A stretch of 61,600 bases of DNA from Spirochaetota bacterium (GTDB lineage Bacteria; Spirochaetota; UBA4802; UBA5550). Below the pieces are notes generated by a model. The model saw only the letters and a list, made by a program, of their open reading frames with translations. It was not told the origin of the DNA and searched no databases. Location: contig QKCL01000074.1 of assembly GCA_003246895.1 (NCBI GenBank), positions 1 through 61,600 of the forward strand, given 5' to 3'. The position numbers and the translations under genes were made by a program. This document shows positions 1 through 61,600 of the stretch, one piece after another (the stretch's first letter is position 1; each line of letters starts with the position of its first letter).

Positions 1-2
1 CT

Positions 3-395
3 ATAAACAGGCAACACAACGAATTCATGGAAATAATTAATGCCCTCTACACATCGATCATGACAGGCAAACAAACAGCGGGTGTAATGCATACACTATC
101 GTTCCTGATTGACTACACATACTCCCATCTCCTGACAGAAGAGAGCATTATGAATAATATTGATTACCCGAACAAGGGACATCACATTGCTGAACATGAT
201 TCACTGAGGAAATACATAAAATCCTATGATTCACCTGCAATTACAGGAGAAAAAGATTCATCCCTGGGCCTGCTTTTGTATATGAAGAACTGGTTTGTTG
301 CTCATATAAGGTTTACTGATGCGGAGTTAATTGATTACTACATCAGATTTTCAACGAACAGTCTCCCGGTCGTCTGCCAAAATATAAAGCAATAA
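3..395 (+). CDS. bacteriohemerythrin, 5' end cut by window edge
   Basis: Oxygen-binding four-helix-bundle protein of the hemerythrin family with a non-heme di-iron site, probably cytoplasmic. The first ATG (position 27) is not the real start: the frame is open back to position 3 and reads INRQHNEF, which supplies the first iron-ligand His of the family. Counted from that ATG, the other ligands are H34, E38 (HxxxE), H53, H57 (HxxxH), H93 and D98 (HxxxxD), so the ligand set is complete. About 15 N-terminal residues should lie outside the window. Two further hemerythrins sit at 48344 and 49117. Such proteins store, sense or deliver oxygen in microaerophiles and anaerobes; which of these applies cannot be told from sequence. 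Confidence 0.9.
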   Translation: MNRQHNEFMEIINALYTSIMTGKQTAGVMHTLSFLIDYTYSHLLTEESIMNNIDYPNKGHHIAEHDSLRKYIKSYDSPAITGEKDSSLGLLLYMKNWFVAHIRFTDAELIDYYIRFSTNSLPVVCQNIKQ

Positions 396-445
396 TTTAC
401 CGGATACCTATAGTCTGATAAACTCAATAGTACCGCTTAAACCTC

Positions 446-1633
446 TCACTTCTCCCTGAACAGTATATAATATATCGCAATTGCGGCCGCCACAGTAAGA
501 GAAGATAAGAAGTATACCAGCGTAAAACCTGACACAACAGAAATCCATCCCCAGATAAATGCACCTGCTCCGACACCGAGATCCATGGCTGAAAAGAGCA
601 TGGCAGTTGCCACTCCACGTCTGGACGGAGGACAGGATTTCATCATAATGACATTTAAACAGGGTATAACTATACCGTAACCAAAACCATAAAGAACTCC
701 GGCTAAGATGACAAACTTCAAAGTGAATGCAAATGAAAGAAGCATGTAGGAGATGAACAAGGCAAACATTGCAGGCACCAATACATATGATGCACCTTTT
801 CTGTCAGCTATCTTCCCGCTCCATATTCTTGATATCAGTGCAGTAAATGCATATACGAAAAAGAAAAAACTGATACTGCCGATTCCCCGTGACTGACTGT
901 ATGGAATAATAAATGTGGATATACTCCCGACTCCCAGAGATATGAACAGCAGCAAAACGGAGGGTTTAAGTGCCGATTTTTCATAAAAACTGACCGATAT
1001 CTGTCCATCTGAACACGGGATTACTTTTCTGCATTTTATAAACAGGGTACACAGAAAACTCAGTATTGTAACAATTAGAAGTGACTCAAACAGAAGAGTT
1101 CCCCCACCCTTTTTTATGACAAACTCTCCAAGAGCCGGCCCCAGTGCTGTTGCCGTAGTCAGGGATATCCCGGAAAACCCGACCCCTTCTGCAAGTCTTG
1201 ATGCAGGGATTGAATCAACGACCATTGTACCTGTAACTACGAGTAATGTTCCAAAAGCTATACCATTTATAAATCTCAGTATATACAGGTTTTCCAGAGG
1301 CAGATTGAAGTTATAAGCAATAGAGACCAGCAGCATAAGAACCATACCGCAACAAAGAACAATTTTTCTGCCAAACCGGTCTATACCTAAACCAATAAAC
1401 GGTTTTAATAATATCGAGGAGACCATATACAGTGTTGTCATTGACCCTGCTGTACTGTTGTCACCTCCAATTGATACTATATACAGTGGAAGAGTGGTCA
1501 ATAATGCAAAGTGAACCAGAAAAATCAGAAAATAATTTACGAGAATCAGAACGTAGTTCTTTGTCCAGAGTCTTTCCGTACATGCAAATCTGTTTATATC
1601 TGAAAGTACTTCAACACCGGTGCTGCAATTCAT
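446..1633 (-). CDS. MFS transporter, 12 predicted TM helices
   Basis: Major facilitator superfamily permease of the inner membrane, 395 residues. The chain is mostly hydrophobic helices in two halves. The MFS loop 2-3 signature is visible as GIDRFGRK in the N-half, with its counterpart GKIADRKG in the C-half. The middle loop is short and cytoplasmic. I chose the ATG at 1633 (reads MNCSTG) because an AGG lies about ten bases upstream; the frame stays open to a TTG at 1669. The gene converges on the hemerythrin and stands alone. The substrate cannot be named; the overall look is of a drug or metabolite exporter of about 400 residues. Confidence 0.85.
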   Translation of the reverse strand: MNCSTGVEVLSDINRFACTERLWTKNYVLILVNYFLIFLVHFALLTTLPLYIVSIGGDNSTAGSMTTLYMVSSILLKPFIGLGIDRFGRKIVLCCGMVLMLLVSIAYNFNLPLENLYILRFINGIAFGTLLVVTGTMVVDSIPASRLAEGVGFSGISLTTATALGPALGEFVIKKGGGTLLFESLLIVTILSFLCTLFIKCRKVIPCSDGQISVSFYEKSALKPSVLLLFISLGVGSISTFIIPYSQSRGIGSISFFFFVYAFTALISRIWSGKIADRKGASYVLVPAMFALFISYMLLSFAFTLKFVILAGVLYGFGYGIVIPCLNVIMMKSCPPSRRGVATAMLFSAMDLGVGAGAFIWGWISVVSGFTLVYFLSSLTVAAAIAIYYILFREK

Positions 1634-1824
1634 TTTATAAAACCTGAAACATTTTTTTACCAGTGTCAAAAAAAAGACAATACCGTCCAGTTTTTTATTT
1701 TATAGTTATAATAAACTCTTAAAAAACCTGTCTATATTGAATAATATTGGATACTAAAAACAAAAATTTCTTGAAATGAATATGGATTTGTAGTTTTGTA
1801 ATTAAAAATTTTAGAGGTTATTCT

Positions 1825-2241
1825 ATGAAAAAAATACTCAAACTTACACTGATTCTTGCGTTACTCACAGCTCTTACAAGCTGCGGCCTTTACAAAAAGG
1901 CAAAAAATAATGTCGGTCTAGGCGATATCAAAAAAATTGCCGACCTCGTTGATATGGATTTTGGAAGCGGCCCCGATGGTCCCTTTGACGTATCCACAAT
2001 CACAAGCACAAATCCAAAACTTGTTGTACAGAATGATACAGACAGAACGATTACTGTTAAAGCATCAGGACCTTCAAAGAAAACATTTACTGTAAAATCC
2101 AAGAAATCCATGTCAGCTACTGTCAAATCAGGCCAATATCATTTCGTTGCTACTGCAAAGGGAACAAAAGGCTGTGAAGGAGATGTTGAACTTAAAGGCT
2201 TCAAGCAGTACAAATGGGTTTTCATCATTAAAAAAAGATAA
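1825..2241 (+). CDS. small lipoprotein with beta-rich C-terminal domain
   Basis: 138-residue predicted lipoprotein of unknown function. MKK and a hydrophobic stretch lead to the lipobox LTSC, with the lipidated Cys near residue 20. The rest is rich in Thr, Ser, Lys and Val with alternating polar and hydrophobic residues (about residues 65-135), as in a small beta-sandwich domain; no family recognised. An AGAGG lies upstream of the ATG at suitable distance. It is monocistronic, ending at a strong terminator shared with the convergent Ig lipoprotein operon. Confidence 0.75.
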   Translation: MKKILKLTLILALLTALTSCGLYKKAKNNVGLGDIKKIADLVDMDFGSGPDGPFDVSTITSTNPKLVVQNDTDRTITVKASGPSKKTFTVKSKKSMSATVKSGQYHFVATAKGTKGCEGDVELKGFKQYKWVFIIKKR

Positions 2242-2250
2242 TTTAGTCAA

Positions 2251-2275
2251 GGGCAGAATCTCTTCTGCCCTTTTT
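2251..2275 (+). terminator. rho-independent terminator
   Basis: Stem GGGCAGA / TCTGCCC with a six-base loop, followed at once by TTTTT. It lies 9 bases after the stop of the lipoprotein gene and 7 bases before the 3' end of the convergent operon. Confidence 0.85.
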
Positions 2276-2281
2276 AAATGC

Positions 2282-3679
2282 CTAAAATTCAATGATCTGA
2301 ACAAAATCCTCTTTCATTCTGTTCCCTGTACTGTCCGCAAGCCCTGAACTGCCGCCGTCTATTACAATTTTATAGGTATTCACAGATGAAACACCATCTA
2401 TACCGAAGGTTAATATCTTTCTTGTTGAATCCCACTGTATGTTGACAACTTCAGGGGAAGATCCTTTTCCTGAAACATTCCTTACATCTATTGAAAGTGT
2501 CACCGGATTCATTTCCCTTGAAAATTCTACGGAAATATTATCATATAATGAACCAGATATAAGCAGAGGTTTGACCTCGCCGATAGGCCATCCGCCTATT
2601 GAATCACCTATAGCAGTTACAACAGGGCGCTGCGAATTAGTTCCATCCGTAATAAATCTGTATCTGTAGGATTTAACCAGTTCATTATTCTGCATGTCAC
2701 ATACTGAATCTGAAATATTCAGTGTGTAAACCTCTTCACTGTTAAGGTCTTCAGTAAAATTAACAGTTGCCACAGTATAACCTGAAATATTTGATGTTGT
2801 AACATAAAAGTTCACTGATGGTGAGAAACTGATTGATGATGCAAGATTTTCTGTATTTATGATCTCTGAAAATTCAATTACAAAGGGATAATTTTTTTCA
2901 CATCCCGATATTACAAGTGATTGATCAAGATCCAGAGAAACAGGCAAATTCTGATACACTCTAATAATTTCTGGTTTTACAAAATCATCTCCAACAGTAA
3001 AACTGAAACTCCTGGGATTTCTTAATTTAATTCCGCTTGTATCCCTGACAGATTCACTGACATCAACCGTATATGTTACCCCGTAATTGTATCCATACAA
3101 CGGAGTAAATGTTATCTCTGTCATGGAAGCATTCCATGAAAAATAACCCTCCACTGCCGGAGAAATATTTATACCATCATAAATGGTGTTCAAATCAACA
3201 GCTTCACTGAATACTATTGTTACCGCCGTATTTGTCAGGTTCCCTGTGGAATCTGCAGCCGGAGAAAACCTTTCTATTGAAGGAGCCTGTGAGTCATTAT
3301 TTAATCTGAATGAAGAAACCAGCTCATCCTTCAAATCACTTCCGTTAGTATCTTCTGCTTCAATGGAAACCCTTATTGTATATTTATGCGAAGATGTTAG
3401 CCCCTGCCTTGGAGTAAAGGTCAGCTCCTTTCCATCAGCACTCCAGGCAAAGAAACCGTCAACATCTCCTGAATCTTCAGCAGAGAGAGAAAAAGATTCA
3501 TTTGTTTTTACCCTGTCCATCTCATGAGAAAAAGCAACTTTCACCACTGTATCGGAGGCAACATTGACACTCCCGTTGTCCGGTGAAACTCCGGTAACTT
3601 CAGGCTGCTTTACAAAATCAGCAGCATCACAGCCCGCAATAAACAGAATCAGAATCACTAATGACAGTATATGTTTCAT
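2282..3679 (-). CDS. SbsA-type Ig-like lipoprotein, last gene of RND operon
   Basis: 465-residue predicted surface or periplasmic lipoprotein. Signal peptide with lipobox IAGC, Cys at about residue 16. The mature part is three to four tandem bacterial Ig-like domains of the SbsA/Big_5 kind, starting near residues 28, 135 and 235; each opens with a phrase such as VSPDNGSVNV or FSPAADSTGN and carries the typical VxFSxxMD strand. Domains are joined by short linkers, one of them GDDFxxP, which is also seen in the upstream neighbour. Its ATG touches the stop of that neighbour (1-base overlap). Such domains usually mediate adhesion or act as spacers; placement in an export operon suggests it is a cargo or an accessory of the pump. 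Confidence 0.85.
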   Translation of the reverse strand: MKHILSLVILILFIAGCDAADFVKQPEVTGVSPDNGSVNVASDTVVKVAFSHEMDRVKTNESFSLSAEDSGDVDGFFAWSADGKELTFTPRQGLTSSHKYTIRVSIEAEDTNGSDLKDELVSSFRLNNDSQAPSIERFSPAADSTGNLTNTAVTIVFSEAVDLNTIYDGINISPAVEGYFSWNASMTEITFTPLYGYNYGVTYTVDVSESVRDTSGIKLRNPRSFSFTVGDDFVKPEIIRVYQNLPVSLDLDQSLVISGCEKNYPFVIEFSEIINTENLASSISFSPSVNFYVTTSNISGYTVATVNFTEDLNSEEVYTLNISDSVCDMQNNELVKSYRYRFITDGTNSQRPVVTAIGDSIGGWPIGEVKPLLISGSLYDNISVEFSREMNPVTLSIDVRNVSGKGSSPEVVNIQWDSTRKILTFGIDGVSSVNTYKIVIDGGSSGLADSTGNRMKEDFVQIIEF

Positions 3680-5190
3680 TAAGGCATCTCCTTCATTTCA
3701 AATACAAGATCCTGAGACATATAGTTCCCGTTAATATCAGCTATTCCATTTTTACCGCCTGATATACTCAAACGATACAGAGCCGGAGTATGATCCAGAT
3801 CATTGGTCATGTTACCTATTTTAAGAATGACAGTCCTGTTATCTATCCACCTGATGCTGTCAACAACTGCATTCCCAGGGTCAATGGATGAAGGGATCGA
3901 TTTAATTGTTTCTATAAGATAATTATCATATATACTGTATTTGTTCATATCTGAGGAAAACTCAAATTTAACACAGTATATCTGCGTTCTTAATGTATCA
4001 TCGGCCTCGTCATCCATGGTTATGGGAACCGGCCATAGACCTGTATCCAGTAATGAAAAAGTCACATCAACATAATCAGAACAGTCCGATGTCCATGGTC
4101 CCCCTGAAATAAAAGTGCATGTAACATTCAGTGAGTCAGGTGCATTTGTTCTGAATTCACAGGAGTGTGAATTCTCAAGATTCAGGCCGTGTATATCTTT
4201 CGCATTCTTATCAAGCTTTACAAAATATGTCTTTTCGCAGTCAAGCTTTTCAGTGGGTATAAAAACAACATTCATATCATCATTCCATTTAAAGGTTCCT
4301 GAGACAGAAGGTGTTACTGAAAATGAATCCTCAACGGATATTCTATCCATGGCCTCATTAAACCTCATGGCGATCTGAATATCCCTGCTTTTCCCTTCAT
4401 TTAACGCTGCTTCATCCCAGTAAGGGTCAGGAGAAATATCGAGAGGATCAAAAAAACCTGTAAAATCCGGAGGAGTAAAATCATCCCCCGTAATAAAATT
4501 GACTATATAATCTACACCAGGTTTGTTTCCATTTATATCTTCAGCATCAGAAGATATCTTCATGGTATAGAGTTTCCCGTAATCCATGTTTTCAAGTAAT
4601 ACATATGTCAGTTGACTGTCTGAAAGACCGGGAACTGACTCTCCCCATAGGAAATATCCTGAAATTGAAGGTGATACAGAAAAATTCTCTTCAACTGATG
4701 CTTTATCCATTGTCTTGGAAAAATTTATTATGAGATTCTGACTTACCGATATGCCCGTTACAGCTGATGAACTAAACGGCGGAACAGATATGGTAACTGA
4801 AGGAGCAGTAAAATCATCTCCAATATAAAATTCTGAGATAAAATCCTGGGACATTACATTACCGTCTTCATCTCTTACACTTCTTGGCAATAAAATCACA
4901 TAACGCCCCTTTGCTTCCATGGGGTCATCAGGTATAAACTCAAAACTTTTTGAATTTCTCCAGTTAAAACTTCCCTCAACTGATGACTGTGAATTTGAAA
5001 CATTAAAGGATTCCTCAACATCCTGTTTATTAACACTGCTGCTGAACTCCAGAACAATAGTTCTATCCGAGGAAACACCGGTTTCATTGTAAGAGGGGCT
5101 GCATTTTTCAACCTTCAACGTCTCCGGCAGAATATTATCACAGGATACAACAGACAGAAAAACCAGTAATACTACTATTTTCTTTATCAT
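3679..5190 (-). CDS. SbsA-type Ig-like lipoprotein
   Basis: 503-residue predicted lipoprotein, a paralogue of the next gene downstream. Lipobox VVSC with the Cys near residue 17, then about four Ig-like SbsA/Big_5 domains; two inter-domain linkers read IGDDFTAP and TGDDFTPP. The start is the ATG at 5190, whose ATGA overlaps the TGA of the RND gene; an in-frame TTG at 5196 is less likely. The C-terminal part (about residues 360-503) is more divergent and has a Cys pair (CTFISGG...SDC). Same operon and likely the same envelope role as its paralogue. Confidence 0.85.
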   Translation of the reverse strand: MIKKIVVLLVFLSVVSCDNILPETLKVEKCSPSYNETGVSSDRTIVLEFSSSVNKQDVEESFNVSNSQSSVEGSFNWRNSKSFEFIPDDPMEAKGRYVILLPRSVRDEDGNVMSQDFISEFYIGDDFTAPSVTISVPPFSSSAVTGISVSQNLIINFSKTMDKASVEENFSVSPSISGYFLWGESVPGLSDSQLTYVLLENMDYGKLYTMKISSDAEDINGNKPGVDYIVNFITGDDFTPPDFTGFFDPLDISPDPYWDEAALNEGKSRDIQIAMRFNEAMDRISVEDSFSVTPSVSGTFKWNDDMNVVFIPTEKLDCEKTYFVKLDKNAKDIHGLNLENSHSCEFRTNAPDSLNVTCTFISGGPWTSDCSDYVDVTFSLLDTGLWPVPITMDDEADDTLRTQIYCVKFEFSSDMNKYSIYDNYLIETIKSIPSSIDPGNAVVDSIRWIDNRTVILKIGNMTNDLDHTPALYRLSISGGKNGIADINGNYMSQDLVFEMKEMP

Positions 5191-8100
5191 AAACAAACCC
5201 CGTCAGCTTTTTTATAACCCGAAAACTTTTCATAATAAATATCACAGCACACAGGTATTACAACCAGAGTCAAAGCCGTTGAAAAAAACATACCTGAAAT
5301 AACTGTCAATGCAAATGGTCTCCAGATTCCGCTTCCTTCTCCTCCGGAAAGAACCATTGGAAACATTCCAAAAATTGTTGTAACAGTTGTAATAAGAACA
5401 GGCCTGAACCTTTCATGAACCGATTCTGTTATTACTTTTCTGATAGTATTTTTGTGGTTAACCAGACCGTTCATTTTTCTGTTTATCAGATCCACAAGTA
5501 TTATTCCGTTATTGACGACAATTCCGCTTAGTACTATCAATCCAAGATAAACAGATGATGTAAATGATGTAGACGTTATAAACATAACAATTATTACACC
5601 GACCAGAGAAAGAGGGATAGTCAGCATTATCATCAGTGGAAGTTTCAGTGATTCAAATAATGAAGCAAGTATCATGTATACAATCACTATTGACATCATG
5701 ACAGACAGAATTAACGACATCTTTTCTTCTTTAATTTTTTCAACCATACTGTCAAACTCCCAGCCATACTCATCTGAATAATTCATTGCATCCAGGGTCT
5801 CTTTAATTCGGTATGTTAACTCCTGAAAAGATAATAGAGATGACTTTACTGTAATTGACTGACATCTGCGGCCATTTAATCTGTATATTCTTGTTGGAGA
5901 TTTATCTACTTGTACTTCAGTAACTTCTCTCAATGGAATCATTTCCCCATTTCTGTTTTTTATCATACCGGCAAGCAGATGTTTTATATCCTTTCGCTGA
6001 TCTTCCATATATCTTAAACGGACATCCATTTCTCTTCCATCTGAGATAAACTTGGTTATTACCGGTCCGAAAAGACCGCTTCTGATTCTTTCAGCAATAT
6101 CAAAATTCGTTAATTTTGAAAGACCCGCTTTGGATTCATCAATATTAATTGCGTATTCAGGTTTTCCATCCCTGAAACGCAGGAGACACTCATCCACACC
6201 GTCGATAGATTTGACCCTGGAAGCTGCAAATTTTGCTGTCTGCTTCAGCACATCACTGTCATTTCCGTAAAAATGAATGGTAATTTCTTGCTGTGAATCG
6301 GCCATGGCCTCTGAAGTATATGCAAAGCCTTCATATTTTTTTAAGATTTCATGAGCCTTATTTTTTATGTCCGATTTCATCTGTTCTCTTTTGGAAACAT
6401 TATTTTTACCAACTTTCACGGTAAGAGTCCCTTTCCACTTTTCAACCTTTGAACTTATGCTTTCTATGCCACTTACCTTTGTAATACTGCTTTCGACTTC
6501 CCTGACTCCTGTATTTGTCTTTGACAGTGATGTACCTGTTGGAAATTCAAGATAAAGATTAAACTCCCTCACATTTGCATCAAAATCCCTGTCTGATTTA
6601 ATCTTAGTTGATAGTATCATGGAAACAGCAGCACATACCATTATGATTGTAATGGTCATACCTCTTCCTGACAGTGAAAAGTTTAACAATCTGCTGTAAT
6701 AAAAAAGCGCTTTGCCTTCAAAAACTGAGGATAAACCTGTTATTCTTTCTCCGGGGAAACTTATTTTTTTCTTCGATATCAGATCTATAATAGAAAGATA
6801 CAGGGCCGGGACAAATATCATGGAAACAACAAGAGAAATAAGCAATGCACATGTTATGGTGAATGCAAGATCTCCATAGGTATCACCCGCTTTTTTATTG
6901 AATAAAACCAATGGCAGGAACACTGCAATTGTTGTAAATGTTGATGAAACAACTGCACTTCTAACAGAAGCAATTGATGATATTATAGATTTTATATCTC
7001 TTTTTGAACTGCTCATTGCATCTATTATTACAACACCATTATCAACAACCATACCGGCAGACAGCGCAAAGCCGCTGATACTCATAAGATTAAACCCCTT
7101 GTTGCCAAAATACAAAAACAGAGGAACAATAATCATTGATACAGGTATTGAAATCACAATTGGCAATACAGACTGCAAAGAATTGAAAAAGAATATTATT
7201 ACAAGAAATACAACTATTACACCCCATATACCTGAAAACAATGCGTTTGTTACAGATGAATCTATATATTCTCCCTGATTATATATTATTTCGACTTTAA
7301 CTCCATCAATTTTATTAAGTGCATCAATAACCGTTCGGGAGACATCCAAAACATTGGCTCCCCCGGCACAATGAACATAAACTGAAACACGTTCACTTCC
7401 ATTATGCCTTGATAAATCCTCCCTCTCTCTGTATGAATATAATACACTGGATACTTCTGAGACCTTTATGGGCCCTTTTTCACTAAGAGCAATTGATATA
7501 TTTTTTATGTCTTCGATTGAATCAAGTCGGCCCGGTACATATACTATCCTGTTTTCACTTTCACTTTCCAGAACACCTCCGGGTATTGAAATGTTGCTAT
7601 TGTTAATAGAAGAACTTATTTCAGGAATTGATATCCCCCTTGCCAGAAGCTTAACTTTATCTACCTCAATATGTATTTCCTTAATCTGTCCGCCGGAAAT
7701 GTTAATCTCAGAAACGCCTTCAATCCGCTGCAGATGAGGTTTAATTCTTTTTTCTGTATAATCCCTTATCTCTTCTATCGTTTCTCCCTTAATGTCAACC
7801 GCTGCAATCACTACAGGCCTTTGTGTCGGATCATATCGTATAACCAGTGGGTCCTGCACCTCTTTTGGGAAACTGTCCTTTATAAATTCAAGCTTTTCGC
7901 GAACCTTGAGTGCTGATATTTTAATATCCCTGCCTGATGAAAATGTAATATTAATTCTTGCTTTGCCCTCTTCAGAGGATGAATATATTTCTTCAATACC
8001 CTCTACACTCTTAATAATTTTTTCAACGGGCTTTGTTATTATTGTTTCAATTTTATCCGGATCAACTCCGGGATATTCAATAATAACAGAAAGAGCCGGC

Positions 8101-8219
8101 GATTCGACTGAAGGCATCAGGGATACAGGAATGTCTCTCATAGAGATAAGGCTGGAAAGGCAAAGTCCGGCTATGAGCATGAATGTGCTTATTCTGTTTC
8201 TTATGAAATAGTTAAGCAT
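5187..8219 (-). CDS. RND efflux pump inner-membrane subunit, second of pair
   Basis: 1010-residue AcrB-type RND transporter of the hydrophobe/amphiphile exporter group; proton-driven export from inner leaflet or periplasm to a TolC channel. Twelve TM helices in two repeats separated by two large periplasmic loops. N-terminus with TM1 followed by DIPVSLMPSVE; TM4 carries VVDNG at D393 where AcrB has a DD pair; TM10 carries VVNNGIILVD where AcrB has a Lys. The proton relay is therefore the one-acid variant seen in many non-proteobacterial RNDs. It starts 8 bases inside the end of the first RND gene, so the two are translated together and may form a mixed trimer as MdtB/MdtC do. Confidence 0.92.
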   Translation of the reverse strand: MLNYFIRNRISTFMLIAGLCLSSLISMRDIPVSLMPSVESPALSVIIEYPGVDPDKIETIITKPVEKIIKSVEGIEEIYSSSEEGKARINITFSSGRDIKISALKVREKLEFIKDSFPKEVQDPLVIRYDPTQRPVVIAAVDIKGETIEEIRDYTEKRIKPHLQRIEGVSEINISGGQIKEIHIEVDKVKLLARGISIPEISSSINNSNISIPGGVLESESENRIVYVPGRLDSIEDIKNISIALSEKGPIKVSEVSSVLYSYREREDLSRHNGSERVSVYVHCAGGANVLDVSRTVIDALNKIDGVKVEIIYNQGEYIDSSVTNALFSGIWGVIVVFLVIIFFFNSLQSVLPIVISIPVSMIIVPLFLYFGNKGFNLMSISGFALSAGMVVDNGVVIIDAMSSSKRDIKSIISSIASVRSAVVSSTFTTIAVFLPLVLFNKKAGDTYGDLAFTITCALLISLVVSMIFVPALYLSIIDLISKKKISFPGERITGLSSVFEGKALFYYSRLLNFSLSGRGMTITIIMVCAAVSMILSTKIKSDRDFDANVREFNLYLEFPTGTSLSKTNTGVREVESSITKVSGIESISSKVEKWKGTLTVKVGKNNVSKREQMKSDIKNKAHEILKKYEGFAYTSEAMADSQQEITIHFYGNDSDVLKQTAKFAASRVKSIDGVDECLLRFRDGKPEYAINIDESKAGLSKLTNFDIAERIRSGLFGPVITKFISDGREMDVRLRYMEDQRKDIKHLLAGMIKNRNGEMIPLREVTEVQVDKSPTRIYRLNGRRCQSITVKSSLLSFQELTYRIKETLDAMNYSDEYGWEFDSMVEKIKEEKMSLILSVMMSIVIVYMILASLFESLKLPLMIMLTIPLSLVGVIIVMFITSTSFTSSVYLGLIVLSGIVVNNGIILVDLINRKMNGLVNHKNTIRKVITESVHERFRPVLITTVTTIFGMFPMVLSGGEGSGIWRPFALTVISGMFFSTALTLVVIPVCCDIYYEKFSGYKKADGVCL

Positions 8220-11200
8220 TATTATTCCCTGAGTTAATCATAAGATAGACCACAGGAATAATGACCAGAGTTAAAACAGTTGAAACAGACAAGCCGCCCA
8301 TGACAGTTATTGCAAGAGGCCTTTGCAATTCAGATCCCTCACCAAACCCCAAAGCCAGAGGGAAAAGAGCCAGTACAGTAGTAAAAGTAGTAAGAAGAAT
8401 CGGCCTCAGCCTTTTTTTCCCTGCACTTATAACTGCTTCTTTCAAATTCTTAAAATTTATTTTTTCCTGTTCAATAACATCAAAAAGAACAATGGCATTG
8501 TTCACAACAACTCCGCTTAAAAGAATCATCCCAATAGATGAGTTTATGTTGATGCTCTGCCCTGTTAAAAGCAGACCAAGGGATACGCCGAGGCAGGTAA
8601 CAGGTATACTTAACATTACAATAAGCGGATTCAGCAAAGACTGAAACTGTGAAGCAAGGAGCATATAAATAAATATTACAGCCAGTATCATTGCATAACC
8701 AAGTTCTCCAAAGGCTTTCAGGAGCTTCTCCCTGCTGTCCAGAATTCTTATACTATAACCTGAAGGTTTTTCAATGCTGCTGATTATTTCATTAATCCGT
8801 CTTTTAAGAGATTCCATATTTTCAGTGGAAGACACTGATACAATATTGACCGGATTTTGTTCATTTCTAACAATTTTATTTAGACCAGTCGATTTATGTA
8901 TTTCTGTAATTTTTGAAATCGGGAAAACTTTTCCTGACTGTGATTTTATATTAATTCGCTGAATATCTTTTTCATCAGTTTTGTCTTCATCCCTGAGCAT
9001 GACCCTAATATCAATTTCTTCATCCTTATCCCTGTAAGTTGAGACAACCCTCCCCTTAATGGCTGTTGATATTGTCATTGCAAGATTTTCAATATCAATT
9101 CCCAGGAATGCAGCCTTGGGTCTGTCTATTAAAAGTTTTAACTCCGGTGATTTATTGTCATATGCTGATTCAACTTTTTTCACTCCTGGAACCTTTTGAA
9201 TATCTACGACAAGATGATTTGTTAACTCCCTGAGCCACAATTCATCTCCACCTGATATTTCAATATTCAGATTTTTTTCGTCAATTGACATAACAGAAGA
9301 AATAATATCACTGCTTCTATTGAAATTAATTTTTATATCTTCATTGTATTTAAAGTCATCAGCAATTTTACTGATCACTCTATCCACCGATGAAAATGCA
9401 TTTCTTTTTAGATAAACATTAATCTTTGCGTAATCAGAACCTTTCCCTGAAATCTTTTCAGAAATATTTTCTTCATCATCACATCCTACTTTTGAGAAAA
9501 AATAATCTATCTCCTCATATTTACTTAAAAATGCTTCAAGGGTTGTAACAAATTCATCTGTTTCATTAAGTTTAGTTCCACCGGGCATGGTTACCTCAAT
9601 GGAGAATTCACCATTTTCAATAGATGGCATAATTTCTTTTTTAACCGGAAGAAGCAGAGCCAGGCCCAAGATAAAACCGATGGAGGCTGCAATAATCACA
9701 GTCTTCTTCTTTTCCATTGCGTTTTCAATAATTGACCCATAATACTTTTCAATTTTTAAAAACTTATCATTTACGCTCGGGTTTTCATTGCCACGTTCTT
9801 TAAAAACAGTATAGAGCATTGGAATCAGCAGAACAGAACTGATTAATGAAAAAATTAATGAGAAAGAAACAGTCATGGCCATTTCTTTAAAGAGTGCCCC
9901 AGAAAGCCCCTTGAGAAAAACAATTGGAATGAAAACAATAATTGTTGTCAAAATTGATACAGTAACAGGAGACACAACTCTTAACGTGCCTGATATTACT
10001 GATTTAGAAAGATCATTACTGTTCCCTGCTTCATTTATTTTTATGGATTCCAGAACAACAATGCCTGAGTCAACCATCATGCCTATCCCAAGAGCAAGCC
10101 CTCCTAGAGAAATGGTATTAATAGTTATGCCGAACAAATGCATAAGAATAAATGTTCCTGTAACAGAAACAGGAATTGATGTAAGAATAATTATGGATGG
10201 TTTTAAGGATCTGAAGAAAAAGAGCAATACCAGGAATGAAATTACTCCTGAAAGAACTGCAGATATGAAAACATTATTTATGGAATTATTTATAAACCGT
10301 GATTGATCATATATACATGTAAATACATAACTTTTTTTTTGATTCTGAAATTTGTCTTTTATCAGAGAGTTTATGTTTTCACAGGTTTCTACTGTATTTT
10401 TCCCCGGTTCCTTCCGCAGAAGCAGAGCAACACCTTCATTGCCGTTAAATTTTACCAAAGCTTTCTTTTTTTTTATAGTCTCCTTTACAAGGGCAACATT
10501 CCCAAGATAAACGGGAGTCCCGCTTTCATTATATCCCACGACAACAGAGTCCATTGACTTTACATGGGGAAATTCACCTATTGTTCTTACATTGTATTCC
10601 AGATCATTCTTTACAATAGACCCTGCCGGGTAACTGTAGTTTGAGACTTCAATACTGTCACAGATTTCGGGAAGTGAAATATTTCTGGAAAAAAGTTTAT
10701 TATTATCAACCTCAACATGTATTTCCTTTTTTTCACCGCCTATTATATCAACGGCCGCAACACCATCTACACGTTCAAAATATGGCACAATTTCTTTCTC
10801 AACTTTTTTTCGTAAACCCTGTATTCCTGATTTTACTTCTACAGAAAAAATCATGACTGGTTCATCTGACGGGTTGTATTTTATTACCATGGATTTTCCG
10901 GTATCTTCCGGTAATTGCCCTCTTATTAGATCAACTTTCTCTTTCGCTTCAATGAGAGCCATATCCATATTATGCCCCCATGCGAATGAGACTCTTACAA
11001 TGCTTGTCCCTTCAATTGATTCAGAATTTATTTCTGCAACACCGGCAACAGAAGTAAGAGACTCCTCAATTTTTGATGTGATGAGTTTTTCAGCCTCAGA
11101 TGGAGCAGCATTGGAAAGATTTGTAATTACAGTGAGTCCCGGTTTCTCTATATGGGGCAGTAGTTCAACGGGGATTTCTTTCAGAGAGAGCATGCCGATA

Positions 11201-11271
11201 AAACAGATCCCTGCAAAAAGCATCACATTTGTAATTTTTCTGATAATCAGAATCTCAATTAGTCTCTTCAT
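8212..11271 (-). CDS. RND efflux pump inner-membrane subunit, first of pair
   Basis: 1019-residue AcrB-type RND transporter. Same plan as the following gene: TM1, a periplasmic porter loop, TM2-6, TM7, second porter loop, TM8-12. TM4 motif GMMVDSG places D401 at the proton-relay position with Ser in place of the second Asp; TM10 reads GVVVNNAIVLFD. The two RNDs are clearly diverged rather than a recent duplication, which favours distinct roles within one complex. It follows the HlyD-type adaptor by 28 bases. Substrate unknown. Confidence 0.92.
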   Translation of the reverse strand: MKRLIEILIIRKITNVMLFAGICFIGMLSLKEIPVELLPHIEKPGLTVITNLSNAAPSEAEKLITSKIEESLTSVAGVAEINSESIEGTSIVRVSFAWGHNMDMALIEAKEKVDLIRGQLPEDTGKSMVIKYNPSDEPVMIFSVEVKSGIQGLRKKVEKEIVPYFERVDGVAAVDIIGGEKKEIHVEVDNNKLFSRNISLPEICDSIEVSNYSYPAGSIVKNDLEYNVRTIGEFPHVKSMDSVVVGYNESGTPVYLGNVALVKETIKKKKALVKFNGNEGVALLLRKEPGKNTVETCENINSLIKDKFQNQKKSYVFTCIYDQSRFINNSINNVFISAVLSGVISFLVLLFFFRSLKPSIIILTSIPVSVTGTFILMHLFGITINTISLGGLALGIGMMVDSGIVVLESIKINEAGNSNDLSKSVISGTLRVVSPVTVSILTTIIVFIPIVFLKGLSGALFKEMAMTVSFSLIFSLISSVLLIPMLYTVFKERGNENPSVNDKFLKIEKYYGSIIENAMEKKKTVIIAASIGFILGLALLLPVKKEIMPSIENGEFSIEVTMPGGTKLNETDEFVTTLEAFLSKYEEIDYFFSKVGCDDEENISEKISGKGSDYAKINVYLKRNAFSSVDRVISKIADDFKYNEDIKINFNRSSDIISSVMSIDEKNLNIEISGGDELWLRELTNHLVVDIQKVPGVKKVESAYDNKSPELKLLIDRPKAAFLGIDIENLAMTISTAIKGRVVSTYRDKDEEIDIRVMLRDEDKTDEKDIQRINIKSQSGKVFPISKITEIHKSTGLNKIVRNEQNPVNIVSVSSTENMESLKRRINEIISSIEKPSGYSIRILDSREKLLKAFGELGYAMILAVIFIYMLLASQFQSLLNPLIVMLSIPVTCLGVSLGLLLTGQSININSSIGMILLSGVVVNNAIVLFDVIEQEKINFKNLKEAVISAGKKRLRPILLTTFTTVLALFPLALGFGEGSELQRPLAITVMGGLSVSTVLTLVIIPVVYLMINSGNNNA

Positions 11272-11299
11272 AAACTTTTTTTTATCCGTTAAAAAAAAA

Positions 11300-12703
11300 T
11301 CATGCCTTACTGTCGATTTTCATACCCTGATATACTTTTTGGGTTCCGGAGATTATAATCCTATCCCCTTCTTTTAAGCCTTCACGTATCTCAATAAGTC
11401 CCTTGACCTCACTACCAAGAACAACTTTTTCTCTCATCACTATTCCGTTTTTTATGACATATACTTCATCAGCTCCGTTATTTCTTCTCCAAACCGATGA
11501 CACGGGAACAAGTATGCCTTTAATTTTTTTCCCTGTATTAAGTTTTGCTCTGGCAAACATTCCAGGCAGGAGCATACTGCCAGGATTTTTTACAAGTGCT
11601 CTAACTTCAATTGTTCTTGATTTTGTATCAAGCAGGGGAATTATCCTTGATATTGCAGATTTATAAATTTTATCTCCCAGAGCATCAACAGTAAATTCCA
11701 CTCCCTGGTTTTTCTTCACCTTTGATATCTCTTTTTCATTAAAATTCATGGAAAGATAAACTGCGCCAATATCAATTATAGTGGCAATAACTGATTCACC
11801 ATTCACCATTTCACCGGCTTCCATCTGTCTTGAAGCCAGAACACCATTTATCGGTGAACGAATAGTACACTCCTTAAGCATAAGTTCTGTAGAAAGAAGA
11901 CTGTTTTCAGCCTGCCGCACCTTTGCTCTTGCAGCTTCGAGCTCTGCATATTCAATTTTTGTATTAAGTTTTTTTAATACCTCAATTCTTCTTTTTGGAT
12001 CTTTTGTTACTTTATATCCGGCCTTAATAATATCCTCATCCCTGTATCCTATCTGCTGTATTTCATAATCTGCCCTTGCAAGTTCATATTTTGTGTAGAG
12101 GGTCATGTGTTGAGCCTTGATATTTCCAAGCTCTGTCTTGCTTACACCGCCGGCGTTAAACAGATTTTTTTTATTTTCATAGGTCCTCTTCATATTCTCC
12201 CATGTCATCTTCTTGTCATCAAGGTCTGCCTTTGCTTTCTGAATTGTCTTTAGTTTTATCTCTACTGATTTTAAGGCATCACTGTATTTTGCCGAGGCAA
12301 GTTCAAACCCCCTTTGGGCTATATCAAGTTCTGATTTCTGCTGTTTTAATGTTATCTCCAGATTTAGTTTTTCCATTAGAGCAATTACCTGTCCTTTCCT
12401 GACAACATCACCCTCACTCGGAAAAATTTTTTCTATTCTTCCCTGCACCTTTGATGATATATTTACCTTCTCCCTGAATACTATCTGACCGGGTATTTCA
12501 ATATTCTCTGATATTTCAGATACTCTGACAGGTATTATTTTTATTGAATCGGAGATAGATTTAACGCTTTCCTTCTTCGCAGTTTTGAATGATATTCTCA
12601 TGCCAAAATAAACTCCCCATATGGTGAGACATATGAGTATTCCGGCAATAATTATAGTCCGGAGCCTGCTTTCAACAATCAGCTGAATAATTTTATTTCC
12701 CAT
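11300..12703 (-). CDS. periplasmic adaptor (HlyD/AcrA family) of RND pump
   Basis: 467-residue membrane-fusion protein linking the RND pumps to the TolC channel. A single N-terminal anchor helix (about residues 14-36, RTIIIAGILICLTIWG) is not followed by a lipobox Cys. Then come a lipoyl half-motif (VQGRIEKIFPSEGDVVRKG, about 85-105), a long alpha-helical hairpin rich in Lys/Glu/Leu (about 110-270), the second lipoyl half (IRSPINGVLASRQMEAGEMV), and a beta-barrel plus membrane-proximal domain to the end. The hairpin is longer than in AcrA, consistent with the total length being about 70 residues over the usual 400. The start overlaps the TolC gene by 11 bases. Confidence 0.9.
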   Translation of the reverse strand: MGNKIIQLIVESRLRTIIIAGILICLTIWGVYFGMRISFKTAKKESVKSISDSIKIIPVRVSEISENIEIPGQIVFREKVNISSKVQGRIEKIFPSEGDVVRKGQVIALMEKLNLEITLKQQKSELDIAQRGFELASAKYSDALKSVEIKLKTIQKAKADLDDKKMTWENMKRTYENKKNLFNAGGVSKTELGNIKAQHMTLYTKYELARADYEIQQIGYRDEDIIKAGYKVTKDPKRRIEVLKKLNTKIEYAELEAARAKVRQAENSLLSTELMLKECTIRSPINGVLASRQMEAGEMVNGESVIATIIDIGAVYLSMNFNEKEISKVKKNQGVEFTVDALGDKIYKSAISRIIPLLDTKSRTIEVRALVKNPGSMLLPGMFARAKLNTGKKIKGILVPVSSVWRRNNGADEVYVIKNGIVMREKVVLGSEVKGLIEIREGLKEGDRIIISGTQKVYQGMKIDSKA

Positions 12704-14105
12704 TTTTAACTCTCTTGTGCATATAATTATTTAAAAAATCAACATCAACTCCCATGGCGATTTCAAGAGTGGAAACTGATTTCAGATATTTTATTTTTGA
12801 ATCCATTAAAGATACTGCTGATTCTGCTCTTTCAATCTCCTTCTCAAGAAGATCATAACGCCTTGACTCTCCCATATCTGCCTTTAATCTTTCTATTTCA
12901 AGTTGAGAATCGTACAGCTCAAGCTGCTTCTTTGAAATCTGAATCATTTCCCAGGAATTGATTAAATCTTTACATAAAGATTCAATTTCGATTGATATAC
13001 TTTCTTTTGTGTCTTTTTTTTCTGATTCCGCCTTGAATAGATTTATTTTGCTTTCAAGAATATTGCGTTTATAATCCATATTGTCCAGAACAGACACAGA
13101 TCCGTTTCTTGATAATGTCCTGCTGTTTTTATTGCCGCTCTCATTATAACCAGTATCACCGGAAATGCTTGATCCCATAAATCTTGAACTGATTTTGAAC
13201 GTTACTCCCCATCCTTTCTCTCGTGGAGGGAAATCATCGCCCGTAAGATTATAATTCAGCCCAACAGAAAAATCCGGCATGAAATAGTTTTTACTGATCA
13301 TGTAGTTTCTTTTACTGATTTCTGCCTGTACAATGCTGCTCTCAATCTCCTTACGCCGTTTTATTGAGATGGAAACAAGCTCATCACTGTTAATATCAGT
13401 TACCGGTATTATCTTAAAATCACGGTCTACATCTCCAACTATACCGATTGAACTCTTCCAGTGAAGCTTCAGAATCAGTTTAAAATTATTAAGAGAAGAA
13501 GCGTATTCCCCCTGACTCTGTTTAAGAGACAGCTCGACCTCTTTAACCTTTGCTTCGATCTCCATGACACTGAGTTTTGTTGCATCCCCCAGTTCATATT
13601 CTTTTAAAATAAACTTATGCTGTAATGCCGCAGCATTAAGGGTTTTCTCATAAATTTTTATACGTTCTCTTAAGTTCATCAATTCAAGAAAAGCATTACG
13701 CACTTCCACTAAAAGTTTATTAAGAGCGATTCTGTAATCATTTCTGGCGAGAATTGCATCAAGCTTTGCAATATCATAATTAAGACTTCTCCTGCCGCCA
13801 TCATATAATAAAATTTCGCTTTCAACAGAGAGTCTGGTTTCTCTGTCATCTGTATATCTTTTATTTACTTCGTCTATCTGGTAATAGGAAAATGATAAAG
13901 ACGGAAAATACTCACGAAGTCTTTCATAGATGGTATACTGATAAATACCTGCTTTAGCCTTTATTGACTGCAGTTCAAAATTATTGGCCACAGCCATGCT
14001 GACGGCACGATTGAAATCAAGACTCAGTACTTCCATACTTTCATTTCCGGCAAATGAACTGCACCATGAAATAAAAACCAGGTTTATGAGGATTATCAGT
14101 CTCAC
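12693..14105 (-). CDS. TolC-family outer-membrane efflux protein
   Basis: 470-residue outer-membrane channel subunit. N-terminal signal peptide (ends near residue 20, SSFAGNES) followed by two long alpha-helical repeats with the usual TolC pattern of helix breaks at SVESEILLYDGGRRS (about residue 90) and FMPDFSVGLNYN (about 280). A Ser/Gly/Asn-rich segment near residues 310-340 is a likely extracellular or equatorial loop insertion. It starts with GTG, whose GTGA overlaps the stop of the upstream lipoprotein gene. It is distinct from the second TolC homologue at 60094. Confidence 0.88.
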   Translation of the reverse strand: MRLIILINLVFISWCSSFAGNESMEVLSLDFNRAVSMAVANNFELQSIKAKAGIYQYTIYERLREYFPSLSFSYYQIDEVNKRYTDDRETRLSVESEILLYDGGRRSLNYDIAKLDAILARNDYRIALNKLLVEVRNAFLELMNLRERIKIYEKTLNAAALQHKFILKEYELGDATKLSVMEIEAKVKEVELSLKQSQGEYASSLNNFKLILKLHWKSSIGIVGDVDRDFKIIPVTDINSDELVSISIKRRKEIESSIVQAEISKRNYMISKNYFMPDFSVGLNYNLTGDDFPPREKGWGVTFKISSRFMGSSISGDTGYNESGNKNSRTLSRNGSVSVLDNMDYKRNILESKINLFKAESEKKDTKESISIEIESLCKDLINSWEMIQISKKQLELYDSQLEIERLKADMGESRRYDLLEKEIERAESAVSLMDSKIKYLKSVSTLEIAMGVDVDFLNNYMHKRVKNGK

Positions 14106-14599
14106 TTTGATGATTCAGTTTTTTCAATAAGAGTTGATACAAATTTTTCAGCGCATTCTTTCTGCACAGACTGTTCATCAAAACCCTTACCAACTGAATA
14201 AACCGCCTCACCGATTTTACGGCACGATTTATCAAAAATCAAAAAGGAAACATAGGTATTTTTTGAAACATCATTCAGTATACCTGTTTCTTTTACGGAG
14301 ATAACACCGGTTATAAGAAAATCGCGCTTAACAGCCCCCGCAACTTCCCCTTCGCCGGCGGTCTGGCTTACGCATTCCTTGAAGCTCTTTCTTACTTCAA
14401 AACCATTTCTGAATAACTCAAACCTCATCCTGTCAAAAAAATTACGGGCGAGAAATGGATTATAATTATTATCCCTGATACTGAACTCTGAAAGAAAAAC
14501 AGTTCCCCTTCGGTTATTGTTCTCTAACATGCACATTTCATATCCTGAACAGTCCGTCAGAATTATTATTAAACTCAATACAAAAACTACTCTTCCCAT
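14102..14599 (-). CDS. small lipoprotein of RND operon, LpoB/CsgG-like fold possible
   Basis: 165-residue predicted lipoprotein: hydrophobic leader then lipobox LTDC (Cys near residue 17). The mature part has the order strand (GTVFLSEFSI), helix (ARNFFDRMRFELFRNGFEV), strand pair (FLITGVISVKE, TYVSFLIFDK) and C-terminal helix. This resembles small periplasmic lipoproteins of the LpoB/GNA1162/CsgG-N type, though I cannot prove membership. It overlaps the TPR lipoprotein by 13 bases and the TolC gene by 4. By context it could dock on the TolC channel or help its assembly. Confidence 0.7.
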   Translation of the reverse strand: MGRVVFVLSLIIILTDCSGYEMCMLENNNRRGTVFLSEFSIRDNNYNPFLARNFFDRMRFELFRNGFEVRKSFKECVSQTAGEGEVAGAVKRDFLITGVISVKETGILNDVSKNTYVSFLIFDKSCRKIGEAVYSVGKGFDEQSVQKECAEKFVSTLIEKTESSK

Positions 14600-15240
14600 T
14601 TATCCACCTCATTCTGAATCAAACGGATTTTTGACTTTCCCTTACCCGTTGCTGCTGCTAATTTTTTTGAAATTCTTATTTCATTATTCGATTTTTTACT
14701 AAATCCCATTCTTCGATAGAGAAGAGCCAGGTTCAGATGCGCACTTATAATAAACTCCTCCTCCGATACCAATGCAGCATAATGGTTCATGGCTTTTCTG
14801 TTCTCGCCCTTCTGTTCAAGCAAAAGGGCGAGAAGAAGTCTTGCTGGAATATGATGAGTATCTTTCTTCAGAATTTTTGAAAGAAAATGTAGCGGCACAT
14901 CTGGTGATAAAGGATTTTTCATTACAAGAATACGAGATTTCCAGTAAAGCGCATTAGTGTTATTCTCATCACTTGATAAAACTTTATCTGCATATTCAAG
15001 AGCCTCATCATACATTTTTTTGAAGTAGAAAATTTTTGACAGCATCAGATATGCGTTTAAATTCGTTTTATCACACTCTGCAGCTTTGCTGAACATAGAC
15101 TCAGCATCATCCAGATTACAGGAGCGGTAGTACTTCAGGCCTTCATTAAAAAACCTGTCCGATTCAGAACGGTCTCCGGAACACGAAACCGAAAAACATG
15201 CTGCTGTGATCAAAACAAAAGTGTATGTGAATTTTTTCAA
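14587..15240 (-). CDS. TPR lipoprotein, first gene of RND operon
   Basis: 217-residue predicted lipoprotein with a TTG start. Signal peptide ends at lipobox SVSC (Cys near residue 20). From about residue 28 onward there are about five tetratricopeptide repeats; clear units are the ones containing GLKYYRSCNLDDAESMFSKA and MYDEALEYADKVLSSDENN. TPR lipoproteins of this size act as scaffolds for outer-membrane complexes. An AGGG about eight bases before the TTG supports the start. The 195-base space to the divergent MarC gene must hold the operon promoter; I see only weak candidates there. Confidence 0.82.
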   Translation of the reverse strand: MKKFTYTFVLITAACFSVSCSGDRSESDRFFNEGLKYYRSCNLDDAESMFSKAAECDKTNLNAYLMLSKIFYFKKMYDEALEYADKVLSSDENNTNALYWKSRILVMKNPLSPDVPLHFLSKILKKDTHHIPARLLLALLLEQKGENRKAMNHYAALVSEEEFIISAHLNLALLYRRMGFSKKSNNEIRISKKLAAATGKGKSKIRLIQNEVDKWEE

Positions 15241-15435
15241 TTTTATTACCCTGATATCGCTTGCTAATATCCTTAATACGATCCTTTATCAGGAAGGTTA
15301 AAATTTTTTATATTATGGTTTTAAAATCAGATCGCAGGCACAGCCTTTTTATTACGATTGGTTCTATTTTAATTGAAAGTTAATGCTGATATGTTTACTT
15401 TGACTTTATAAAAAATCAGAAATAATGGATAAAAA

Positions 15436-16038
15436 ATGGATTTTCATCTGTTCATATCAGTTTTCATAAAATTTTTCTTTCTCATGACACCTTTTTTTGT
15501 TCTGTCTATGTTTCTGACAATGACACAGACCCTTGACCTGAGACAGAAAAAACAGCTGGCACTGAAGGTGACAGGGGCTCTCATCATTACATGCACTGTA
15601 CTTCTCTTCTTCGGCAAATATATATTTGATATCTTTGGGATTACACTCGATTCCTTCCGGATAGGAGCAGGAGCCCTTCTCTTCCTCACTGCAGTGACCC
15701 TTATTCAGGGCAAGCCATCTGAATCAGACCAGACAAATACATGCTCATCAATTGCGGTTGTGCCGCTTGCAATTCCAATAACAATTGGTCCCGGTACAAT
15801 AGGGGCGCTTCTTGTTATGGGGGCAGGCATGAAGGAGATGTCTTCAATTCTCACAGGTTTCACTGCACTAATAACATCCGCACTCATGGTGGGAGCAATG
15901 CTTTACTGGTCAACTTCCATACAGGGTTTTCTCGGCAGGAACGGACTGGCAATACTGAGCAAGATAACAGGACTTGTACTTTCCGCGCTGTCTGCACAGC
16001 TCATATTCACAGGTATTAAAAACTTCCTTAATCTATGA
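15436..16038 (+). CDS. MarC/UPF0056-family inner-membrane protein
   Basis: 200-residue integral membrane protein of the MarC family, six predicted TM helices. The family signature is seen as VVPLAIPITIGPGTIGALLV in the middle of the chain, with a short charged loop before it (GKPSESDQTNT). Length matches the family (about 200). Members were once linked to antibiotic resistance, but their function is unsettled. The start is supported only by a weak GGAT upstream. A TTGACT at 15400 with TAATGG 17 bases on would give an almost leaderless transcript, so the true promoter may be elsewhere. Confidence 0.85.
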   Translation: MDFHLFISVFIKFFFLMTPFFVLSMFLTMTQTLDLRQKKQLALKVTGALIITCTVLLFFGKYIFDIFGITLDSFRIGAGALLFLTAVTLIQGKPSESDQTNTCSSIAVVPLAIPITIGPGTIGALLVMGAGMKEMSSILTGFTALITSALMVGAMLYWSTSIQGFLGRNGLAILSKITGLVLSALSAQLIFTGIKNFLNL

Positions 16039-16182
16039 TTTAGAGTACAGGAAATTAAAAGACTGGTGCTGTAAATTTTTTTAACTATACCGTTATAAAT
16101 TTTCTGTTAAGAAAAAAACTTTACATATTATTATTATTTGGACAAATGTGGAACAAATAAACCGGCCGGGGAGATCATGTAC

Positions 16183-18726
16183 ATGAATAATCTTAACGAT
16201 TTTTATAAATCTGTAACAGATGAATACAACGAAAAAACTCTCTTTGACAATTTTATCTCCTACAGGGAGGGATATGAACTGGCAAAAAGGCGGGCGGCAT
16301 TCTGCCTTAAGAAAGGTTTTAAAGAAGGAGATGTCATAGGAATCAGTGCCGTAAACAGCAGAGAGTGGATTATGACCTACATGTCAATTACCATGTGCGG
16401 ATGTATTGCACTGCCGCTTGACAACAATCTCCCCCCGGAAACACAGATATCAATGATAAAGGAAGTTAACGGCAAGGGACTCTTTACGGACAAAAAAGAG
16501 TTATTCAAAATACGCGGCGCAAAAGTTTTTGAAATAGATTTTAACCTGAATCTTGATGAGGCAAAAAAATACAGGGCACCTAAAGTTAACAGTGAATTCC
16601 CGGCATCATATGTTTTCACATCAGGAACCACCGGCAAACCAAAAATAATAACCCTTACACATGGGAATGTATACAAAACTGCCGTTTCATGCAGCGACTG
16701 GCTCGGCCTTTCTGTGACAGACAACTTTTTATGCATACTTCCCCTGTTTCATGTTTATGCATTTCTTGCAAACTTTGCCGGACCCTATGCAAAGGGTGCT
16801 TCCCTTGTCTTTCTTCAATCTCTGAAGGGACCGGATATTGTAGCAACCCTGAAAAAGAATGATTTTACAATATTTCCCGCAGCTCCACAACTATGGGAGA
16901 TGTTCATGGACTCAATACTAAAAAAGGTAAAAAATGAATCTTCCCTGAAATACGGAGTGCTGCTTTTTTTTCTGAAAACACAGCCGTTTTTCAGACATAC
17001 AGGACTTTCATTCATACCTAAGGCAGTCTTTAAACCTGTGAGGCAGGTCTTTGGAGAATCCATGAACTACTTCATAAGCGGCGGAGCACCGCTGAAGAAA
17101 AAGTACTTCAGATACTATGAAAGGATGAACCTGCCGATTATTGAAGGTTACGGCCTCACAGAAACAACAGGGCCAATTGCAATTTCACATGTCAAACGCA
17201 ACAAAATGGGTTCAGTGGGCCCTGCAATGCCTGGCAATGAAATAAAGATAAAAAACACCAATGAAGACGGTATAGGAGAAGTCTGGCTGAAGGGACATTC
17301 TGTTATGAAAGAGTATTACAAAAACCCGGAACAGACCAGAGAAGTATTCGATGATGATGGCTACTTCAACTCCGGTGACCTTGGCAAAGTTGACAAGAAT
17401 GGATACCTCTTCATAACCGGCCGTTTCAAAAATGTAATTGTCCTTGATTCGGGAAAAAATGTATATCCCGAGGAACTTGAGTCATTCTACAAAAACTCTC
17501 CTGAAATTGCCGAAATTTCGGTATTCGGGAAACAGATAAACGGCAAGGAGACTGTATATGCTGTAATTGTTCCGGAGAAGAAAAGCCAGCGCAGCTTCAG
17601 CATAATTCAGGATGAAATAAAAAGACTGAACCGTGGACTTCCCACCTACAAGACCATAAGTATTTTCGCCCTGTCCATGGACCCGTTACCGGTAAATTCA
17701 GCACGGAAAATAGTTGTAAGTGATGTTATCAGAAATCTTGATCGCGGTAATTACATGACAGCTCCGGACGATAAGCCAACACATACTGCTGTGATTGCGG
17801 GCGATAGTGACCGGGAGAAGGCTATAATTAAAATCCTCAGGGATGAACTGAACCTTAAGGAAATCCATGCAAACGAAAGCCTTGCTGACTACGGTGTTGA
17901 TTCACTCAAGATAATTGAGATAGTCGCTAACATGGAGGAAGTCCTCAACATTTCCATAGACATTGCGGCATTCAGAAACGCAGAAACCTTCCAGGAAATT
18001 GTTACATACATATCCGGTCTGAAAGAGGGGGAACAGAAAAAAAATGACTTTGACCTGCTCTCCTCTCCAATTACAAACAGTGCGGGGTCTTTGTTCAATC
18101 CTATCAATGAACTGCTGGTACTTGTAATGAAACTCATTGCAAAAAGATGCTGGCAGCTTTCACTGAAGGAACCTGAAAATCTGGAAATAGACAACACAAT
18201 AATAATAGCCAACCACCAGTCAAACCTGGACTACATGCTGATGTTCTGTCTCCTCCCATATAAAAAAAGGCGGGAACTCTTTGTAATTGGCAAGAAGGAA
18301 CTCTGGTTTTTAAAATATATTTTCCCCGGTTCCAATGTTCTTTTCGTTGAAAGGGATGGAAACGTAATGACTGCGCTTAAGGCCGGGGCCGATATGCTGA
18401 GGCAGGGAAAATCACTTTTCATATTTCCCGAGGGTACAAGAAGCACAGGGAGCAACATACTGCCCTTCAAGAGCGGAGCTGCCTACCTTGCAATTAATCT
18501 CGGCAAAAAAATTGTTCCCCTTGCAATATGCGGGACTGCAAAGGTTCTTCCCAAAGGCAGAACCATGCCAAAACTCAGAAAAGCGACTTCCATAATAATT
18601 CAGGCGGGAAAGGCCATAGAACCGGGCAAATTCAGAACTGTTGAAAGTCTGAATAAAAAACTGCAAGCAGTGGTCAAGTCGTTGACAAAGGAAACGGAAA
18701 AAGAAAACATCAGGGAAAGTGCCTGA
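16183..18726 (+). CDS. acyl-CoA/ACP ligase - ACP - PlsC acyltransferase fusion
   Basis: 847-residue three-domain enzyme for fatty-acid activation and transfer to glycerolipid, related in plan to Aas. Residues about 1-530: AMP-forming ligase with TSGTTGKPK (146-154), YGLTETTG, the hinge region SGDLGKVDKNGY and the C-terminal catalytic Lys in NSARK. About 545-615: acyl-carrier domain with the phosphopantetheine Ser in DYGVDSLK (S574). About 640-847: PlsC/LPLAT acyltransferase with NHQSNLD (677-683) and FPEGTRS (748-754). I chose the ATG at 16183 because GGGGAG lies nine bases before it; ATG 16177 is too close and the TTG at 16138 is unsupported. The chain could load a fatty acid on its own ACP and pass it to lysophospholipid. 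Confidence 0.9.
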   Translation: MNNLNDFYKSVTDEYNEKTLFDNFISYREGYELAKRRAAFCLKKGFKEGDVIGISAVNSREWIMTYMSITMCGCIALPLDNNLPPETQISMIKEVNGKGLFTDKKELFKIRGAKVFEIDFNLNLDEAKKYRAPKVNSEFPASYVFTSGTTGKPKIITLTHGNVYKTAVSCSDWLGLSVTDNFLCILPLFHVYAFLANFAGPYAKGASLVFLQSLKGPDIVATLKKNDFTIFPAAPQLWEMFMDSILKKVKNESSLKYGVLLFFLKTQPFFRHTGLSFIPKAVFKPVRQVFGESMNYFISGGAPLKKKYFRYYERMNLPIIEGYGLTETTGPIAISHVKRNKMGSVGPAMPGNEIKIKNTNEDGIGEVWLKGHSVMKEYYKNPEQTREVFDDDGYFNSGDLGKVDKNGYLFITGRFKNVIVLDSGKNVYPEELESFYKNSPEIAEISVFGKQINGKETVYAVIVPEKKSQRSFSIIQDEIKRLNRGLPTYKTISIFALSMDPLPVNSARKIVVSDVIRNLDRGNYMTAPDDKPTHTAVIAGDSDREKAIIKILRDELNLKEIHANESLADYGVDSLKIIEIVANMEEVLNISIDIAAFRNAETFQEIVTYISGLKEGEQKKNDFDLLSSPITNSAGSLFNPINELLVLVMKLIAKRCWQLSLKEPENLEIDNTIIIANHQSNLDYMLMFCLLPYKKRRELFVIGKKELWFLKYIFPGSNVLFVERDGNVMTALKAGADMLRQGKSLFIFPEGTRSTGSNILPFKSGAAYLAINLGKKIVPLAICGTAKVLPKGRTMPKLRKATSIIIQAGKAIEPGKFRTVESLNKKLQAVVKSLTKETEKENIRESA

Positions 18727-18753
18727 TTTACATTGTACACTCATCAAAAGAGC

Positions 18754-18782
18754 TTGACTCAGCAAAAAAACTTTTGTAATTC
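18754..18782 (+). promoter_or_regulatory. possible sigma70-type promoter
   Basis: TTGACT, 17-base spacer, TAATTC. The -35 box is good and the -10 weak. It lies 28 bases before the ATG of the SH3 lipoprotein gene. Confidence 0.3.
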
Positions 18783-18809
18783 ACAATGATACAAAAGAAG
18801 GAGTCAATT

Positions 18810-19805
18810 ATGAAAAAAGTTATTAGACTTATCACAGTAATTCTGCTTTCCTTAGTGATTTCCTGCAATGATAAATCAGGCAAAATCAAGACTGGTTTTA
18901 TTGATACGAAAGTCGGAATGAAAATGCGCGAAAATGCAGGCACCAGTTCCAAACAGATCGGTTACATACCGAACAGGGCAGAGATAAAAATTCTAAACAG
19001 CGAAGGCCCGGAAGAAACAATATATGGCAAAAAAAACCGTTGGATGCAGGTACGATATGCTGATACCACAGGATGGGTATTTGGTGCTTTCATTAAACTT
19101 GTTGATAATAATGTAAAGAATACCAACAGGACAACCGGAATTATTGACGCAAAATCAGGCATGAAAATGCGCGAAAATGCAGGGACAAGCTTCAAACAGA
19201 TCGGTTATATACCCCATTTCTCTGAAATTGAAATTCTTGATCAGGACGGACCTGAAGAGACTATTTATGACATAAAGAGTAAATGGTTTAAGGTAAAATA
19301 TCAGGAGACAACCGGATGGGTATTTGGTGGATATGTAAAAATAACAGGTACTCCAAAAGTAAAAACAGCAACTGTAAAAACAGAATCCAGTGAGGAGACA
19401 CGTAAAATTACAACAAATATTGACCTGAACAAAATATCAGAATCCATCAATGAATTACTGACGTCATATCATGAAGATATATTAAAAAACATAGCCATAT
19501 ACCCCTTTAAGGGACAGAAACATCTTGATCAGAAACAGCTTCGTTTGATTAACAATCTAATAACTAAAAAAATCGTTCAGGATAAGCGATTTAATTTTGT
19601 GGAAAGAGAATTTCTCTCATCGGTGATCAGGGAGCATGAACTGCAGCAAACCGGCCTGACATCTACAGTATCTGAAATCGGCAAAATTGCCGGTGCGCAG
19701 ATGCTTTTGGTGTACCAGATCAAAGACGGAATTTTTGACTGCCGGATTCTTGATTCTGAAACAGCACTAGTAAAATCTTTTTCAGGTATTAATCTAATCT
19801 ATTAA
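18810..19805 (+). CDS. lipoprotein with two SH3b repeats and CsgG-like C-domain
   Basis: 331-residue predicted lipoprotein. The ATG at 18810 follows AAGGAG by six bases and opens MKKVIRL; an upstream in-frame ATG at 18786 has no ribosome site. Lipobox VISC, Cys near residue 19. Two bacterial SH3 repeats follow (about 28-100 and 110-185), each with GMKMRENAGTS, IGYIP and a closing TGWVFG. After a Thr/Lys linker, residues about 215-331 look like the CsgG/FlgO nucleotide-binding-like fold: strand NIAIYPF, helix RLINNLITKKI, VEREFLSSVIREHELQ, then IGKIAGAQMLLVYQI. SH3b domains often bind peptidoglycan; CsgG-like lipoproteins sit in the outer membrane. It is probably an envelope-integrity or secretion accessory protein. 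Confidence 0.78.
   Translation: MKKVIRLITVILLSLVISCNDKSGKIKTGFIDTKVGMKMRENAGTSSKQIGYIPNRAEIKILNSEGPEETIYGKKNRWMQVRYADTTGWVFGAFIKLVDNNVKNTNRTTGIIDAKSGMKMRENAGTSFKQIGYIPHFSEIEILDQDGPEETIYDIKSKWFKVKYQETTGWVFGGYVKITGTPKVKTATVKTESSEETRKITTNIDLNKISESINELLTSYHEDILKNIAIYPFKGQKHLDQKQLRLINNLITKKIVQDKRFNFVEREFLSSVIREHELQQTGLTSTVSEIGKIAGAQMLLVYQIKDGIFDCRILDSETALVKSFSGINLIY
18918..19183 (+). repeat. internal repeat encoding the two SH3b domains
   Basis: An exact repeat of 23 bases (18918-18940 and 19161-19183) begins each SH3b unit, period 243 bases. It is followed by a second near-identical stretch in each copy (AAACAGATCGGTTA). The unusually high DNA identity in this stretch suggests a fairly recent duplication or gene-conversion between repeats. 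Confidence 0.85.
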
Positions 19806-19818
19806 CCCAAAACATAAA

Positions 19819-19847
19819 AAGACCTCTGGTTGTTCAGAGGTCTTTTT
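19819..19847 (+). terminator. rho-independent terminator
   Basis: Stem AAGACCTCT / AGAGGTCTT with an eight-base loop, followed by TTTT. It lies 14 bases after the SH3 lipoprotein gene and, because the stem is flanked by A and T tracts, may also serve the convergent FKBP gene. Confidence 0.88.
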
Positions 19848-19870
19848 TATACATACTGTTTTATCAATAA

Positions 19871-20482
19871 TTAAAGTATTTCCAGAAGTTCAACATCGAA
19901 AAGCAGTACCTCATTAGGCCCTATTGCCTGCCCTGCCCCCTGGGGCCCGTATGCCAGTTCCGAAGGGATTGTAAGTCTGTACTTTGACCCCGCAGTCATG
20001 AGCATGAGAGCCTCAGTCCATCCTGCGATTACCCCGTTTACAGGAAACTGAGTAGGTTCTCCCCTCTTATAGGAGCTGTCAAACTCGGCGCCGTCAATTG
20101 TTTTGCCGCAGTAATGAACCTTCACAACTGAATCCTCCGCAGGCCTTGCTCCTTCTCCTTCATGAATCACTTCATATTGAAGCCCGGAAGGAGTTACAGT
20201 AACGCCTTCCCTTTTTCTGTTCTCGTCAAGGAAGGCCTTCCCGTTTTCAATATTAGCCTCTGCAAGTTTTCTCATTATCTCTGCCTGACCTTTCTGCATC
20301 TTCTGTCCAAAGGATTCAAGGTGCTGGTTAACCTCCTGCACGGACATTTTCAGTTCATTTCCCTCAAGGACATCCCTGATAGCATCAAGGAGAGAAGATA
20401 CATTCAGCTCCTGATTTGTCTGTTTAAGTGAAGCACCAACGTTTGAGCCCACTGCATAGCTTTCAAGTTCAAGTTCTGTCAT
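19871..20482 (-). CDS. fklB: FKBP-type peptidyl-prolyl isomerase, FklB-like
   Basis: 203-residue cis-trans prolyl isomerase, close in length and plan to E. coli FklB (206). Residues 1-95 are the helical dimerisation domain (ESYAVGSNVGASLKQ); 100-203 the FKBP domain with SGLQYEVIHEGEG, VHYCGKTIDGAEFDSS, FPVNGVIAGWTEAL, and the closing YGPQGAG and LLFDVELLEIL. There is no signal peptide, so it should act in the cytoplasm. Standing alone, transcribed opposite to the rnr operon; the 235-base divergent region holds a TTGACA on each strand but no convincing -10. Confidence 0.9.
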   Translation of the reverse strand: MTELELESYAVGSNVGASLKQTNQELNVSSLLDAIRDVLEGNELKMSVQEVNQHLESFGQKMQKGQAEIMRKLAEANIENGKAFLDENRKREGVTVTPSGLQYEVIHEGEGARPAEDSVVKVHYCGKTIDGAEFDSSYKRGEPTQFPVNGVIAGWTEALMLMTAGSKYRLTIPSELAYGPQGAGQAIGPNEVLLFDVELLEIL

Positions 20483-20717
20483 TTTTTACCCGTTTTTATT
20501 AAATTTTAAAAAGTTAACAGCACTTAAGCCGTTAACTTTTCAGTACAGATACCACACTTTTTTAAATAATTGATGTCAATGAATAAATATAATTATATTA
20601 TACCATACTGAACTTCATTACATCTTTTTATGCTCTTATTAAGAAACATTATGGTATTTAATTGACAAATGAATCGGCCGGTGAATTAATCAGATATCAA
20701 TAAACTGGAGAAATGTA

Positions 20718-21035
20718 ATGGAAGTATTGAAGAATATAGCAGAAAAATTCATGAAATATACTGAAATCCTGATTCATAAATCAGAAAAGGCTGCCAAGAA
20801 GGCAAGACTCAAAATGCAGATCAGATGCAAGATATCAGAGATAAAAAAAATACACTGCCAGATCGGCAACCACGTTGTTGACACAATGGATGCTGATTCC
20901 GGGACACAGTTCCTGAAAGATGAAATCCTTTCGTCAAAATATGATGTAATAAAATCAATCCGTGATGAAATCGAACTGCTGAGGGATAAACTTAACTCTG
21001 AAGACGATACATATTTAAAAAATTCCGGTGAATAA
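20718..21035 (+). CDS. small helical protein of unknown function upstream of rnr
   Basis: 105-residue, highly charged, almost wholly alpha-helical protein with a likely coiled coil in its second half (EILSSKYDVIKSIRDEIELLRDKLN). No signal peptide, no family recognised; two Cys (near residues 37 and 47) without a metal-site pattern. GGAG lies nine bases before the ATG. It ends two bases before RNase R starts, so the two are co-transcribed; it may be an RNase R partner, but this rests on position alone. A TTGACA at 20662 may be its -35 box. Confidence 0.7.
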   Translation: MEVLKNIAEKFMKYTEILIHKSEKAAKKARLKMQIRCKISEIKKIHCQIGNHVVDTMDADSGTQFLKDEILSSKYDVIKSIRDEIELLRDKLNSEDDTYLKNSGE

Positions 21036-21037
21036 GA

Positions 21038-23152
21038 ATGTCAATTTCAACGAAAAGAATCCTCGATTTTATTGAAAAATCCAGAAAGCCCTTTGATAAA
21101 AAGACAGTTCTGGATCAGCTCACCGAAAAAAGAACAGAACGTACCGCAAAACATAAAAGAGAACGGAAACAGAAATTCTCCGGCACTTCAGCCAGGGATA
21201 TTGAAAAACTGAACATACTCCTTAATGCTCTCACTGATGCAGGTTTCATCCAACGGGAAAGAAAAAAATATTCGTCAAAGGGAACACTTGAAATACCCGG
21301 CACACTGAAGGTAAACACCAGCGGAGATGCAATAATACAGTACAACACAGATACTGACATTATAATAAAAAGAAAAAACCTGCTCAATGCCCACAACAAT
21401 GACAGGGTAACCTGCAGAATCATTGACTACAAAAACGGATATTTCTACGGAAAGATTACCGATGTAAAAGAAAGAAAAAAAAGCAAATACTGCGGAAGGG
21501 TCACAAGAATCTCAGGCGGATATTATTATATAGCTCTCCTTGATACATCGGCTGATATGGAAGTCTGTGCCCCGGTATACAAAGACGGCCCGGAAAAGGA
21601 CTTCTATGTAATAGTCCGTCTTGCAGATGAAACCGTTTTGGGCAGGGTATTATGTAAAGTCACCGAGTATTTTTCGCCAGATGATGAGGAATTTGATTTC
21701 CCGAGAATCCGTATCAGACACAGTCTTCCCGGTGACTATTCTCCTGAAATAACCGGAGGTGATCCTGAAAGTCTGGTGCATCACTCTGAACTGAAGAACC
21801 GCAAGGACTACTCACGTCTCTTTACAATTACAATTGATGGTGAGTATTCCAAGGATTTTGATGATGCCATATCCATAAAATGCACTGCAACATCAATGAA
21901 ACTCTATGTGCATATTGCCGATGTTTCCGCCTATGTCTATCCGGGGTCAAGACTCGACGAGGAGGCATTCCGCAGGGGGACGAGTTACTATCTTGGGAAC
22001 AGCGTAATCCCCATGCTGCCTGAATCCATTTCAAACTTTGCATGTTCGCTCCGTGCAGGAGAAAAGAAGCTGACAATGACTGCAGAAATTTCATTTGACA
22101 TGAAGGGCAATGTCACTAAATTCGAGGCATTCAGGGGATTCATAAAAGTAAACAAACGGCTTACCTACAAGGATGCGGAAAAGATATTAAACAGAAAACC
22201 TGTTTTCAGGCTTGCAAAGACTCTGCACCAGATGCAGTCCCTTGCAAAAATTTTAAATACAAAAAGATCTTCCCAGGGAAGGCTCGATCTTAACCTCACA
22301 GATGAAGAGATCATATATGACGGCAACAAAGTTAAGGAGATAAGGTTTGCCAAAAGACTCAAGAGCCATACACTCATAGAAGAGTTCATGCTCAGCGCAA
22401 ATGAGTCCGTATCTAAACTCCTTAAGGATATGAAAATTCCCACACTCTACCGTGTCCATGAAGAGATGAGTGAAGAGAAACTCGATATTCTCAAAAAATT
22501 TCTGGTGACAATGGGATACAACATCTCAACCAGAGGCAATACCGGTTCCAACATTCAGAAAATACTCCAGACAGTTTCCGGTAAATCATATGAACAGGTA
22601 ATAAACCTTGTTGTCCTCAAATCCATGATGCAGGCCTATTACGGTCCTGATCCCAAGGGGCATTTCGGCCTTGGATTTGAAGACTATACACACTTCACAT
22701 CCCCAATCAGAAGGTACCCTGACCTTGTCGTACACAGGTGCCTGAAGATGTACCTTGACAGCTCGGACGGTCACTATTCAATGGAACAGCTTATTCTCAT
22801 GGGTGAGAAAACATCAACCATGGAAAGGGTTGCCCAGAAAGCCGAACGGGACATGATAAAAATTAAATCATGCAGACTCATGAAGGATAAAATCGGACAG
22901 GAGTTTGAAGTTATAATCAACGGCTTCACAAAATTCGGAATGTTTGTCACCCTATTGGACATGCCAATTGAGGGGATGATCCCGCTTAAAAACATGTCAG
23001 ACGATTACTACATTCTCAGGGAAGAGCAGTTCTGCGTAGTGGGAGAACGTAGAAACAAAAAATTCAGTCTGGGGGACAAAATCAAGGCCAGGCTTATAAC
23101 AGCTGATATTGATACACTGAGAATAGACTTTGCCCCTGCAGACAGAAGATGA
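21038..23152 (+). CDS. rnr: ribonuclease R
   Basis: 704-residue 3'-to-5' processive exoribonuclease of the RNase II/RNB family, acting on structured RNA in the cytoplasm. N-terminal winged helix (about 1-80), cold-shock domains (about 85-235), RNB catalytic domain (about 250-580) with the metal-binding Asp cluster in TIDGEYSKDFDDAIS, and the HFTSPIRRYPDLVVHR motif. A C-terminal S1 domain (about 610-700, EFEVIINGFTKFGMFVTL) follows. The Lys-rich tail of E. coli RNase R is missing, which is common outside proteobacteria. The stop overlaps the next ATG (ATGA), coupling it to a 3'-phosphoesterase-like gene. Confidence 0.95.
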   Translation: MSISTKRILDFIEKSRKPFDKKTVLDQLTEKRTERTAKHKRERKQKFSGTSARDIEKLNILLNALTDAGFIQRERKKYSSKGTLEIPGTLKVNTSGDAIIQYNTDTDIIIKRKNLLNAHNNDRVTCRIIDYKNGYFYGKITDVKERKKSKYCGRVTRISGGYYYIALLDTSADMEVCAPVYKDGPEKDFYVIVRLADETVLGRVLCKVTEYFSPDDEEFDFPRIRIRHSLPGDYSPEITGGDPESLVHHSELKNRKDYSRLFTITIDGEYSKDFDDAISIKCTATSMKLYVHIADVSAYVYPGSRLDEEAFRRGTSYYLGNSVIPMLPESISNFACSLRAGEKKLTMTAEISFDMKGNVTKFEAFRGFIKVNKRLTYKDAEKILNRKPVFRLAKTLHQMQSLAKILNTKRSSQGRLDLNLTDEEIIYDGNKVKEIRFAKRLKSHTLIEEFMLSANESVSKLLKDMKIPTLYRVHEEMSEEKLDILKKFLVTMGYNISTRGNTGSNIQKILQTVSGKSYEQVINLVVLKSMMQAYYGPDPKGHFGLGFEDYTHFTSPIRRYPDLVVHRCLKMYLDSSDGHYSMEQLILMGEKTSTMERVAQKAERDMIKIKSCRLMKDKIGQEFEVIINGFTKFGMFVTLLDMPIEGMIPLKNMSDDYYILREEQFCVVGERRNKKFSLGDKIKARLITADIDTLRIDFAPADRR

Positions 23153-23496
23153 AATTCACGATAAGCCATCATATTGATTCATGCCCGCACTATGACATCT
23201 TCCTTGAAAGGGAAAACCACCTTGAAACATGGTCAGTCATGGAGGAGAAGTTCCCGGACCTCATGGATGGAGTTCCGGTGGCATGTGCACAGAAATCTCC
23301 CCACAGAAAAATCTACCTCACCTTTCAGGGGGAACTGACAGACGACAGGGGAACACTTACAATAATTGATGAAGGAGAGTATAATACAGAGGACACAGGA
23401 TATCTCCTGCATGGTTTAAAAATGACAGGAAGACTTTTCTTTCTTCTGCCGGATTCAGGTATACCAACAGTAATATTCTCCTGCAATAAACAATAA
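23149..23496 (+). CDS. stand-alone LigD-type 3'-phosphoesterase domain protein
   Basis: 115-residue protein that matches the N-terminal phosphoesterase (PE) module of bacterial DNA ligase D, which removes 3'-phosphates and 3'-ribonucleotides. The family metal and phosphate residues are present with correct spacing: H8, H14 and D16 in HIDSCPHYD, then H52 and Y56 in PHRKIY, followed by the FxGEL and LTIIDEGEYN strands. The usual Arg two residues after the Asp is Phe here (F18), so activity may differ. The ligase and polymerase modules are absent and the length is near a minimal PE domain. It overlaps rnr by four bases, suggesting a role in trimming RNA 3' ends. The fold call is from pattern reading only. 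Confidence 0.72.
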   Translation: MKFTISHHIDSCPHYDIFLERENHLETWSVMEEKFPDLMDGVPVACAQKSPHRKIYLTFQGELTDDRGTLTIIDEGEYNTEDTGYLLHGLKMTGRLFFLLPDSGIPTVIFSCNKQ

Positions 23497-23557
23497 AATT
23501 CAAAAATTCTTTACAAAATGAATATTGAAATGTAAAGAGAATCAACAGGTGGTAACA

Positions 23558-24610
23558 ATGAAAAAAGCATTAATAATAGGATCAACCGGTTTCGGTGGTC
23601 TTGGACTCATAGACATACTGGGAAGACACCCTGAACTTGAAATATCACAGTTAATTGCCATAGACCATGGAAAAAAGATCTCCGAGCTTTATCCACATCT
23701 CGAGGGGAGATGTGACCTTTTGGTCGAAAGCCCTGACAATATCAGATATGATGAAGCCGATATAGCATTCTTTGCTACACCCGACAGGGTTGGAATGGAG
23801 ATTATTGGAGAATTTCACCGAAGAAATATCCCGGTCATTGACTTCAGCGGTGACTTCAGATTCGATAATGAAGAGGACTACAGGGTCTATGCGGAGAACA
23901 AGGGCATGAACAGTCAGCATATGTGCCCTGAACTGCTGAAGGAATCGGTATTCGGCCTGCCGGAAAAAAACCGTGATGAGATAAAAAAATCAAATATAAT
24001 AGGAAATCCCGGATGCTTTGCCATGTCCATGATATGCGGACTGCTTCCTGCAGTTGAGAACAGCATCATATATGATTCACCTGTTATCTGTGACGGAAAA
24101 ACAGGTGTGTCCGGAGCCGGAATAAATCCGGGCCAGGCAAACTCGTACCCGTTAAGGTATGACAATGTAAATGCATACAGGGAAGGACATCATCAGCATC
24201 TCGTTGAAGTTGAAAAAACACTGAACAGATATAAATCTGACAGCAACCTTGATTACAGAATTCTCTTTATTCCACAGATAGTGCCAATCAACCGTGGCAT
24301 AATTACTACTATGTATGCAAAGTTGAAAGAAAACATCAGTCAGAGTAAAATAAATGAAATATACAGTACATTCTATTGTGACTCTCCATTTATCAAGGTT
24401 ACTGATAAATCACCCCAGACTGCTTCAGCACGGGGAACCAATAAATGTATAATAAAAGCCATGGCCGATGAAAGAACAGGGTATCTCTTCATTACATCTG
24501 TCATAGATAACCTCATGAAAGGCCAGTCCGGGAATGCTGTACAGAATGCAAACATCAGACTGGGATTTGAAGAGACTCTCGGACTGGATATGACAACTTT
24601 TTATCCCTAA
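23558..24610 (+). CDS. argC: N-acetyl-gamma-glutamyl-phosphate reductase
   Basis: 350-residue NADPH-dependent enzyme of arginine synthesis, turning N-acetylglutamyl-5-phosphate into the semialdehyde. N-terminal Rossmann motif GSTGFGGLGL (about 8-17), catalytic Cys in GNPGCFAMSM (about 148), catalytic His in EGHHQHLVEVE. ATG at 23558 has AGGTGG six bases upstream; the TTG at 23525 is not needed. No other arginine gene is in the window, so the pathway is dispersed. The 61 bases before it include a TTTACA/TAAAGA pair that could be an own promoter. Confidence 0.93.
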   Translation: MKKALIIGSTGFGGLGLIDILGRHPELEISQLIAIDHGKKISELYPHLEGRCDLLVESPDNIRYDEADIAFFATPDRVGMEIIGEFHRRNIPVIDFSGDFRFDNEEDYRVYAENKGMNSQHMCPELLKESVFGLPEKNRDEIKKSNIIGNPGCFAMSMICGLLPAVENSIIYDSPVICDGKTGVSGAGINPGQANSYPLRYDNVNAYREGHHQHLVEVEKTLNRYKSDSNLDYRILFIPQIVPINRGIITTMYAKLKENISQSKINEIYSTFYCDSPFIKVTDKSPQTASARGTNKCIIKAMADERTGYLFITSVIDNLMKGQSGNAVQNANIRLGFEETLGLDMTTFYP

Positions 24611-24616
24611 TTTGGG

Positions 24617-24647
24617 TTGACATTGGATATTATTTTTAAAATTATAT
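24617..24647 (+). promoter_or_regulatory. possible promoter of ptsI
   Basis: Perfect -35 TTGACA at 24617, then TTATAT at 24642 (19-base spacer) in an AT-rich stretch. The long spacer lowers confidence. Confidence 0.35.
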
Positions 24648-24788
24648 AAGGGAACTTCTATAAATTATATTTTGGATGTTCGACGGTGGACACATATACA
24701 GGTTAAATAATATATAATCACTTGATTTAAATTTAAAACCTGTTTTTAAAAAGTGTTCTAAAAAATACACAAATTACCAGGGTTGGGT

Positions 24789-26537
24789 ATGTCAAAGAGA
24801 ATAAAAAAGGGGATTATTGCTTCTCCGGGTATTAAGATAGGAAAAGCAGCTGTATTTCATGGCAATAATGTCAAGATTCCCAAATACAATATAAGTGACC
24901 GCAATATTGACCAGGAAATTGAAAGATTCAATAACGCACTTGAAAAAACAAGGGATGAGATCTATGAGATTCAGATAAAAATCAGCAACGACTCCTTCAG
25001 CGATCTTGCGGAAATATTCTCAACTCACCTGATGGCTCTGGAAGATCCGATTTTTACGGAAAAAGCCCGTGAAAAGATTAAAACAGAGAAACGCAATGCA
25101 GAGTGGGTCATAAATGACATATCTCTCAACCTGATAAGTACTTTCAGCAAGATTGAAGATGACTATCTGAAAGAAAGAATAATCGACATTTCAGATATAA
25201 ATAAAAGACTCATAGGGCATCTTCAGCAGAAATCCAATACAAATATGTCAAACATAGAAAAGGGTTCTGTAATCTTTGCTTCAGACCTTACTCCATCAGA
25301 AACTGCTGTCATGAACAGAAAAAATGTTCTGGCATTTGTCACTGACCACGGTGGAAAAACTTCGCATACAGCAATTATTGCCCGCTCCATGAACATACCG
25401 GCAATTGTCGGTATGGATGACATAACCTCCTACGTTAAGAACGGCGACATGGTAATTGTCGATGCAGTCCATGGTGAGATTATCATCAATCCGACACAGG
25501 AAGAAATAGAAGAGTATTCAAAGTACGAAAACGACATAATTGAGATCGAAAATGAACTCGAAAAACTGAATACCCTTCCAAGCCAGACCATAGACAATGT
25601 TGAGATTTCAATCTATGGAAACATTGAAATACCTGAAGAGATGGGTGTAATCAAGTCACATGGCGCCCAGGGTATCGGGTTACTAAGGTCTGAATTTCTT
25701 TTCCTTGGCAAAAAACTGCCTGATGAGGAATCACAATTTAAGCAGTATTCAAGCGTTGCTCAATTCTTCGAATCCCTGCCTGTTACAATAAGAACAATAG
25801 ATGTGGGGGGAGACAAGATTGAAGGCTTCACAAAGCTTCACAAGGAACAGAACCCTTTTCTGGGATGCCGTTCAATCCGCTTCAGCCTTAAAAATCCTGA
25901 AATTTTCATCACACAGCTCAAGGCAATACTCAGAGCCAGTGTAAACAACAACATAAATGTAATGTTTCCCATGATATCCACTATTGATGAACTTCTTGAA
26001 GCAAAAAGCCATCTCTATGATGTAATGAAGGAACTTGATGTTTCCGGAATACCCTATAACAAAAAACTAAAAATAGGTATGATGGTAGAGGTACCTTCTG
26101 CAGTAGTGTCCGCAGACATCTTCGCAGACCATGTCGATTTCTTCTCAGTCGGAACAAACGACCTGGTTCAGTATGTTCTGGCAGTTGACAGGGTAAATGA
26201 GAAGGTTGCAGATCTGTACAATCCCGTTGATATTTCCGTACTGAGATACCTGAAGATGATCGCAGACATTGCGAAGAAGAAGAATAAACCGGTTTCCATA
26301 TGCGGGGAGATGGCAGGAGAGCCAAAATATACAATGCTACTTCTTGGACTGGGATACAGGCAGCTTTCAATGAGTTCCAAATACATGTACCAGATCAAAA
26401 GCATAATCAGATCCGTAACTACCAGGGAATGTGAAGAGTTTGCAAACCGCCTTCTAATGATGGCTTCTGCAAGCGAAATTGAACATGAACTTGTTACGTT
26501 CATGTCTGATAAATTTCCGGACCTCATTCTTTCATGA
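24789..26537 (+). CDS. ptsI: PTS enzyme I (phosphoenolpyruvate-protein phosphotransferase)
   Basis: 582-residue enzyme that takes phosphate from PEP and passes it to HPr; cytoplasmic dimer. N-domain begins KKGIIASPGIKIGKA; HPr-binding helices about 40-140; phospho-accepting His in GGKTSHTAIIAR (about 190). C-terminal PEP domain with GIGLLRSEFLF, DVGGDK, NPFLGCRSIR, VEVPSAV and VGTNDLVQYVLAVDR, and the active Cys in VSICGEMAGE. ATG at 24789 fits the family N-terminus better than the TTG at 24783. No HPr or sugar-specific EII gene is nearby, so it serves distant partners or a regulatory PTS. It overlaps the next gene by ATGA. Confidence 0.95.
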   Translation: MSKRIKKGIIASPGIKIGKAAVFHGNNVKIPKYNISDRNIDQEIERFNNALEKTRDEIYEIQIKISNDSFSDLAEIFSTHLMALEDPIFTEKAREKIKTEKRNAEWVINDISLNLISTFSKIEDDYLKERIIDISDINKRLIGHLQQKSNTNMSNIEKGSVIFASDLTPSETAVMNRKNVLAFVTDHGGKTSHTAIIARSMNIPAIVGMDDITSYVKNGDMVIVDAVHGEIIINPTQEEIEEYSKYENDIIEIENELEKLNTLPSQTIDNVEISIYGNIEIPEEMGVIKSHGAQGIGLLRSEFLFLGKKLPDEESQFKQYSSVAQFFESLPVTIRTIDVGGDKIEGFTKLHKEQNPFLGCRSIRFSLKNPEIFITQLKAILRASVNNNINVMFPMISTIDELLEAKSHLYDVMKELDVSGIPYNKKLKIGMMVEVPSAVVSADIFADHVDFFSVGTNDLVQYVLAVDRVNEKVADLYNPVDISVLRYLKMIADIAKKKNKPVSICGEMAGEPKYTMLLLGLGYRQLSMSSKYMYQIKSIIRSVTTRECEEFANRLLMMASASEIEHELVTFMSDKFPDLILS

Positions 26538-27292
26538 AACTCTACAATGAGCTTGCTGAATACTACTTTCAGATAGAATCACAGCATCGTGATATAAAAA
26601 GTGACATAGATCTGATAAGGTCATTCCTGTTCAGAAAAGAATCCCCCACTCTCCTTGATCTGGGATGCGGTACCGGGGAACATCTGAACGCACTGAAAAA
26701 ATACGGAATAAAATGCACAGGAATAGACAACAGCAAGTCAATGCTTCAGGTTGCACAGAAACGCTTTCCCGAAGGAATCATTTTTGAATACGGTGATCTG
26801 CGCGATTTTGATTACTACAGCAGATTTGACATTGTTGTCTCCCTTTTCGGTTCCATGGATTACATGATAGATGATGACGATGTGGACAAACTATTCTGGA
26901 ACACCTGGAGATCAATGAAAGCGGACGGTTACGGAATTTTTGAAATCTGGAACTCAGAACCTGTAAAAAAAATTAAACATAAACCTCTTTCAGCCGTTTC
27001 TAAAATTCTCTACAACGGGGCATTTATTGAGCGGCACAGGGGATTTCAGCTGGTCGAAAACGATGAACACAGAACAGTTGTAAAAGTTGATTACAGATAC
27101 AACCTCCAGAAAGGGAACGAACTGATAAGCCTTGAAGACACACATGAAATGAGAGCATTCAGCTACAGTGAAATTACATCTTTTCTTACAGGCAATGGAT
27201 TCAAAATAAAGGAAATCTATGCGAATTCCCAGCTTGAACCCTATAATGCAAATTCAAACAAGATGCTTGTAATATTTAAAAAGGAGCTTTAA
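26534..27292 (+). CDS. SAM-dependent class I methyltransferase
   Basis: 252-residue Rossmann-fold methyltransferase. Motif I LLDLGCGTGEHL (about 37-48), acidic end of strand 2 in GIDNSKSML, motif around YGDLRDFDY, then FDIVVSLFGSMDYM. Substrate not evident; the size and build suggest a small-molecule enzyme of the UbiE/Methyltransf_25 type. The start overlaps ptsI (ATGA), so it is expressed with enzyme I; the link may be only transcriptional. It is followed by a strong terminator. Confidence 0.85.
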   Translation: MKLYNELAEYYFQIESQHRDIKSDIDLIRSFLFRKESPTLLDLGCGTGEHLNALKKYGIKCTGIDNSKSMLQVAQKRFPEGIIFEYGDLRDFDYYSRFDIVVSLFGSMDYMIDDDDVDKLFWNTWRSMKADGYGIFEIWNSEPVKKIKHKPLSAVSKILYNGAFIERHRGFQLVENDEHRTVVKVDYRYNLQKGNELISLEDTHEMRAFSYSEITSFLTGNGFKIKEIYANSQLEPYNANSNKMLVIFKKEL

Positions 27293-27304
27293 AAGCTCCT
27301 TTTC
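27281..27304 (+). terminator. rho-independent terminator, bidirectional
   Basis: Stem AAGGAGCTTT / AAAGCTCCTT, almost a perfect palindrome, followed by TTTTC and a second T run. The stem begins within the last codons of the methyltransferase gene and also ends the convergent lon gene. Confidence 0.85.
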
Positions 27305-27312
27305 TTTTTGTA

Positions 27313-29763
27313 CTACATTGTTATCAAATCATCACCGCTTTTCACCTTATTGAGGTCAATTGTCCAGTCAGCGATTGAAGATTTCCATTTATCATAGAGA
27401 ACTTTGGTTTTATTGAGGTCCTTAAAGAACATAACCGGACTCTCAAGCGCAAGAAAAAGAACTTCCTCCATTGTGGAAACCGGATGGAAAACCATTTCAT
27501 TTCTCACATATTCAGGAATCTTTTCAAGATCCTTCTCATTATCTTTCGGTATTATTATGTGCCTGATATCGGCCCTGTGTGCTGCAAGAACCTTCTCCTT
27601 CAGACCGCCGATTGGAAGAACTTTCCCTCTCAGAGTTATTTCTCCTGTCATTGCAACGTCGCGCCTCACCGGTATCTTGCTGAAAAGCGACGACATGACA
27701 ACAGCCATTGTAATACCGGCAGAAGGGCCGTCTTTGGGAATTGCTCCTTCAGGTACGTGAAGGTGTGTGTCAAAATCCCTGATTACGGACTCGTTTATCT
27801 CAAAGAACTGCTGGTTTGCCCTGACATAGGTAAATGCAGCCTGAGCGGATTCCTGCATAACCTCACCTAGTTTGCCGGTGAGTTTCAGATCGCCCTTGCC
27901 CTTTATGAGTGAGGCTTCAATATTAAGAATATCCCCCCCAACTTCTGTCCATGCAAGCCCGTTTGCAAGTCCGATTTCATTTTTCTCTTCCTTGACGCCG
28001 TACTTGAATCTTGTGGGACCCAGATATTTTTTAAGAATTTCTTCTGTGATATCCTTACAGAACTTCTCTTCGTTTTCCACGACTTCACGAGCTACTTTTC
28101 TGCAGACCTTGGCAATTACCCTCTCCAGACTTCTCACACCAGCCTCTTTTGTATAGTGCCGTATGATAAAGAGCATGGCATTCTTCTGAAAATTAATATT
28201 TTCAGGTGTCAAGCCGTTCTCTTCAATCTGTTTGGGCAGGAGAAAATCCATTGCAATGTGAAGTTTCTCCGGTTCAGTATAACTTGAAAGCTCAATCACT
28301 TCCATCCTGTCCTGAAGAGGCAGTGGAATATTGTACTGAACATTGGCGGTAGTTATAAACATAACATCTGACAGGTCATATGGAACTTCCATGTAGTGAT
28401 CTGCAAATGCAGCATTCTGTTCGGGATCCAGAACTTCCAGAAGAGCAGAAGACGGGTCTCCGCGGAAATCCATGGACATCTTGTCTATTTCATCAAGAAG
28501 TATTACGGGATTAACCGTACCCGCCTTTTTCATCATCTGGATGATCCTGCCGGGAAGAGCTCCCACATAGGTTCTTCTATGACCTCTTATTTCAGCCTCA
28601 TCCCTTACACCGCCAAGAGACATTCTAACAAACTTACGGTTAAGTGCCTTGGCTACGGAACGTCCAAGTGATGTTTTGCCGACTCCGGGAGGACCGACAA
28701 AACAGAGAATGGGGCCCTTAAGTTTTTTGGAGAGCTTGTTTACGGCAATATACTCAATTATCCTTTCCTTGACTTCATCAAGTCCATAATGGTCTTTGTC
28801 GAGGATTTCAACAGCGTCTTCAATTCTTTTTATGTCCTTTGTTCTCTTCTTCCATGGTATGTCCCTGAGCCACTCAATATAATTACGGACAACGGCACTC
28901 TCGGCGGACATTGGGGGCATTTTTTCAAGCCTTTTAATTTCCTGAAGAGCCTTGTTTCTTGCTTCATCGGGAAGTAAACCGTCTTCAATTGACTTCTTCA
29001 GTTCGGTAATCTCATCAACCTCTCCGTCGCCCTGTCCCAGCTCCTTCTTGATGACCTTCATCTGCTCATTGAGATAGTACTCCTTCTGGGTCTTCTCCAT
29101 CTGCTTTCGGACCTGATTCTGTATCTTCTTCTCAATGTGCATCACCTCAATCTCACCTTCGATGAGTTCAATGAGCTTTGATACACGGTCTACGGGATTT
29201 CCAAGATCAAGAAGAGCCTGCTTGTATTCAACCCTCATCTCAATATGGGATGCAATCACGTCAGAAATCTGGGCAATGTCTTCAATACTTTCCGCTGAAG
29301 CCAGAGCCTCTTTTGGAACTTTCTTGTTAAGTTTTATGTATCTGTCAAAGGTACTGAGAAGTTCACTCCGAAGTTCAGAGATCTCACTTGTAATCTCCGG
29401 CTCTCTGTCTACCCTGCTTACAGATACCTTCATGAACTCCTCCTCATCATGGATATCCTTTATATAACACCTGGATATTCCCTCGACGAGAACCTTTATT
29501 GTACCGTCAGGCAGTTTAAGAAGCTGTAGTATTTCTGAGATTGTTCCAACCTCATAGAGGTCATCTTTTTCAGGAGAGGAGATCTGTGCATCTTTCTGGG
29601 TAAGGAGAACAATATAACGGTTCTCCTTCATAGCCTCATCTAGTGCATTTATTGATTTTTCCCGTCCCACAAAAAGAGGAAGAACCATATATGGAAAGAC
29701 AACAACATCCCTCAGCGGAAGCAGGGGATATTGTTTTGTATAGTCTATTGTTTTTTTTGTCAT
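27313..29763 (-). CDS. lon: ATP-dependent protease Lon
   Basis: 816-residue AAA+ serine protease that degrades misfolded and regulatory proteins in the cytoplasm. N-terminal substrate-binding LON domain (about 10-210, PLLPLRDVVVFPYMVLPLFV), coiled-coil region, Walker A GPPGVGKTSLG (about 355), Walker B VILLDEIDKM, and the protease domain with the catalytic Ser-Lys dyad: Ser in PKDGPSAGITMA and Lys in GLKEKVLAAHRA. The C-terminus carries about 25 extra residues after the usual end. It is the last gene of the tig-clpP-clpX-lon cluster, 17 bases after clpX. Confidence 0.96.
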   Translation of the reverse strand: MTKKTIDYTKQYPLLPLRDVVVFPYMVLPLFVGREKSINALDEAMKENRYIVLLTQKDAQISSPEKDDLYEVGTISEILQLLKLPDGTIKVLVEGISRCYIKDIHDEEEFMKVSVSRVDREPEITSEISELRSELLSTFDRYIKLNKKVPKEALASAESIEDIAQISDVIASHIEMRVEYKQALLDLGNPVDRVSKLIELIEGEIEVMHIEKKIQNQVRKQMEKTQKEYYLNEQMKVIKKELGQGDGEVDEITELKKSIEDGLLPDEARNKALQEIKRLEKMPPMSAESAVVRNYIEWLRDIPWKKRTKDIKRIEDAVEILDKDHYGLDEVKERIIEYIAVNKLSKKLKGPILCFVGPPGVGKTSLGRSVAKALNRKFVRMSLGGVRDEAEIRGHRRTYVGALPGRIIQMMKKAGTVNPVILLDEIDKMSMDFRGDPSSALLEVLDPEQNAAFADHYMEVPYDLSDVMFITTANVQYNIPLPLQDRMEVIELSSYTEPEKLHIAMDFLLPKQIEENGLTPENINFQKNAMLFIIRHYTKEAGVRSLERVIAKVCRKVAREVVENEEKFCKDITEEILKKYLGPTRFKYGVKEEKNEIGLANGLAWTEVGGDILNIEASLIKGKGDLKLTGKLGEVMQESAQAAFTYVRANQQFFEINESVIRDFDTHLHVPEGAIPKDGPSAGITMAVVMSSLFSKIPVRRDVAMTGEITLRGKVLPIGGLKEKVLAAHRADIRHIIIPKDNEKDLEKIPEYVRNEMVFHPVSTMEEVLFLALESPVMFFKDLNKTKVLYDKWKSSIADWTIDLNKVKSGDDLITM

Positions 29764-29780
29764 CTAGGCCTCATAAAAAT

Positions 29781-31040
29781 TTATGCTGTCTTTTCTTTTG
29801 TGCTGAACTTTATCAGAGGCTCATCACTTTTTATAACCATATCTTTTGTAATTGTAATTTTTTCAATTCCGTTGTTGGAAGGTACATCATACATAAGATC
29901 GAGCATGAGGTGTTCAAGAACGGATCTGAGCCCCCTTGCACCGGTCTTTCTCTGAAGTGCAATTTCCGCAATTTCCTCAAGAGCACCTTTTTCGAATTCC
30001 AGTTCAATACTCTCAAATGAAAATATCTTTTCATACTGTTTCACAAGAGAGTTCTTTGGCTCTGTGAGAATCCTGATAAGGGCTTCTTTATCAAGTTCAT
30101 GAAGATGAGCCATCATGGGAACCCTTCCTACAAATTCCGGAATGAGCCCGTAATGAATAAAATCCTCAGGAGAAAGATTCTTGGAGATGTCAATATTCTT
30201 TACTTCCTGGCCGGATTTTATATCAGCGCCGAATCCCATTGATTTACTGCCAAGCCTTCCCTGCACAACCTTATCAAGGCCTATAAAGGCTCCTCCGAGT
30301 ATGAACAGAATATTCTTTGTATCAATGGAGAGGAATTCCTGATGGGGATGCTTCCTTCCACCCTGTGGAGGCACATTTGCAATCGTACCCTCTATTATTT
30401 TAAGGAGAGCCTGCTGTACACCTTCACCTGAAACATCCCTGGTTATTGAAGGATTGTCCGATTTTCTGGAAATCTTGTCAATTTCATCAATATATATTAT
30501 ACCGATTTCAGCCTTTTTGATGTCATTGTCAGCATTCTGAATGAGTCTCAGAAGAATGTTCTCAACATCCTCTCCAACATAACCCGCTTCAGTAAGTGAT
30601 GTCGCATCAACAATTGCAAATGGAACCTTGAGAAGCCTTGCCAGAGTCTGAGCAAGAAGTGTCTTGCCTGAACCGCTTGGCCCTGCAAGGAGAATGTTGC
30701 TCTTTTCAAGCTCAACTTCGTTCTTTGAGATGTTCTTGTTTGAAAATATACGTTTATAGTGATTGTATACGGCAACTGCGAGGATTTTTTTCGCCTCATC
30801 CTGACCGATCACATACTGGTCAAGGACATCCTTTATTTCCTTTGGTTTTGGAAGGTTATCCATTGAGCTTTCAAAATCAGTGTCATTCTCTTCAAGGAGA
30901 ATTTCATTACAGAGTTCGATACATTCATCACAAATATATACGTCAGGACCGGCAACAAGCTTCTTTACCATCTCCTGACTTTTACCACAGAAAGAGCAAG
31001 TCAATGCCATATCCTGTTCATCTTTTCTTTTTCCAGTCAT
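29781..31040 (-). CDS. clpX: ClpX, ATPase subunit of ClpXP protease
   Basis: 419-residue AAA+ unfoldase that feeds proteins into ClpP. N-terminal four-Cys zinc-binding domain (CSFCGKS ... CDECIELC, about 15-45), Walker A GPSGSGKT (about 121), pore loop GYVGEDVE, Walker [18 protein letters not shown] loop, and sensor-2 [10 protein letters not shown]. The ClpP-docking loop region (the family IGF stretch) reads AFIGLDKVV, with the canonical IGF tripeptide changed or shifted. It follows clpP by eight bases, so the two subunits are made together. Confidence 0.96.
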
Positions 31041-31048
31041 ATAAACCT

Positions 31049-31636
31049 CTACTTTTCGGTTTTTTCAATTACCTTGTCTATAAGGCCGTATTGCACACCC
31101 TCTTCAGCAGTCATGAAGTTATCACGATCCATGGACCTTTCTATCTCCTCAATATTTCTGCCTGTATGCTGCGCATATATCTCATTAAGTCTCTGCTTGA
31201 CTTTCAGTATTTCCTTTGCATGTATTTCAATATCCGATGCCTGTCCCTGAAAGCCCGCAGAAGGCTGATGAATCATGATTCTTGAATTCGGAAGGGCTGA
31301 TCTTTTGCCCTTTGCTCCTGCCATGAGAAGAAATGATCCCATTGATGCAGCCTGTCCGATACAGATTGTTGCCACATCCGGCTTTATGTACTGCATTGTA
31401 TCATATATTGCAAGACCGGAAGTCACAACTCCCCCAGGTGAATTTATATAAAGATAAATGTCCTTATCCGGATCATCTGCCTCAAGGAAAAGCAGCTGGG
31501 CAATGACAAGGCTTGATACATGATCGTCAATAGCTTCGCCGAGAAAAATTATTCTATCCTTCAGCAATCTGGAATAAATGTCATATGACCTTTCTCCCTT
31601 GCTTGTCTGTTCAACAACTATAGGCACTAAACTCAT
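31049..31636 (-). CDS. clpP: ClpP, proteolytic subunit of Clp protease
   Basis: 195-residue serine peptidase forming the double-ring chamber of ClpXP. Catalytic triad S98 (GQAASMGS), H123 (RIMIHQPS) and D172 (MDRDNFM), matching the standard numbering. I chose the ATG at 31636 ([10 protein letters not shown]) because AGGAG precedes it by six bases and it matches the family N-terminus; the open frame runs 15 codons further up to 31681. It lies between tig and clpX on one operon. Confidence 0.96.
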
Positions 31637-31773
31637 TGCAAACTCCTGTGTTTCAAATATAGGTTGGAGTAATGAAAACATTACTGTTAGTAAATATATC
31701 GGATCGTCTGTTAATATTTTTTTTAAATAAAATTAATATTTTATGCAGGTCTCTGGAAGATGAAGCAGTGAAA

Positions 31774-33123
31774 TCACTGCCCCATTTTTACTTTCAGAAA
31801 CTCATCAAAACTCATTTCCTTTGATTTTTTTACATCTGCTTTTTCTACAAGAAATTCCATTGCAACATCAAGAATCAGATCCTGTTCGATTTTGCTTCTG
31901 TTATTGTTCTGCTCGATTATTTTTTCAACTTCCTCTGCAGTTTTACCCATACTTGCAGCATAACCCTGAACTGCGTTCTGGTATTTATCCTCCGGAACTT
32001 TCAACTCCTCTTTTTTTGCTACTTCTGAAAGGATGAGGGTATTCTTTATTGTTCTCTCTGCATCACCTCTGAGCTGAGCCCTGTACTCCTTTGGATCCTG
32101 ACCTATCATGGCAGCGAACTGCTCAATTGAGTCAACTTTATAGCCGATTCTCTCCTGAGTTCTCTGAAAAGCTGTGTACATTTCATTAAGGATCATGCTT
32201 TCGGGAATGTCAAATTTGCTGTTTTCAACAATGGCTCCGAGGACGCCTCCCTTAAGGTCGGAACTGATTCTGTCATTGACAACCCTTTCGAGATACTCCC
32301 TTGTTTTCTTTTTGAGATCCTCAACAGATTCATTGCCGATTTTTTTGGCGAATTCATCGTCAATTTCAGGAAGAATCATGTTGCTAATTTCAGCAATCAC
32401 AACATAGTATGTAACAGTCTTGCTTGCGAATTCATCTATGTAGTAGTCTGAAGGATATGTGATAGTAATCTCCTTCTCATCCCCTACCTTAAGCCCAAGA
32501 ATATGCTTGTCTATTGTATGCTCATCCTTGCTCTTGCCAACTACAATTGAGTATTCACGATACTGAATATTCTCAACTTCTTCCGGAGCAACATCATCTG
32601 TCCTTTTAAGCTTGAACTTTACAAGATATCCATTTTCGACTGCTTGTTCTTTATCATCAACAGGTTTTACCTCTGCATACCTTTCTCTCATGTTGTTGAT
32701 TTCATTTTCAACATTTTCATCGGTCACAGTGCATACAGTTTCTTCAACCTTTATACCTGTATAAGTTCCAAGTTCAGTTGTAGGAGCCACCTCAATTGAT
32801 GCCTTAAATTTAAAAGGCTCACTCTGCGATATTTCGTCATAGTCAATTCTGGGCTCAACTATAGGGATAAGTTTCTTTTCATCAACAGCTTCCCAGAAGG
32901 CCTTTTTAGCCAGGTTTTCAGCAACCTCGGCTCCCGCATTATCCTTATATTTTTTTTCGATCACCTGTACCGGGGCCTTGCCCTTTCTGAAACCGTCTAT
33001 CTTTGCATTCTTTCTTATTTTATCATAAACCCTTTTATATTCCTGCTCAACATTTTCAAGGGGTACCTGAATTTCAATTTCCACAACTGAATTTTCAAGT
33101 TTCTTCTCACTAAGGATATTCAA
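31774..33123 (-). CDS. tig: trigger factor, ribosome-bound chaperone
   Basis: 449-residue chaperone that binds nascent chains at the ribosome exit. N-terminal ribosome-binding domain with the signature GFRKGKAP (about 45-52), a middle FKBP-like prolyl isomerase domain (about 150-245, VENGYLVKFKLKR) and a C-terminal helical arm domain to about residue 440. The start is TTG with GAGAGG eight bases upstream. First protein gene of the proteostasis operon; the 130-base gap to clpP leaves room for a second promoter. Confidence 0.94.
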   Translation of the reverse strand: MNILSEKKLENSVVEIEIQVPLENVEQEYKRVYDKIRKNAKIDGFRKGKAPVQVIEKKYKDNAGAEVAENLAKKAFWEAVDEKKLIPIVEPRIDYDEISQSEPFKFKASIEVAPTTELGTYTGIKVEETVCTVTDENVENEINNMRERYAEVKPVDDKEQAVENGYLVKFKLKRTDDVAPEEVENIQYREYSIVVGKSKDEHTIDKHILGLKVGDEKEITITYPSDYYIDEFASKTVTYYVVIAEISNMILPEIDDEFAKKIGNESVEDLKKKTREYLERVVNDRISSDLKGGVLGAIVENSKFDIPESMILNEMYTAFQRTQERIGYKVDSIEQFAAMIGQDPKEYRAQLRGDAERTIKNTLILSEVAKKEELKVPEDKYQNAVQGYAASMGKTAEEVEKIIEQNNNRSKIEQDLILDVAMEFLVEKADVKKSKEMSFDEFLKVKMGQ

Positions 33124-33289
33124 TTTAATTACCTCTCAATATATTCTGTCTAAACTAAATAAGGAAAAAACCTTTAGAACAAACAAAGTTATAAATATTC
33201 AATGAATTCATACTGGCCATTGGCGTCAAACAATTTTTTTATTTGATACACATAATGTAGATAACAGCAAATAATGAAGGAGAAACAAA

Positions 33290-33317
33290 AAAGGCTGCCT
33301 AAAGCAGCCTTTTTTGT
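33290..33317 (-). terminator. terminator of the tRNA-Leu/tRNA-Gly unit
   Basis: Stem AAAGGCTGC / GCAGCCTTT with a short CTAAA loop, flanked by A and T runs on both sides, hence bidirectional. It lies just past the 3' end of tRNA-Gly and upstream of tig. Confidence 0.85.
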
Positions 33318-33321
33318 TTAT

Positions 33322-33393
<72 letters not shown>

Positions 33394-33398
33394 GATTC

Positions 33399-33480
33399 TG
33401 CGAGCGAAGGGACTCGAACCCCCACACCCTGCGGCACTAGATCCTAAGTCTAGCGTGTCTACCAATTCCACCACGCTCGC
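33399..33480 (-). tRNA. tRNA-Leu (anticodon TAG)
   Basis: 82-base class II gene with a long variable arm. Acceptor GCGAGCG / CGCTCGC, discriminator A, anticodon loop CTTAGGA giving TAG (reads CTA/CTN), T-loop GGTTCGAGTCC. The 3' CCA is not encoded. Confidence 0.95.
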
Positions 33481-33624
33481 TGATGGTTGTTATATTTATT
33501 TTATACCTTGTTTTATGCAAGCAAAAAAAATTCTATATATTAAAAAAAATAGTTTTCGTTTTATAATGATTACTGCTATAAATAAAACATCAGACAGACA
33601 GCTCATGAACCAGGGAATATAAAA

Positions 33625-34368
33625 GTGGAAACCAAGATCTATTATGAAGACAACCATATAATAGTAATAGAGAAACAGCCGGGGCTGCTGTCCCAGGGGG
33701 ACATCTCAGGCACGGATTCACTTCTTGAAATCCTGAAAGATTACATCAGAGAAAAATACAACAAGCCAGGAAATGTGTTTCTCGGACTTGTCCACCGCCT
33801 TGACCTGCCCGTATCAGGAGTAATGGTCTTTGCCAGGACTTCAAAATCTGCACAGAGGCTCAGTGAACAGTTTGCAAAAAAAACAGTTTCCAAATACTAT
33901 GTTGCCCTTGTTGAGGCAAAGAGAATCAGAAAAACTCCTTACAAACCCGATTCATGGAACAGGGTTGAAAACTACACCTTCCGAAAGGGTGACAGGACCT
34001 TCATTGCAGACAAAGGCAGAAATGATGCAAAACTGTCAACACTGCACTTTTACCCTCTCCACAGCACAGACAGCCTGGTGCTTGTTCTCATAAAACTTGA
34101 GACAGGAAGAAAACACCAGATCAGGGCACAGATGGCAAACCTCATGGGACCGGTTTCGGGGGATAAAAAATACGGGTCAACAACTGAGATGGGCAACACA
34201 ATAGCCCTGCACTCCTGTTTTCTGTCATTTAACCACCCCACGACAAAAGAGAGGATGTCTTTTTTCTCGGAGATACCAGGCAGATTACTGAAACCTGCAG
34301 AACTGGACAGAAACAAGATCAGAGACAGAATAATGAAAATTATATCCCATTCAGATGGAACCGGTTAA
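33625..34368 (+). CDS. RluA-family RNA pseudouridine synthase
   Basis: 247-residue pseudouridine synthase without an S4 domain, comparable in size to TruC/RluA-type enzymes. The catalytic Asp is in VHRLDLPVSGVMVFAR (about residue 58-73), followed by KKTVSKYYVALVE and the C-terminal GRKHQIRAQMA and GDKKYGS motifs. Starts with GTG, with CAGGG nine bases upstream. Its target in rRNA or tRNA cannot be deduced. It converges on the EndoQ-UvrD gene, 9 bases apart. Confidence 0.9.
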   Translation: METKIYYEDNHIIVIEKQPGLLSQGDISGTDSLLEILKDYIREKYNKPGNVFLGLVHRLDLPVSGVMVFARTSKSAQRLSEQFAKKTVSKYYVALVEAKRIRKTPYKPDSWNRVENYTFRKGDRTFIADKGRNDAKLSTLHFYPLHSTDSLVLVLIKLETGRKHQIRAQMANLMGPVSGDKKYGSTTEMGNTIALHSCFLSFNHPTTKERMSFFSEIPGRLLKPAELDRNKIRDRIMKIISHSDGTG

Positions 34369-34377
34369 ACACTGCCG

Positions 34378-37300
34378 TCAGAACAGTTTCAGCTGTCTGT
34401 CCTCTTCTTTTTTTCTGTTCTGTGAATCAAGGAGGTTTTCAGGAATATCACCGGCATAACTGCTCTGCATGTTTTTCATCTTCCTGCCCTTGAGAATGCG
34501 TGATTCTGATGATGTCAGATAGACCTTTCTTTTCGCACGTGTCATGGCAACATAGGCAATGCGCCTCTCCTCAAGGTCATCATATTCCCCGAACATAGAA
34601 AATGGCACTATGCCGTTTTCAAAACCAGGTATAAAAACAGTATCAAACTCAAGGCCCTTTGACGCATGTATTGTCATGAGAGAGACAGCATCAAGACCCG
34701 GGCTGTAGTCATCCTCTGGAGAAGAAAGCGACTCAAATTTCAGCACCTCCTCAATGGAACTGTATCTTCCAAGCATCTGACACAGATGATTCTCGTCATA
34801 TTCAAGATCAAGATACTCCATGACAGCCATAAATGTGTAAGCAAGACCCTGCCCGGAATCAAGAATATGTACAAGATCACTGTCTCCTTCCGGAATTACA
34901 GCCGCTATTTCAGCAACGGCCTTCCTAAGATTCATTGCAAGTACTTCATCGGCCGACCCGGTTATTTGAAAGGGAATTCCGTGCTGCTCAAGGGACGAAG
35001 CAATGGCAGAGAAAAGCAGGGATGTTCTGCATATTACGGCGATGTTCCCGGGGGACAGTGCACTCTCCATTCCATCAGAAAGGCCGCTGTCAATTGAAAA
35101 CGACCTGACCCCGCCCAGGATTCTTTCAATTTCAGAAGCGATAAAATCTGCCTCATCTGTATGAAACCCGAATCTCCCCGCAAATACCGGCTCACCCTTT
35201 ACCATGCCCCGAAGTTCATGCTCCGACCTGACAACAGATGATGCCGCCGAAAGAACAGTATCAGGACACCTGTAGCTTTCATCGAGAGCAATTTCACTGA
35301 CCGGGGAAAAATCCTCCCTGAACCTGTCTATGAACTTCACATCCGATCCCCTGAATCCGTATATGGCCTGGTTCCTGTCTCCTATAATGAAAACTGAAGT
35401 TTTAGATTTATCATAGAGGAGCTTAAGAAACATGTACTGTATTGCATTAATATCCTGAAATTCATCCACAAGAATATACCCGAACCTGCCCTTCCATTTT
35501 TCACGCACACCGCTTTCCCCATGAAGGAGTTTTACCGGCAGATACACAAGGTCATCGATATCAAATATATTGTTGCTCACCAGAAACTCTTCATAGACCG
35601 CATAAAAATCAACCAGAACATCCGTCAGGCCCTGCTTGTAATCTGAAATGCGGGAGAGCTCCTTCTGAAGAGTTTTCGGGTCATGTAGTTTCTCTTTCTT
35701 TATAAGTCTAACAATCTCGTCCCTGTCGGCAATTCTGAAACCGTCACATCTTCCGGTCAGCAGAACATTCTCTTCAAGGACCTTGAGACCAAGGGAATGG
35801 AATGTGGAAACCGAAACACTTGACCTGACGGAATATACAGAGAGCCTCTCCTCCATCTCCCTTGCAGCGCGTATTGAGAAAGTCACTGCCGCAATTTCTA
35901 TTTCGCCCTTTGAAACATAGTCGCTGAACAGTATTTTTTCAACGAGAACCCTGGTCTTCCCAGCCCCGGGACCGGCCATGACCATGACATTTCCGCTGCA
36001 TTGAACAGCAAGCCTCTGCTTTTCATTGAGGCTTATTTCAGTTCTTCCCGATTCCTTTTTCACGGCCCCATTTTTGATCATGGATTTCACGAAACTCTTG
36101 ACGGATGATCTTTCAACACTTGAGGCAGATTTCTCCAATCCTGATGAATCTGCACATGCTTCGGAACTCCCCTGATCCACGACTGATTCAAAGAGGGAAC
36201 CAGACTCATCCTTTACGGTTTTCCCATCAGGGAATACAAAGATCCGCCCGAACTCTCCGTCGTAACCGGACCTGATGGAAACATCTCCCTCCCTGAGCCT
36301 TTTTATCCCTTCCGCGTATATCTCCCCGCAGCTTCTGCTGATCTCATCAATCTCTGCGTTGAGAAAGATGTAAAACTCTGAACCTGCGCTTTTTATAAGA
36401 CGGAAATACTCCTCCTGAACCTTCCTTGAAGATGAATTTTTGACCCCCAGTATTTCACTGACCATATCGGGAAGCTGGGTTATTGAATAAAATTCCTTTT
36501 CAGCAGGAGATTCATCTGCGCTCTCCCTGTCACTCAGTTCAGAAACACGGTAGAGAACCCCCTTTGTAACCTCCCTGCCGCAGACCGGACAGATGCCGTT
36601 ATGAGACACTGTTTCTTCCGGAGTCCAGACGATTCCGCACTTCCTGTGACCGTCCAGATGATACTTGCCCTCTTCGGGAAAAAACTCGACTGTTCCCACA
36701 AATCCATTATCATATTTCAGCGCATCATACATGCCCTTAAAGCTGAACTCGCAGTCAAAGAGATTTGCTTCACGGCCCAGCTTTTCAGGAGAATGGGCAT
36801 CGGAATTTGAAACCAGCCTGAACCTGTCCAGAAAGCTGCAGATCCGGTTCATGGGAGGGTCGCTTGAAAGCCCTGTCTCAAGTGCAAATATATGCGGAGT
36901 TAAATCTTCATAACATTCATCAATTGTATCGAATCCTGATTTCGACCCCAGAACTGAAAACCATGGGGTCCAGATATGTGCAGGTATGAGAAATGAATGG
37001 TCAGATGAATCAAGGACCATTGCAAGAATATCCTTTGAGTCAATCCCCAGAATGGGCCTGCCGTCTGCCCTGATATTCCCCATAGTATCCAGGCGGGTCT
37101 GAACTTTCATGAGTGAGTCAAAATCCGGAAAAACACAGAGATTATGAACCTTTCTTACTCTTTCATTTTTTTTGTATATGCTGCTTAGTTCACCGGTGAG
37201 CATAAAGAAAATCTCCCGGGGAATATTTTCATGATCAAGCTCCCTGGACTCCCTGAGGCGGTACTTCTCCTTAAGCCTGAAAAACCCGTTATCACATGGT

Positions 37301-37470
37301 TCAAGTTTTTCCCTGAGTTCCATGAACCATCCGGGATGCACACAGTCCCCGGTGCCTATAACATTTATACCCTTGATTCTCGCCCAATATTCGAGGTATT
37401 CGGGAACAAGTTTTCTGCTCGTGGCAAGGGAGAAGTGTGAATGTATATGAAAATCAGAAATATATTTCAA
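34378..37470 (-). CDS. EndoQ-like PHP nuclease fused to UvrD/Rep-type helicase
   Basis: 1030-residue fusion. Residues about 1-425 match the EndoQ/TIGR00375 family: PHP metal motifs DFHIHSH (H8, H10), GTGDCVHPG, IPAHIWTPW and SNSDAHSP, then a zinc site C278 plus CPVC (294-297). EndoQ nicks DNA 5' of deaminated bases and abasic sites. A Ser/Glu-rich linker (about 425-475) leads to a complete SF1A helicase: LNEKQRLAVQ, Walker A GPGAGKT (500-506), VDEFQDINAIQ, GDRNQAIYGFRG, DESYRCP, TIHASKGLEFDTVF and YVAMTRAKRKVYL. I prefer the TTG at 37470, with AGGTGG five bases upstream, over the GTG at 37479. Together: nick at a damaged base and unwind from the nick. Confidence 0.88.
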   Translation of the reverse strand: MKYISDFHIHSHFSLATSRKLVPEYLEYWARIKGINVIGTGDCVHPGWFMELREKLEPCDNGFFRLKEKYRLRESRELDHENIPREIFFMLTGELSSIYKKNERVRKVHNLCVFPDFDSLMKVQTRLDTMGNIRADGRPILGIDSKDILAMVLDSSDHSFLIPAHIWTPWFSVLGSKSGFDTIDECYEDLTPHIFALETGLSSDPPMNRICSFLDRFRLVSNSDAHSPEKLGREANLFDCEFSFKGMYDALKYDNGFVGTVEFFPEEGKYHLDGHRKCGIVWTPEETVSHNGICPVCGREVTKGVLYRVSELSDRESADESPAEKEFYSITQLPDMVSEILGVKNSSSRKVQEEYFRLIKSAGSEFYIFLNAEIDEISRSCGEIYAEGIKRLREGDVSIRSGYDGEFGRIFVFPDGKTVKDESGSLFESVVDQGSSEACADSSGLEKSASSVERSSVKSFVKSMIKNGAVKKESGRTEISLNEKQRLAVQCSGNVMVMAGPGAGKTRVLVEKILFSDYVSKGEIEIAAVTFSIRAAREMEERLSVYSVRSSVSVSTFHSLGLKVLEENVLLTGRCDGFRIADRDEIVRLIKKEKLHDPKTLQKELSRISDYKQGLTDVLVDFYAVYEEFLVSNNIFDIDDLVYLPVKLLHGESGVREKWKGRFGYILVDEFQDINAIQYMFLKLLYDKSKTSVFIIGDRNQAIYGFRGSDVKFIDRFREDFSPVSEIALDESYRCPDTVLSAASSVVRSEHELRGMVKGEPVFAGRFGFHTDEADFIASEIERILGGVRSFSIDSGLSDGMESALSPGNIAVICRTSLLFSAIASSLEQHGIPFQITGSADEVLAMNLRKAVAEIAAVIPEGDSDLVHILDSGQGLAYTFMAVMEYLDLEYDENHLCQMLGRYSSIEEVLKFESLSSPEDDYSPGLDAVSLMTIHASKGLEFDTVFIPGFENGIVPFSMFGEYDDLEERRIAYVAMTRAKRKVYLTSSESRILKGRKMKNMQSSYAGDIPENLLDSQNRKKEEDRQLKLF

Positions 37471-37572
37471 AATGACCACCTATACTTAAAGCTGATAATT
37501 AAACAATGTATATTTATTATAAAAATACAAGCAGTAAAAAACATCAAAACACTTCCTTTGATAAATTTAGTG

Positions 37573-37601
37573 TTGACATATATTGTTCATGCAAATATAT
37601 G
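37573..37601 (+). promoter_or_regulatory. promoter of tRNA-Cys/tRNA-Leu unit
   Basis: TTGACA, 17-base spacer, TATATG, with the tRNA-Cys gene starting 12 bases after the -10 box. Spacing and position fit a sigma70-type stable-RNA promoter. Confidence 0.7.
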
Positions 37602-37613
37602 GATAGAGATTAC

Positions 37614-37686
37614 GGCGTCGTACCCAAGTGGCTAAGGGGGAGGTCTGCAAAACCTTTATGCAGCGGTTCGAATCCGCTCGACGCCT
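37614..37686 (+). tRNA. tRNA-Cys (anticodon GCA)
   Basis: 73-base gene. Acceptor GGCGTCG / CGACGCC with discriminator T (usual for Cys), D-arm CCAAGTGGCTAAGG, anticodon loop TCTGCAAAA giving GCA, T-arm GGTTCGAATCC. CCA is not encoded. Confidence 0.95.
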
Positions 37687-37700
37687 ATAGCTTTTAGTCA

Positions 37701-37785
37701 GCCCAGGTGGTGGAACTGGTAGACACAAGGGACTTAAAATCCCTTGCACCCTGTGTGCGTGCGGGTTCAAGTCCCGCCCTGGGCA
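37701..37785 (+). tRNA. tRNA-Leu (anticodon TAA)
   Basis: 85-base class II gene. Acceptor GCCCAGG / CCTGGGC, discriminator A, anticodon loop CTTAAAA giving TAA (reads TTA/TTG), long variable arm CACCCTGTGTGCGTG, T-loop GGTTCAAGTCC. Fourteen bases after tRNA-Cys, same transcript. Confidence 0.95.
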
Positions 37786-37814
37786 AACTGAGAGTTCTTT
37801 GATAAATCCAATAC

Positions 37815-37841
37815 AGACTGCAGATGATACAGTCTTTTTTT
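37815..37841 (+). terminator. terminator after tRNA-Leu(TAA)
   Basis: Stem AGACTG / CAGTCT, nine-base loop, then TTTTTT. Thirty bases past the tRNA-Leu 3' end. Confidence 0.75.
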
Positions 37842-38246
37842 ATGCTTTCATTTTTCAATTTTTTTGCAAAACCTTTAATATCCTCGTATTTAAGTTATCA
37901 ATTTTCTTTTTCATACCCTTCAGCAAGCAAACACCATTTTGCTACGATGCAGGTCAAAATTCAAAAAATATTGTTTCAATCATCATTTACAGAATATACT
38001 GAATCTGGTTGCCTCAATCACAACTTCTATTTCATCTTTGCTCATAGCAGGCCACATCTACACCAGTCCCAGTCCAGAGACAAAACAAATCCTCCCCGCA
38101 CAGAACTGATCAACATACAAAGTGGAAACCAAGCCAACTTTTGAATTCTTTTTCTTTAAGATTACAATAAAGCAGTTTACAAATTGCTATTATCAATACC
38201 ACATAACGTTATATAAATATACTATAAATGTGTTTCGGGGTTTTTT
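37842..38246. other. intergenic, no gene recognised
   Basis: About 400 AT-rich bases. Two short plus-strand reading frames here (starting at 37799 and 37824) are made of low-complexity Phe/Ile/Ser runs, lack ribosome sites and overlap the terminator, so I do not call them. The last 60 bases contain TATACT and TATAAA boxes that may serve the lipoprotein at 38247. Confidence 0.5.
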
Positions 38247-38906
38247 ATGAGAATATTCATTATCTTTATTTCTGCAATTCTAATAGTTTCAGGATGCGGA
38301 GATGCAAAAGATGGCTATTGGGAGACAGTCATATCAGATGATTTTAACAGAGCCGATGGAGCTCCAGGATCCAGTTGGACAGTACAAAAAGGTTCCTACG
38401 CGCTGCTTGGAATATCAGAAAACAGTGTTCAATACACATCAAATTATGATGATGATACAGATGATGATGAAGAATCATATGCAGGGTTAATATATCCAGA
38501 CAATATCAATAATTCCCAAATTAAATCTTCTATAAAGGTGATGACAGAGGATAACTTTGACAGGATTGAATGTATCGGATATAAATTTTCAATCTATCCC
38601 AGCGGTAAAACTTTTTTTCTTGTTTTTTCGAGTGAATATTTTGCAATTATAGACAACAATGATGTTATTTATTCATCCATGTCTGTTACACTACTATCCA
38701 ATTCAACATATTATTTAAAAATGGAGGCCCATGGATCCAATCTGGGTGTCTTTATTTATGATTCAAATAACGTTAAAAAATATGAAATAAATACAGTTAT
38801 CGATAATTATTCTTCTGTATCACTTGGTTTTGTTTTTTTAGGCAATGGCCTCTTAAGCACAAAAGTTGATGATTTTGAAATTATGTCATATAAGGAATTA
38901 GATTAA
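38247..38906 (+). CDS. lipoprotein with lectin/glucanase-like beta-sandwich
   Basis: 219-residue predicted lipoprotein. Hydrophobic leader ends at lipobox VSGC (Cys near residue 17). The mature chain opens DDFNRADGAPGSSW, a phrase typical of concanavalin-A-like/LamG-type jelly rolls that begin DDFnr, and ends VDDFEIMSY; an Asp/Glu-rich patch lies between (residues about 68-76, possible Ca2+ contact). No catalytic residues can be assigned. It lacks a clear operon partner. AT content is higher than its neighbours. Function unknown; a surface carbohydrate-binding role would fit. Confidence 0.72.
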   Translation: MRIFIIFISAILIVSGCGDAKDGYWETVISDDFNRADGAPGSSWTVQKGSYALLGISENSVQYTSNYDDDTDDDEESYAGLIYPDNINNSQIKSSIKVMTEDNFDRIECIGYKFSIYPSGKTFFLVFSSEYFAIIDNNDVIYSSMSVTLLSNSTYYLKMEAHGSNLGVFIYDSNNVKKYEINTVIDNYSSVSLGFVFLGNGLLSTKVDDFEIMSYKELD

Positions 38907-39331
38907 TCAGCCGATCTGATCATTTCCAAACAAATTTCAATTATCTTCTTTTAAAAAAACTTTTATTGGCCAACTTCATGTAAATATTAAAGAAAACCAA
39001 TTCAGTGCTGCTTCCATCTCCTGCACTCACTGCCCCAAAAGATGTGGCCATGTGTTGCAAATATATTACCGCAATCAGCAGGATTCGGCAAACACTCTGG
39101 GATAAAACTTTTGCTGCACCTCTTACATAGATTTCTTTTCCCATCAACAGCAGAACATCCTGACCTTCCCTTGTAAATTATCCCCTTTCATTGTGTAACT
39201 AATATACCATAGATAAGAAATGAATTAATATTTGACTATAATGAAAATTTGTACATAAATAAGATCAAAATTATTGTGAAAAGAACCAAAGTCAGTATAT
39301 ATTACTTTAATAATACAGAAAGGCGGTCATT
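38907..39331. other. intergenic, possible promoter at 39274
   Basis: 425 bases. A 68-codon minus-strand frame (38941-39147) has no ribosome site and no recognisable family; not called. Two promoter-like pairs face the SBP-OmpA gene: TTGACT/ATAAAT starting near 39229 and TTGTGA/TATATA at 39274-39301 (16-base spacer). The second is 30 bases before the ATG. Confidence 0.4.
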
Positions 39332-41014
39332 ATGAGAAGAAATATTGCCATGGCATTTCTCCTGACTGCTGCATTTGGAATTTTCTCACCATTCTCATGC
39401 AGCAAGAAGGATGCCGATGATAAAAAAGTTGTAACAGAACAGGCAGGAGACTTTGTCAGCGGTGACAGAATAAAGGTTCCCCTCATTGCCTGGGGTGCGG
39501 ATCTCATTGCAATTCATGCCAACGGCGACAGCGAAAAGACAGTGAAGGGATCCCTCTTTGACAAGGAGGGACTTAACATTGAACTTTTCAGGGAAGATGA
39601 TTTCAGCAAACAGGTAGACATGTTCATCCGGGGAGAAATTGTGTTTCTCCGCGGCACTATGGGCATGCTTAATGCCGCATCAGAGAGACTTAATTCCAGT
39701 TCACAAACCAGGCCGGTAGTTATTTTTCAGCATTCATGGTCAGCCGGCGGTGACGTACTTGTAGTCAAAAGCGGTATCAAATCAGTAAAAGATTTAAAGG
39801 GAAAGACTGTGGCGATTCAAAGTTACGGGCCCCATGTGGATTACTTTCTCAAACTTTTAAAGGATGCAAGGCTGAAGCCATCAGATGTTAAGATACAGTG
39901 GACCAAAGACCTCATCGGCCCCAAGGGGGACACACCAATGTCAAAGTTCTACAGCTCTTCGGTTGATGCGGTTTTTGTTATTATTCCCGATGCTCTGGCC
40001 CTTACATCAAACGGCACTGTCGGCACAGGGGCAGAGGATTCCTTCAAGGGAGCGCGCATACTTTTATCGACCAAAACTGCCAACAGGATAATCAGCGATG
40101 TATATGTGGTGAGAAAGGACTACTTCAACAAGAATAGAAAAGACGTTGAGAAGTTTGTAAAAGCACTTCTTAAATCTGAAGAGGAAGTCAGGGACTCATT
40201 TAAAAGCAGGGCATCTGAAGGTTTAGTAAAACTCCTCAGTTCCGGCGGGAAACTTCTCCTGGACGATTCCGGCGCAGCAGATGATGTAAAGGGGATGTAC
40301 TATGATGCCGAAATTTCAGGCTTTGATGGCAACTACAAGTTTCTTGCAGATTCAAATTATCCCCGTAACTGCATGCGCCTGACTTCGGAAATTCAGGATT
40401 CACTGATAGATATCGGTATAATAAAGAAAAAGTCAAGGATCGAGGCGGCAGACTGGGACTTCAATGAGTTAAAGAAGGGACTGCGCTATGCGAACGTAAA
40501 GGTCTCATCCAGATTCAATCCCGGTAAAATATCCACCATAGCGGAAAAAATAAGCAGAAAAGAGGATTCTTCACTTTTCAGATTTGATATTTTTTTCCAG
40601 CCCAATCAGAAGAGCTTTTCCGTTTCAACCTACAGGAAAGAGTTTGACCGTGTAATAGATTTCGCATCAACCTATGGCGGCGCTCTAATTACAGTTGAGG
40701 GCCATTCCGATCCAATGGGTTATCTCCGCAAACAGCAGGAAGGTGCCGATCAGATTCTGCTCAAAAAGATAAAACAGTCGGCAAGGAACCTGAGCTATAA
40801 TAGGGCCGGTTCTGTCCGGGATGAGGTAATAAAATACGCTAACTCAAAAGGGATCTCCCTGGATCCGAACCAGTTTTCAACCATAGGCCACGGCATTGAC
40901 AAACCGGTATTCCAGATACCTAAGTCAAAGGAGCAATGGCGGACCAATATGCGTGTTGAATTTAAAATAATCCAGGTAGAGGCAGAAGAAGAAGTATTTA
41001 AACCGCTTCAATAG
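39332..41014 (+). CDS. solute-binding protein fused to OmpA-like domain (lipoprotein)
   Basis: 560-residue envelope protein. Lipobox PFSC (Cys near residue 23). Residues about 45-385 form a periplasmic solute-binding fold of the NMT1/TauA kind: RIKVPLIAWGAD, GEIVFLRGTMGMLNAA, VKSGIKSVKDLKGKTVAIQ, and DVYVVRKDYFNKN. After a linker, residues about 430-555 are an OmpA/MotB C-terminal domain (FDIFFQPNQKSFS, ITVEGHSDPMGY, NRAGSVRDEV, TIGHGIDKP) that should bind peptidoglycan. AAAGGCGG precedes the ATG. No ABC permease or ATPase genes are nearby, so it is more likely a sensor or structural binder than a transport component. First gene of a four-gene unit. Confidence 0.85.
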   Translation: MRRNIAMAFLLTAAFGIFSPFSCSKKDADDKKVVTEQAGDFVSGDRIKVPLIAWGADLIAIHANGDSEKTVKGSLFDKEGLNIELFREDDFSKQVDMFIRGEIVFLRGTMGMLNAASERLNSSSQTRPVVIFQHSWSAGGDVLVVKSGIKSVKDLKGKTVAIQSYGPHVDYFLKLLKDARLKPSDVKIQWTKDLIGPKGDTPMSKFYSSSVDAVFVIIPDALALTSNGTVGTGAEDSFKGARILLSTKTANRIISDVYVVRKDYFNKNRKDVEKFVKALLKSEEEVRDSFKSRASEGLVKLLSSGGKLLLDDSGAADDVKGMYYDAEISGFDGNYKFLADSNYPRNCMRLTSEIQDSLIDIGIIKKKSRIEAADWDFNELKKGLRYANVKVSSRFNPGKISTIAEKISRKEDSSLFRFDIFFQPNQKSFSVSTYRKEFDRVIDFASTYGGALITVEGHSDPMGYLRKQQEGADQILLKKIKQSARNLSYNRAGSVRDEVIKYANSKGISLDPNQFSTIGHGIDKPVFQIPKSKEQWRTNMRVEFKIIQVEAEEEVFKPLQ

Positions 41015-41027
41015 CAAGGAGATGAAT

Positions 41028-41771
41028 ATGCGTATTAAGATAAAACATATAATGTATTTAATACCAATTCTTTTTGCCGGTGTTTTTGTGTTCAAAGATA
41101 TTTTTTTCAGCAGCGTGAATGGCAGAGATAAAAAATCTCTTTCCATAGATAAAGCCGCAGCTTCAGGACTCTGGTACATGAAGTTTTCTGAAAATGAAAA
41201 TGTTGTTCCCGGAGAAATCTCCCGCAAAAACTATTACATAATTTTTGACGGTTCCGGCAGCATGTCAGGAAAAAAGATTGTGACAGCAAAAGAGGCACTG
41301 AGGCATTTTATAAAAGTAATTCCGGCAGGAGCGAATGTGGGACTCTCGGCATTTGACCAGAAGGGCAATTTTGAGAGGGCAAAACTCGGAACACAGAGGG
41401 ATGAAATAATCAGGCAGGTGAATAATATTGCCGCCGGCGGTAAAACTCCACTTGGAGAAGCTGTTGATACTGCCTATGCAAGTCTGGGAAAACAGGCAAG
41501 GAAGCAGCTCGGTTACGGCGAATATAATCTTGTAATTATTACAGACGGGATGGCAACAGACAGTTCCCACCTGGTAAAGGTTGTACAGCAATTACTGTCA
41601 GATTCTCCAATAACGGTTCATACAATAGGTTTTCAGATCGGCAAAGGCCATGTGCTGAATCAGCCCGGCCGGATTTATTATAAAACAGCAAGTAATTTCA
41701 AGGAGCTTTCAAAAGGGCTTGAGAGTGTTCTTGCTGAACTGAAAAATTTCACGGTATCAGAGTATAAATAA
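41028..41771 (+). CDS. membrane-anchored von Willebrand factor A domain protein
   Basis: 247-residue protein. N-terminal helix (about 8-24, IMYLIPILFAGVFVF) anchors it, with a VWA domain facing the periplasm (about 65-240). The metal-dependent adhesion site is intact: FDGSGSMSG, the Thr of GGKTPLGEA and the Asp of IITDGMATD. ATG at 41028 has AAGGAG six bases upstream; ATG 41022 is too close to it. It sits between the two SBP-OmpA genes and the following gene begins one base after its stop, so these three proteins probably work together. VWA domains mediate metal-bridged protein contacts. Confidence 0.85.
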   Translation: MRIKIKHIMYLIPILFAGVFVFKDIFFSSVNGRDKKSLSIDKAAASGLWYMKFSENENVVPGEISRKNYYIIFDGSGSMSGKKIVTAKEALRHFIKVIPAGANVGLSAFDQKGNFERAKLGTQRDEIIRQVNNIAAGGKTPLGEAVDTAYASLGKQARKQLGYGEYNLVIITDGMATDSSHLVKVVQQLLSDSPITVHTIGFQIGKGHVLNQPGRIYYKTASNFKELSKGLESVLAELKNFTVSEYK

Positions 41772-41772
41772 T

Positions 41773-43332
41773 ATGAAAGGATCAATGCATATTCTACAGA
41801 GAATTATAGGTGCGACAATTCTCATCAGTCTGGCAGGGGGAACAATATACACTTTTCTCCATAAAAAAGAAGAAGCTGTCAATATCACATATAGTACGAG
41901 TGATGCAGGATCCCTCAAGGGGGATATATCAATTGCACTGGACAGCTGGATAGGCTACTTCCCCTTCAGGTCACCGGTATTCGGAAAACTGATGCGTGAT
42001 TCAGGGTACCGCGTGAAGCTCGTTGATGACAAGGCGGACTATGCGGGCAGAATGGAGATGTTAAGGAAGGGGGAGATTGACCTTGCTGTATATACCGTTG
42101 ACTCCTACCTTCTTAACGGCAGGAAGGGGAAATTCCCCGGGGTTATCGTAACGATAATTGATGAATCAAAGGGCGGAGATGCTATCGTTGCATGGAAGGA
42201 AAAGGTAAGCAATATTGAGAGTCTCAAGAAATCCGGGGATTTTAAGATTGCCTTTACACCCTCCTCCCCAAGTGAACACCTGCTAAAATCAATGGCATTT
42301 CATTTTGATATACCCTCTATTCGGGACAGGAAAGGGAAATGGGCAATTAAAGTAAATGGAGCGGAAGAGGCATTTGAAAAATTTATAAAGAAAGATGCCG
42401 ATATCGCGGTTCTATGGGAACCGCATGTTACAGAGGCACTGTCACACCCCGGGACTGTAAAACTCATCGGTTCAGAGGATGTTGAAAAACTCATAGTTGA
42501 TATTCTGGTCGTGAACAGAAATTTCGCCGAGAAAAAACCGGAAGTTGTGAAGCTTTTTCTTAAAAACTATTTTGATACACTCAATATCTACAATTCGGAC
42601 CCACAAAGGCTGCATAAAGATATCTTTAAACAGGTTGTCCTTTCGGAACAGCAGGTTCAGTACATGCTTAAGGGTGTTAAATGGATTAACTATCCCGAAA
42701 ACCTCCAGTGGTTCGGATTATCACAGAATCAGAGCAACAGCCGCCCGGAACTTGTTGAATCAATAAATTCCACAATAAATATTCTTCTGGGAAATAATGA
42801 CTTTGATACAAACCCTCTTCAGGACAAGGATCCCTACACCATTATTAATTCACATTTTATAAAGGGTCTTTACGGAGTTTCAGCACAGCACAAGCCGGCA
42901 GGAACAGCAGATGGGGATTCCCTTGCCAGACATTTTTCAAAAATTTCCGACAGGGAATGGAAAAATTTCCGGGTTGTGGGTTCATTGAAATTCCGTCCCA
43001 TTTCGTTCCGTAGCGGAACCTCTCTGCTTGATGAAAACGGCCGCTCAGAGATAAAACAGATAATAGAAAGTGTCAGGCATTACCCAAATTTCAGAATACT
43101 AATAAAGGGCCATACAGGTCTGCGGGGAGATATCAATGCCAACCTGAATCTTTCAAGGGACAGGGCCGGCGCTGTTAAAAGAGAATTTCAATATTCATAC
43201 AATATTGATCCCAACAGGCTCCTTGTAATGGGAATCGGCCCCAAAGAGCCTTTGCCAAGAAATCCGGAAGAATCCGATAGGGCTTATGACAACAGGCTGA
43301 AAAGGGTTGAAATACTCTTTGTTACTAAATAA
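41773..43332 (+). CDS. second solute-binding/OmpA fusion protein
   Basis: 519-residue paralogue of the gene at 39332, with a plain N-terminal TM anchor (about 8-26) instead of a lipobox. Residues about 45-330: NMT1/SsuA-like binding fold (ISIALDSWIGYFP, EMLRKGEIDLAVYTVDSYL, DADIAVLWEPHVTEAL). Residues about 395-519: OmpA-like domain with FRSGTSLLDENGRSEI, GHTGLRGD, SRDRAGAVK and the closing RLKRVEILF. The ATG at 41773 lacks a ribosome site; translation may be coupled to the VWA stop one base away, or begin at the ATG at 41785. Ligand unknown. Confidence 0.85.
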   Translation: MKGSMHILQRIIGATILISLAGGTIYTFLHKKEEAVNITYSTSDAGSLKGDISIALDSWIGYFPFRSPVFGKLMRDSGYRVKLVDDKADYAGRMEMLRKGEIDLAVYTVDSYLLNGRKGKFPGVIVTIIDESKGGDAIVAWKEKVSNIESLKKSGDFKIAFTPSSPSEHLLKSMAFHFDIPSIRDRKGKWAIKVNGAEEAFEKFIKKDADIAVLWEPHVTEALSHPGTVKLIGSEDVEKLIVDILVVNRNFAEKKPEVVKLFLKNYFDTLNIYNSDPQRLHKDIFKQVVLSEQQVQYMLKGVKWINYPENLQWFGLSQNQSNSRPELVESINSTINILLGNNDFDTNPLQDKDPYTIINSHFIKGLYGVSAQHKPAGTADGDSLARHFSKISDREWKNFRVVGSLKFRPISFRSGTSLLDENGRSEIKQIIESVRHYPNFRILIKGHTGLRGDINANLNLSRDRAGAVKREFQYSYNIDPNRLLVMGIGPKEPLPRNPEESDRAYDNRLKRVEILFVTK

Positions 43333-43343
43333 GGAAAAAGAAA

Positions 43344-44321
43344 ATGTTTGATAAGAAAAGTATAAACAAGTCCTATACGTACAACAATGATCATAATCCA
43401 GTGCTTCCTGCAGATACATGGTTTCAAAATCCGCCTGAAGGGCTCACTCTCTTCATTGTTCTATATACCCTGACATGCCAGTGGTCACAATGCCTTGGGT
43501 GCAACCTCCCCTCTCAGATGTCGGAGTATCATATCAGTTATAAAAATATCATAAAGCAGATAGACTATGTATTCAACCATATACTCGATGATAAAAAGAA
43601 AACAGAACTGAAAAAAATAATACTATCAAACAACGGCTCTGTTCTGGATGAAAAGACATTTTCAACCACTGCCCTCCTTTACTTCATTGCAATGATGAAC
43701 ATGAACTGTCCCAACATTGATACCCTGACGATTGAAACAAGGCCTGAATATGTTGACTGGGAAGAGTTGGAGATAATAGCCCGGGCCCTGAAAGAGGGTG
43801 ACACTCCTTCAAATCTTGAAGTCGCCATAGGATTTGAAGCCTATGATGAAATCATCCGCAATGAGTATTTTAAAAAGGGCCTGAATCTCGAAGTCTTTGA
43901 AAAGTTTGCAGAAAAAATGGGAAAATACGGTTTTAAACTTAAGACATATTTCATGCTTAAACCTGTGCCGCAGATAACGGAAAAAGAAGCCATTGAGGAT
44001 ATAAAAAATGGAATAGATTATCTGGACGGAATCGCAAAAAAATACAGTCTTTACATAAACATGCACCTGAACCCCACCTATGTTGCACGGGGTACACCTC
44101 TGGAAGATGCCTTTAAGAATGGAGAATATGGGCCGCCCCGGCTTTCAGATGTGGTTGAAATAGTCAAACATGCGGAAGGAAAAGATATTTCTCTTTATAT
44201 AGGCCTTGATGATGAAGGTCTGGCAGTTGAGAACGGATCCTTTATTCGTGAAGGAGATGAAAATCTGGTTGAAAAACTCTCCGAATTTAACAGAACAGAA
44301 AATTACCGGCTCTTCATCTGA
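43344..44321 (+). CDS. radical SAM protein, TIGR01210/RaSEA-like, Cx4Cx2C
   Basis: 325-residue radical SAM enzyme. The cluster-binding motif is C45-x4-C50-x2-C53 (LTCQWSQCLGCN), unlike the standard Cx3Cx2C. LSNNGSVLDE and IETRPEYVDW resemble the Elp3-like TIGR01210 branch that includes the archaeosine enzyme RaSEA. It is shorter than Elp3 and has no GNAT domain. It follows the SBP-OmpA gene by 11 bases with AAGGAA upstream, so it is the last gene of that unit. No tRNA-modification partner is adjacent; queA at 55031 is 11 kb away. Its substrate is unknown; the operon suggests an envelope-related or signalling substrate. Confidence 0.78.
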   Translation: MFDKKSINKSYTYNNDHNPVLPADTWFQNPPEGLTLFIVLYTLTCQWSQCLGCNLPSQMSEYHISYKNIIKQIDYVFNHILDDKKKTELKKIILSNNGSVLDEKTFSTTALLYFIAMMNMNCPNIDTLTIETRPEYVDWEELEIIARALKEGDTPSNLEVAIGFEAYDEIIRNEYFKKGLNLEVFEKFAEKMGKYGFKLKTYFMLKPVPQITEKEAIEDIKNGIDYLDGIAKKYSLYINMHLNPTYVARGTPLEDAFKNGEYGPPRLSDVVEIVKHAEGKDISLYIGLDDEGLAVENGSFIREGDENLVEKLSEFNRTENYRLFI

Positions 44322-44919
44322 CTCCGAGTTTCATGGATTTTTCAAGGACTTCGACCTCTGTGTCAAGGTCCAGAAAGTCATCCTCATAGAGCTTCTGCAG
44401 CTGATTCTCGAAGTTTTTTGCAATGAGATCAAGGACTGATTCAGCCTTTTTCAGGATCTTTTTATTCTCATCATTTTCCTGCTTTGAAAGGGCTATGTAC
44501 TGTTCAATGATCCGTATGGTGGTGTCAAGGTAGTAGTTAATAAACTGCCTAGCCACCCTCATGTCCTTTGGGTCACTCTCGAAATCCTCATAAATTTTTT
44601 CTGTAACCATATATATCTTTTCAATTTTAGTCTTTACCTGTTCATTTTCAGCTTCAAGTGCGAGTTTTTTCATTTTACGTATTCTATTACGGCCGTTTCT
44701 AACAACTTTGCGCAGGGTACCGGTATCAATATTATGCTTTCTGGCTATTTCTTCAATTCTGGGATCAATTTGTTGGGAAGCAGTGACGAGAAAACTCCCG
44801 AGCAGGCCTCCGGCACCAGCAAGTAATGATATAAGTATGCCTATTTCAAAGACAGAGTAAAACAGCGCAAAGGCCGCGGCACCGCATATTATTGAAAGTA
44901 TATATCTAATGTATTTCAT
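44314..44919 (-). CDS. XpaC-family membrane protein
   Basis: 201-residue protein with two N-terminal TM helices (about 4-42) and a long helical cytoplasmic part, matching the XpaC family (named for 5-bromo-4-chloroindolyl phosphate hydrolysis). Typical features are KMKKLALEAENEQVKTKIEKI and the C-terminal acidic EDDFLDLDTEVEVLEKSMK, which has the look of a docking tail. XpaC proteins usually pair with the TelA/KlaA toxic-anion-resistance protein; no telA is in the window. The gene converges on the radical SAM gene, overlapping by 8 bases, which supports a link to that unit. Confidence 0.85.
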   Translation of the reverse strand: MKYIRYILSIICGAAAFALFYSVFEIGILISLLAGAGGLLGSFLVTASQQIDPRIEEIARKHNIDTGTLRKVVRNGRNRIRKMKKLALEAENEQVKTKIEKIYMVTEKIYEDFESDPKDMRVARQFINYYLDTTIRIIEQYIALSKQENDENKKILKKAESVLDLIAKNFENQLQKLYEDDFLDLDTEVEVLEKSMKLGVR

Positions 44920-44975
44920 TAAAGGATCCTGTATAATTGCTCATAATAACAGTCTAACCTTTAACAGCGATAAAT

Positions 44976-44994
44976 AAAAGTTCAAGCAACTTTT
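44976..44994. promoter_or_regulatory. inverted repeat between xpaC and metK
   Basis: AAAAGTT / AACTTTT around a five-base CAAGC loop, 57 bases before the xpaC start and 155 before metK. Possible operator or hairpin; no T tract on either side. Confidence 0.3.
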
Positions 44995-45148
44995 GAATTT
45001 AAAAAATATATATCTGACTATTTTTAGGCAATAATATATTTATAATTTTTATTCCCGATAATAGGTCTTATTGGATGAAGTTAAAAATAATATGCTGGAT
45101 TTTTTTGTAAACTATAGTAAAATACAACATATTTTTCTGGAGGAAACT

Positions 45149-46324
45149 ATGGATCAGACAAGAAATTATCTATTTACTTCCGAAAGTGTGACAGAAGGGC
45201 ATCCTGACAAAATCTGCGATCAGGTTTCAGATGCAGTACTCGATGCCATACTTGCGCAGGATCCCTTTGCCAGGGTAGCCTGCGACTGTTTCACAAAAAC
45301 CGGAATGATAATAGTGGGAGGAGAAATTACAACCACTGCCCAGATAAAAATTCCCGATATTGCAAAGAATACCCTGAAGGAAATCGGCTACACAGATGCT
45401 GCATATGGAATAGATGCAGACAGCTGTGCTGTACTTGTTCACATTTCAGAACAGTCACCCGACATTGCACAGGGTGTTGATGAGAAGTCAGCGAATGGCA
45501 AAGTCGGCAGCGAACAGGGGGCCGGAGACCAGGGCATGATGTTCGGCTATGCAACAAATGAAACACCGGTGTTAATGCCATTGCCAATTGTACTTGCACA
45601 TAAGATTACAGAAAAACTTGCTGAAGTCAGGAAAACGAATAAATTGACTTACCTCAGACCTGACGGCAAGGGACAGGTAACAATCGAATATAAAAACGGC
45701 AAGCCTGCCAGGGTACATACAGTTGTTGTATCCACACAGCATGATGATGGTATCGAACATGACCGGATTAAAGAAGATATAATAAGGGAAATAATTAAAC
45801 CTGTATGCGGAGAGTGGCTAGATAGTGAAACAATTTATCACGTAAATCCCACAGGCCAGTTTGTCAAAGGCGGCCCATATGCCGATTCCGGTCTCACCGG
45901 AAGAAAAATAATTGTAGACACCTATGGCGGTCATGGCAGCCACGGAGGGGGCTGTTTTTCAGGGAAAGATCCATCCAAGGTTGACAGAAGCGCGGCATAT
46001 GCAGCGCGTTACATAGCAAAAAATGTGGTTGCCGCTGGACTGGCTGACGAGTGTGAAGTTCAGCTGGCCTACGCAATAGGTGTTGCAGAACCGGTCAGTC
46101 TTCTGGTTGACTGTTCCGGGACAAACAAAATTCCGGAAAGTGAAATTGAAAAGCTTATCATTGAAAATTTTCCACTGAAACCTGCTGATATAATTAACGA
46201 ATTGAAGCTTCGCAGGCCCATCTACAGGCAAACAGCCGCATACGGTCACTTCGGAAGAGAACTCGAAAATTTCACATGGGAAAAATGTGATAAAGCAGAA
46301 ATACTCAGAAAGGTACTTCCGTAA
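45149..46324 (+). CDS. metK: S-adenosylmethionine synthetase
   Basis: 391-residue enzyme making SAM from ATP and methionine. Family motifs: [20 protein letters not shown] at the N-terminus, [19 protein letters not shown] (ATP loop) and [19 protein letters not shown] (P-loop-like). ATG at 45149 has TGGAGG six bases upstream and matches the family start; the frame is open 26 codons further up, which is not used. I see no SAM riboswitch in the 229 bases before it. It supplies SAM for the radical SAM protein, QueA and the methyltransferase in this window, though only by chance of position. Confidence 0.97.
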
Positions 46325-46337
46325 TTAATAGAAGTCC

Positions 46338-46388
46338 GGGGGCAGCTCCAAAATACCATCTGTGTATATATTTATGGAGTCTGCCCTG
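46338..46388 (+). other. long imperfect hairpin, no T tract
   Basis: GGGCAG-c-TCCA pairs with TGGA-g/t-CTGCCC, and the stem can extend through AAATA / TATTT to a loop of about 13 bases. It lies 14 bases after the metK stop. Lacking a U-rich tail it may be an mRNA-stabilising stem, or a REP-like element. Confidence 0.45.
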
Positions 46389-46598
46389 GATTCGTGGATT
46401 CGATCCATGAGTTAAAATTATTTACCGCCATTGTTTCTTCAACCGATGTTAGAGTGGCTGAACCTCTGAGATTTTTCAGCCTGTTTATCATATTCGTCAC
46501 AGCTATCAAAGAAAGCTTGCTCCGACCCTGCTTTTCACTAATTGTTCAAGAATATAAATAACTATATTTTTTTAAGAAGACCGGCTTAAGAAATCATC

Positions 46599-46627
46599 TT
46601 GACACCTCCTCTTTATGATCATATTAT
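46599..46627 (+). promoter_or_regulatory. strong sigma70-type promoter
   Basis: TTGACA, exact 17-base spacer, TATTAT. It is the best promoter match in the window and lies 59 bases before the ATG of the RelA/SpoT-like gene. Confidence 0.75.
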
Positions 46628-46685
46628 TTTATAGTCAATTTTTATAAAAACAGAGCAAAACAGTTTTCCTTTGCCGGAGAAAGAG

Positions 46686-48161
46686 ATGGAACAGGAACTA
46701 TACCATGAGATTTTCGGGTCCATACTGGATCGCCATGAAATGACACCGTACCTGCTTCAAAACTGCAATGATTACAATGATGCAATAAGTCAGACGACAA
46801 AAATGATGGCAAACCGGGGTTTTGATGCTACCGGAACATTCCTCTCTGATTCCGAAAAAAAAAGAGCTATTAGCTATGTTATGCTTTCTCTGGATTATTT
46901 TCTTGAATGGCTCTTCCCTTTTCTCCTGCATCAGCTTCATCTCCTGCACTCATTGCACTCTGAAAGACAACAACTTTACAGATTATGCATTGACGCTATT
47001 GATACGATCAGGAAAACCCTCTCTGATGTGACTTTTATTGAATTGATAACATCAGACCCCCGTCATCTTTTTCTTTTAGCATCATCCGCAAAATATCCCG
47101 GACTATTTGCCGGACAAACAGAGTATCCTGAACATATTCCCTGGTTATGGCAGCGCATAAGCTGCGGCACTCTCAAAATGTGTCACCTGATAAAGTCCAT
47201 AGAGGAAGACAGCCAGGACATTAACGACTTTACACGTCTTGGATTTTTCCTGCAATCAAAGGGACTAAGTCTTGAAAACCTCTATGACTATAACTGGAAT
47301 TCACCTAAGGAACTTCCTACGGAAGAAAACGCAAGAAGAGCCTTTGTAAAGGTTGCGACATTTTTCATGAAACTTGAAGAGTCAGTTCACAGAAATCAAA
47401 AGGACGGTACACTTACCTTTGTGAGCGGAGACGGTGTTAGTGTTCCCATTACCCGGATAAGAGCCCGGTTAAAAAGTCCGGAAAGCATGTTCACAAAACT
47501 CGGAAAGAGTATTGAAAACGAAGTTTTTGATATCAGAGACATTCTTGCCATAACATTTATAATTGAAAACAGGAACGATGCCCTCACCCTCTTTCATGCC
47601 TTGCAGAAACGGGGTGTTATACTGCAGGAGAATACAGTTTCACCATCAATAACACAGACCCTTTTTGACTCCCCCGAAGAGATGCACGAAGCTGTTCGTT
47701 GCTTAATGATAAACCTTTCCCGTTCATCGGGGGAAAACAAAACACCTGACGAAAATTTCATAAGGGAAAACTCTGTACATTTTTTTAATGCACTTAACGT
47801 CGCACGAATAGAAAACAATTACTCATCCGGCGGACATAGAAAATTTCAGTGCAAGATAAATTTTTCACTGCCCATACACCGGGACTGGGACACAAATGTC
47901 ATTCTTGTACCCGGGACAGATGACTATGCAAAGAGACACACAAAAAAAATAGTTACTACACAGAACACCATACCCGTTGAACTCAGGATATCAGATCTGC
48001 ACAGCTGGGTGGAAACTGAACAACACGGCGAGACTCACCATGACGCCTACAAATGCAGGCAGCTGCTGTCGGTCATGACACGGCTCTTTTCCCCACTCTT
48101 TCAATTTGACAAAAAAGATATGGCCTCACTTAGAGAGGACCAGAAGATTCTGTACCCATGA
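46686..48161 (+). CDS. orphan protein with RelA/SpoT-like nucleotidyltransferase domain
   Basis: 491-residue cytoplasmic protein. The N-half (1-235) is helical and unfamiliar, with a His/Leu-rich stretch near residues 76-93. The C-half resembles the RelA/SpoT synthetase fold: RARLKSPESMFTKLGKS (about 259-275), then DIRDILAITFII with D285 at the metal-binding Asp position, and VELRISDLHSW with E432 at the second acidic position. ETHHDAYK then matches the ExxxH..YK end motif. The Arg that normally follows the first Asp strand is Thr, and about 145 residues lie between the two acids, more than in RelA. No HD hydrolase, TGS or ACT domain. ATG 46686 has GGAG six bases upstream. It could make (p)ppGpp or another pyrophosphorylated product, or be inactive. 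Confidence 0.7.
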   Translation: MEQELYHEIFGSILDRHEMTPYLLQNCNDYNDAISQTTKMMANRGFDATGTFLSDSEKKRAISYVMLSLDYFLEWLFPFLLHQLHLLHSLHSERQQLYRLCIDAIDTIRKTLSDVTFIELITSDPRHLFLLASSAKYPGLFAGQTEYPEHIPWLWQRISCGTLKMCHLIKSIEEDSQDINDFTRLGFFLQSKGLSLENLYDYNWNSPKELPTEENARRAFVKVATFFMKLEESVHRNQKDGTLTFVSGDGVSVPITRIRARLKSPESMFTKLGKSIENEVFDIRDILAITFIIENRNDALTLFHALQKRGVILQENTVSPSITQTLFDSPEEMHEAVRCLMINLSRSSGENKTPDENFIRENSVHFFNALNVARIENNYSSGGHRKFQCKINFSLPIHRDWDTNVILVPGTDDYAKRHTKKIVTTQNTIPVELRISDLHSWVETEQHGETHHDAYKCRQLLSVMTRLFSPLFQFDKKDMASLREDQKILYP

Positions 48162-48277
48162 GTAAAAGTAGCCCCTTTAAATATTCAACTTTCTTTGTTT
48201 TACAATCTGCTTTATTATCAACAATAAAATTTAGGACATGCACACTATAAATTGACATTAAATAATAATTAAAATAT

Positions 48278-48306
48278 TTGCAATTATTTATACAATAGTG
48301 TATAAC
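48278..48306 (+). promoter_or_regulatory. promoter of hemerythrin gene
   Basis: TTGCAA, 17-base spacer, TATAAC, 38 bases before the ATG at 48344. AT-rich surroundings include a second TTGACA at 48252. Confidence 0.55.
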
Positions 48307-48343
48307 GTCCAAATTTGCATCTATTAACACGAAAAGGTAATAA

Positions 48344-48721
48344 ATGTCATTTTTTAAATATGATGAAATACTCAAAATTGAAAATGAAGATTTCAATAAT
48401 CAACATTTAATTCTCATGCGAAGCATAAACGGCATATTCAAATATATTTCCCATAATGAATCAGAAGAAACTATTAAAAATGCCTTTGAAAATTTTATCA
48501 GCAAATTTTTTCTTCATATGCTTAATGAGGAAAGAATCCTGACAAATAAGGACAATCTCCTGCAAGAAAAACACAGGGAAGACCACAAAAAGTTCATGGA
48601 TCAGATGACAGAATACTTGAAATCATTTGAAAAAGATGAACATGTATCATATTCAATAATGCTTAATTTTATAAATAACTGGTTTACAAACCATATAACT
48701 ACCTTTGACAGGTATATATAA
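48344..48721 (+). CDS. bacteriohemerythrin
   Basis: 125-residue single-domain hemerythrin. All seven di-iron ligands are in place: H21, H58, E62, H77, H81, H117, D122. Compared with the third copy, its ligand numbering is identical although the rest of the sequence is strongly diverged, so this is an old duplication. It ends shortly after the last ligand, lacking a C-terminal tail. It has its own promoter and no operon partner. Oxygen storage, sensing or detoxification is likely. Confidence 0.93.
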   Translation: MSFFKYDEILKIENEDFNNQHLILMRSINGIFKYISHNESEETIKNAFENFISKFFLHMLNEERILTNKDNLLQEKHREDHKKFMDQMTEYLKSFEKDEHVSYSIMLNFINNWFTNHITTFDRYI

Positions 48722-49116
48722 TTAATAAAACAGAATTAAAATTTTCTGCGAATACTTAAACTCCTACATCCTTTTTTCAACAGAATGCTGTTATAAAACA
48801 ATACAGAAAAAACTAACGCTGTTCAAAGGCACCACATACTTATCTGTGAATTACAATCAAACTATTCAGGGGCTGAATTCATGCACTCAAAATTGTACTG
48901 TTAATTAGTTGCAAACCGTTTCCCATTAATTGTAGCTTTTAATAACCGAAATTGCCAGCTTAGTGGTTAAAATATTCTGAAAAACTACCGAATCTGATCA
49001 GTGCTGATAAAATATTAAGGCTTTATTAAATTAGTTTGAAAATGAAACTTTTATTCGTTTCACAATTGACTTTTGAAATGGTAAAGACGACATGACTTAT
49101 ATTACCGGGGCCAGAA
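48722..49116. other. intergenic between two hemerythrin genes
   Basis: 395 AT-rich bases with no reading frame I would call. A TTGACT lies about 50 bases before the second hemerythrin but without a good -10. The sequence AACAGAATGCTGTT (48779-48792) is a small palindrome that could be an operator; weak. Confidence 0.4.
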
Positions 49117-49524
49117 ATGCAGACTATAAAATGGACTGATGAATTCAGTGTAAATATCGTTTCAATAGATAATCAGCACAAAGTGCTGGTAGGGTTGCTC
49201 AACGAGGTAACAGCAGCAATCGAAAAGGAGATTGATCCGGAATTTACAGAGAAAATACTTTCCTCCCTGAAAGACTATGTTGACTACCATTTTAAGACAG
49301 AGGAATATTATTTTGAACTCTTTGATTACCCTGATAAGGATCAGCATATCAGTGAACATAATATATTCAGAAACAAGATAACCGAGTTTAATGAAAATTT
49401 TTCAAACTCTCATGAAAATAACTTAATTGATATCTTCAATTTTCTGAAAAAATGGATATTCATACATATTGAAAAGAGCGATAAGTCTTATTCCGATTTT
49501 TTTATTGCAAGAGGTCTGGGGTGA
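49117..49524 (+). CDS. bacteriohemerythrin
   Basis: 135-residue single-domain hemerythrin starting with the usual IKWTDEFSV phrase. Ligands H21, H58, E62, H77, H81, H117, D122 all present. It carries the canonical family N-terminus and a short C-terminal tail (SDFFIARGLG). The ribosome site is unusual (CCGGGG, about eight bases upstream). It is followed by a minus-strand rhodanese-YceI gene with 54 bases between 3' ends. Confidence 0.95.
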   Translation: MQTIKWTDEFSVNIVSIDNQHKVLVGLLNEVTAAIEKEIDPEFTEKILSSLKDYVDYHFKTEEYYFELFDYPDKDQHISEHNIFRNKITEFNENFSNSHENNLIDIFNFLKKWIFIHIEKSDKSYSDFFIARGLG

Positions 49525-49578
49525 AAAAATTTTACCTTATAAATTTCACCTTATATATAAAATATTAACGGTTTTTTA

Positions 49579-50502
49579 TCAGAGAGTTACCAGTCTTATA
49601 TCAACAGAGACAGGATCATAAACAAGATATTTTCCTAGACACCTAAAAAACCTACAGGATCCGTAAATTATTCCCCACCTTGTTCTGTCAATGTCCAAAT
49701 GAGCTTCAGCGCATATCTTTCCGTTTTCACTCAGGGCAATATTTGCTGAAAACTCAATTTCTGCCCTGATTCCTCTCATTTCAAGAATACCCTTTACTGT
49801 ATAGTTTCCCGCTGAAAGACATTTGCTATTGTTAGCGTTCCTAACCGACTCGATTTCAAATGTTGCGATGGGGAAAATCCTGGTCAGGAGAAAATCATCC
49901 GACAATAAATGTGAAACAAGCAGGTTCTCCTTTTCCGCTTCTCCACCGCCTGATATGGAAATAGTCTCCATATCCATGTGGAAATGCCCTTTTACTTTAC
50001 TGTCCTTTATCTTAATCTTGCCATTTTTAAATTTTACACTGCCGGAATGGGATAAATTTGCATTCCGTCCGGTCCATTTCAAAGCACTATTTTCAATGTC
50101 TAAATTATAACGCCCATCATTAATATATCTTACACATTCCAGACCAATTCCTGTATTACTTCCCTGTAATTCATAATTCAGTCCCTGATACAATTCAATG
50201 CCTCCCTCGAGTATTGAAACATTTTTATATTCTGCATCGATAAGTTTTTCAGCGGACATTATTCCTTCCATGGTATTTTTAGTTGCACCATATACCACAA
50301 TCTCGACTGACTTGTCAGGAATGTCGCATTCAATATTCTTCAGAAAGTATAATTCATGTACACAATAATTAACAGCATCGGGTATATGTACTGCATCATA
50401 ATGTTCTTTAGTCATGGTATCAATTATCACTAAATCGCTGTTACTACGCATCTTTTCATGCAGCTGGTCCGGGGATATGAATCTGATGGTATTTTTTTTC
50501 AT
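49579..50502 (-). CDS. degenerate rhodanese domain fused to YceI-like domain
   Basis: 307-residue cytoplasmic-looking fusion without a signal peptide. N-terminal rhodanese fold (about 1-110): IIDTMTKEHYDAVHIPDAVNY, then VVYGATKNTMEGIMSAEKL, where the active-site Cys is replaced by Gly (G72), and ILEGGIELYQG. C-terminal YceI-like lipid/isoprenoid-binding barrel (about 130-307): RYNLDIENSALKWTGR, VKGHFHMDMETISI, FPIATFEIESV, and TRWGIIYGS. Most YceI proteins are periplasmic; this one is not obviously exported. I chose the ATG at 50502 over the GTG at 50514. It could bind quinone or polyprenyl lipid, with the dead rhodanese as a protein-binding module. Confidence 0.82.
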   Translation of the reverse strand: MKKNTIRFISPDQLHEKMRSNSDLVIIDTMTKEHYDAVHIPDAVNYCVHELYFLKNIECDIPDKSVEIVVYGATKNTMEGIMSAEKLIDAEYKNVSILEGGIELYQGLNYELQGSNTGIGLECVRYINDGRYNLDIENSALKWTGRNANLSHSGSVKFKNGKIKIKDSKVKGHFHMDMETISISGGGEAEKENLLVSHLLSDDFLLTRIFPIATFEIESVRNANNSKCLSAGNYTVKGILEMRGIRAEIEFSANIALSENGKICAEAHLDIDRTRWGIIYGSCRFFRCLGKYLVYDPVSVDIRLVTL

Positions 50503-50766
50503 ATTTCCATCCACATAAACAGTTGATTTACTGACTATAAATTAAACATTTTATATGATATAAAAAAAAATAAACATAGTTTTTATAAGGAAAAAATAAA
50601 AACAAGACCTGCAGAACCATGCTGTTCTAACATATATCAGACTTCTTTTTGCCATCTTCACAAAAAGTTATTAGACATTTCAAAATAACAGGGGATACTC
50701 CCCTATTTAAAACCGTTTATTGCGTGATAATCAGGAATGGCATCCAGATTATAGAATTATTGATGA

Positions 50767-52800
50767 TTAATCAATATCAATGATATTCATCCGTATTGAG
50801 AGGGAGTTCATATAAAAATTTTTTTCAAGTCTGTATACCAGATCAACACCTGTACCGAGGTTAAACCTCTCCTCCATATCCTTTCCCATGCTCCATCCGA
50901 TGGCTTCAATTCCATTTTTCAGAATAAATTTTCCGTGATCACCTGCGGCGCCGAAAAATCTGAATGTCTGGGGCAGGATATTCTCCGTACAAAAAACAGG
51001 CTCAGGGTTTTCCTTTCCATAGGGCTCAAGCAATTCGATTTCATTTAATAGCCCCATTGTTATTTCAGACAGATCTAACATGCAGTCTATATGATATTCT
51101 TTTGAAATTACAGTATTCTCAAGAGCAGAATTAATGAGGCTCACAACATTCTCTACATTCGCAGGATCAATTGTAAAACCAAATGCCTGTGCATGCCCTC
51201 CTATTCTCTCGAAGTGTTCAGAAAATTTTTCCACATAGTAGAAAAAATCTATACCCTCAGGACTCCTTCCGGACCCCTTAAAATAGTTTTCACATCCTGA
51301 ATTAGACAAAATTATTACAGGTTTGTGGATTTTTTCAGCTACCCTGTTTGCAACGAGACCGGAAATTCCCTCGGGTATTTCATCATCATAATAATAAAAA
51401 ACATTATCAAGACGGCAGGAGAAATAGTTACTTTTACGCTCAATCCTGTCTATGGTCTCGGAAACAATATTTCTCCTTAACCTGTTCAGCCTGTTGAGTT
51501 CCTTTATGTTTTCTTCAATTCTGAGAATATCACTTTCCAGGAAGAAGTCCACAGTTGATTCAGTTTTCCCCAGTCTCCCGGGCGCATTGAGAAGAGGAGC
51601 GACATCCCAGCCTATACTTTTTGTAGTCGCCTTTTTATTTTTAAGAATCGCGGTAATTCCATGATGGCCATCGCCGCTGTTTATTACTTCCAGTCCTTTT
51701 TTGACAATTTGTCTGTTTTCTCCTCTCAGAGGCATTATATCTGCAATGGTACCAAGTGTTGCCAGAGATGTATAATAATCCATTTTAGTAATAAGCTTGT
51801 TCTTGCTCCTGAGCTGCAGCTCAAGAAATACTTTTGAATAGACAGTCACCGGGGAGAGTCCTGACTGGTCTCTCATACCTATATCACTGGCGAGCCTGTA
51901 TATATCAAGTTCCATATCATTTTTTTTAACAATATGTGAAACAAGATCTGCGAATGTATATACAGGCAGCATGCCTGCCATGGACTTTATTTCACTCAGA
52001 CTGGAATCGTCATTACAAATGACTATATTATCAGATTCACTATGAAGTTCTGAAATATACCGTTCGATATTCCTTATTGAACCCGATTCGGTAATATGAC
52101 CTCTATTTACGATATTTACATGAAACAAATCATCTTCATGGTACAGAATATGATATGATTTATCGAAGGTATCACTAAAGCCGAAAAGCAGGGCCTTTGC
52201 AAGTTTCAGTGCAACGCCGGCTCCCGCCAGATCCCTGAACGGGTAATAACAGTCACTCTGCTTCGGATTTATGATTATTGCATCGGGCAGTTCTGTGTCA
52301 GGTTCATGATGGTCAGTGACAATAAAATCAATTCCTTTCTGTTTTGCATACAGGATTTCTTCGATGTCTCTTATGCCGGAGTCAACGGTAATTACCAGAC
52401 CGATACCATTTGCATGGAATTCATCAATAATTTCCCTGTTCAGACCATATCCCTCCTTATCACGGGGATATCGGATGCCTGGAACAATTCCGAGTTTTAT
52501 CAGAATATCATGGATTATTGTTAACGATGTTATTCCATCAATGTCGGAATCTGCAAAAATTGCGACATTTTCACTGGAACTTGCCGCAAGGTGTATGCGA
52601 TTAACTGCGGATTCCATCCCCTTGAGCAGAAAAGGGCTATGAAATTCATTTATTTCAGGATAAAGGAATCTGCCTATATCCGTCCTGTTTTCAAGCCCCC
52701 TGACTTTTAAGATTTCAAGAAAATGCGGACTCCCTTTGAAAAAGTCAGGTGTGCTCTCTACTGATTTATTTACACCTTTAAGTATCCAGTTATTCTTCAT
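50767..52800 (-). CDS. recJ: single-strand DNA exonuclease RecJ
   Basis: 677-residue 5'-to-3' ssDNA exonuclease of the DHH family, used in recombination and mismatch or base-excision repair. Motif I DSDIDG (84-89), VDSGI, DHHEP (163-167) and LAGAGVALKLA are all present. The DHHA1 part shows IPEGISGLVANRVAEK, GSGRSPEG and GGHAQAFGF, followed by the OB domain. An insertion of about 80 residues (near 215-300) separates motifs III and IV compared with E. coli RecJ (577 residues). It is co-directional with the RNase H-like gene 9 bases upstream. Confidence 0.93.
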   Translation of the reverse strand: MKNNWILKGVNKSVESTPDFFKGSPHFLEILKVRGLENRTDIGRFLYPEINEFHSPFLLKGMESAVNRIHLAASSSENVAIFADSDIDGITSLTIIHDILIKLGIVPGIRYPRDKEGYGLNREIIDEFHANGIGLVITVDSGIRDIEEILYAKQKGIDFIVTDHHEPDTELPDAIIINPKQSDCYYPFRDLAGAGVALKLAKALLFGFSDTFDKSYHILYHEDDLFHVNIVNRGHITESGSIRNIERYISELHSESDNIVICNDDSSLSEIKSMAGMLPVYTFADLVSHIVKKNDMELDIYRLASDIGMRDQSGLSPVTVYSKVFLELQLRSKNKLITKMDYYTSLATLGTIADIMPLRGENRQIVKKGLEVINSGDGHHGITAILKNKKATTKSIGWDVAPLLNAPGRLGKTESTVDFFLESDILRIEENIKELNRLNRLRRNIVSETIDRIERKSNYFSCRLDNVFYYYDDEIPEGISGLVANRVAEKIHKPVIILSNSGCENYFKGSGRSPEGIDFFYYVEKFSEHFERIGGHAQAFGFTIDPANVENVVSLINSALENTVISKEYHIDCMLDLSEITMGLLNEIELLEPYGKENPEPVFCTENILPQTFRFFGAAGDHGKFILKNGIEAIGWSMGKDMEERFNLGTGVDLVYRLEKNFYMNSLSIRMNIIDID

Positions 52801-52809
52801 TAAGCAATA

Positions 52810-53472
52810 TTATTTCTCAATGGATCTTCCTGCAAAAAACAGGGCCTTATCGTTTTGTGATGTGGAAATTGATTCAAAAGTGACTTTTCCGAGAACCGAA
52901 ACAAAATCCTTTATCTTGTTTAACTGATCATCATATCTTTTCTCTCTCATCTTTGATGTACCCTTTATCTGTTTTATGCAGTCTTCCATATGAGTACGAA
53001 TTTTAAGTTCAGAAGTTGAAAAATAATCAGCAATTCTCAAGGCTCTTATTATTGAAGACAGGCCCGATGAAATTTCATCCATGGCTGGCAGTGATGCAGA
53101 TACCTTTCCAACCTGTTTCCCGTCTCTGTCATTTATTACAATGCCTATTCCTGTTTTATTATCAGCAATGAGGGCAGCAACATACATGGTCAAAGAAGAC
53201 TGAACCGGGATTACTGAAAGTTCAGCTCCGGAAAAAATATCTCTCTGTTTTTCTATATCAGTCATTTCAACATTGTCTTCAGTGAGGTTATTCTTTTTCT
53301 TTATTATTATTTTACGTTTTGAAGCATTCTTTTCGTATTTGCTTAACAATGATCTTGCGTTATCAACAAGAGAAACCACATCTCCTGCATCACATTTTGC
53401 CATTTCCGCAATCTTATCAATACTCTTTCCTTCTCCAAGCAATTGTAATACTCTGTCTATGCTTAAAAGCAT
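52810..53472 (-). CDS. HTH plus RNase H-like protein lacking catalytic acids
   Basis: 220-residue protein. Residues 1-45 look like a helix-turn-helix (VLQLLGEGKSIDKIAEMAKC). Residues about 90-165 follow the RNase HI order of elements: a glycine-containing double strand (LTMYVAALIADNKTGIGIVI, then NDRDGKQVG), helix IIRALRIADYF, and strand LKIRTHMEDCIKQIKG. In that alignment the usual catalytic Asp, Glu and Asp are replaced by Ala, Gly and His, so the domain should not cleave RNA-DNA hybrids. The neighbourhood supports the fold: actinobacteria carry nif3, a Zn-ribbon gene and an RNase H gene in the same order. The fold call is inference. Confidence 0.55.
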   Translation of the reverse strand: MLLSIDRVLQLLGEGKSIDKIAEMAKCDAGDVVSLVDNARSLLSKYEKNASKRKIIIKKKNNLTEDNVEMTDIEKQRDIFSGAELSVIPVQSSLTMYVAALIADNKTGIGIVINDRDGKQVGKVSASLPAMDEISSGLSSIIRALRIADYFSTSELKIRTHMEDCIKQIKGTSKMREKRYDDQLNKIKDFVSVLGKVTFESISTSQNDKALFFAGRSIEK

Positions 53473-53478
53473 CTCTTT

Positions 53479-54183
53479 TTACCCCTGTATAAAATATATA
53501 TATCTTCCACAATTAGTGCAGTTTACTATTTCGTTCTTTTTTGCAGCAGAAACTACAGTTGATGGCAACTGAAAATTACAGTGCCCGCATATTTCACCAT
53601 TTACTTCAGCAATGGCAACACCATCTTTTGATTTGATAAGTTTCAGAAACCTTGAAGATACTGAAGGAGAAAGCTCAGCAGATTTTTCGTCGAATTTGAT
53701 TTCAAATCCTGACTTCTCCTTTTCTAGACTCTGTATTTTGTCATCGAGCAGTTTAAGATCAGAAAAAACCTGCTTTTCCAGTTCATCACATTCTCTTTTT
53801 GCCGTCTCTATCTCACCATCAAATCGGTCAGACTCTTCCATTTTATCAATAAGATCCGTTTCAATATCATCCATGAGATCCTTCAATTCACTAACTTCAT
53901 GGTTATGTGCCTCAATCTCCCTTTCAGTTCTCAGCATGGCAAACTGACCGTCAAGTTTGGAAAGCTTCCCCTCAGTCTCTGCAAGTTTAAGTTCAGCATT
54001 TTTTATTTCAATTTTAAGATTTCTGTGGCCCGTCTCCATGTTCTGGAGTAGCTTCCTTGAATTATCAAGTTTTTCAGCATAAATTCTTTTGGAATTTACG
54101 GAACGCTCAATCTCCTTCCCCCTTGCAAGAACATTGGTCCAGAGATACTGAAGCTCTTTCATAATGGAAATATCATTGCTCAT
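53479..54183 (-). CDS. coiled-coil protein with C4 zinc ribbon (DUF164/CT398 type)
   Basis: 234-residue protein: a long antiparallel coiled coil (about 1-190, rich in Glu, Lys and Leu heptads) and a C-terminal zinc ribbon with four Cys in CGHCNF...NCTNCGRY (about 200-230). Length matches the family (about 240). Members are conserved next to nif3 genes; one chlamydial homologue (CT398) has been linked to sigma54 and type III secretion components. The start overlaps nif3 by ATGA. Function here unknown. Confidence 0.9.
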   Translation of the reverse strand: MSNDISIMKELQYLWTNVLARGKEIERSVNSKRIYAEKLDNSRKLLQNMETGHRNLKIEIKNAELKLAETEGKLSKLDGQFAMLRTEREIEAHNHEVSELKDLMDDIETDLIDKMEESDRFDGEIETAKRECDELEKQVFSDLKLLDDKIQSLEKEKSGFEIKFDEKSAELSPSVSSRFLKLIKSKDGVAIAEVNGEICGHCNFQLPSTVVSAAKKNEIVNCTNCGRYIYFIQG

Positions 54184-54983
54184 AATGAATACACTTTAAA
54201 TGGATTTTTTTCTGCATCTGAAACCTGAATATGAATTTTTTCACCGTACTCTTTCAGACAATCTGCAACCAGCTCATTCATTTTCTTTTTAAAAATGATT
54301 TCGGTCCCGAAATGACCCGCATCAATAACAGAAACCCCGCTGTCAATTGCATATTTCATGTTATGGTACCCGACATCTCCTGTAATTATACAATGGGGCC
54401 TGTACAAATTAATGATTTTTTCTATCTGAGAACCTCCTGATCCGTTTAGAAAGGCGATTGAAGCAACGGTATCAGTTAAACTACCTGAATATGTGAGAAA
54501 ATCAATTCTAATTTTTCCTAAAATGTTCTCGATGATTGACTTAAGACGTACAGGATTATCCAGTTCAACGATGGAACCAAACCCGGTTATGTCTCCCATA
54601 TACTCACCAGCATCCAGCAAAGGATCTCCATTACCATATCCCAGGTATGAACTCAAATATGACCACATACAGCGGTCAAAATTGGTATGCATGCTGTATA
54701 CGGATATTCTATTTTCAAAAAATTTTAAAAGCTGTCTGGATTTAACGAGAGATGTATCTATCATTTTTATTGATTTAAAAATGAACGGATGATGAGAAAG
54801 AATTACATTGCAGTCATTATTTATTGCATCTTCAATGACAGAATTATCAATATCAAGTGTTATATAGATCCCCCTTATATCATCTTCATGAAACAGGAGC
54901 TGGGTTCCCGCATTGTCATAACTCTCCTGCATGGAGACGGGAAATTCTTTTGACAGATAATTGTTTAAAGAGAACACCTTCAT
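54180..54983 (-). CDS. Nif3/DUF34-family metal-binding protein
   Basis: 267-residue toroid-forming dinuclear metal protein. Metal ligands appear in VILSHHPFIF (His pair), MHTNFD and GHFGTE near the C-terminus; CIITGDVGYHNM is also typical. The mid-domain insertion found in longer homologues is absent. Biochemical role is unsettled (GTP cyclohydrolase-like activity was reported for some). First gene of nif3-znr-rnhlike-recJ, with an inverted repeat just upstream. Confidence 0.9.
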   Translation of the reverse strand: MKVFSLNNYLSKEFPVSMQESYDNAGTQLLFHEDDIRGIYITLDIDNSVIEDAINNDCNVILSHHPFIFKSIKMIDTSLVKSRQLLKFFENRISVYSMHTNFDRCMWSYLSSYLGYGNGDPLLDAGEYMGDITGFGSIVELDNPVRLKSIIENILGKIRIDFLTYSGSLTDTVASIAFLNGSGGSQIEKIINLYRPHCIITGDVGYHNMKYAIDSGVSVIDAGHFGTEIIFKKKMNELVADCLKEYGEKIHIQVSDAEKNPFKVYSL

Positions 54984-54997
54984 AATTATATAAAGAT

Positions 54998-55019
54998 TTT
55001 GACATGGGATATTGTCAAA
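54998..55019 (-). promoter_or_regulatory. inverted repeat with promoter-like box upstream of nif3
   Basis: TTTGACA-N8-TGTCAAA, 15 bases before the nif3 ATG on the minus strand. The left arm doubles as a TTGACA -35 box, with TTTATA about 18 bases on, so a protein bound here would overlap the promoter. Could be chance in AT-rich DNA. Confidence 0.35.
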
Positions 55020-55030
55020 TAAAAAAAAAA

Positions 55031-56068
55031 TTATTCAATGAACATTGAATCCCCATAAGAAAAGAACCTGTACCTTTCATTGACAGCTTCCCGATATGCC
55101 TTCATTGTCACCTCATACCCTGCAAAAGCGGATATGAGCATGAGAAGTGTGGACTTTGGAGTATGAAGGTTTGTAATAAGACAGTCGATTGACTTTACTT
55201 TCATTGGAGGATATATAAAAATATCGGTTTCACCGGTCCCCGCCAGATTCCTGCCGTCTTTAAATGTTGACTCAAGGACTCTCAACGATGTGGTACCTAC
55301 TGCAATTATCCGCTTTCCCGTGTTCCTGGCATCATTAATTCTGTCTGCAATATTCTGCGGAAGAACATAATTTTCAGTATGCATGTCATGCAGTTTCAGA
55401 TCATTATGCCGTACCGGACTGAATGTTCCCCAGGAAACATATAGAGTCAAAAAATAGGTCTCTATGCCCCTGCTATTAAGCTCTTTGAGCAGTTCATCCG
55501 TAAAATGAAGCCCAGCCGTTGGTGCAGCCACTGCCCCCGGTTCCGAGGAATACACGGTTTGATACCTCTCAGCATCGAAACCGTCACTCTCCCGCTTAAT
55601 ATATGGCGGCAAAGGGACCTCCCCTATTGTTTCAAGGAATTCAGCTGTTAGGTCACAACTGGATTCTATCTCGATATATTCTCCGGCTCTCCCTTTTACG
55701 GTAAAGTTTACCTGTAGATTTTTTACTGGATGCAGAATTTCACCCGGTTTTAATTTTTTGGTTTTGTTGGAGATGGCAAGCCAGTTTCCCGGCGAAAGAC
55801 TTCTTGCCAGCACTATTTCAACCAAGCCGCCGGATTCTCTTCGCGCAAATATCCTGGCCTGAATTACACGTGCATTGTTGAATACCAGGACATCATCATC
55901 TCTAAGAAAATTTCCAATGTCTGAAAAGCGTCGGTGTATGAACTCACCGGATTCTCTCTTGAGAACAAATAATCTTGATTCTGTTCTGTTTACGGAAGGT
56001 TTCTGAGCTATTAATTCTTCCGGAAGATCATAAACAAAATCTTCCAGTTTATATTCTTTTTCATTCAT
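55031..56068 (-). CDS. queA: SAM:tRNA ribosyltransferase-isomerase QueA
   Basis: 345-residue enzyme that moves ribose from SAM to preQ1 in tRNA wobble position 34, making epoxyqueuosine. Typical phrases: YDLPEELIAQKP near the N-terminus, VFNNARVIQARI, PTAGLHFTDELLKEL and GTTSLRVLES. Starts at ATG 56068, sharing a TGATG overlap with the SpoIID gene; a TTG at 56071 also exists. Length is usual (about 340-355). No other queuosine gene is nearby. Confidence 0.95.
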   Translation of the reverse strand: MNEKEYKLEDFVYDLPEELIAQKPSVNRTESRLFVLKRESGEFIHRRFSDIGNFLRDDDVLVFNNARVIQARIFARRESGGLVEIVLARSLSPGNWLAISNKTKKLKPGEILHPVKNLQVNFTVKGRAGEYIEIESSCDLTAEFLETIGEVPLPPYIKRESDGFDAERYQTVYSSEPGAVAAPTAGLHFTDELLKELNSRGIETYFLTLYVSWGTFSPVRHNDLKLHDMHTENYVLPQNIADRINDARNTGKRIIAVGTTSLRVLESTFKDGRNLAGTGETDIFIYPPMKVKSIDCLITNLHTPKSTLLMLISAFAGYEVTMKAYREAVNERYRFFSYGDSMFIE

Positions 56069-57255
56069 CAATTAACAAGTTGCCGCCTAGGTTCCTGTGT
56101 TGCAAAATATGGATTATTCTTTTTTGATATGGAAATATCCTTGTAATAATGCTGCAGTATTTTGTCAAACTTAATACCCCTGTCAGCCATACCCTTTGCA
56201 CCCCACTGACTCATGCCGACTCCATGCCCCCAGCCTTTGCCGGTTATTTCAAGGGTATTGCCGACTTTCTGAGAGATAAAATATGTACTCCTTAATTTCT
56301 TCGGAGGGAAAAGAAGCCTGAAATGATTTCCTGTCATGTTAATTGTGCCGTTGCTGTGTACAACAACTACTCCGGAAACCCTTCCATTTTTCTTGTTAAA
56401 CGCAACTTTTCGAATTGAACCAATATGCGGGTATTTTTTCCGTAACGCCTCTTTTATTTCATACACTGAAACTACAGCTTTCCAGTTCATGTGAGGAGAT
56501 TCATTCTCATATTCTGATTTAACACTCTCAAGATACGGCAGATCGTTACCCGTCCACACATCCTTATCATCTGCGGTGAATCCCCCGCTTGTTGAATGAA
56601 AATATGAAAGAATGGGTGAATATTTATAGGTCATTATAATACCTGCTGTTTCATTTACAGCCTTTGTGGAGGATGGCTTTTCAGAGGAAATACCCTTGTA
56701 TACCTGGAATCTTGTCGATGAATCAACCTGATAGATCTGGTTTTTATTATCATCTTTCATAAGATGATAATATGTATATGTTCTTGCCGCTACTGACTGC
56801 GCCTTCAGTGCTTCAAGATTCCAGCTGTAAGGCATTTCAGACGGTACAACACTGTAAAGATACTGTTCAACATTGATCACATTAACAACGTAGAGCTTAC
56901 CCATGACATCGTGAATTTCAATATTGCCCCTGTATCCGGTATTATCAACAAAAACCGGACTTCCCGTTGTTTCTATGATATATGGCTCCCTGACCCTCTC
57001 CGGGTAAAACTTTAGCATGCCTTTTCTTGATTCATAGACAAGCTGTCTGTTCTTCTTTTTAAAAACACGGAATGACCTGTCACAGTATATACTTAAAGGA
57101 CTATTATATGTTCCGATAAGAACACGTATGTAGTTTGCTGCAACATTTGTATTCTGTGTTTTGCTTATTTTTTTCAGATATGTAGCAGATGGCGTGCACG
57201 ATGCAAGTACAAGAAAGAAAAGGGTTATTATTGTACGAACTGATTTTGAAAACAT
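56068..57255 (-). CDS. SpoIID/LytB-domain lipoprotein
   Basis: 395-residue predicted lipoprotein (lipobox LASC, Cys near residue 19) related to SpoIID, a peptidoglycan lytic transglycosylase of sporulation that has many relatives in non-sporing diderms. The family core reads VPSEMPYSWNLEALKAQSVAARTY (catalytic Glu within VPSEM), then YFHSTSGGFTAD and the C-terminal GKGWGHGVGMSQWGAKGMA. It lies 3 bases after xerD and overlaps queA, so it is likely co-expressed with cell-division-linked genes. It probably remodels glycan strands denuded of peptides. Confidence 0.9.
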   Translation of the reverse strand: MFSKSVRTIITLFFLVLASCTPSATYLKKISKTQNTNVAANYIRVLIGTYNSPLSIYCDRSFRVFKKKNRQLVYESRKGMLKFYPERVREPYIIETTGSPVFVDNTGYRGNIEIHDVMGKLYVVNVINVEQYLYSVVPSEMPYSWNLEALKAQSVAARTYTYYHLMKDDNKNQIYQVDSSTRFQVYKGISSEKPSSTKAVNETAGIIMTYKYSPILSYFHSTSGGFTADDKDVWTGNDLPYLESVKSEYENESPHMNWKAVVSVYEIKEALRKKYPHIGSIRKVAFNKKNGRVSGVVVVHSNGTINMTGNHFRLLFPPKKLRSTYFISQKVGNTLEITGKGWGHGVGMSQWGAKGMADRGIKFDKILQHYYKDISISKKNNPYFATQEPRRQLVN

Positions 57256-57258
57256 AAA

Positions 57259-58155
57259 CTAACCCTTTGGGTGATATTTTTTATGAACCTGCTGTAATTT
57301 TTTCTTGGCCATGTGTGTATACACCTGGGTTGTGGAAATATCCATATGACCAAGCAGCTCCTGCACAGACCTTAAATCAGCACCATTTTCTATAAGGTGA
57401 GTTGCAAATGAATGTCTTAATGTGTGAGGAGTTATATTTTTCTTTATCTCTGTTCTTGTGACATAGTTTTTCAAAAGCCTCCAGACAGATTTCCTGTTCA
57501 ACTGTGAACCCTTTTTGCTTACAAAAAGATACTCACAATCCCTGCTTCCAATAATTGCTGATCTGGATTCTGAAATATATTTCTTCAAAAGCCTGACAGC
57601 CTCCTTTCCTATGGGGACGAGTCTTTCTTTTCCGCCTTTACCCATCACCTGTATGAATGAATTTTCCATATCTACATCAGACATACTCAGCGAAATGGCC
57701 TCTGAAATTCTCAGGCCGCTCGAATAAAGGAGCTCAAATATCGTTTTGTCCCTGAGTTCATATGTATCGATCTCGGATATTGAGTTAAATAATTTGTCCA
57801 GTTCCTTAACAGTAAGAAAATCCGGGAGATTTTTTTCTACATGTGGAGTTTCAATTTTCTCCGTTGGATTTTTGATCTCCAACTCTTTAAAGTCTGATAT
57901 GAAATTATAAAACTGTCGTATCGCGGCTAACGACCTTGCAAGAGTTCTTGTAGAATTTTTCTTGTTGGTTTTCTCATACTTAAGAAAATGCTGAACATCA
58001 TCCTGCGTTGCATGCAGGATATCCTTGTTCTTTGTTTCAAGAAATTCACTGAATTTCTTCAAATCATAGGTATAGGAATAAATCGAGTTCTGAGACAGGC
58101 CCTTTTCTAACTGTAAGAATTTTTTAAATTTATTAATCGCCGCTACTTCTTTCAC
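57259..58155 (-). CDS. xerD: tyrosine recombinase XerD
   Basis: 298-residue site-specific recombinase resolving chromosome dimers at dif with XerC and FtsK. N-terminal core-binding domain (about 1-105); catalytic residues R149 (SGLRISEA), K173 (GKGGKERL), H244 and R247 (HTLRHSF), H270 (LLGHMD) and nucleophile Y279. The C-terminal LQQVHKKYHPKG favours XerD over XerC. Starts with GTG after AGGGG seven bases upstream. No dif-like site was seen nearby and no integron or phage genes flank it, so housekeeping use is likely. Confidence 0.92.
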   Translation of the reverse strand: MKEVAAINKFKKFLQLEKGLSQNSIYSYTYDLKKFSEFLETKNKDILHATQDDVQHFLKYEKTNKKNSTRTLARSLAAIRQFYNFISDFKELEIKNPTEKIETPHVEKNLPDFLTVKELDKLFNSISEIDTYELRDKTIFELLYSSGLRISEAISLSMSDVDMENSFIQVMGKGGKERLVPIGKEAVRLLKKYISESRSAIIGSRDCEYLFVSKKGSQLNRKSVWRLLKNYVTRTEIKKNITPHTLRHSFATHLIENGADLRSVQELLGHMDISTTQVYTHMAKKKLQQVHKKYHPKG

Positions 58156-58298
58156 CGGAATACCCCTGTGTTGTTATTTATACCCTCCAATGATTTGCAA
58201 AGTTTACCAGGAAATGCATCAAGTGGATAATAATTACATTTATAGTATCGGACACGGGATATTATGTCTTAATATTTAAGAAAAAAATATTACAAAAT

Positions 58299-59021
58299 TT
58301 ATTTTTTTTTATTGCGTCTGTTTTTCTTTACAGGGGAGTCGTCAATTATTTCACCATCCTTAAACAAGACAATTCTGTCAGTATACTCTGCCACATCAGG
58401 TTCATGGGTGACCATTATTATTGAAATCCCGGTTTCCCGGTTAAGGCTGGTAAAGAGATTCATGATATCTTCTGTATTTTTTGAGTCAAGATTTCCAGTA
58501 GGCTCATCGGCAAGAATTATGGCCGGGTTATTTATAAGAGACCTTGCAATAGCAACCCTTTGCTGTTCTCCCCCGGAAAGTTTATTTGGGAAATGCATAT
58601 AACGGCCTTTCAGCCCCACCAGGTCAAGAAGACCTCTTGCCCTTTCATTGAGTTCCTTATTTGATACTCCACCCTTGTAAAAAAGTGGCAACTCTACATT
58701 TTCCATGGCAGAGGTTCTGGATAACAGATTAAATCCCTGAAAAACAAATCCTATTTTTCGATTTCTTATTTCGGCTTTCTGATCATCATTCAGTGTACTA
58801 CCGTCTATACCGTCAAGAACATATGTGCCGGATGTTGGAGTATCAAGAAAACCCAGAATATTCATGAAAGTAGACTTCCCTGAACCCGAGGATCCCATAA
58901 TTGAAAGAAACTCCCCCTTATGAAAATCTACAGAAACTCCCTTCAGGGCGTTAACTGAAACCTCTTCGCTGAGGTTGTATATTTTTACAAGATTTTTTAT
59001 TTCAATTATTTTTTTATTCAT
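58299..59021 (-). CDS. ABC transporter ATPase, MacB/LolD type
   Basis: 240-residue ATPase of the LolD/MacB/FtsE group. Walker A MGSSGSGKST (about 40), LSGGEQQRVAIARSL signature (about 145), Walker B IILADEPTGNLD, His switch in VTHEP. It lies 8 bases after the adaptor gene. In MacAB systems an FtsX-like permease gene or fused domain follows; here nothing but 143 bases of spacer and then xerD comes next. The permease must be elsewhere or upstream of the window edge. Confidence 0.93.
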   Translation of the reverse strand: MNKKIIEIKNLVKIYNLSEEVSVNALKGVSVDFHKGEFLSIMGSSGSGKSTFMNILGFLDTPTSGTYVLDGIDGSTLNDDQKAEIRNRKIGFVFQGFNLLSRTSAMENVELPLFYKGGVSNKELNERARGLLDLVGLKGRYMHFPNKLSGGEQQRVAIARSLINNPAIILADEPTGNLDSKNTEDIMNLFTSLNRETGISIIMVTHEPDVAEYTDRIVLFKDGEIIDDSPVKKNRRNKKK

Positions 59022-59029
59022 CAGAACAG

Positions 59030-60115
59030 CTATTTCTTATCTTCAAATTTTATTAGTACCTCATCTCCGGATTTGAGACCAGACTTCACCTCTGTGAACA
59101 TATCTCCAATAATCCCTGTCGATACCTTAACTTTTTTGTATGGTTTATCAGAAATTACACCGGTTTTCAGGTAAATAAAGTTTCTTTTTGATGAATGATT
59201 CTCTGAATCAGAATCAGGAGATACAATAAAAGCCTGATTGGGCACACGTATTGTTTTCTCTTTTTTTGAAACTTCCACTGTGGCAGTTGCTGTCATCCCC
59301 GGCTTAAGCAGGAGATCCATATTTTCACATGTGACTTCAGCTTCATAGGTAACAACTCCCCTGTTCTGAACCGGATTGATTCTCACCTGTTTTATGACGC
59401 CCCTGAACTGCTTATCAGGAAAGGCACTTACTGAAAAATACACAATCTGTCCGTCTTTAACATTTCCAATATCAGATTCATCGATATTTATGGTAAGTGA
59501 CATTTTTTTTAATGTAGGAGCAAGAAGTACCAGCGGCTGATTGACCACTGCAGGCTCATTATTCTTTTTATAAAGAGCAATTACAATCCCGTTTATCGGC
59601 GCATAAACTCTTGCTGATTTTTTTTCTGCCATAGCCAGTTCGTAATCAAGCTGAACTCTCTTATAATTACTGAAAGCAGTTTTATACTGAATTTCAGCAG
59701 TTTCCATGGCTTTTTTGGAAATAAGATTATCACGATAGAGATTTCTCTTACCCTCAAGCTCTCTCTGAGCTGATGCAAGCTCAAGTTTTACACTATCAAG
59801 GTTCGCTGAAATCTTCATTACTTTCTGTGAAATGGCTGCCTCATCAATTTTCAGGAGCAGGCTGCCTTTGGAAACATTTTTATTAAAATCAGTATATACC
59901 TTTTCAATAATCCCGTTTATCTTGCTCAAAAGGACAACCGGATCGAGTACATTCAAAGTACCGGTAACGGAGATAGTCTTTTTAACTTCTCCTTCACCCA
60001 CTTTTGAAAAAGTGTACTCTCTTTTTTTACTATTCCCTGATCCGAAGAAAAAGATTCCGGCAAGAATGATAACAACGATACCTGCATATATTGCTATTTT
60101 CTTTTTATTTTGCAT
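59030..60115 (-). CDS. periplasmic adaptor, MacA/HlyD type
   Basis: 361-residue membrane-fusion protein for an ABC exporter. N-terminal anchor (about 6-26, IAIYAGIVVIILAGIFFFG), lipoyl halves (KINGIIEKVYTDFNKNVSKG about 65-85 and YAPINGIVIALY about 165-178), a short helical hairpin between (about 95-160), beta-barrel and C-terminal domain. Length is close to MacA (about 370). Its start lies 22 bases inside the end of the TolC gene. Confidence 0.92.
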   Translation of the reverse strand: MQNKKKIAIYAGIVVIILAGIFFFGSGNSKKREYTFSKVGEGEVKKTISVTGTLNVLDPVVLLSKINGIIEKVYTDFNKNVSKGSLLLKIDEAAISQKVMKISANLDSVKLELASAQRELEGKRNLYRDNLISKKAMETAEIQYKTAFSNYKRVQLDYELAMAEKKSARVYAPINGIVIALYKKNNEPAVVNQPLVLLAPTLKKMSLTINIDESDIGNVKDGQIVYFSVSAFPDKQFRGVIKQVRINPVQNRGVVTYEAEVTCENMDLLLKPGMTATATVEVSKKEKTIRVPNQAFIVSPDSDSENHSSKRNFIYLKTGVISDKPYKKVKVSTGIIGDMFTEVKSGLKSGDEVLIKFEDKK

Positions 60116-61452
60116 ATCACTTCTTCCTTTACTCCTGCAAGACTGGATAATCTTGCCAATGTTAAAAAATAATTATATTTATACTCAATAGCTCCCATCT
60201 TTGCCTTGCTTACACTTAACTCTGCGTCCTGCAGATCAAGAAGGGAACCGGCACCATTTTCATAACTTCTCTGAGCAAGAAGAAGATGTCTTTCGGCATT
60301 TTTTATAACCAGATTAGATACCTCAATCTGCTTTCTAATATCGGAAAGCCCCTGAAAGTTTTCTTTTATGAGAGCTTTAATATTTGCTTTTACCTCTTTC
60401 TCTTTATAAATCGCTTTATTGTAGTAACTGATAGTAGCATCGACCATGGACGAAATCCCGCCTCCTCTATAGAGAGGTAACGTTGCCGTAAATAGACCAT
60501 AAACAACAGGGGACCATTCATTGGCATCAAAATTTTTATTAAAATCCTCACTCCCATGGAACTGCTCTATTTTATAACCTAAACCAAGAGAAAGATTAAC
60601 CTTTGGAAGATGGGCCGCTTTCTCTGCATCAATTTTAAGCCTTGCGATTTTTTTTTCAAGCCTCGAAAGCCTTATTGACGGATTATATATGTCAGAAAGA
60701 ATATAAAGGTCATCGAGGTTTTTTTCGGGCAGGGGCAGTTCATCAATGTCCGCAGGAATAATATTCATGGTGTCATCATATTCAAGCCCCATTGACAGAA
60801 ACAAATTTCGCTTCATCTTGTTTCTGTCATTTTCCGCCTTGTTAAACTCCAGTTGGGAATTTGCCATGTCCACTTCAGATTTACTGACATCCAGAATCGG
60901 CCTTGAACCGTTATTGAACAATTTTTTAGCCAGCTCGGATTTAACAACATATTTTTTATGTATCTCCTTCTGTACCTCATAGGACCGGTTCGAAAGCAGA
61001 TAACCGAAATAGGCCTTTTTTACTTCGAGTATAATTGACTGAACTGTCTTCTCACTATTTACTTTTGACATATCCACTTTTACCCTTGCGACCTCAACCT
61101 CCCTGCTGCTTTTTTCGTCAACAAGGTTATAAGACATTGCAAGTCCGCCGTAAAGACCAATATATGTATCAACTCCCGGCAGAGAGTAACTGCTGGATGT
61201 ATCATCATCGTCTTTATCAGTCTCAATAGTTCTTATCTGACCATCAATTATGATTGATCTTTTGGCCCGGGCAATTTTATACTCTGCAATATTAATCTTG
61301 TAATCTTCAATACTCTGAAATTTTGCAGAGTGATTCTGAAGCGCAATGGATACACACTCATCTAACGTAATGTACCTGTCCTGGGCAGATAATTCTGATA
61401 GAAAAAATAATAGCGGTAATGAAATAAAAATAATTCTTAACAGATAATTCAT
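60094..61452 (-). CDS. TolC-family outer-membrane protein
   Basis: 452-residue outer-membrane channel protein, first gene of a TolC-adaptor-ATPase unit. Signal peptide (residues 1-23, ending ELSAQD), then DECVSIALQNHS and the two-repeat helical pattern with breaks at YGGLAMSYNLVDE (about 100) and LYRGGG (about 340). AGGAAAGAG sits right before the ATG. A TTGACA on the minus strand at 61509-61504 may belong to its promoter. It is diverged from the TolC homologue at 12693. Confidence 0.9.
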   Translation of the reverse strand: MNYLLRIIFISLPLLFFLSELSAQDRYITLDECVSIALQNHSAKFQSIEDYKINIAEYKIARAKRSIIIDGQIRTIETDKDDDDTSSSYSLPGVDTYIGLYGGLAMSYNLVDEKSSREVEVARVKVDMSKVNSEKTVQSIILEVKKAYFGYLLSNRSYEVQKEIHKKYVVKSELAKKLFNNGSRPILDVSKSEVDMANSQLEFNKAENDRNKMKRNLFLSMGLEYDDTMNIIPADIDELPLPEKNLDDLYILSDIYNPSIRLSRLEKKIARLKIDAEKAAHLPKVNLSLGLGYKIEQFHGSEDFNKNFDANEWSPVVYGLFTATLPLYRGGGISSMVDATISYYNKAIYKEKEVKANIKALIKENFQGLSDIRKQIEVSNLVIKNAERHLLLAQRSYENGAGSLLDLQDAELSVSKAKMGAIEYKYNYFLTLARLSSLAGVKEEVICKIKRK

Positions 61453-61600
61453 CTCTTTCCTAGTTAAAAAATAATTAAGTATTTTTTTTTAAATATAGTT
61501 ATATGTCAAGACAATAAAAATACAAAATAAGATGCCTGAAAATCATAATGTTTCATTTTTTTTAAAAAATTAAAAAATTCTATTGACAGTTTTATCGCAT
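61453..61600. other. upstream region at window edge
   Basis: 148 very AT-rich bases. Two TTGACA boxes face opposite ways: minus strand 61509-61504, serving the TolC operon, and plus strand near 61583, pointing out of the window. Confidence 0.4.

Follow-up and report, generated by a model that had tools for sequence, protein, structure and literature searches.

A spirochaete locus of OmpA-fused solute-binding proteins, a VWA protein and XpaC as a likely reduced relative of a widespread TelA-linked module

TelA and XpaC are, to our knowledge, widespread proteins connected with nisin, tellurite and envelope stress, for which there is no agreed mechanism. In B. subtilis, xpaC-yaaN(telA) is an operon of the core sigma-W regulon (PMC3498285); in Listeria, the expression of xpaC-telA (lmo1966-1967) goes up under a bacteriocin, and a mutant in telA shows a 4-fold higher sensitivity to nisin (PMC12791056). 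The pair of an XpaC-family membrane protein and TelA found in these operons recurs on contig C57 of the genome studied here and in the wider module described below, but the Bacillus and Listeria operons have been reported without wall-tethered solute-binding proteins (SBPs), a VWA protein or an ABC importer. A second point of comparison is offered by the NitT/TauT importers (TauABC, SsuABC, NrtABC; TIGR03427), which share the TauA/SsuA fold with the two SBPs of our locus and are of the same class as the SBP0, permease and ATPase of its relatives; here, however, the two SBPs are fused to OmpA-like domains, SBP2 is membrane-anchored, VWA, XpaC and TelA are added, and the locus itself has no importer. 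Ter/TelA stress clusters contain VWA proteins, so that the association of VWA with TelA/XpaC is common to both, whereas no terB/C/D/E/Z-type gene was recognised by Pfam or NCBIfam among the scanned neighbours at our locus, which has an SBP-OmpA pair, and an importer in its relatives. The Vibrio plasmids pSEA1 and pIFO15640 carry, in one run, ATPase, SBP1-OmpA, VWA, SBP2-OmpA, a membrane protein, TelA, SBP0 and permease, SBP2-OmpA being annotated as 'phosphate ABC transporter substrate-binding/OmpA family protein'; they differ from our locus in that the module is complete, plasmid-borne, with a codirectional telA and no radical SAM gene.

The window, i.e. the whole stretch of DNA analysed, comprises 61,600 nucleotides of contig QKCL01000074.1 from a Spirochaetota bacterium, whose assembly (GCA_003246895.1) measures 3.57 Mb and is 95.7% complete. 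In the ORF list, four genes follow each other on the forward strand: SBP1-OmpA (39,332-41,014), the VWA domain protein (41,022-41,771), SBP2-OmpA (41,773-43,332) and a radical SAM protein (43,344-44,321), separated by gaps of 7, 1 and 11 bases, respectively. The gene of XpaC (44,314-44,919, reverse strand; PF10112, 5e-32 by Pfam) converges on the radical SAM gene with an 8-base overlap, in agreement with the layout given by an earlier, sequence-only reading of this DNA. Likely ribosome-binding sites precede VWA (AAGGAGATGAATATG) and the radical SAM gene (AAGGAAAAAGAAAATG); the signal of a promoter and terminator scan barely exceeded that of shuffles and carries no weight in the analysis. Inspection of ORFs and domains confirmed that neither a permease nor telA lies within 39,332-44,919; telA is found on contig C57 of the same genome, paired with a second XpaC. 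A guanidine or other riboswitch, suggested by the 'urea' SBP match reported below, was discarded, as the sole Rfam matches in the window were four tRNAs, and seven module loci gave none.

The two SBP-OmpA proteins are, by sequence and model, true paralogues, as first proposed from the letters of the DNA: they are 26% identical over 479 aa (z 19.5 against shuffles), and their structure models (pLDDT 80-81) share an N-terminal domain of the TauA/SsuA/NrtA fold, with Z scores to TauA (6ssy) of 29.8 for SBP1 and 27.8 for SBP2. In Pfam, SBP1 matches NMT1 (9e-12) and OmpA (1e-4, a score under the OmpA cut-off), and SBP2 matches OmpA (3e-13) and NMT1 (5e-5); the modelled OmpA domain of SBP2 resembles solved OmpA-like peptidoglycan-binding domains (5m38, Z 16.7; 7rjj, Z 16.1). 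An invariant Cys at the end of the signal among close relatives (Cys23) makes SBP1 a probable lipoprotein. The Asp of GHxD and the Arg of NxSxxRA, which we take as established to be the diaminopimelate ligands of OmpA/Pal domains, are both present in SBP1, each motif being conserved in 24/25 homologues. SBP2 lacks the Asp, although its fold matches: the residue is missing in 14 of 15 homologues and present in one, while the Arg motif is kept in 12/15. The OmpA domain of SBP2 may therefore not bind the wall. The VWA protein (VWA domain, 2e-14 by Pfam) has an N-terminal membrane anchor and an intact metal site, as had been claimed before, with the MIDAS signature conserved as DxSGS in 25/26 and TDG in 26/26 homologues. 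Hydropathy places N-terminal anchors also on SBP2 and a hydrophobic N-terminus on XpaC, while TelA has no transmembrane segment.

A scan of species genomes returned 27 loci, and the SBP-OmpA/VWA pair was found again in many genomes of several phyla, a clustering far beyond chance. The finding is larger than the one first described, in that the local locus is a reduced relative of a widespread eight-gene module, whose full order is SBP1-OmpA, VWA, SBP2-OmpA, XpaC-like membrane protein, TelA, SBP0, permease and ATPase. Exactly this order occurs in Nitrospinota, and the Vibrio plasmid loci (L128, L129) keep it with the ATPase moved to the front. The first five genes stand in a row in the spirochaete loci L018 and L039, in Nitrospinota L019 and in Spechtbacteria L037 (Patescibacteria), with the addition of the radical SAM gene in L039 and of SBP0, permease and ATPase in L019, while L037 has the trio of SBP1, VWA and SBP2 plus TelA without ABC genes. 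In the distant spirochaetes L078 and L079 there is a seven-gene run of SBP, SBP-OmpA, permease, ATPase, VWA, XpaC and TelA. Shorter versions of the module are found in Spirochaetota, Verrucomicrobiota (where SBP0, permease and ATPase accompany the trio), Patescibacteria and Pseudomonadota; in Rhodobacteraceae and in one Chromatiales genome the cluster consists of an OmpA protein, a membrane protein with weak similarity to XpaC, SBP1, VWA and an uncharacterised 199-aa protein, and in the Rhodobacteraceae genomes tested telA-xpaC lies away from it. The module was checked independently in three further Nitrospinota genomes, retrieved with SBP2 as the only query: all had the predicted XpaC-like and TelA neighbours, and the two with enough contig had the importer too; the whole eight-gene order was present in one.

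The link to TelA, which the sequence-only reading had drawn from XpaC and VWA alone, is borne out by these loci, since TelA and an XpaC-family or XpaC-like protein share an operon with SBP-OmpA/VWA in the spirochaetes L018, L039, L078 and L079, in Nitrospinota (L019, L192-L194), in Spechtbacteria L037 and on the Vibrio plasmids (L128, L129). The XpaC-like proteins of L019, L037 and L039 (arrangement II) could not be accepted as true XpaC, as they gave no Pfam match and no hhalign link, and they owe the name solely to their position and membrane/coiled-coil character; a weak alignment to XpaC (E 4.5e-4) was obtained for the alphaproteobacterial 220-aa protein. For TelA, XpaC and the radical SAM protein, profile searches retrieved no solved structure. 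At genome level, telA is present in 18/20 module-bearing genomes and, within spirochaetes, in 5/5 trio-bearing genomes vs 37/143 others (Fisher p 0.0015), a test that is supportive only, because phylogeny was uncorrected; the linkage within one operon, seen in several phyla, carries more weight. Moreover, most spirochaete telA genes adjoin an XpaC gene only, without SBP or ABC genes, so that the telA-xpaC pair looks like the commoner unit, to which the SBP part appears to have been added.

Among 148 related genomes, SBP2 homologues were found in four besides the window's own, and in all four XpaC follows SBP2, convergent in three and codirectional in one, the cluster of G035 being split over two contigs. 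XpaC thus lies beside SBP2, in varying orientation, in 5/5 genomes of the window's clade with sequence there. As in the window's genome, telA of the close relatives is away from the cluster, beside a second XpaC. In all four close relatives, SBP1, VWA and SBP2 are immediately preceded by SBP0, permease and ATPase, which corrects the lack of a transporter implied by the sequence-only reading. That reading would have counted SBP genes with ordinary ABC permease partners against itself, and literally such partners were found; yet the transporter belongs to the conserved module and does not stand in for it. SBP0 scores above the cut-off of TIGR03427, the 'putative urea' SBP family, and the window's genome has no match to the relative's permease and none to TIGR03427 at 1e-30, an absence that, at 95.7% completeness, could also be an assembly gap. 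Since the SBP1 tree places the window, with full support, inside the importer-bearing clade of close relatives, with L018 and L039 outside, a derived loss is the simplest reading of the absence of the importer. The window has the order of the trio and an adjacent XpaC, but neither telA in the same operon nor SBP0-permease-ATPase; because telA lies outside the locus, we classify the unit, from its gene content, as a reduced chromosomal relative of the conserved module and not as a full member.

The radical SAM gene behaves differently. Its product has a CX4CX2C motif (Cys45/50/53) and matches the RaSEA-like family TIGR01210 of NCBIfam at 2e-40, with 138.8 bits against a cut-off of 212.15; by this score it is a distant RaSEA relative outside the family. 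In searches of the 148 relatives, of 392 genomes around G149 and of 22 genomes with the module, strong matches were confined to the window's genome, G149 (locus L039) and G150. The gene adjoins the cluster in the first two, while in G150 (Nitrospinota) the contig breaks off within the gene, whose upstream side is not linked to the module; none of the other 19 module-bearing genomes searched has it. It is not a conserved member of the unit, but two adjacencies of so rare a gene suggest that it is a real accessory, though not a core part. It does not simply replace the importer either, since G149 has an importer on another contig.

Giant phages carry related loci. The uncultured 595-kb phage L134 and the large IMG/VR contigs L160, L162 and L164 have SBP1, VWA, SBP2, SBP0, permease and ATPase and, in the loci read in detail, SBP2 and SBP0 are separated by a membrane protein and a coiled-coil protein. 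The latter occupies the TelA slot of the otherwise full order and has no TelA match; by eye it was suspected to be PspA-like, which neither Pfam nor a profile comparison of the phage-G-type set with solved structures supported, the best match there being a kinetochore coiled coil (0.005). A shorter set of permease, ATPase, two small genes and SBP-OmpA is present in Bacillus phage G and in 25 IMG/VR loci, phage G itself being among the 25; these phage-G-type loci showed no recognisable VWA or TelA. A viral scan with the spirochaete SBP1 profile was empty, and the giant-phage relatives surfaced only with phage-derived queries.

The anchors and OmpA motifs of SBP1 and SBP2, the metal site of VWA, and an XpaC that is membrane-bound and a TelA that is not, suggest a chain that would run from the wall through the periplasm and the inner membrane to the cytoplasm. 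Together with the sigma-W control of xpaC-yaaN and the Listeria data on bacteriocin and nisin, this topology favours an envelope-state or ligand sensor, and the reading of the SBPs as envelope-tethered sensors is the best fit, in which all signal flow is inferred. Our best explanation, to which we give an even chance, is that the window holds a reduced copy of a trans-envelope module, in which wall-tethered SBPs of the TauA/SsuA fold and a metal-dependent VWA protein report ligand state to XpaC/TelA at the inner membrane. SBP1, probably a lipoprotein whose OmpA domain has the expected meso-diaminopimelate ligands, and SBP2, anchored in the inner membrane, would bind the same or a related small periplasmic ligand; their ligand-dependent closure, stabilised by VWA, would alter how peptidoglycan and inner membrane are coupled, XpaC would hand this state to cytoplasmic TelA, and TelA would adjust a membrane or envelope-stress response. 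The importer of the full module would take up the same ligand, whereas the window would hold the sensing part only, and the radical SAM enzyme might modify a component or make a ligand. Counted against this explanation were the position of telA away from the locus, the OmpA domain of SBP2 without the usual Asp and the phage TelA slot without a TelA match.

The first alternative is nutrient scavenging, in which the wall-tethered SBPs would be a periplasmic store of ligand feeding a NitT/TauT importer, with TelA, XpaC and VWA merely organising the assembly and the window copy a decaying remnant. The importer genes that accompany the trio in the four close spirochaetes, Nitrospinota, Verrucomicrobiota and the Vibrio plasmids speak for it, as do the family of SBP0 and the missing permease of the window's genome. 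We nevertheless consider it rather unlikely: none of the five window genes is disrupted and their motifs are conserved despite the loss of the importer, the Spechtbacteria locus also does without ABC genes, import needs neither two divergent paralogous SBP-OmpAs nor a VWA protein, and TelA and XpaC are stress proteins. Lower still in probability is anti-phage defence, or superinfection exclusion encoded by phages, acting at the envelope in a Zorya-like manner. ZorB of Zorya is a MotB-like, wall-anchoring protein, which the OmpA part of SBP2 weakly matches in PADLOC (2e-5), and the carriage of the module, or part of it, by giant phages and Vibrio plasmids is in line with such a role. The match is, however, limited to SBP2 residues 441-501, a marginal PbeC hit (0.004) is the only other PADLOC match, with none from the other four window genes or the telA product, and the module contains no ZorA-like motor, ZorC/D or ZorE, helicase or nuclease, which makes defence improbable. 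An accidental packing of unrelated neighbours, to which the rarity of the radical SAM gene and the opposite strand of XpaC might point, is contradicted for SBP1, VWA, SBP2 and XpaC (the radical SAM gene not included) by a trio order kept at up to phylum distance and by the adjacency of XpaC despite changes of orientation, and is hardly credible.

The envelope-tethered sensor, in its widest form, would be an undescribed trans-envelope signalling machine, in which importer-type SBPs serve as wall-tethered sensors that gate an XpaC/TelA membrane-stress response through a metal-dependent VWA protein, present in at least five bacterial phyla, carried by plasmids, and acquired by giant phages as a means of managing the envelope of the host; we put this forward tentatively, as possible but short of an even chance. 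No description of the combination of SBP-OmpA, VWA, XpaC, TelA and ABC genes was found in the literature searched, whose coverage did not extend to a Ter review, so that an earlier mention is possible; with this reserve on novelty, the data suggest an undescribed way of sensing cell-wall conditions. A conserved operon that joins TelA/XpaC to wall-tethered SBPs and an ABC importer offers a testable input for the pathway and partners to purify, and its presence on Vibrio plasmids and giant phages, among them the cultured Bacillus phage G with the ABC and SBP-OmpA part, offers tractable hosts. As this carriage suggests, mobile elements and phages may themselves manage envelope state.

Around the cluster in the window, a 219-aa probable lipoprotein, to which no family could be assigned with confidence (38247-38906, + strand), lies between two tRNA genes on one side and the cluster on the other. 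The neighbourhood also encodes a 1033-aa fusion of a PHP-type N-terminus to a UvrD helicase (34378-37479, − strand) and a protein related to TIGR04552/TIGR04562, part of which weakly resembles RelA/SpoT (46671-48161, + strand).

In other bacteria, SBP1, VWA, SBP2, XpaC-like and TelA are retained in a Spechtbacteria (Patescibacteria) genome of ~0.9 Mb (locus L037, 14235-18243), where they are followed by an AAA ATPase gene. In alphaproteobacteria, VWA is followed by a conserved 199-aa protein with no Pfam match (L021, 7462-8058; L022-L038); at locus L167 the gene for a protein of this type (5663-6316) is flanked by an OmpA gene and XpaC-TelA.

The entire SBP1/VWA/SBP2/SBP0/permease/ATPase set, SBP0 being the importer binding protein, is present in huge phages (the uncultured 595-kb phage L134 and the IMG/VR contigs L160, L162 and L164), in which a coiled-coil protein without assigned family occupies the TelA position of bacteria. 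Giant Bacillus-type phages (L133, Bacillus phage G, gp243-gp250; L135-L159) share a fixed gene order in which ABC permease and ATPase are followed by a homologue-like counterpart of gp246, a membrane coiled-coil gene resembling gp247, and either one SBP-OmpA gene or two.

As regards the OmpA domains, the GHxD Asp, one of the expected diaminopimelate ligands, was lost from that of SBP2 in 14 of the 15 homologues, including the window protein (41773-43332), and retained in SBP1. In this residue the SBP1/SBP2 pair is asymmetric.
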